Virus record (IMG/VR): IMGVR_UViG_3300043783_000028 | Coordinates: 1 to 21,242 of that record | Reading direction: 5' to 3' (one strand) | Origin: a virus | DNA: 21,242 bases | Part shown: piece after piece, positions 1 to 21,242 of the stretch | Position numbering within the stretch: position 1 is the stretch's first letter | Layout of the letters: the number at the start of each line of letters is the position of its first letter | Program-made: the position numbers and the translations under genes | The notes under the pieces: generated by a model | The model's input: only the letters and a program-made list of their open reading frames with translations | Database searches by the model: none | What the model was told of the DNA's origin: nothing

Positions 1-411
1 CCGAGTGATGGCGTTCTTCGCCTCGTTGAACAGATGGAGCAACATCCAGAATTCGCCGCCATCGGTGGACTGTATTTTTGTAAAGGACCTGGGGGGTGTG
101 CTCAGATCTGGGGTGATCCAAAAGACGCTACTCCAAATTTTCGCCCGCAATTACCAGATCCAAATGGAGGATTGGTCGAGTGCTGTGGCACCGGTCAAGG
201 ATTTACGATGTTTCGGCTCTCGATGTTTAACGATCCGAAGCTACGCAAACCATGGTTTGTGACTCAGAAAACAAATGGTGTCTCAACCCAGGATTTGTAT
301 TTCTGGTCCGACGCGCGCAAAAATGGTTATCGATGCGCGATCGATTGTTCAGTGAAAGTTGGCCACTATGATTTGCGTGGCGATTTTGGAATTCCCGACA
401 TGGTTTGGTAG
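1..411 (+). CDS. Glycosyltransferase (GT-A, family 2-like), 5'-truncated
   Basis: The frame is open from the first base, so the N-terminal nucleotide-sugar binding half lies outside the window and only about 136 C-terminal residues remain. An internal ATG at 34 exists but conserved-looking sequence runs through it, so it is not the likely start. Visible family features are a GTGQGFTMFRLSMF segment (glycine-rich turn plus hydrophobic strand), a TQDLYFW segment whose Asp sits where the catalytic base of GT2-like enzymes lies, and a late VGHYD whose His fits the usual metal ligand. GT-A enzymes transfer a sugar from a nucleotide-sugar donor; donor and acceptor cannot be read here. It lies 18 bases before a methyltransferase gene, suggesting a glycan-modifying pair carried with the structural genes. 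It could decorate virion proteins or host surface glycans; this is inference. Confidence 0.7.
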   Translation, partial: PSDGVLRLVEQMEQHPEFAAIGGLYFCKGPGGCAQIWGDPKDATPNFRPQLPDPNGGLVECCGTGQGFTMFRLSMFNDPKLRKPWFVTQKTNGVSTQDLYFWSDARKNGYRCAIDCSVKVGHYDLRGDFGIPDMVW

Positions 412-429
412 AAAAATAGGAGCGAATTT

Positions 430-1032
430 ATGACCTCGATGTCCGAAGCCGTAGCCCGTGAACTCGATAAGAACGTCGAACCAGCACCATTGTTAAAACT
501 CAATCTCGGCGCCGGTAAGTCCCGCATGGATGGATTCTTGTCGGTCGATGAGATTCCATTCGAAGGACTGGACGTCGTCGCTGACTTACGCAAGCCATGG
601 CCATGGGATGAGAACACAGTCTCAGAGATTCACATGTCGCACGTGCTGGAGCACTTCGAGGCCATGGAGCGCGTGCATATTTTCAACGAGGCATATCGGG
701 TGCTGATCCCGACTGGCACGATGAGAATCATCACGCCGCACTGGGCGAGTCAGCGCGCGTACGGAGACCCGACTCATAAGTGGCCCCCATTGAGTGAATT
801 CGCCTACTACTACGTGTGGCGTGAGTGGCGTCTCGCGAATGCGCCGCATATCGATATCGAATTCAATCCCAAGGGATTTAACTGCGATTTCAGTTTCGCG
901 GGCGGATATGGTTTGCATCCGGAGGTAATGGGATGGCATGACGAAAAATCAGGCTTTGCGCAGAAGTGGTTTAAAGAAGCCTGTACCGATACGGTGATGA
1001 CGATAACGTCTCAGAAGAAGAAGCCGCCCTAA
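430..1032 (+). CDS. SAM-dependent methyltransferase (class I, type 11-like)
   Basis: A 200-residue protein with a class I Rossmann methyltransferase pattern. Motif I is LNLGAGK (residues 24-30), the SAM-binding glycine loop. An acidic residue at the end of strand 2 follows (SVDE, D40). DLRKPWPW is at 52-59 and SHVLEHF at 70-76, the segment typical of type 11 and COG4627-like enzymes. EAYRVLIPTGTMRIITPH (88-105) forms the usual late helix and strand. The start at 430 is supported by AGGAG at 418-422 with a 7-base spacer. Substrate is unknown; its position beside a glycosyltransferase makes a sugar or glycan acceptor the simplest idea, but a small molecule or protein is possible. No DNA-methylase motif such as DPPY/NPPY is seen, so DNA modification is unlikely. 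Its stop overlaps the next start as TAATG. Confidence 0.75.
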   Translation: MTSMSEAVARELDKNVEPAPLLKLNLGAGKSRMDGFLSVDEIPFEGLDVVADLRKPWPWDENTVSEIHMSHVLEHFEAMERVHIFNEAYRVLIPTGTMRIITPHWASQRAYGDPTHKWPPLSEFAYYYVWREWRLANAPHIDIEFNPKGFNCDFSFAGGYGLHPEVMGWHDEKSGFAQKWFKEACTDTVMTITSQKKKPP

Positions 1033-1409
1033 TGGCCAACTGCTGCGTCGGCGTCTATCCATTCTGCATCAATCAGTACGCCACGTATCTGAAAGTTTTT
1101 ACTTGGTTGGCTCCCCCGCCGACACCGACCGCAGTAGGCGCAACGCCGCTACCGGTGAATCTCACAGGTTACACCGCGAATCTTCAGATTCGCCAGTTTC
1201 CCTTGTCGCCGACGATTCTCATCGACCTGACTCCTTACCTTGTTCTCGGTGGTGTGGCAGGCACGATAACGCTCACCATCCCTGCGAGCATTACTGCGGG
1301 GTTCACGTGGTGGCAAGCATTCTATGATTTGATCCTCACTGACCCCTCCGGCAACGTGACTCGACTCTTGGAGGGGACAGTCACCGTATCTCCTGGCGTG
1401 ACGCCATGA
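1032..1409 (+). CDS. Small phage virion-type protein, function unknown
   Basis: 125 residues, starting in a TAATG overlap with the methyltransferase stop and ending in an ATGA overlap with the large fibre gene. The middle carries a VNLTGYTANLQIRQF segment followed by alternating beta-type sequence and a C-terminal DPSGNVTRLLEGTVTVSPGV segment. This layout, 'L(T)GYTA..QIR' then a strand-rich half ending in an 'EG.V.V.PGVT' strand, resembles small beta-sandwich proteins encoded next to phage tail fibres and baseplates. The N-terminus has three Cys (C4, C5, C12) and no signal peptide or membrane segment. Tight coupling to the fibre gene suggests a fibre attachment or tail accessory role; this is inference, and I do not recognise a named family with confidence. 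Confidence 0.6.
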   Translation: MANCCVGVYPFCINQYATYLKVFTWLAPPPTPTAVGATPLPVNLTGYTANLQIRQFPLSPTILIDLTPYLVLGGVAGTITLTIPASITAGFTWWQAFYDLILTDPSGNVTRLLEGTVTVSPGVTP

Positions 1410-4400
1410 GCACACCGGGCGGACAGGTTTTCGTCTCCGGTACTCCGGGAACCATCGTCGTCGAGGAAACCGATACCAACACCGTCGAGATCATCACACC
1501 TGGGCCGCAGGGCATCCAGGGAGCGCCTGGGGCAGCAGGTGCGCCAGGAGCTCCGGGAGCACCCGGAGTTAACGGCGGCATTGATCTTGCGATCACCGGC
1601 AACACCTCTGGAACCACGGCCCTCATTTCCTCTGGCACCGCGATTCTCGCGGGTGGCCCGAACATCACTCTCTCTCAAGTCGGCCAGTCGATCACAATCA
1701 GCGGGGGCGCCGGTGGCGCGGGTGGCGGCATCGCGCTCTCCGCTGCGGGACAGTCAGTCAGTTCCGGAACCGTCACACTGTCGAACTCCAATAACGTCAG
1801 TTTCGGGATGGCGGCATCTGTCGTCACGGCGAGTGCATCCTTCGCGCAGTCGACGCAGACGCAGCCTGCTGGTGGCATCGCGGGTACGGCAACTTCTGTG
1901 ACCGGAAACGCGTCGCTCACGTTGAACTCCAATGGTCTTGCATTCAATGGCTCAGGTCTCGCTGGAACCTCGACTGGGGCTGTGAATATTTCCGTCACCC
2001 TCAATAGCAGCGGCATCTCGCTGAGTGCTCCGGCGACTGTTGCGCAGACCGGTATCAGCAGCATCATCGTATCGAATACGACCTACACGTCGGGCGCAGT
2101 CTCCTTCAGCAACGCGAATGGCATCACCTTCGGCTCAAGCGCGGGCCAAGCGATCACCGCCTCGTACAACTCCACGCAGTTCGCCGGCACGGGAACGAGC
2201 GTTACCGGCAACGCATCGATCACTTTAAATTCAAATGGTCTCGCGCTCAATGCGGCGAATCTTGCTGGCACTGGATTCGCGACGACCACCAGCGCGGGAT
2301 CGGTCATCGCCGGTACGCATAACACCACGGGATTAACTCTTGGCGTACCGCCATTTCTGACGACGCAGAGTGTGCAGACCCAAGCGAGCGGCGCCATTGC
2401 AGGGACTGGCACGTCGATCACCGGAAATGCGTCCATCACACTCAATAGCGTCGGTCTCGCGTTCAACGGGTCAGGTCTGGCTGGTACATCGACCGGCGCC
2501 GTGAATATCTCGGTGACACTCAACAGCAGCGGCATTTCCTTAAGCGCCCCCGCAGTGGGGGGTGCGCAGACCGGCATTTCAGGCATCCAAGTTTCGAACA
2601 CCACTTACACCAGCGGCACCGTCACCTTCCAAAATGCTAACGGCATTTCATTCGGCTCCAGCGGTGCGAACGGTGTCTCCGCCTCGTACACGGTGCCCAC
2701 GCAGACCAATCAGACCCTCTCGTGGGCAGCCACGTCCAACACTGCTGGCAATACGTCCGGCATGTCCGTGGATGCTCGAAGCCTCACGCTCGCAGGTTAC
2801 GGGATCGCAAGCGTCGGATACTCGACATCCGCCGGTGGCTCATCGATTGTGGTGTCCGCCACGCAATCGAATCAAGCCGTCAGCGCGCAGGGCGGCTCAT
2901 CGGCGTTCCAGACGCTGGTGTTCACGAACTCTAACAACGTATCCTTCAGCAATACGGGCGGCAGCGTGTGGGGCTCGTATGCGCTGAATGTATCTGCGAC
3001 CGGCGGTACCTCGAATGCCCTGTCGGGTCTGACATTCCAGAACAGCAACGGGGTCAGTTTTGGACTCTCCACCGGTGCTGGTGTGGGCTCACTGACGGCC
3101 TCCGTCGCCGCGCAATCGAATCAGCAGATGACGCTCTATGCGACATCCAATACCACGCAATCATCGACGGGAACGACCAACGCGAGCTCGGTGATATTCG
3201 CCGGCGCAGGAAACATCTCGGTCGGTATCACCAATGGCTCTATCGTGATTTCTGGCGCCGCGGCGGCCGCGCAGACGGGGATCAGCGGTATTCAGGTCAG
3301 CAATACCACGTATACCTCTGGGACCGTGACATTCCAGAACGCCAACGGAATATCGTTTGGCTCCAGCGGCGCCAATGGCATATCCGCCTCCTATACCGTT
3401 CCCGTACAGAGCAATCAGATGCTCTCCTTCGCAGCAACTTCGAACACCGCTGGCAACACCTCTGGCATGACGGTCGATGCGCGTTCGCTAACGCTCGCAG
3501 GATACGGCAACGCATCTGTGGGATTCTCAACCAGCGCAGGCGGCTCTTCAATCGTGGTATCGGTCACGACCGCCGCGCAGACCAATCAGACACTGGGACT
3601 CTATGCCTCATCGCAGACCACCGCGCAGTCATCCTCCTCGACCATCGATGCGCGCTCACTGACGATCGTGGGCCAAGGGAATATCTCTGTCGGTCTCTCG
3701 GCTGGCAGTTTTATCATCTCGCAGACTGGAGGCGGCGGAGGATGGGAGCTATCCGCTGGCGCAAGTTCACAATCGACCGGCACGATTGTATTCTCAAATT
3801 CCAATAATGTGAGTTTCGGCATGTCCACTGCGGCAGCTGCGGCGGCGACCGTGACGGCAACGGCGAGCTATCCGACCACACAGGCACTGTATTTTCTTGA
3901 TAATACGATTGGACAGTCCTCCACCAGCACTGCCGCAGATCAGTCGCTCTCCTATAGCCTTGGCGGCGCGCTCTCGGGCGGTTGGACCAACGGCTCGATT
4001 TTGCTATCCGCCCCTCAGACCTCAAGCCTGTCGGCGACCGGGCATATCTCCCTTAGCACCAACGGGTCAACTATCAGCATTGGGGATTTTGCAGCCGGTA
4101 GCGGCTTTACCAGCGGCTCAACGACTGGGAACTGGGCTGCGACCTTAAATAGCACTGGATTGAGCGAGGTAATACCTTTCCGCACGCGCGTCGTGTGGCC
4201 GCATTGTCAATTGACGGCCATTTCAGCGCCTGGAAATGCATCGGCATCCTTTCAATATGTTGCGGTGTATGCGCCTGCGACGGGAACACGCATCGATGCG
4301 CTGGCCTCGTGGTCCGCGATGGGTTCATCGGCGACAACCAACACCGCAGCGATCGCCATGTCGGCGTATGCCGTGATTTACACGCGCAATGTCTCAACGC

Positions 4401-4819
4401 TCTCGTCACTATCTTCTGGATCGACGCAGACCACCTACAGCTATGCGTCTAATACTGCAGGACATACCGAGTTTACGGCGGCCGCCATGCGTCCGATATC
4501 TGTCCCTGTGAATTTCAACATGCAAGCGGGCGAATATATCGTCGGTTTCAATTTAATCACCGCAACGAGCAGCATCGGAGCAAGCACCACGAGTTTCGGT
4601 CTCACGCTCTCCATGATGGGCGGAAATCAGAACCAGACGGCAGCAAATTATGCCGAAATCGGCTCACAAACAGCGTCGAGTTCTAACCTCTTCGCAGGCA
4701 TGGGCGTGTATGCCTCGGCCACTACCGGCATGCCAGCGGCCGCATCGCTATCCGCAATCGCCCAGACCGGTTCGTCGCTCTCTCAGGCCAATATTGCCCT
4801 GGTATTCAGAAACGCGTAG
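1406..4819 (+). CDS. Large repetitive tail fibre / adhesin with collagen-like segment
   Basis: 1137 residues, very rich in Ser, Thr, Gly, Asn and Ala and almost free of Lys. The N-terminal ~30 residues (possible virion anchor) are followed by a collagen-like Gly-X-Y run at about 33-58. Residues ~60-920 are degenerate beta-rich modules: an 'SNSN.VSFG' type also common in environmental phage fibres, a 'TGNASITLNSNGL' type, and four modules beginning Q-x-N-Q at residues 433, 570, 668 and 725. From about residue 925 the sequence is non-repetitive and strand-rich, a good candidate for a globular receptor-binding tip. Some repeats match perfectly in protein yet differ at most codons (see repeat entries). 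The start overlaps the upstream stop as ATGA. No enzyme motif is visible. A host-binding fibre is inferred from composition and location. Confidence 0.75.
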   Translation: MSTPGGQVFVSGTPGTIVVEETDTNTVEIITPGPQGIQGAPGAAGAPGAPGAPGVNGGIDLAITGNTSGTTALISSGTAILAGGPNITLSQVGQSITISGGAGGAGGGIALSAAGQSVSSGTVTLSNSNNVSFGMAASVVTASASFAQSTQTQPAGGIAGTATSVTGNASLTLNSNGLAFNGSGLAGTSTGAVNISVTLNSSGISLSAPATVAQTGISSIIVSNTTYTSGAVSFSNANGITFGSSAGQAITASYNSTQFAGTGTSVTGNASITLNSNGLALNAANLAGTGFATTTSAGSVIAGTHNTTGLTLGVPPFLTTQSVQTQASGAIAGTGTSITGNASITLNSVGLAFNGSGLAGTSTGAVNISVTLNSSGISLSAPAVGGAQTGISGIQVSNTTYTSGTVTFQNANGISFGSSGANGVSASYTVPTQTNQTLSWAATSNTAGNTSGMSVDARSLTLAGYGIASVGYSTSAGGSSIVVSATQSNQAVSAQGGSSAFQTLVFTNSNNVSFSNTGGSVWGSYALNVSATGGTSNALSGLTFQNSNGVSFGLSTGAGVGSLTASVAAQSNQQMTLYATSNTTQSSTGTTNASSVIFAGAGNISVGITNGSIVISGAAAAAQTGISGIQVSNTTYTSGTVTFQNANGISFGSSGANGISASYTVPVQSNQMLSFAATSNTAGNTSGMTVDARSLTLAGYGNASVGFSTSAGGSSIVVSVTTAAQTNQTLGLYASSQTTAQSSSSTIDARSLTIVGQGNISVGLSAGSFIISQTGGGGGWELSAGASSQSTGTIVFSNSNNVSFGMSTAAAAAATVTATASYPTTQALYFLDNTIGQSSTSTAADQSLSYSLGGALSGGWTNGSILLSAPQTSSLSATGHISLSTNGSTISIGDFAAGSGFTSGSTTGNWAATLNSTGLSEVIPFRTRVVWPHCQLTAISAPGNASASFQYVAVYAPATGTRIDALASWSAMGSSATTNTAAIAMSAYAVIYTRNVSTLSSLSSGSTQTTYSYASNTAGHTEFTAAAMRPISVPVNFNMQAGEYIVGFNLITATSSIGASTTSFGLTLSMMGGNQNQTAANYAEIGSQTASSSNLFAGMGVYASATTGMPAAASLSAIAQTGSSLSQANIALVFRNA
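1937..2035 (+). repeat. Fibre repeat A, copy 1 (33 codons)
   Basis: Encodes residues 178-210 of the large fibre (begins LAFNGSGLAGT, ends SLSAPA). All 33 residues are identical to copy 2 at 2456-2554, yet 22 of the 33 codons differ, all synonymously, including a CTG/TTA leucine switch. Confidence 0.9.
2456..2554 (+). repeat. Fibre repeat A, copy 2 (33 codons)
   Basis: Encodes residues 351-383. Protein-identical to copy 1 at 1937-2035 but synonymous at 22 of 33 codons. It is followed within 12 bases by repeat R copy 1, so A and R form a composite unit. After A copy 1 a more divergent R-like segment (from about 2042) occupies the matching place. Confidence 0.9.
2567..2674 (+). repeat. Fibre repeat R, copy 1 (36 codons)
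   Basis: Encodes residues 388-423 of the large fibre (begins QTGISGIQVSNTTYTSG). All 36 residues are identical to copy 2 at 3272-3379, but 27 of 36 codons differ synonymously. Similarity continues downstream into the first and third Q-x-N-Q modules with a few amino-acid changes. Confidence 0.9.
3272..3379 (+). repeat. Fibre repeat R, copy 2 (36 codons)
   Basis: Encodes residues 623-658 and is protein-identical to copy 1 at 2567-2674 despite synonymous differences at 27 of 36 codons. Three serines are encoded from the other serine codon family (TCN versus AGY), which needs more than one base change each. Confidence 0.9.
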
Positions 4820-4831
4820 AAGGTTATCCAC

Positions 4832-5551
4832 ATGAGCGTCACCCCAGGACAAATGCAGAGCGTGCTTGAGACTTCAGGCAGTTATCAATTCGCGCCGAGC
4901 ATGGGTGAGACCGTTTTATATTCCTACGGCCTGTGTGGAATCAGGCGCGCCGCACTCACCCAACAGCACTTTGAGGATGCACGGATTGCGACGAATTTGA
5001 TGATGGGTCGCTGGAGTTCTCAGGGCGTAAATCTTTGGCAGGTCGATAGTCTCTCAATCAACTTGGTTCAAGGAACGGCAACATATCAAGTTCCGTCGAA
5101 CACCATCGTAATCCTTGATGCGTACGTCACCATCAACAGTGGAGGCGCGGCGATTGATCGCATCATCACGCCGATCAGCAGATCCGAATACGCGAGTTAC
5201 TCGAACAAACAACGCCAAGGTTCGGTTACTGTGTTCTGGTTCGATAGATTGCTATCGCCGACGATTACATTGTGGTTAGTGCCGGACGGGACTCAATCAT
5301 CGCTGACTTATTACCGACTACGGCAGACGCAAGACTCCGTTCTTTCAAACGGCACCAATGTGGAAATTCCTTATTACTTTCTGGATGCGTTTGCTTTAGG
5401 ACTCGCGTATCGCCTCGCGTTATCGTGGGCGCCTGATCGTGCTATCACTCTGAAGCCATTGGCGGATGAAGCGTGGTCGATTGCTAGCACGCAAAACACA
5501 GAAACTGCGAATACATACATTTCTCCGCAAATTGGTCAATATTTCCGGTAA
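4832..5551 (+). CDS. P22 gp4-like tail accessory / head-tail joining protein
   Basis: 239 residues with no signal peptide or membrane segment. The pattern fits gp4-type tail accessory proteins of short-tailed phages: an N-terminal helical part with a 'GI.R..LT..H...AR...N.MM..WSSQGVNLWQV' run (about residues 36-70), then a 'QGTATYQVP' strand, a 'PISRSEYASYSNK' segment, a 'SPTITLWLVPDG' strand turn, and a C-terminal helical 'YFLDAFALGLAYRLALSWAP' segment. In P22, gp4 binds below the portal and closes the vertex after DNA packaging. The start at 4832 is supported by AGAAGG at 4818-4823 with an 8-base spacer. A second adaptor-like gene (8013-8798) and a nozzle gene follow nearby, consistent with a tail-assembly cluster. 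Family assignment is from pattern memory, without a profile search. Confidence 0.6.
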   Translation: MSVTPGQMQSVLETSGSYQFAPSMGETVLYSYGLCGIRRAALTQQHFEDARIATNLMMGRWSSQGVNLWQVDSLSINLVQGTATYQVPSNTIVILDAYVTINSGGAAIDRIITPISRSEYASYSNKQRQGSVTVFWFDRLLSPTITLWLVPDGTQSSLTYYRLRQTQDSVLSNGTNVEIPYYFLDAFALGLAYRLALSWAPDRAITLKPLADEAWSIASTQNTETANTYISPQIGQYFR

Positions 5552-5556
5552 CGCAC

Positions 5557-6405
5557 ATGGCATACGCATCAATAGCCGGTCGCGCGAGAACCTCAAGTAG
5601 GAATCCGCAAGCGCACGCGATTTGTCACCGATGCGGTGGCAGATTCAATCGCGTGGATCTACAGTTCCAATTTCAATGGCGCGGTGCGTCGCTGGTGAAT
5701 ACCTACATTCTCGTATGCAAACGTTGTCTTGATGTGCCGACCGAGCAACTTCGCGCGATCCGCCTACCGGCTGATCCGGTGCCAGTGTTCTATCCGAGCG
5801 TCGAGCCGTTCTGCCTAGACGAAACCAATTTCCTCGCCGTCACGGCACCACCTCTGATTGATCCGGTGACCGGCATTCAGATTCCGACGAATAACTTGCG
5901 CACGACGACGAATAATTTAAATCGCACCGTGGACCCATATGGTGCGCCTATCGGCCTCACTCAAAACGCCGTGATGCCCTACAACGGCGCGCTGCAGAAA
6001 GCCTTCGGCGTGAAACTGCAATTGCTCTCAGTCGTCGGTAACGGCACGACGATTGTCACGGTGACCTGTTCGGCGCCGCACGGGCTTGCCACCAATGGGC
6101 AGATCGCGGCGGCGGGACTTTCGTACCTCGATGCCAACGGTTTCTTCAGCGTAACGGTCCTCTCAGCCACGGCATTCACCTATATGACCTACGGCGCGAT
6201 CCCGACCGGCTCGCTTCTAGAATCCGGCAGCCTTATCATCACCGCGCTCGTTGGCCTGCCGTGCGACTACGTGCAGATTCCGCTCATCAACGGCGGACCA
6301 CTGTCGATTACGGTCCAGAGTTATCTGCTGGAACTGCAAAACGGTGTGGACCTGTTCTTACTGGAGGATGGCACCGACTTCATTGAACTGGAGGCTGGCC
6401 CGTGA
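5557..6405 (+). CDS. Zinc-ribbon-containing phage structural protein, unknown function
   Basis: 282 residues. The N-terminus has two CxxC pairs (C23/C26 and C54/C57) separated by 27 residues, a typical zinc-ribbon spacing, preceded by a basic Ser/Arg stretch. About residues 160-225 form a beta domain of the 'T.VTVTCSAPHGL.TNGQIAAAGLSYLDANGFFSVTVLSATAFTY' kind, found in many phage tail and other large beta-repeat proteins. The C-terminus has a short degenerate acidic repeat (LLELQNGVDLFLLEDGTDF). The mix of a metal ribbon with a tail-type beta domain suggests a virion component near the adaptor or fibre base. No strong ribosome-binding site precedes the ATG; the gene begins 5 bases after the previous stop and ends in a GTGA overlap with the next. 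No named family is recognised. Confidence 0.6.
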   Translation: MAYASIAGRARTSSRNPQAHAICHRCGGRFNRVDLQFQFQWRGASLVNTYILVCKRCLDVPTEQLRAIRLPADPVPVFYPSVEPFCLDETNFLAVTAPPLIDPVTGIQIPTNNLRTTTNNLNRTVDPYGAPIGLTQNAVMPYNGALQKAFGVKLQLLSVVGNGTTIVTVTCSAPHGLATNGQIAAAGLSYLDANGFFSVTVLSATAFTYMTYGAIPTGSLLESGSLIITALVGLPCDYVQIPLINGGPLSITVQSYLLELQNGVDLFLLEDGTDFIELEAGP

Positions 6406-8012
6406 GCAATACGACTATTCCGATGCTGCCAGCAGTGATCGGGCTGACCGGTACCGAACAGATTGAAGTGGTGCAGAATGGGGCGTCTGCGCGCGCTTCA
6501 TTGACGCAAGTGGCGACATTAGTCGAAACCGGCGCTCAAGGACCCCCAGGTCCTGCGGGCCCTGCTGGGCCTGCGGGCAACACATCGTTGGGTCAGACAT
6601 CGCTGTCCATTAGGGCGACATTCTCTGCGGCCGTGGCGAATGCCCCGATGATCGCGAATTATCAATTTGGCAGCGGGGTGGCACCGGGTTCTGGAATTAC
6701 TCCCATCACCAATCAGACGCAGCTCGCGGCGAACTTCAATGCGTTTGAAGATTTCACGGGCATGTCGACCATCAATAGCGAGATCCAACGCTATCAGAGT
6801 TTCAATTCCAGTAATCATCAGTTTTTGACGGATCGGTTGCAACTTAACGCATTGAACCCCAACAGCGATTGGAATTGCCAGATGACGCAAATCTCTGGCA
6901 CCGTCAATTTAAACAACACATCGACCGCGATCGCGAATTTGGGACTTGCAAATACCACAGGCCTGCAAGTCGGTCAGATGGTATGCGTCGCTCGAGCTGG
7001 CACTTATATCATCAGCGCGTTTGTGGCGAATACTTCGGTCACGTTGCAGTCCGTCGGAGGCTCTCCAACCACCTCGGTAAGCACGGGCGTGGCGTACTTC
7101 ATGCCGATCGTCAGTGCGGTGCTAAGCGCCGCTTATGTGCCAGGGAACACTTTTTTTACAGTCACGGCGCTTCCGGCCATCACTAACATCAATGGGATGC
7201 AGCTCGCGCACTACAATACCGGGTCCAACACCGTCTTGGAGCGGAACAACGATTATCGGGTAACGACCGCCTCCGGGACGACGGTAAATTTCAACACACA
7301 GTGGACCGTTGGCGCGCTTGGGATTGGCGAACTGATCTGGTTTCTGCCGGTCGTCACATCAGGGCAGATTTGGAGCCAGCTGCAAATCGACATCACGAAT
7401 CCGCAAACATTTTTTGCCTTGGAATGTCACGTCGATAACTATGGTGGCTCGCGCAGCTCCAACACGCTGAACGCCAATTCATTGGCGCAGGTCAACGCGC
7501 TCCCCGCCAACACGCCGTGGGGGGCATGGGCAACCTTCTGGTGTTACTCGGCTGATGATGGCAACTCAACGGGGGAGACCGGCAGCGCATCGGAGATCGA
7601 TGTATTGGAGCCGCAAATTAGTGTGAGCCAAGGGTGTCAGCAGGCGAACACGGGCAACAATGCAGGAACTGTTGTCATGATCAAGTCAGACAGTGGTTGG
7701 ATAAATTTTTACGAAAACTTCATTCACGGTAAAACCGACGGGAGCGATTTCACGGGCGATCATCTGTGGCAACTGATTTTCTGCAACGGCTACACGTATA
7801 AATTCTTCGATGGGATTCTCATCCAAGTGCAGACGTTCATCTGGAATAGCCAACATCCGCTGCAATTTGGCTTCGATCTCGCAGCAGGCGCGGTGCCGGC
7901 AGCCTACGGCGCTAATGTCTTGTTCCCCAATGCGACAACTAATTTCGCTGGCATTATCTCAGGCATTAAAGGGATCAAGGTCTGGTATCAGGCAGCGGTG
8001 GGCGGAGGGTAA
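6402..8012 (+). CDS. Tail protein with collagen-like segment and GH16-like (concanavalin A-type) domain
   Basis: 536 residues, GTG start in a GTGA overlap. The first ~40 residues ('LPAVIGLTGTEQIEVVQNGASARASL') match a common N-terminal virion-attachment segment of phage fibres. A collagen-like Gly-Pro-Pro/Ala run is at 44-59. The C-terminal part resembles glycoside hydrolase family 16: WGAWATFWCYS, then EIDVLE at 398-403, matching the ExDxxE catalytic bulge (E398 nucleophile, D400, E403 acid/base by analogy), then HLWQLIFCNGYTYKFF.DG, PLQFGFDLAAG and a last strand GIKGIKVWYQ. GH16 enzymes cleave beta-1,3/1,4 glucans and galactans, so this could be a tail depolymerase that digests host capsule or biofilm. 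Catalysis and substrate are inferred; a non-catalytic lectin of the same fold is possible. Confidence 0.65.
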   Translation: MSNTTIPMLPAVIGLTGTEQIEVVQNGASARASLTQVATLVETGAQGPPGPAGPAGPAGNTSLGQTSLSIRATFSAAVANAPMIANYQFGSGVAPGSGITPITNQTQLAANFNAFEDFTGMSTINSEIQRYQSFNSSNHQFLTDRLQLNALNPNSDWNCQMTQISGTVNLNNTSTAIANLGLANTTGLQVGQMVCVARAGTYIISAFVANTSVTLQSVGGSPTTSVSTGVAYFMPIVSAVLSAAYVPGNTFFTVTALPAITNINGMQLAHYNTGSNTVLERNNDYRVTTASGTTVNFNTQWTVGALGIGELIWFLPVVTSGQIWSQLQIDITNPQTFFALECHVDNYGGSRSSNTLNANSLAQVNALPANTPWGAWATFWCYSADDGNSTGETGSASEIDVLEPQISVSQGCQQANTGNNAGTVVMIKSDSGWINFYENFIHGKTDGSDFTGDHLWQLIFCNGYTYKFFDGILIQVQTFIWNSQHPLQFGFDLAAGAVPAAYGANVLFPNATTNFAGIISGIKGIKVWYQAAVGGG

Positions 8013-8798
8013 ATGACGGCTGCCACAAATCCGCTCTCCTATAACCTCTACATCCAGTACATCGCTGGCATGGCGGTCTATACGGCGTCGGAAAATCTTG
8101 GCGTGTGGGCGTTCAACGATGCGCCTCCGCAGCTGCAAGTGCCCTCTATGCTCAACTACGCCGAGCTTCGCATTCAACGCGACCTCGACATGCTCGCCTC
8201 GCAATCGACCAACAACTACACCTTGATCGCAGGCCAAGCCGTCTTCCAATTGCCGGTCGATGATTTCGTGACCGTGCAGACACTCGAAATTGTGACGCTT
8301 GCCAATGGCATCGTCATCAATGGCATTCCGTTGACCCCTGTGTCGAAAGAATTCATCCAAAACTGCTACCGAGGCGCTGCGAACGCAGGAACACCCTCCT
8401 ACTATGCGATGTATGGCGATAATTTCGGCGACACGGGCGACAGCTTCACCAATATTTTACTGGGGCCCCCGCCGAATTATCCCTACACGTTGAAAGTGAG
8501 CGGCACCTGCCGCATGCCATCGCTGTACAAGTACGCAACGGCCGGCCCCGCAGACAACACGTACACCTACATCAGCGCGTACTATCCGGATCTTCTCGTG
8601 ATGGCGAGCATGGTTTATATCAGTGCGTTTCAGAGAGGATTCAGTTCTACTAGCGATGACCCTCAAATGGCAATGACTTACGAAAAACAGTATCAAGCGC
8701 TTCGGATCGGAGCCATTCAAGAGGAAAATAGACGGAAACAAGAAGGATCTTCGTGGTCCTCATATTCGACGCCAGTATCAGCTACGCCGACGAGATAG
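8013..8798 (+). CDS. Head-tail adaptor-like protein (SU10 type)
   Basis: 261 residues. Features of the adaptor family are an N-terminal 'MLNYAELRIQRDLDMLAS' helix (about 46-63), a 'YTLIAGQAVFQLPVDDFVTVQTLEIV' strand segment, a 'LTPVSKEFIQNCYRG...PSYYAMYG' segment, a 'ILLGPPPNYPYTLKVSGTCRMPSL' strand pair and a C-terminal helical region with a charged tail (EKQYQALRIGAIQEENRRKQ). Such proteins sit under the portal and start the tail. The ATG directly follows the previous TAA, and GGAGGG at 8004-8009 gives a good ribosome-binding site. A nozzle-like gene follows after 3 bases, the expected order for tail-tube assembly. Family name is inferred from pattern, and a gp4-like role cannot be excluded. 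Confidence 0.6.
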   Translation: MTAATNPLSYNLYIQYIAGMAVYTASENLGVWAFNDAPPQLQVPSMLNYAELRIQRDLDMLASQSTNNYTLIAGQAVFQLPVDDFVTVQTLEIVTLANGIVINGIPLTPVSKEFIQNCYRGAANAGTPSYYAMYGDNFGDTGDSFTNILLGPPPNYPYTLKVSGTCRMPSLYKYATAGPADNTYTYISAYYPDLLVMASMVYISAFQRGFSSTSDDPQMAMTYEKQYQALRIGAIQEENRRKQEGSSWSSYSTPVSATPTR

Positions 8799-8801
8799 CC
8801 G

Positions 8802-10907
8802 ATGCCGCACGCCGCAATTAAGTTGGTCGGCGGAGTAAATCAGCAAGAGACTCCCGCGCTGAATGAAAACTCCGGCATTCAGCAGTCGAATCTCATTCGC
8901 TACATGTACGATCCGAACGGCATCAGTTTGGTGCAGAAAATTGGCGGCTGGAGTCTGTATCTCACCTTCCCCTTCATCGCCATCATTCGGGCGCTATGGG
9001 CGTGGGCGGATTTAAGTTTAAATAAAAATCTCGCGGTCGGCACGCAGACCAATCTATCGACCGGCTCTGCGCAACTCGCGGTAGTCACCAATGGCGTGCT
9101 GGAGGATATCTCCCCCTCCTCGATTACGGACAATATTACGCCCGTGGTCTCCTCGACGATCAACAGCGCATCGATCCAGATCACGGACACGACAATCACG
9201 GGGATCACGAATTACAACTCGGTGTACATCACGACGCAGATCGCCATCGGCGGCGTCGTGCTCTACGGTCTCTACGCCTGCGATCCTGATGGATTCCTAT
9301 CGACCAATTCCTACACCGTGTATGCGCGTGATTTACTCGGCAACAATCTACTCGCGACATCAAATTCATCAGCACCGGTGCTGCCGTCCTTTACCACGAC
9401 GGCAGCCTCGCTCACCGTCACGGTGAATCTGCCGCTGTACACCTATCACATCGGTGACACGTTCTCGGTGATCGTGCCAACGGTTGTCGGCGGCATCACG
9501 TTCTACGGCAATTACATCGTGCAGTCGCTAGTGGACGCGAATAATTTCATCATCATCGCCAATTCCGTTGCCACCGCCAACGCTGTCGGGACTTTAAACG
9601 GTGGCTTGGCACGTTTCATTTACAGCTTCGGCACGGGCGCCCTCCCCGGCGGCACAGGCTACGGCGCCGGGTATTACGGCCAGGGCGGCTACGGCACGGG
9701 GACTCCCGTAGTGCCCTCGACCGGCATGCCTATCGATGCGATCGACTGGACGTTGAGCAACTGGGGCGGCATCTTAATCGCGTGCGCCGATCGAGTACCG
9801 CCTGCGAATGGGACGCCGTTTCAGCCGATCTTTCAGTGGGATAATGAAACATCCTCCAAGGCCACGATTATCACCAATGCGCCCCCTGTCAACGATGGGA
9901 TATTCGTCGCGATGCCGCAGCGGCAGATCATCGCGTGGGGCTCGACGCAGACTGGAATTCAAGACCCGCTGCTGATTAATTGGTGCGATGTCGGCAACTA
10001 CAATCAGTGGATACCGCTAGTCACCAATCAAGCGGGCTCCTACAGAATTCCGCGCGGCTCAACGATTGTGGGCGCCATCCAAGCGCCACAACAGGCACTC
10101 ATCTGGACCGATGTCGCCATCTGGTCGATGCAGTACATCGGTCCCCCGTACGTCTACTCATTCAACGAAATTGGCACCGGTTGCGGCATGATCGCGCGCA
10201 AGGCGGCCGCGGCGGTCAACGGCATCGTGTATTGGATGGGCGTGCAGCAGTTCTACACGCTCTCAGGCAATGGCGTTGGGGCGCTTCCCTGCACGGTGTG
10301 GGACGTGGTATTTCAAAACCTCGATCAGAATAACTTGCAGAAAATTCGCGTCGCGGTGAATTCGCTCTTTGGCGAGATCCAGTGGTTTTACCCCTCTCTC
10401 TCGGGTGCTGGTGAAGTCGACTCATATGTAAAGTACAACACGTATTTGAATCTCTGGGATTACGGATCGCTCGGGCGTACCGCGTGGATCGATCAATCGA
10501 TTTTAGGTCCGCCCATCGGTGCCAATCCAAGCGATTTATCGCTCTACCAGCACGAGGTGTCGAATGACGCTGCGGGCACTGCGATGCTGCCGTTTTTTCA
10601 GACCGGGTATTACGCGATTGCCGAAGGGGATCAGAAGACTTTCATCGACTGGATCTGGCCCGACCTAAAGTGGGGCAAATATAATCAATCGCAAAACGCT
10701 ACGGTCGCGATAACATTTTTCGTGGTCGACTATCCAGGCGACACTCCTCAGCAGTTCGGCCCGTACTCCGTGACGCAAGCCACGGAGTATTTTTACACGC
10801 GGCTGCGTGGGCGATTGATCTCAGTGAAAGTATCCTCAAGTGATCTGGGATCATTTTGGCGTATCGGTAATATCCGATATCGCTATGCGCCCGACGGGAA
10901 AATATGA
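8802..10907 (+). CDS. Tail hub/nozzle, P22 gp10-like packaged-DNA stabilisation protein
   Basis: 701 residues. The start 'KLVGGVNQQETPALNENSGI' and 'ALWAWADLSLNKNLAVGT' are typical openings of the phage stabilisation/nozzle family. The middle contains two related beta inserts (about 115-180 and 205-280, each with a 'VGGITFYGNYIV.SL.D.N' type core), then a Gly/Tyr-rich linker (about 281-310) and 'IDAIDWTLSNWGGILIAC'. The C-terminal half has beta-propeller-like blades, including RGSTIVGAIQAPQQALIWTD and FNEIGTGCGMIARKA. In P22-type phages gp10 extends the tail tube under gp4 and helps hold the DNA. No catalytic motif is seen. It starts 3 bases after the adaptor stop and overlaps the next gene as ATGA. 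Confidence 0.65.
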   Translation: MPHAAIKLVGGVNQQETPALNENSGIQQSNLIRYMYDPNGISLVQKIGGWSLYLTFPFIAIIRALWAWADLSLNKNLAVGTQTNLSTGSAQLAVVTNGVLEDISPSSITDNITPVVSSTINSASIQITDTTITGITNYNSVYITTQIAIGGVVLYGLYACDPDGFLSTNSYTVYARDLLGNNLLATSNSSAPVLPSFTTTAASLTVTVNLPLYTYHIGDTFSVIVPTVVGGITFYGNYIVQSLVDANNFIIIANSVATANAVGTLNGGLARFIYSFGTGALPGGTGYGAGYYGQGGYGTGTPVVPSTGMPIDAIDWTLSNWGGILIACADRVPPANGTPFQPIFQWDNETSSKATIITNAPPVNDGIFVAMPQRQIIAWGSTQTGIQDPLLINWCDVGNYNQWIPLVTNQAGSYRIPRGSTIVGAIQAPQQALIWTDVAIWSMQYIGPPYVYSFNEIGTGCGMIARKAAAAVNGIVYWMGVQQFYTLSGNGVGALPCTVWDVVFQNLDQNNLQKIRVAVNSLFGEIQWFYPSLSGAGEVDSYVKYNTYLNLWDYGSLGRTAWIDQSILGPPIGANPSDLSLYQHEVSNDAAGTAMLPFFQTGYYAIAEGDQKTFIDWIWPDLKWGKYNQSQNATVAITFFVVDYPGDTPQQFGPYSVTQATEYFYTRLRGRLISVKVSSSDLGSFWRIGNIRYRYAPDGKI

Positions 10908-11281
10908 TGTCCACGCCCGCCAGCCAACTGCCTGCCACCGGCGCCTCGCTCTCGGATATCTTGACGGCGATCCAAAATCTCGTCGTCGCCGTCAACAATG
11001 CTGCGCTCGCATACCGGCAAGTCAACGGCATCTCGACGACAGAGGCGATCACTGTGCCGACAGTCATCAAAACGACGCCAGGTCGCGTGGCCTCGGTGAG
11101 CATCATAGTGGCCGGGAGCACGCCGGGTATGATTTATGACGCGTCGCAGTTGAATATCACGACGGCGCCTCTCTTTGTAATTCCGAATTTCGTGGGAGTC
11201 GCCTCTATCAACCTGCCTACCGATACCGGGATCCTCGTTGTCCCCGGCTCGGGAATGACCTTAACTGTGGCATGGAGTTGA
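10904..11281 (+). CDS. Small virion-type beta protein, function unknown
   Basis: 125 residues; the ATG at 10904 overlaps the previous stop (ATGA), and a second ATG at 10907 is an alternative start. The N-terminal third is helical (SLSDILTAIQNLVVAVNNAAL, about 16-36). The rest is strand-rich and ends with 'SVSIIVAGSTPGMIYDASQLN', 'PLFVIPNFVGVASINLPTDTG' and 'ILVVPGSGMTLTVAWS', a layout seen in small proteins encoded beside phage tail/nozzle genes. No signal peptide, membrane segment or catalytic motif is visible. A small trimeric tail or capsid accessory is a reasonable guess. A fold comparison to head-decoration or tail-tip proteins would be informative. Confidence 0.6.
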   Translation: MMSTPASQLPATGASLSDILTAIQNLVVAVNNAALAYRQVNGISTTEAITVPTVIKTTPGRVASVSIIVAGSTPGMIYDASQLNITTAPLFVIPNFVGVASINLPTDTGILVVPGSGMTLTVAWS

Positions 11282-12078
11282 GAATCGTGAGCAGCTCATA
11301 TAACTGGTTGATCGGCGGACCTGGCACCCCGGCGGGAGTCTATGAGCCGACTTTCCAGTATGGCGAGATTCAATACGCCGGTCCCGACGGCACCTTCGCC
11401 GCCAGCGGCCAATTTGGCTTCGGGCTCGCCGTGCCAAACCCTTCCGGCACCAACGGGCCCGTGCTGCTGTTAGGATCTGGCACCTCGGGCGCGCCCGCAA
11501 CGGCGGCAATTATTCAAGACCAGGCCTTCGATGCGACAACGAACGGCAACAACTTAATTCTCACCTCCGGCGAAACCCAGGCCTCGGGGACCGCAAACGG
11601 CGGGTATCTGCTCGGCATTGGCGGTGGCTCCTTCGGTGGCACCGGGGGCACGGCAACCTGGCAGGGAGGAACGAGTTTAAATGGCACCGGCGGGGAGGCA
11701 ATCCTAGCCGGCGGGAACGCCACAGCTGGCGGCATCCCAGGAGATGCGTTCGTGATCGGGGGCGCAGGGAGCGCCCCTGGCTCAGGCGCGAATGTGCATT
11801 TAATCATGACACTCGCCAACAGCATCTCGGGCGATGTGCGCATTCGCTGCAATTCCACGATCCTCATTCAGTTTCAGCAGCACGGAGAAATCTATCTCAC
11901 CGCAAGCGGCACGGGCGCAGGACTCGCAGGTCAGCCATTGGTATCTGGCGGCGTAGGAGCCGCAGCGAAGTGGCTGACAGGGTTTACCGGCACCATCACC
12001 ACCGCGAAGCTCACCACCGCGCAAGGCTCGATGACTTTCGCGAGCGGAATACTTGTTAGTCAGGTACAGGCGACTTAA
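11272..12078 (+). CDS. Glycine-rich beta-structured protein, possible fibre or tail component
   Basis: 268 residues from the ATG at 11272, which overlaps the upstream gene by 10 bases. A GTG at 11287 (5 residues later) has GGAG at 11274-11277 with a 9-base spacer and may be the real start; the ATG has no visible ribosome-binding site. The middle (about residues 95-165) is a Gly/Thr/Ala-rich series of short repeats such as GGYLLGIGGGSFGGTGGTA and GGEAILAGGNATAGGIPG, which suggests a parallel beta-solenoid or glycine-rich lattice. The C-terminal part ends in short strands (TITTAKLTTAQGSMTFASG). Almost no Lys and no enzyme motif. A fibre or tip protein is likely from composition and position; the name is not known. 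Confidence 0.6.
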   Translation: MELRIVSSSYNWLIGGPGTPAGVYEPTFQYGEIQYAGPDGTFAASGQFGFGLAVPNPSGTNGPVLLLGSGTSGAPATAAIIQDQAFDATTNGNNLILTSGETQASGTANGGYLLGIGGGSFGGTGGTATWQGGTSLNGTGGEAILAGGNATAGGIPGDAFVIGGAGSAPGSGANVHLIMTLANSISGDVRIRCNSTILIQFQQHGEIYLTASGTGAGLAGQPLVSGGVGAAAKWLTGFTGTITTAKLTTAQGSMTFASGILVSQVQAT

Positions 12079-12672
12079 ATGCCACTACTGCCAGGGAAGA
12101 AAAATGTCGGCGCGAACATCAGCGAACTTCGCGAGCACGACCATCCGGAGAAGCAAGCGATCGCGATCGCGTTGGATGTCGCGCGCAAGCATCGCGAGGG
12201 CGGCGGGTTTAATTTGAAGCCGAAAAAACCGCACGTGCCACGCCCGCGCTTGCACACCGGACCGATTCATTCGAGCGTCGCGGGCAGAACCGATCACCTG
12301 CCGATTCATGTGCCGACCGGCAGCTACGTAATTCCTAGCGATATCGTGAGTGCGTCAGGCGAAGGAAATACGATAGCCGGCTTCAAACACGCACGCAGAG
12401 TTTTCGGCGGCAATCCCTATGGCGGCAGCGGCGCGACGCCTTACGGCCAAGGCGCGACACCGTACGGAATGGCGACAGGTGGGAGCGTTGATGATCCCGG
12501 CGTCCCGATCGTCGCAGCGGGTGGCGAGTACGTTGTGCATCCCGATCATGTGCGAGCCGTCGGCGGCGGTGATCTCGACACGGGGCACAAAGTGCTCGAT
12601 GAATTCGTGAAACGCACCAGGGCCGAATTGGTCAAGACGCTGAAGAAACTCCCCGGCCCGAGGACCGATTAA
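12079..12672 (+). CDS. Phage protein with conserved N-terminal 'PGK...KQAIAIAL' segment
   Basis: 197 residues, starting directly after the previous stop. The N-terminus (MPLLPGKKNVGANISELREH, then KQAIAIALDVARKH) resembles a short conserved helical segment I recognise in many phage and plasmid-type hypothetical proteins. The middle is basic and Pro/His-rich, with a Gly/Tyr-rich linker holding GATPYGQGATPYGMATGG (about 117-134). The C-terminal third contains 'GEYVVHPDHVRAVGGGDLDTGHKVLDEFVKRTRAELVKTLKKL', probably helical. No transmembrane segment. The same GG/PY-type linker motifs recur in the 1279-residue protein at 13857-17696, so the two may be packaged or assembled together; this is inference. 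The stop overlaps the next start as TAATG. Confidence 0.6.
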   Translation: MPLLPGKKNVGANISELREHDHPEKQAIAIALDVARKHREGGGFNLKPKKPHVPRPRLHTGPIHSSVAGRTDHLPIHVPTGSYVIPSDIVSASGEGNTIAGFKHARRVFGGNPYGGSGATPYGQGATPYGMATGGSVDDPGVPIVAAGGEYVVHPDHVRAVGGGDLDTGHKVLDEFVKRTRAELVKTLKKLPGPRTD

Positions 12673-13163
12673 TGGACGAAAATCTGCAGATCCGACTCGC
12701 CACCACCGATGATATGGATGAGGTGATGAAGCTGGCGTTCATGGCGTGCGAGGACAATGGCTTTTTAGACTACAGTCCAGAATTACTAGCGCGCGAAATA
12801 TGGCCGGCCTTGGCGCTTGATCACGGGCTGTTTCCTGTCATCGGACCTCCTGGAGGCGATATCCAAGGATTTGTCCTGCTGCGCATCGGCACCATGTTTT
12901 ATAGCCATCGGCAGTGCTTAGAAGAAAAATGTTTGTGGGTCCATCCTGATCATCGCGCCGCGCGCGGGGGTCGAGCTCGTAAGTTACTTGAATTCACTAA
13001 GAAAAGCGCCGATAGTCTCGGTTTGCCTCTGATTATTGGAATTATGACGACAAAAAGAGCAGCTGGTAAGACCGCTCTTTATCGCCGAACATTTGGCGAA
13101 CCGACAGGGGCGTTTTTTTTGTACGGTGCGGAATGCGGAAAAGCTCACATGGAACCAATGTGA
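12672..13163 (+). CDS. GNAT-family N-acetyltransferase
   Basis: 163 residues. The N-terminus 'LQIRLATTDDMDEVMKLAFMA' is the usual opening strand and helix of GNAT enzymes, and 'EKCLWVHPDHRAARGGRARKLLEF' (about 84-107) is the acetyl-CoA binding motif A (V.P..R...G.A..LL). The later 'GLPLIIGIMTTKRAAGKTALYRR' resembles motif B. GNAT enzymes move an acetyl group from acetyl-CoA to an amine. Target is unknown: a virion protein, a host protein or a small molecule are all possible. It lies in the structural operon rather than a metabolic cluster. The 3' end contains an 8-T run (13113-13120) after two weak hairpins. Its TGA overlaps the HNH start as TGATG. Confidence 0.7.
   Translation: MDENLQIRLATTDDMDEVMKLAFMACEDNGFLDYSPELLAREIWPALALDHGLFPVIGPPGGDIQGFVLLRIGTMFYSHRQCLEEKCLWVHPDHRAARGGRARKLLEFTKKSADSLGLPLIIGIMTTKRAAGKTALYRRTFGEPTGAFFLYGAECGKAHMEPM
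13054..13120 (+). other. Tandem hairpins and T8 run inside the GNAT coding end
   Basis: Two imperfectly spaced hairpins lie in the 3' part of the GNAT gene: arms AAAGAGC (13054-13060) and GCTCTTT (13074-13080), 7 bp with a 13-base loop; and TCGCCGA (13082-13088) with TTGGCGA (13093-13099), 7 bp including one G-U, with a 4-base loop. A run of 8 T follows at 13113-13120. The 13-base gap before the T run makes this a poor intrinsic terminator; an RNA attenuation element is only a possibility. Confidence 0.2.
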
Positions 13164-13810
13164 TGGCGCGAAAAATCGTATTATCTAAAAATTATTTGAA
13201 CTCGATGCGAGGCAAAAACGCGGCGCGCTTAAATTCCCCAGAGCACCGCGCAAAACTTGTAGAAACATGGCGAACGTCTCCTCCAGAACGGCGCGGCCGT
13301 TGGCTCGAAATCCTAGCCGATCACAACGCCAAGAAACGCGAAGAAGCTACTCAACGAACGACCAAAATTTGTACTGCGTGCAAAACTTCTAAGGCACTTG
13401 AGTGCTTTCCAAAAAACAGAACGTCTGCGGATGGCCATAACACAATGTGTTTCGAATGCCGTAAAGCATATGATCGACACCGGTACGAAACTAGAGGCCC
13501 GGAAATGAGAGAACGTGTGAAACGTTACCGCAGAGAGAATTTGCCAAAAGTTAACGCGGCAGATGCAGCGAAAATAAAAAAGCGGAAGCACGCAACACCA
13601 AAATGGCTTTCATGGTTTCACCTTGCGCAAATAGAAGAATTTTACGAACTTGCGGCCGCTAGGACGATGCAGACCGGTGTTGAATATCACGTGGATCACA
13701 TCGTACCTATAAAAGGGAAAAAGGTGAGTGGTTTGAATGTGCCATGGAATTTGCAGTTGCTGACAGCGAAAGAAAATATGCGCAAGCATGCTAGTTTTAT
13801 AGAGGAGTAA
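13163..13810 (+). CDS. HNH endonuclease with zinc-finger (possible homing endonuclease)
   Basis: 215 residues from the ATG at 13163, chosen because it overlaps the GNAT stop as TGATG; a farther upstream start at 13133 exists but would overlap GNAT by 31 bases. Domains in order: a basic N-terminal helical region; a CxxC...CxxC zinc-binding pair (C70/C73 and C96/C99); a basic coiled region; and a C-terminal HNH core with YHVDHIVPIKGK (175-186; H176, D178, H179), then VPWNLQLL (N196) and KENMRK (N205). HNH enzymes cut DNA with a metal ion. The gene is visibly richer in A/T and Lys codons than its neighbours, suggesting it arrived separately. It lies between GNAT and a large candidate ejection gene whose start looks damaged (see finding), consistent with a homing insertion. 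Confidence 0.75.
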   Translation: MARKIVLSKNYLNSMRGKNAARLNSPEHRAKLVETWRTSPPERRGRWLEILADHNAKKREEATQRTTKICTACKTSKALECFPKNRTSADGHNTMCFECRKAYDRHRYETRGPEMRERVKRYRRENLPKVNAADAAKIKKRKHATPKWLSWFHLAQIEEFYELAAARTMQTGVEYHVDHIVPIKGKKVSGLNVPWNLQLLTAKENMRKHASFIEE

Positions 13811-13820
13811 GCGCGTCATC
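13802..13820 (+). promoter_or_regulatory. Ribosome-binding site and possible ATC start of the 1279-residue protein gene
   Basis: GAGGAG (13802-13807) lies at the end of the HNH gene, the last two Glu codons before its TAA. In the frame of the next gene an in-frame TAG ends at 13802, then codons run agg agt aag cgc gtc ATC ggt ggc aag acc without any ATG, GTG or TTG before the GTG at 13857. ATC at 13818 lies 10 bases after the GAGGAG and would give an Ile/Met-Gly-Gly-Lys N-terminus. The first canonical start, GTG 13857, has no visible ribosome-binding site. Confidence 0.35.
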
Positions 13821-13856
13821 GGTGGCAAGACCGCTCAAAGTTCGCAAAATCTGACG

Positions 13857-16800
13857 GTGCCCGCCAGTGTACTCGCGGCCTACCAGAGCGTTAATCAAAA
13901 AGCTGATACGACCGCCAACACGCCTTTTCAAACTTACGGTGGTGAGTTCGTCGCGCCGATAAATCAGCAACAATCCGCTGGCGTAGCTGGAACGAATGCT
14001 GCGGCTAATGAAGCCCAACCATATTTCGGCGCGGCCACTGGCGATATTCAAAGTACGCAAGCGAATACGCAACCGATCAACGATGCAGCCACTGGACTAG
14101 CAGCGGCGAGTGCGGGACCAGTTAACGCGCAACAAATAGGATCACAACAGATTGATCAATTCATGAATCCGTATCTGAATACGGTTCTCGGATCAACTGC
14201 AGGACTTCTCAATCAGAATAATCAACAGCAGCAGGCGGGGCAACTTGGCACGGCGATAGAATCAGGTGCATTCGGGGGAGACCGCACGGGCCTCGCTGCT
14301 GCGAACTTAGAGCAGCAACAGAATCTTGCAAACGCGAATATTTATTCAGGTATTGCGAGCGGCGCGTTCAACACTGCACTCGGTGCCGCGCAACAACAAC
14401 AGGGTGTCAACCTAGGAGCGGGTCAAGCAAATCGTGCCGCATTAGCATCCGCTGGTCAGGAGCTCGCTGGCATTGGTCAGACAGCATACGGCGAAGGTGC
14501 CAACACTGCGACTACGCTCGCAGGTCTAGGGGCTGGTGCGCAGACTGCTGGCCTACAGGGCGCGCAGGCACAGATTGGCGCGGGCACATTAGAGCAGCAG
14601 ACGGCCCAGGCGCAAGATACTGCGCAGTACAATCAATTTCTTCAACAGCAGAGTTATCCATTTCAAGTGGATTCTTGGCTGGCCTCGATTGCCGAAGGGA
14701 CCGGGGCTCTCTCGGGATCTACCACTACGACGTCCCAGCCCGGAGGCTTCTTCTCCGACGTTCGTTTGAAACACGATATCAAACAGATTGGCAAAACTTT
14801 CGATGGTCAAGAAATTTATTCGTACAAAATGCATGGCGACGATCGCACGCATATTGGATTGATTGCACAGAAAGTTGAGAAAAAACATCCAGAGGCTGTC
14901 GGTCTCGCTGGCGGCTACAAGATTGTCGACTACGGTGCGGCAACTGAGAAAGCGGCGAACCGTGGACACTTTTATAGCGGCGGTGTTGTTCCCATCCGTC
15001 GCAAAGCGTACGCCGATGGCGGCATGCCATACGATTATTTATCCGCGCAGCAACAGATGTATGCGCCGATGGAGAGTCGCCAGAATCGCAACATCCCGAA
15101 TCAAGCGCCTGCTGCGCATCAACTAGCGGTCGCGTCTGGTTCTCCAACTCCGGTGCCTACGGGTGCTTCGAATTTGAATCAGTCGTTAGGATTAATTAAT
15201 AACGGCCGTACTCTGTACAACAGATTCAGTTCTCCCTCATCGACACCCAGCACGCCTACGCCTGCCGGCGCCTGGAGTGATCCTGCGACCTCTGGCGGCT
15301 TCGATGGGTCGGCTGGCTACAGCGGCGGACTTGCGCCTGCTGCTGCGCCTGCGGCTGAAACCGCTGCCCCTGCTGCTGCAGAAGCTGCCGCACCGGCTGC
15401 TGCTGAGGCCGCTGTGCCGGTCGCGGCGGATGCGGCGGTAGGTGCCGGGGCTGAGACTGCTGCGGCACTGGCAGCCGAATACGCGGCGGCAGATGTGGGT
15501 GCAGCGGCGCTCATTGCCGCCAAGCGAGGCGGCCGCATGAAGCGTCCGGGGCTTGACGCGGGGGGTATGCCCTACCAGGGCGATGGCGCGGGTACCCCGT
15601 ATCAATCCGCCGATGGCACCATGGATATCCCGAACGATCCGAACACCGCCAAACTGCAGACCGCTGGGCCCTTAAAGAAGCAGCCGACGGGACTGCAGAC
15701 CGCCCTTAGCATGGGCGATCCGAATAGCTTAGGGACCACAGTGGGGAGCATGTTCAGCAACACCGCGCTCTCACGTGGCGGCCTAGCGAGACGACGGCGC
15801 GGCTATGACGATGGCGGCGATGTGTCCGACTCAGACATGCCGGAATTGACCGTTGAGGGTCAACGACCAGATCCAGTCACCTATGCGGGCGGCGTCAATC
15901 CTGAGCCAATCAAGGTCGACTCGGGCGCCGAACCCCCCATGCCGGGATTGAAAGGCGGCTTGCCACCCGACTCGCCACCCGCGTCCACGGATCACTGGTG
16001 GAAGCACGCTGAGAACGTCGTACCGATCCTCCAGGGACTCGCTGCCATGGGGACGGCACCTACTAAGCACTTAGGCGTGGCGTTGGCTGCAGGGCTCGGT
16101 GCGGGCGCGCAGTCGTGGCTCCCGGCGCAACAGCAGGAGGCGGATATACAACGCACGCAGTTGCAGAATCAAATGGCACGGATGCAGGTGGGTGCAATGC
16201 GCGGGGCCATGACGCCACCGTCTGGCGGGGGGTCCCAAGCAACGATACCTGGCGCACCGCCGAGCGATGCAAGCGCGCTGCCAGGGTATTTCGCAAAGAA
16301 ATACAACCCGACCATGACCCCAGCGGAATTATCTCGGTATAACAGTGCACAGGTAGCAGGCGGGTATACGAAAAATCCTGGGCTTGCACAAAGCGTCATG
16401 ACTGATTATCAGCAGCGCGTCGCGCGGCAGCAGCAGGATGCCATACAGCAGCACGATCAGGCATACAGCGTCGCTACTGCTCAGGACGGTAATTTTGCGG
16501 CCCTCGCGAAATCAGACCCAGTGGCCGCAGCTGCGATATCGAAATCATTAGGATTCGATGCCGCGAGCAACCAGATACCGCCGAGTGCGGATGAGGCTGC
16601 TAAGCAGTATGCAACGGCTAAGGTCACGGCGATTCATCCTTGGACAGGTTCTGATTATAAGGACGAGGGAGGCTCGTTCCGCGACACGCGCACCGGGAAG
16701 CCCGCGATCGGGGCGACAGCGCAAACGCTGACCGCTGAGCAGACGCAGCAGAATTGGCAAAGAGCGGTCGCTGAGGCAAACGAACCCGTTACGACGGGTG

Positions 16801-17696
16801 CTGGGCTCCCGACACTCCGATACAAGTCATTGGGATACCCATCAGACACGGCCTATGCCGCGCATAAGACTGGCACTCCGGCCCCTCAGAGCGCAGCCAC
16901 TCCGCCACAGGCAGCGCCGCCAGTAAAGCCGCCCGCAACATCGACGCCAACGAAGACGGTGGCGCATGCTCCAGCCACCCCTAGCAGTCCGCAGACGCAG
17001 ATGCTGAATGGCGTTGATCTGAATGCGATTCCAAAATTGCCACCGCTCCCAGCCGTCGTCGATCAGCCAACAAAGGCTCGCGCAGATGAGCGCGCGACGT
17101 CTGATGTGAAAGTGCAAAACGATACGATGGGTTCTTTGTCGCAGCAGGCAGCGGCCGCCGCAAGAAACACGGCTGTCTATTCTCAACTGGAAAAAACGTT
17201 AGCGAACGCAAGTCCGCGCGAGTTCGGTCCAAGCTCATCTACATATAAAGCGGTAATGGGACTCAAAACATACCTTAGCGGGCTACCTCCAGATGGGCTC
17301 GTGAATCAAGCGGAAGCCGATAAATATCTCGCACAGCTGGGCGTTGGTGGCTCAAAGCAATTGCTCGGAGCTGACCAGCAGTTGAGACAGCAAGAAATGC
17401 TACTGCTGATGTCGCGCGCAAATCCCAACATAGATCAACCGTTGCAGGTAATCAAAAACTTGGCAGCCTTTGGCCGCGTTGGGAATGAGTATGATTTTAA
17501 AGCGGCGAACACCGGCGTGGCAGCGATTCGCAACGGCGCCGATCCGTTCGCTGTGCCTGGCGCCATTGAGAGCCAAATGCCGCGGGCGGCGTATGTCACC
17601 GGGAAACTCAACACCCCGCAGTCGCACCTTGATTACCTGAAGGCGCATCCCGAAACGGCATCGCAGTTCAAAGCCAAACATGGATATCTACCGTAA
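13857..17696 (+). CDS. Large Ala/Gln-rich phage protein with internal S74 chaperone domain; candidate ejection protein
   Basis: 1279 residues from GTG 13857; an ATC at 13818 may be the real start. Residues 1-290 are helical and Gln/Ala-rich, with LGTAIESGAFGGDRTGLAAANL near 127-148. An S74 intramolecular chaperone-like domain follows (about 299-365): FFSDVRLKHDIKQIG with S300, D301, R303 and K305 at the Ser/Lys self-cleavage positions, then HIGLIAQKVEKKHPEAVGL. Three basic 'R..Y..DGG' patches are at 381-392, 557-573 and 645-654, an Ala-rich tract is at 493-555, and the C-terminal ~250 residues are helical. S74 domains normally end fibres; here 900 residues follow. Its size, composition and position next to the 600-residue candidate ejection protein suggest a DNA-ejection or virion-internal role; this is inference. 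The stop overlaps the next start as TAATG. Confidence 0.65.
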   Translation: MPASVLAAYQSVNQKADTTANTPFQTYGGEFVAPINQQQSAGVAGTNAAANEAQPYFGAATGDIQSTQANTQPINDAATGLAAASAGPVNAQQIGSQQIDQFMNPYLNTVLGSTAGLLNQNNQQQQAGQLGTAIESGAFGGDRTGLAAANLEQQQNLANANIYSGIASGAFNTALGAAQQQQGVNLGAGQANRAALASAGQELAGIGQTAYGEGANTATTLAGLGAGAQTAGLQGAQAQIGAGTLEQQTAQAQDTAQYNQFLQQQSYPFQVDSWLASIAEGTGALSGSTTTTSQPGGFFSDVRLKHDIKQIGKTFDGQEIYSYKMHGDDRTHIGLIAQKVEKKHPEAVGLAGGYKIVDYGAATEKAANRGHFYSGGVVPIRRKAYADGGMPYDYLSAQQQMYAPMESRQNRNIPNQAPAAHQLAVASGSPTPVPTGASNLNQSLGLINNGRTLYNRFSSPSSTPSTPTPAGAWSDPATSGGFDGSAGYSGGLAPAAAPAAETAAPAAAEAAAPAAAEAAVPVAADAAVGAGAETAAALAAEYAAADVGAAALIAAKRGGRMKRPGLDAGGMPYQGDGAGTPYQSADGTMDIPNDPNTAKLQTAGPLKKQPTGLQTALSMGDPNSLGTTVGSMFSNTALSRGGLARRRRGYDDGGDVSDSDMPELTVEGQRPDPVTYAGGVNPEPIKVDSGAEPPMPGLKGGLPPDSPPASTDHWWKHAENVVPILQGLAAMGTAPTKHLGVALAAGLGAGAQSWLPAQQQEADIQRTQLQNQMARMQVGAMRGAMTPPSGGGSQATIPGAPPSDASALPGYFAKKYNPTMTPAELSRYNSAQVAGGYTKNPGLAQSVMTDYQQRVARQQQDAIQQHDQAYSVATAQDGNFAALAKSDPVAAAAISKSLGFDAASNQIPPSADEAAKQYATAKVTAIHPWTGSDYKDEGGSFRDTRTGKPAIGATAQTLTAEQTQQNWQRAVAEANEPVTTGAGLPTLRYKSLGYPSDTAYAAHKTGTPAPQSAATPPQAAPPVKPPATSTPTKTVAHAPATPSSPQTQMLNGVDLNAIPKLPPLPAVVDQPTKARADERATSDVKVQNDTMGSLSQQAAAAARNTAVYSQLEKTLANASPREFGPSSSTYKAVMGLKTYLSGLPPDGLVNQAEADKYLAQLGVGGSKQLLGADQQLRQQEMLLLMSRANPNIDQPLQVIKNLAAFGRVGNEYDFKAANTGVAAIRNGADPFAVPGAIESQMPRAAYVTGKLNTPQSHLDYLKAHPETASQFKAKHGYLP

Positions 17697-19498
17697 TGCC
17701 TGACACGAACCCATACGAAGACGGGACTGCGGACGCGGCAGCGCCACCGGCTGCAAATCCTTATGATTCGTTAGATCCGAAGCCAGCGGCTGCGGGCAAT
17801 CAGACTACCTACGATCCTACAGAAGGTATGTCGACCAGCGATAAATTCGTATCTGGCGTCGGTAAATCATTCGTTGACACCGGGCGCGGTATCTATCAAT
17901 TAGGCGCTTCATTGGGACACGCCATGGGGGTCGTTCCAGATGAGAAAATGAAGCAGATTCAGGACGACGCCGATGAGGCCAAACACCTCGATCAGCCACT
18001 GATGAAAACTGGCGCTGGGACTGCTGGCGATATTGCAGGTAGCGTTGCACAAATGGGAGCAACCCCTGAATTGTTGCCAGCCAAATTGGCTTCGATGCCA
18101 TTCCTTGCAGATGCGGCGAGTGGTGCTGCTTTCAGTGGCGCACAACCGACCGCAACCGGCGAGAGCCGCGCGGAGAATGCCGCGATAGGCGGGGCTGGCG
18201 GGGCCGCTGGTTCATTGGCAGGGAAGGCTTTGGGATTTGTCGCGCAACCATTGAAAAATTCTTTAACTACTGCTGGACAGCACGCTGTCGACATATTGAA
18301 ACAAGCGGGCGTCCCGCTGGACCTTGCTCAACAGACAGGAAGCCGTATAGCGCAGACTATTAAAAATGTCGTCGCAGATAACCCGATCATAGGGCAGTCG
18401 GTATTCCCAGAAGAGCAGGGAAAAGTTTTCAATCGTGCCGTCCTTAAAAAGATGGGAATTAACGATCCATCGGTGACATCTGCCGATAGTGATACGCTGC
18501 AAGCAGGTAGGACAGCAATCACTGGCGTAATGAACGACGTGGCATCGCGAAATCCTATTAAGTACGACGATGGACTTGAGACTGACTTAGCTGGCATAGA
18601 AAAAGACGCTAGCGGACAATTGTCACCCAATGACTTAGGACCCGTAAAAGCGCACCTAAATAATATTGTTCAGGCTGCTGCCGAAAATAACGGTTCTATT
18701 CCTGGCGCTGTGTATCAGAAAATTCGCTCACAGCTAGGTGCACTCTCAAAAGATCCGAGATACGCGCCAGTGGTCGGTGACATTCAAGAATCGCTAGATG
18801 ATGCGTTTCAGCGCTCCACATCACCCGAAGATCAGCAAGCACTGTCAACTGCACGCCAGCAATACCGCACTATGAAACAAATTGAAGGGGCTGTTGATCC
18901 GTCGACCGGCGATATTAGTCCTGGAAAACTTTTAAACCAGATCAACGTAAAGGCGAACAGAAATCAATCGCTTTACGGCCAAGGAGATCAATCTCTGGTG
19001 GAGTTAGCAAAGGCCGGAAAAAATGTTTTGGCGCCCGTGAACCCTAATTCCGGTACGGCACGTCGATTAGCTGGTATGGCTGGCATGGGAGCACTCGCTG
19101 GCGGCGCTGATGAAATTATGCATGGCGATCCCATAGAAGCCTTGAAAGTAGGCGCGGGAGTTGCCGCGGCTCCATGGGTTGGGCGAAAACTGTTAGAGAA
19201 TCAGACCGCCGGTAAAATCATAACTGGATGGAACAACAGCAAAATATTGAAAGGCGCAACGGACGCAACGCGCAAGGTCTTAGCGCCAGCGGTGCCTGCT
19301 ACAATCAATGCCAAAAACGAAGGCGCAGATATTGCGCGAGCCAGCGGTGGAAAAGTTGATCACGAAGTTCTGGTGAATCGCCTCATGAAGCGATGGAAGG
19401 ATGCGAAGCGCGCCACCGACCATACGACCGCGCCGCTGCTAAAAGTCGACGATTCAACCATCCAAAAGGCGCTAGACATAGCTGGGCGAGCAATATGA
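17696..19498 (+). CDS. Candidate DNA-ejection (internal virion) protein
   Basis: 600 residues, start in a TAATG overlap. The N-terminal ~45 residues are acidic, Pro/Ala-rich and disordered-looking. A Gly/Ala-rich, moderately hydrophobic region (about 100-185) could insert into membrane. Then come 'VDILKQAGVPLDLAQQTGSRIAQ' and 'VADNPIIGQSVFPEEQGKVFNRAVLKKMGI' (about 200-262), a segment type I associate with large phage ejection proteins, followed by long helical regions and a further Gly/Ala-rich stretch near 455-490. The C-terminal ~52 residues (549-600) carry SGGKVDHEVLVNRLMKRWK and KRATDHTTAPLL motifs, probably a virion-assembly tail. The order (long protein, then this) resembles the ejection-protein gene clusters of short-tailed phages. 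No enzymatic domain such as a transglycosylase is visible. Confidence 0.6.
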   Translation: MPDTNPYEDGTADAAAPPAANPYDSLDPKPAAAGNQTTYDPTEGMSTSDKFVSGVGKSFVDTGRGIYQLGASLGHAMGVVPDEKMKQIQDDADEAKHLDQPLMKTGAGTAGDIAGSVAQMGATPELLPAKLASMPFLADAASGAAFSGAQPTATGESRAENAAIGGAGGAAGSLAGKALGFVAQPLKNSLTTAGQHAVDILKQAGVPLDLAQQTGSRIAQTIKNVVADNPIIGQSVFPEEQGKVFNRAVLKKMGINDPSVTSADSDTLQAGRTAITGVMNDVASRNPIKYDDGLETDLAGIEKDASGQLSPNDLGPVKAHLNNIVQAAAENNGSIPGAVYQKIRSQLGALSKDPRYAPVVGDIQESLDDAFQRSTSPEDQQALSTARQQYRTMKQIEGAVDPSTGDISPGKLLNQINVKANRNQSLYGQGDQSLVELAKAGKNVLAPVNPNSGTARRLAGMAGMGALAGGADEIMHGDPIEALKVGAGVAAAPWVGRKLLENQTAGKIITGWNNSKILKGATDATRKVLAPAVPATINAKNEGADIARASGGKVDHEVLVNRLMKRWKDAKRATDHTTAPLLKVDDSTIQKALDIAGRAI

Positions 19499-19595
19499 AT
19501 GTCCACCCTATTACGCCAGCAATTATGAGCCACAGCAACGTGCCGTACACGAGGACTAGGAAACCGATCATCAGTATGTATAAGAATATGATCAC
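19383..19595 (-). CDS. Possible antisense two-helix membrane protein (uncertain)
   Basis: A 70-residue minus-strand frame, starting GTG at 19595, mostly in the only gap between the confident late genes and overlapping the 3' end of the upstream gene by 116 bases. Residues 2-48 contain no charged residue and are dominated by Leu, Ile, Val, Phe and Trp, enough for two membrane helices, and are followed by a basic tail beginning NRR (48-50). This matches small phage membrane proteins such as holins. Against it: no other gene is on this strand, the ribosome-binding site is weak (GAG 5 bases before the GTG), and strings of hydrophobic residues can arise in antisense frames. The alternative + strand frame at 19495-19701 is equally unproven. 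Confidence 0.3.
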   Translation of the reverse strand: MIIFLYILMIGFLVLVYGTLLWLIIAGVIGWTFILLAQLCLAPFGWLNRRLLAAARSYGRWRASHPSIAS

Positions 19596-19701
19596 GAAAA
19601 CTCACTCAGTGGAAGCACCCTACCACCCCTTCCCGCTGTCGTCACCATGCAATGCGGGTAGGGGAAAGCCTGCATCCTGGCGTGACATAAGGAGCGACTA
19701 G
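19495..19701 (+). CDS. Possible small + strand gene, unknown
   Basis: 68-residue frame whose ATG overlaps the previous TGA as ATGA and whose TAG ends one base before the next GTG, so it fills the gap exactly as operon genes do here. The product (begins MNVHPITPAIMSHSNVP) is basic, with no recognised domain, and its middle is Pro/Ser/Tyr-rich. The spacing argues for a real gene; the amino-acid composition is unlike its neighbours and argues against. It overlaps the hairpin at 19626-19664 and is antisense to the hydrophobic frame at 19383-19595. Only one of the two frames is likely to be real. Confidence 0.3.
   Translation: MNVHPITPAIMSHSNVPYTRTRKPIISMYKNMITKTHSVEAPYHPFPLSSPCNAGRGKPASWRDIRSD
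19626..19664 (+). other. Strong GC-rich RNA hairpin in the late-operon gap
   Basis: Arms CCCCTTCCCGC (19626-19636) and GCGGGTAGGGG (19654-19664) pair at 10 of 11 positions with one T-T mismatch and a 17-base loop. It lies 39 bases before the GTG at 19703. No T run follows on either strand, so it is not a canonical intrinsic terminator. A transcript-processing or translational control element is possible. Confidence 0.5.
19689..19694 (+). promoter_or_regulatory. Ribosome-binding site for the gp53-like tail fibre
   Basis: AAGGAG at 19689-19694 stands 8 bases before the GTG at 19703. It decides that start: it is the best ribosome-binding site in the gap. Confidence 0.75.
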
Positions 19702-19702
19702 C

Positions 19703-20650
19703 GTGAGTACGTTTTCACCCAACAAAAACATAGAGGAGCCTGCATCAGGCTCTTATACAAACGCATGGGCGGCCCCGATCAACGCTAATTTCACGTTGAT
19801 AGATTCAGCATTCGGTGGCACGACAACGATAAATGTAACCGGGATTAGTGCGGGCACTTACGCATTAGTTCCGACGCAATACATCCCATGCAACATCGAG
19901 TTCACCGGCACGCTCGGCGCGAACCTCACTTATGTCGTCCCGCCTGGCGTTGGCGGAAACTGGACGATATCCAACACCACGACGGGTGCATTTAATATCA
20001 ATTTCGGGGTAAGCGGCGGCGGTGCTTCGTTGGTGGTGCAAGGGGCTCGCACACTGATCAACAGTGATGGTAATACGACAGCATACGCGGATGATGCTCA
20101 GTATTTGTTGGCGACACAGTTTGCCACAACTGCAGCGAATACCGCGCAGTCGACGGCCGAAGCCTTCGCGACGGCAGCGGACGCGGTGGTCACAACGAAC
20201 ACGGAGGCCTTTGCGACGAGCGCGGCGAGCAACGCGCAGACGAATGCCGAGAATTTCACTCTCGCGCAAGGCTATGCGCCGCTCGCCTCCCCTGCGCTCA
20301 CTGGCACCCCTACGGCGCCCACTGCGGCGGTTGGCACGAGCACGACGCAGCTGGCGACGACGGCATTCTCTGCCGGCACCTCCTCTCTCGCGAGTAACGG
20401 GTGGGTCGTAAACCCTTCCGGCCTCAAAGAAATTTGGGGCACCGCGACTTTAAGCGTCTCAGGCACCGCGTATTCGTTCAGCAGCGTATCGGGAGCGACG
20501 TTTCCCACGGCATGTTTTCAGGTGCTGATCACCCCTATTGCTGGGGCTGGGGTGTATCCATCGTTCTCCGTGACCGGGATCAGCACCACAGGATTTACGT
20601 TAAATGCCAACAATGCGGGCCCGTATTTTTTCAGGGCGTTGGGGCACTAG
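19703..20650 (+). CDS. Tail fibre with collar-type repeat and gp53-like C-terminal domain
   Basis: 315 residues, GTG start set by AAGGAG. The N-terminus 'NIEEPASGSYTNAWAAPINANFTLIDSAFGG' is a typical phage fibre anchor, followed by a beta domain (about 40-120) and then a helical, Ala/Thr-rich coiled-coil-like stretch (about 130-195). At about 196-225, 'YAPLASPALTGTPTAPTAAVGTSTTQLATTAF' matches the phage tail-fibre/collar repeat. The C-terminal part begins NGWVVNPSGLKEIWGTATLS and ends 'SFSVTGISTTGFTLNANNAGPYFFRALGH', the pattern of the gp53-like fibre tip. A receptor-binding fibre at the virion tail is the likely role. This is a second fibre besides 1406-4819 and the GH16-like protein. The next gene's ATG directly follows its TAG. 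Confidence 0.75.
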   Translation: MSTFSPNKNIEEPASGSYTNAWAAPINANFTLIDSAFGGTTTINVTGISAGTYALVPTQYIPCNIEFTGTLGANLTYVVPPGVGGNWTISNTTTGAFNINFGVSGGGASLVVQGARTLINSDGNTTAYADDAQYLLATQFATTAANTAQSTAEAFATAADAVVTTNTEAFATSAASNAQTNAENFTLAQGYAPLASPALTGTPTAPTAAVGTSTTQLATTAFSAGTSSLASNGWVVNPSGLKEIWGTATLSVSGTAYSFSSVSGATFPTACFQVLITPIAGAGVYPSFSVTGISTTGFTLNANNAGPYFFRALGH

Positions 20651-21052
20651 ATGAGTGCTGTCGATATCGCCACTGCGAGACTGAAGACCGAGGAGGGTTT
20701 TCGGGGCACCCTCTACGTCGACACGACGGGGCATCCGACAATCGGCTATGGCTTCAATGTGAGCGCGGGAATTAGTCAATATGCCGCAGGCGCGCTCCTG
20801 ACAGCGCAGGTGCAGGAATTGGACGAATCACTGCAGCAGTACTCATGGTATTCAATCGATGCGGTGCGCCAGTCTGTGCTGCTCGATATTGCCTTAAATC
20901 AAGGGATTTTGGGGCTTTTGCATTATCCAAAAATGCTCGCCGCCATTGGCGCTGGCGATTGGACTGAGGCCGCTGCACAATGCACGGTCGCGGATGCACA
21001 GTTGAACGAAACGCGTTACGCGCCGCTTCGCGCGTTGCTACTTTCAGGATAG
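20651..21052 (+). CDS. T4-type lysozyme (GH24 endolysin)
   Basis: 133 residues. The N-terminal catalytic segment 'LKTEEGFRGTLYVDTTGHPT' gives the E-8x-D-5x-T arrangement of T4 lysozyme: E15, D24 and T30 match T4 E11, D20 and T26 in spacing, and IGYGFN follows. The rest has the expected helical body with 'SVLLDIALNQGILGLLHYPKMLAAI' and the late 'NETRYAPLRALLLSG' helix. GH24 enzymes cleave the beta-1,4 bond between N-acetylmuramic acid and N-acetylglucosamine in the host wall. No signal peptide, so release would need a holin; the next gene may provide it. It is slightly short versus T4 (164) but of normal length for small phage lysozymes. It follows the fibre gene with no gap. Confidence 0.85.
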   Translation: MSAVDIATARLKTEEGFRGTLYVDTTGHPTIGYGFNVSAGISQYAAGALLTAQVQELDESLQQYSWYSIDAVRQSVLLDIALNQGILGLLHYPKMLAAIGAGDWTEAAAQCTVADAQLNETRYAPLRALLLSG

Positions 21053-21059
21053 GTGACTT

Positions 21060-21242
21060 ATGCATACTCTCATCGTTTTATTTATCATCGTCGCGGCCTT
21101 CGCTTTGGTGTACTGGGGCATGACCGCGCTGCCGTTGCCCCCTGTTGTGCGCACCGTGATCATCGTTGTAATGGGGCTGATCGCGCTCGTGTTCATTTAC
21201 AATATGTTCGCTGGCGGCGGGATGAATTTCTCATTCAGGTGA
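21060..21242 (+). CDS. Small two-helix membrane protein, candidate holin
   Basis: 60 residues with two hydrophobic helices (about 3-24 and 30-51) and a short loop with Pro residues between them; the C-terminus is a Gly/Phe tail ending FSFR. Size and pattern fit small phage holins, and it directly follows the lysozyme (7 bases after its stop), the usual lysis order. AGGTGA at 21051-21056 gives a close ribosome-binding site. Homology to a known holin class cannot be claimed; any small membrane protein is possible. The stop TGA is at the end of the window, so the gene is complete. Confidence 0.6.
   Translation: MHTLIVLFIIVAAFALVYWGMTALPLPPVVRTVIIVVMGLIALVFIYNMFAGGGMNFSFR

Follow-up and report, generated by a model that had tools for sequence, protein, structure and literature searches.

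Conserved protein repeats with saturated silent sites in a predicted phage fibre gene, probably shuffled as modules between diverged phages

How can two repeats within one gene encode the same peptide and differ at most of their codons? This question is raised by a predicted fibre gene at 1406..4819 on the plus strand of the window, i.e., the 21,242-nt stretch of viral DNA analysed here (IMG/VR record IMGVR_UViG_3300043783_000028). The gene was taken from the ORF list and relatives of it were found. Its 1137-aa product is predicted to be a phage fibre from its sequence features and its virion-protein neighbours, and it has no match in Pfam or PHROG. The protein is laid out as a Gly-X-Y collagen-like stretch near the N terminus, followed by beta-rich repeat modules and a conserved C-terminal region.

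All repeat copies lie on the plus strand. The R block is present as copy 1 at 2564..2857 (residues 387-484), which consists of an R module and an S1 module, and as copy 2 at 3269..3562 (residues 622-719), which consists of an R module and an S2 module. These two 98-aa copies are 92% identical as protein and 72% identical as DNA, and a third, weaker R copy at 2042..2140 (residues 213-245) shows 82% aa identity to both. The A block occupies 1847..2035 (copy 1, residues 148-210) and 2366..2554 (copy 2, residues 321-383); its 63-aa copies are 87% identical as protein and 69% as DNA, and a partial A-type copy (80% aa) is found at 2183..2272 (residues 260-289). The stretches of 36 and 33 identical residues pointed out in the initial annotation turned out to be identical cores inside these longer 98-aa and 63-aa repeats. 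The R core encodes the same peptide, QTGISGIQVSNTTYTSGTVTFQNANGISFGSSGANG, at 2567-2674 and at 3272-3379: all 36 residues are the same, 27 of the 36 codons (33 nt) are different, and three serines swap between TCN and AGY codons, as had been claimed. The description of the A core also proved correct, with the peptide LAFNGSGLAGTSTGAVNISVTLNSSGISLSAPA encoded at both 1937-2035 and 2456-2554 (33/33 residues the same, 22/33 codons and 23 nt different). The protein identity of both the R and the A copies greatly exceeds chance.

The codon divergence was compared with a null in which codons were drawn independently from the fibre gene's own usage, and was expressed as the ratio of observed to expected synonymous difference. 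The R core has 27 differing codons against 22.3 expected (P of 27 or more, 0.06) and the A core has 22 against 22.4. For the full blocks, 58 of 90 codons differ in R (57.7 expected) and 38 of 55 in A (36.5 expected). The R and A copies are saturated at silent sites, with no clear excess beyond saturation. In a Nei-Gojobori-type count, the dS of both full blocks lay beyond saturation and gave no estimate, and dN was 0.05 for R and 0.09 for A.

To collect relatives, viral contigs were scanned four times with the fibre or its modules as the protein guide and once with a core protein, and species genomes were scanned once, which contributed three metagenome-assembled genomes; all other comparison loci are IMG/VR contigs. 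The collected set comprises 1,207 modules in 188 unique fibre ORFs, and nearly all of these ORFs lie on viral contigs from the environment. The recruitment of loci by conserved 8-mers favours conserved pairs, as does the minimum identity required in the segment search. The modules follow the approximate pattern SAGTxSxxxGTVxFSNxNGxxFGxxxSxxTASYT. The fibre family was absent from 50,697 phage records when queried with the whole fibre, the R block, and a composite module, although the BLAST low-complexity filter may mask some matches. In the search of 84,980 species genomes, the R module had no match and a second module type matched the three metagenome-assembled genomes; no isolate carrying the module family was found. 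Pfam has no entry for the module family, and other members gave single weak PHROG matches only. A sequence search of PDB gave chance-level matches only, the best at E 0.34. An AlphaFold2 monomer model showed paired short beta strands at low confidence (mean pLDDT 69, pTM 0.33), and a Foldseek fold search with this low-confidence model returned no match. The repeats could not be placed in any known fibre or adhesin domain family of Pfam, PHROG, or PDB; the module family is uncatalogued and widespread in environmental phages.

Several other features were observed in the window and in the collected loci. A glycosyltransferase-like ORF (named by sequence impression, with no Pfam match) and a methyltransferase gene (PF08241) adjoin the fibre gene at 1-1032 of the window; of 170 module-fibre loci, 106 have a homologue of the former and 92 of the latter. 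In 102 loci the homologue of the glycosyltransferase-like ORF shares the fibre's strand and sits downstream of the fibre, but in the window this ORF is upstream. The 1279-aa protein encoded at 13857-17696 carries a Peptidase_S74 (endosialidase chaperone) domain that is internal (residues 300-348) and not C-terminal. Two more fibre-like ORFs lie at 6402-8012 and 19703-20650, the former with collagen-like triplets near the N terminus. Among the relatives, the fibre of L176 (3721-7773), in a Fimbriimonadaceae metagenome-assembled genome, has repeat blocks of up to 240 aa that are 98-99% identical as protein with a synonymous ratio of ~0.3-0.5, which is intermediate between fresh duplication and saturation. 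The ORF at 5320-8253 of L027 contains collagen-like 12-residue repeats (TGPTGAAG...) at about residues 125-225, and their copies have 68 differing codons, slightly above the 57.9 expected.

The initial annotation regarded such repeats within one gene as unusual. This did not hold: across 128 fibre genes, most within-gene repeat pairs are at or near saturation. The median synonymous ratio was 0.90 for within-gene pairs (n = 809) and 0.97 for between-gene pairs (n = 14,047), and values below 0.5 were found in 7.4% and 0.2% of them, respectively. Saturation is thus a little lower within genes than between them, so in-gene duplication contributes to the repeats. Non-repeat genes with equal synonymous divergence, which the annotation had itself named as evidence against its proposal, were also found, since the flanking and core genes of the relatives reach ~0.7-1.05 of saturation. 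The repeats are not alone in combining a conserved protein with saturated silent sites.

Another explanation would lie in the origin of the comparison loci. An assembler working from short reads loses or merges near-identical repeats, so that only diverged ones might be visible, and the loci, with no isolate among them, are IMG/VR contigs but for the three metagenome-assembled genomes. Such a bias is, nevertheless, quite improbable as the explanation. Saturation is just as high in pairs that fit into a single read, at most 40 aa or 120 bp (medians 0.90 and 0.93), as in longer pairs (0.90 and 0.87), and this speaks against assembly as the main cause. Besides, assembly cannot produce saturation between genes, and some contigs do hold identical and young copies.

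Six clear module indels were found between close relatives, with lengths of 135, 144, 252, 282, 399, and 708 nt. All are multiples of three, i.e., in frame, and most occur at an equivalent module register. The exact identity at their junctions is 2-18 bp, which exceeds that of random in-frame junctions in five of the six cases (P from <0.001 to 0.018) but not in the sixth (2 bp, P 0.23). Two of the indels separate fibres with a dS of only ~0.02 (L229/L247, where assembly collapse is possible, and L248/L252), which indicates that silent saturation is much slower than the change in module number.

As one of two alternatives, the initial annotation proposed that synonymous changes are favoured by selection against DNA identity, because recombination between identical repeats would make the fibre collapse. 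Module indels with short junction identities do occur, exact repeats longer than 60 nt are scarce (4 of the first 81 genes), and the R core by itself lies slightly above the codon expectation. For a direct comparison, codons were shuffled synonymously within each gene and exact 12-, 15-, and 20-mers were counted, with a z below -2 taken as depletion. None of the 169 genes had fewer exact repeats than its shuffles, and 55-79 had more. Within-gene pairs above saturation (z > 2) made up ~1.2%, which is under the 2.3% expected by chance, and the spacing of the copies had no effect (rho -0.05, p 0.40). The indels also bypassed the longest exact repeats available: L229 contains a 93-bp exact repeat, and its indel used a junction of 5 bp. 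Finally, saturation between phages is equally high, and in-gene recombination cannot be its reason there. We found no literature report on synonymous recoding of natural fibre repeats. The fibre genes do not look recoded to avoid recombination, and we consider selection against DNA identity very improbable.

Recombination could also act as a passive filter with no selection on codons, if near-identical copies were soon lost and only diverged ones persisted. The module number differs between relatives at dS ~0.02-0.3, far faster than silent sites saturate, and a ratio below 0.25 is seen in only 1.2% of within-gene pairs, as such a filter would have it. On the other hand, at least 10 of 128 genes do contain young copies, between-gene pairs, which are free of such a filter, are just as saturated, and the observed indels are not at the most similar copies, although six events are too few to decide. 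A survivor filter is the most interesting remaining possibility, but we regard it as unlikely.

Homogenisation of the repeats by recombination, which would bring in-gene copies closer than copies at the same place in related phages, was not found in most close relatives. In the pair L077/L101, the same-place ratio is 0.19 and the in-gene ratio is 0.97, with same-place copies closer in all 14 comparisons. Same-place copies were also closer in 20/20 comparisons for L229/L247, 9/10 for L229/L230, 14/16 for L199/L200, and 7/9 for L213/L214, and several smaller close pairs likewise favour them. When distant pairs are included, the tally is 126/213, but for pairs with a ratio above ~0.5 this comparison is uninformative or reversed, partly from module rearrangement. 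Fibres with an ortholog ratio of 0.4 or lower mostly have closer same-place copies, which is not the pattern of concerted evolution; this concerns the fibres of relatives and not the window's own. No close relative of the window phage (above ~75% aa identity in the 8802 core protein) was found, the nearest having 73%.

A sliding-window comparison of L077 and L101 revealed long blocks with a ratio of 0.00 beside blocks of 0.8-0.96 with partly conserved protein, and these latter blocks fit replacement by diverged copies. Local DNA links also join otherwise unlinked fibres. Together with the sharing of the S1 module described below, these observations mark the genes as modular mosaic fibres.

Could the R and A pairs simply be very old in-gene duplications that have stayed where they arose, without any exchange between phages? 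In favour of this, A1/A2 and the 98-aa R blocks are mutual best full-length protein matches, and L016 and L056 have retained 942 aligned residues gap-free at a ratio of 0.72. The R module, however, is present in L004, L009, L010, L011, L018, L022, and others at 90-98% aa and ~70% nt identity. R1 and R2 match each other at 44/45 residues, and each also has a 44/45 match in a different phage (L022 or L004). The S1 module (2699..2857) has its nearest protein copy in another phage, at locus L068 (50/52 aa, 69% nt, 38 of 49 codons differing where 34.1 are expected), while its in-gene partner S2 matches it at only 46/52. Moreover, module turnover outpaces silent saturation, and the aligned genes are mosaic. 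In-gene duplication as the sole origin of both pairs is therefore doubtful, although it keeps somewhat more credit than the alternatives considered above. R1 and R2 probably met through exchange and not by a very old in-gene duplication. Meanwhile, A1 and A2 (55/63 aa) are mutually closest in the collected set, the next best match being 37/53. With no closer copy elsewhere in this set, an old in-gene duplication suits them better than exchange, and perhaps this is how they arose.

The other alternative of the initial annotation, that the repeat protein has been under long selection, found support. The dN/dS of same-place modules in unsaturated comparisons is mostly 0.03-0.13, and modules remain 90-98% identical as protein between phages at saturated silent sites. 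Across pairs, pS climbs from 0.16 to ~1.0 and dN stays steady at 0.02-0.07. Low dN/dS, in-frame indels, and ratios ranging from 0.00 to saturation make up the pattern of birth-and-death evolution under purifying selection. The core virion proteins of the relatives compared are mostly 50-73% identical, and among the 10,802 36-aa windows in the compared genes only 93 reached 34/36 identity, all of them in the 8802 protein. This scarcity places the R module among the most conserved stretches of these phages. The constraint may lie in the structure of the fibre shaft.

Taken together, we conclude, with a probability of roughly 0.78, that the repeats are old conserved modules which ordinary purifying selection maintains and which have been shuffled between diverged phages. 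The fibre would consist of short beta-rich modules (~38-55 aa) joined in a row and drawn from a large family common to many environmental phages. Purifying selection would hold the protein of each module type and leave synonymous sites to drift freely. Whole modules would be gained, lost, and swapped in frame by recombination at short identities near module boundaries, and fibre genes would trade segments with diverged relatives. Copies within a gene would, in this way, usually be old, or be brought together already diverged, and so resemble each other in protein sequence but not at silent sites.

Collagen-like phage fibres contain Gly-X-Y stretches and repeats and likely have a structural role. 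The window fibre resembles them in its Gly-X-Y stretch near the N terminus, its repeats, and its likely structural role, but its main repeats are not collagen-like. Polyubiquitin genes offer another comparison, as PMC10457151 recounts a debate on whether they follow concerted or birth-and-death evolution (Nei et al. 2000; Sharp and Li 1987, both via PMC10457151), and describes Plasmodium polyubiquitin repeats as more alike within a locus than between species, i.e., as evolving in concert. Like polyubiquitin, the fibre has tandem protein-identical repeats that differ at many synonymous positions; purifying selection on them is strong, and recombination shifts their copy number. Unlike in Plasmodium polyubiquitin, same-place copies in close relatives of this family are usually closer, and modules are also common to several phages. 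The exchange of modules among phage fibres is well established, with module swapping in T4-type fibritin and tail fibres common to distant phages described in PMC3797505 and PMC10579305, respectively. The genes studied here resemble such modular mosaic tail fibres in being built by segment exchange between phages, and differ from them in that the units are short (~38-55 aa), several per gene, 90-98% identical as protein, and saturated at silent sites.

The results remove the attractive but unsupported idea that phages recode their fibre repeats for stability. It is replaced by a picture of conserved protein, saturated silent sites, in-gene copies that are usually not homogenised, and quick turnover of whole modules. 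The pairs L077/L101, L229/L247, and L248/L252 provide a natural system for following module turnover against silent divergence. A bolder view, which we put forward tentatively and think is probably wrong, is that environmental phages have in common a parts list of shaft modules more conserved as protein than most of their core virion proteins, and that fibres are continually reassembled from diverged copies, with near-identical ones weeded out by recombination. If this were true, a recombination filter working on a pool of modules shared across phages would determine the architecture of the fibre.

Follow-up and report, generated by a model that had tools for sequence, protein, structure and literature searches.

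A gene in a 21,242-nucleotide viral sequence (IMG/VR record IMGVR_UViG_3300043783_000028, positions 1 to 21,242; this whole stretch is referred to here as the window) encodes a protein whose identity as a member of glycoside hydrolase family 16 (GH16) is supported by sequence and profile comparisons. We consider that the gene probably specifies a tail fiber- or spike-type protein of a podovirus-like phage, in which an N-terminal anchor and a collagen-like stalk carry a divergent, insert-split GH16 domain that would cut a host polysaccharide (Table 1).

Table 1. Positions of the gene, its parts, and neighboring virion genes in the window
Feature	Position	Strand	Basis or remark
SU10-adaptor-like protein A	4832–5551	+	Pfam PF24175, E = 7.7e-9; conserved order
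GH16-bearing ORF	6402–8012	+	GTG start; 536 aa
N-terminal anchor, residues 1–42	6402–6527	+	48–58% identity to relatives
Collagen-like linker, six G-X-Y triplets, residues 44–61	6531–6584	+	Sequence
GH16 domain, first part, residues 84–151	6651–6854	+	Homology to L220, L092, and L102; alignment with GH16
Inserted region, residues 152–318	6855–7355	+	Two segments of ~80 aa; site common to four members
GH16 domain, second part, with active-site strand, residues 319–536	7356–8009	+	hhalign against GH16 profile
WGAWATFW, residues 373–380	7518–7541	+	Counterpart of GH16 W-P-A-F-W (alignment)
EIDVLE, residues 398–403	7593–7610	+	Predicted nucleophile E398, D400, predicted acid/base E403
SU10-adaptor-like protein B	8013–8798	+	Pfam PF24175, E = 6.4e-17; 61–68% identity in relatives
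Stabilization-type virion protein	8802–10907	+	phrog_3287, E = 2e-59; relatives annotated 'phage stabilization protein'

Gene neighborhood and N-terminal anchor

The two SU10-adaptor-family genes flank a 282-aa protein gene and the gene of the anchored GH16 protein, and this pair is conserved in relatives. The order adaptor A, 282-aa protein, anchored protein, adaptor B, and stabilization protein was kept in four of them (L003, L007, L008, and L009). The GTG start of the anchored protein's ORF overlaps the stop of the preceding gene by 4 bases.

The anchor matched the first ~40 residues of the proteins encoded at the same position in L003, L006, L007, L008, and L009, and the C-termini of these proteins differ. 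Relatives of the anchor are encoded at 226 or more candidate loci in viral contigs. Among the matches listed, 102 anchor ORFs had only noise-level similarity to the window protein beyond the anchor and collagen; of the 54 long anchor proteins among these matches, 43 matched Pfam Collagen and none matched Pfam GH16. Host assignment from the anchor matches (a Paceibacterota, a Methylocystaceae, and Betaproteobacteria MAGs) was rejected as unreliable, since these are binned metagenome contigs.

Two marks of a tail fiber or spike were thus found, namely, a position inside a tail/connector gene cluster and a shared N-terminal anchor with differing C-terminal payloads. The first-pass annotation had called the protein a tail component, which the shared anchor and the place beside SU10-type adaptor genes support and do not prove. 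The 42-residue anchor would attach the protein to the head-tail connector or short tail, and the short collagen-like stalk that follows may mediate trimerization.

Several other genes of the window were noted. A 1,137-aa repetitive fiber-like protein (1406–4819) has a weak collagen match, and the gene directly before it matches L-shaped tail fiber assembly families. A GNAT-type acetyltransferase gene (12672–13163) lies amid the structural genes and has an annotated counterpart at that position in MW202675, and an Endonuclease VII/HNH-like gene (13133–13810) is likewise located within the structural cluster. A 1,279-aa ejection/internal virion protein (13857–17696) contains a Peptidase_S74 (endosialidase chaperone) domain at residues ~300 to 348; the domain is internal and not at a fiber C-terminus, as it also is in the equivalents from L003, L004, L007, L008, and MW202675.

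Relationship to GH16

Searches of the window protein against Pfam, NCBIfam, PHROGs, and PDB sequences gave no GH16 match; its divergence and its interruption by an insert let the module escape the first three collections. The Pfam profile PF00722 found nothing on the window record and was positive in six control genomes. No relative of the window protein was detected by tblastn among 50,697 phage records or by scanning viral and genome contigs for peptide patterns. Relatives were located with degenerate DNA patterns. One pattern (W-A-x-F-W ... E-I-D-x-x-E) retrieved six loci from viral contigs, including L092, and a second (the W-P version) retrieved more than 119 stretches, including L220.

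The homology of the L092 protein to the window protein (blastp E = 4e-13) covers the sequence before and after a long central region. When that region was cut out, the Smith-Waterman score was 239, compared with a mean of 35.6 for shuffled sequences (Z = 35). L102 and L103, which are identical over the compared stretch, are both close to L092. L220 had 30% identity to the window protein over 477 aa (blastp E = 2e-30). L220 alone matched PF00722 (27.4 bits; cut-off, 22; E = 2.7e-6), and its PDB matches were all named glucanase, laminarinase, or GH16, the best being Pyrococcus LamA (2vy0; E = 2.7e-5). The core of L092 matched Zobellia laminarinase 4bq1 (E = 1.7e-5), with an alignment that begins at NNELQHY, passes GEIDILE, and reaches the C-terminal strands; tblastn of this core in phage records gave chance-level matches only. 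In a tree of 99 GH16 rows, the window protein, L092, L102, and L220 formed a clade within GH16 with 100/100 support, and the window protein was placed on a long branch.

The GH16 domain has three supports in this family: anchor and collagen in the window protein, a short N-terminus in L220, and a beta-propeller-like fusion in L092. In L220, the GH16 gene precedes a Phage_capsid_3 gene of the same orientation. In the product of the L092 gene (L092:4342–7353), GH16 carries a ~346-aa insert and is fused at its C-terminal side to a beta-propeller-like part (a 'choice-of-anchor B' match); the gene adjoins a 1,059-aa ORF resembling a pectate-lyase-type tailspike.

Direct profile comparisons used a GH16 reference profile made from bacterial and viral GH16 sequences. 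A profile of three family cores matched it with 98.2% probability (E = 4.5e-14). For the window protein alone (residues 319 to 536), the hhalign score was 40.2 (range, 40.2 to 45.8), compared with a mean of 13.5 and a maximum of 22.3 for 200 shuffles and a maximum of 24.3 for 369 unrelated phage C-termini, i.e., ~10 standard deviations over the controls. The N-terminal part of the protein alone had a noise-level score, and hmmsearch of the window protein alone gave an E value of 7e-8 in a 7-sequence set. Masking EIDVLE reduced the hhalign score to 24.6, masking the W block reduced it to 20.7, and masking both reduced it to 13.4. Because the two single-mask values fall near the control maximum of 24.3, the direct evidence leans on EIDVLE and the W block; the GH16 support obtained via L220 and L092 is independent of those two blocks. 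A two-row profile had no match in the PDB. The family profile found none among 385 genomes belonging to the same class as G050, a search that had no positive control and is not evidence of absence. AlphaFold models from single-sequence and three-row inputs had mean pLDDT values of 33.1 and 30.3, too low to give a confident fold for comparison with the beta-jelly roll (concanavalin A type) of GH16.

Two candidate explanations of the match were rejected. A Laminin-G-type domain was discarded as the Laminin_G_3 control profile scored 10.8, which is noise. A chance motif was discarded on the basis of the shuffle, decoy, and related-ORF controls: a bare ExDxxE occurred in 0.65% of shuffles of the window protein, while the combination of W..FW with a subsequent E[ILVM]DxxE was absent from all 20,000 shuffles and from all 2,049 other ORFs of related phage contigs.

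The family reading in the first-pass annotation therefore holds, through full-length homologues that match GH16 and through a direct hhalign match that beats the controls. The Pfam check that it had proposed gave a divided answer, negative for the window protein and above the PF00722 cut-off for its homologue L220. The motifs that it had listed were read in the ORF translation as described: EIDVLE, of the ExDxxE type with E398, D400, and E403, is preceded by WGAWATFW and followed in order by DG (residues 470 to 471), PLQFGFDLAAG (486 to 496), and a terminal strand (KVWY, 526 to 529), in a protein that does bear collagen triplets. These motifs lie in the region 7500 to 8012, to which the domain had been assigned, but the domain is not confined there; it begins at about residue 84 and is interrupted by the insert. 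Purifying the C-terminal part alone, as had been suggested, would be unlikely to succeed, since the GH16 fold lies partly ahead of the insert.

INSEIQRY (residues 124 to 131), in the first part of the domain, corresponds to the laminarinase NNELQHY. The 167-aa interruption comes after the strand LQLNAL and before TSGQIWS. Inserts of 150 aa in L220 and ~346 aa in L092 and L102 occupy the identical site, and the same columns contain 13 to 52 residues in 22 ordinary GH16 rows. The repeats inside the L092 insert are related to one another (Z up to 7.1), and the last of them is also related to the second segment of the window protein's insert (Z = 6.9). The two-segment insert appears to sit in one surface loop, where it may extend the cleft or bind the polysaccharide.

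Active site and alternative readings

A GH16 active site, taken as ExDxxE or ExDxE with both glutamates and the aspartate, is present as E398-I-D400-V-L-E403, and its three acids align with the GH16 nucleophile, Asp, and acid/base. The catalytic pair of ZgLamA is Glu-269 and Glu-274 (PMC4606783). The E, I, D, and E of EIDVLE and the W, F, and W of WGAWATFW were invariant in the four members (the window protein, L092, L102, and L220). The strand adjoining ExDxxE contains a His in L092 (LHW) and L220 (NIHGG); in the window protein the aligned stretch reads VVMIKS, without His. A His next to ExDxxE is listed for GH16_1, 3, 9, 11, 12, 16, and 17 (PMC6827312). The window protein thus lacks the conserved His that marks GH16_3-type laminarinases, and no GH16 subfamily was assigned because of this absence. 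The Arg of the YGxxExR strand is also missing, as it is in L092.

Activity of the domain is likely but, given the missing His and strand Arg, not certain. If active, the domain would cleave a beta-linked polysaccharide of the host surface by a retaining, endo-type mechanism, with E398 as the nucleophile and E403 as the acid/base. The predicted substrate of this putative depolymerase would be a capsule or exopolysaccharide, the cutting of which would let the virion reach the cell surface.

The same residues bear on a second reading, in which the protein is a lectin-like receptor-binding tail protein with a GH16 fold that has lost catalysis and binds polysaccharide in the old cleft without cutting it. 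We regard this as unlikely. The loss of both the His beside the motif and the strand Arg in a protein on a long tree branch, with the His kept in relatives, is what loss of catalysis might leave behind, and inactive GH16 proteins with intact glutamates exist: Rv0315 retains both, and no activity was detectable with the glucans assayed (PMC4606783). However, the three catalytic acids and the W/F/W residues were kept at only ~30% identity to relatives, which suggests selection for catalysis, and only some of the ExDxxE subfamilies are reported to have the His (PMC6827312).

It is less probable still, and we give it little credence, that the protein is a GH16 enzyme that works off the virion in soluble form, either set free when the host lyses or directed at glucan of the host or the environment. 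A tail-gene neighborhood is not obvious for some phage GH16 genes (e.g., in Rhizobium phage X2_24), and the GH16-motif ORFs in viral contigs are mostly short; the N-terminal anchor and collagen stalk common to many proteins and the conserved place between adaptor genes nevertheless argue against it. That the domain is some other beta-rich tail module, with EIDVLE and the tryptophans matching by chance, is very improbable in view of the Pfam score and uniformly glucanase, laminarinase, or GH16 PDB matches of L220 and the control-exceeding profile score, even though the window protein itself has no direct Pfam or PDB match and the AlphaFold models were uninformative.

We therefore favor the tail fiber- or spike-type protein with a polysaccharide-cutting GH16 domain. 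Phage depolymerases are mostly recognized by their beta-helix. A broader idea, which we offer tentatively and hold to be somewhat less likely than its opposite, is that the four members belong to a phage-specific GH16 subfamily in which a repeat-domain insert covers the cleft and adapts it to a single host exopolysaccharide. Carried on unrelated virion anchors, such enzymes might form a depolymerase class beside the beta-helix tailspikes, one that present family models do not detect. An active phage GH16 tail enzyme, if real, would be informative for host-range prediction and useful as a tool enzyme, and the anchor family, with its at least 226 loci, allows payloads to be compared at a fixed attachment point.

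Comparison with known systems

The window protein and its relatives share with the GH16 laminarinases that have the beta-bulge motif ExDxxE (ZgLamA, 4bq1/4bow; Pyrococcus LamA, 2vy0) the elements N-x-E-[LI]-Q-x-Y, W-x-x-F-W, E-I-D-x-x-E, DG, and [LI]A-x-G strands in the same order. They differ from these enzymes in their low identity (~13 to 30%) and in the 150- to 346-aa insert in one loop; the window protein differs further in its phage anchor and in lacking the neighboring His and the strand Arg.

Phage GH16 is already known, and what is new, as far as the open-access literature goes (reports elsewhere may exist), is a divergent, insertion-split version on this anchor. The GH16 subfamily survey of Viborg et al. 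(2019) named just one characterized viral member, from a chlorella virus (PMC6827312). GH16 is phage encoded in Sinorhizobium/Rhizobium phages as well (phiM9 'laminarinase'; phiM12 and phiN3 'beta-glucanase'), although tblastn with the window protein did not match them. In Curtobacterium phages, annotated minor tail proteins (e.g., Yotsuba gp9) similarly contain a GH16-like segment, but the tail protein and the phage are different, with no homology outside GH16 as far as tested. In its overall plan, an N-terminal anchor with a swappable sugar-cutting payload, the window protein resembles the pectate-lyase-type beta-helix tailspike depolymerases of Klebsiella and Acinetobacter phages (PMC11652154), from which it is distinguished by a payload that is GH16.
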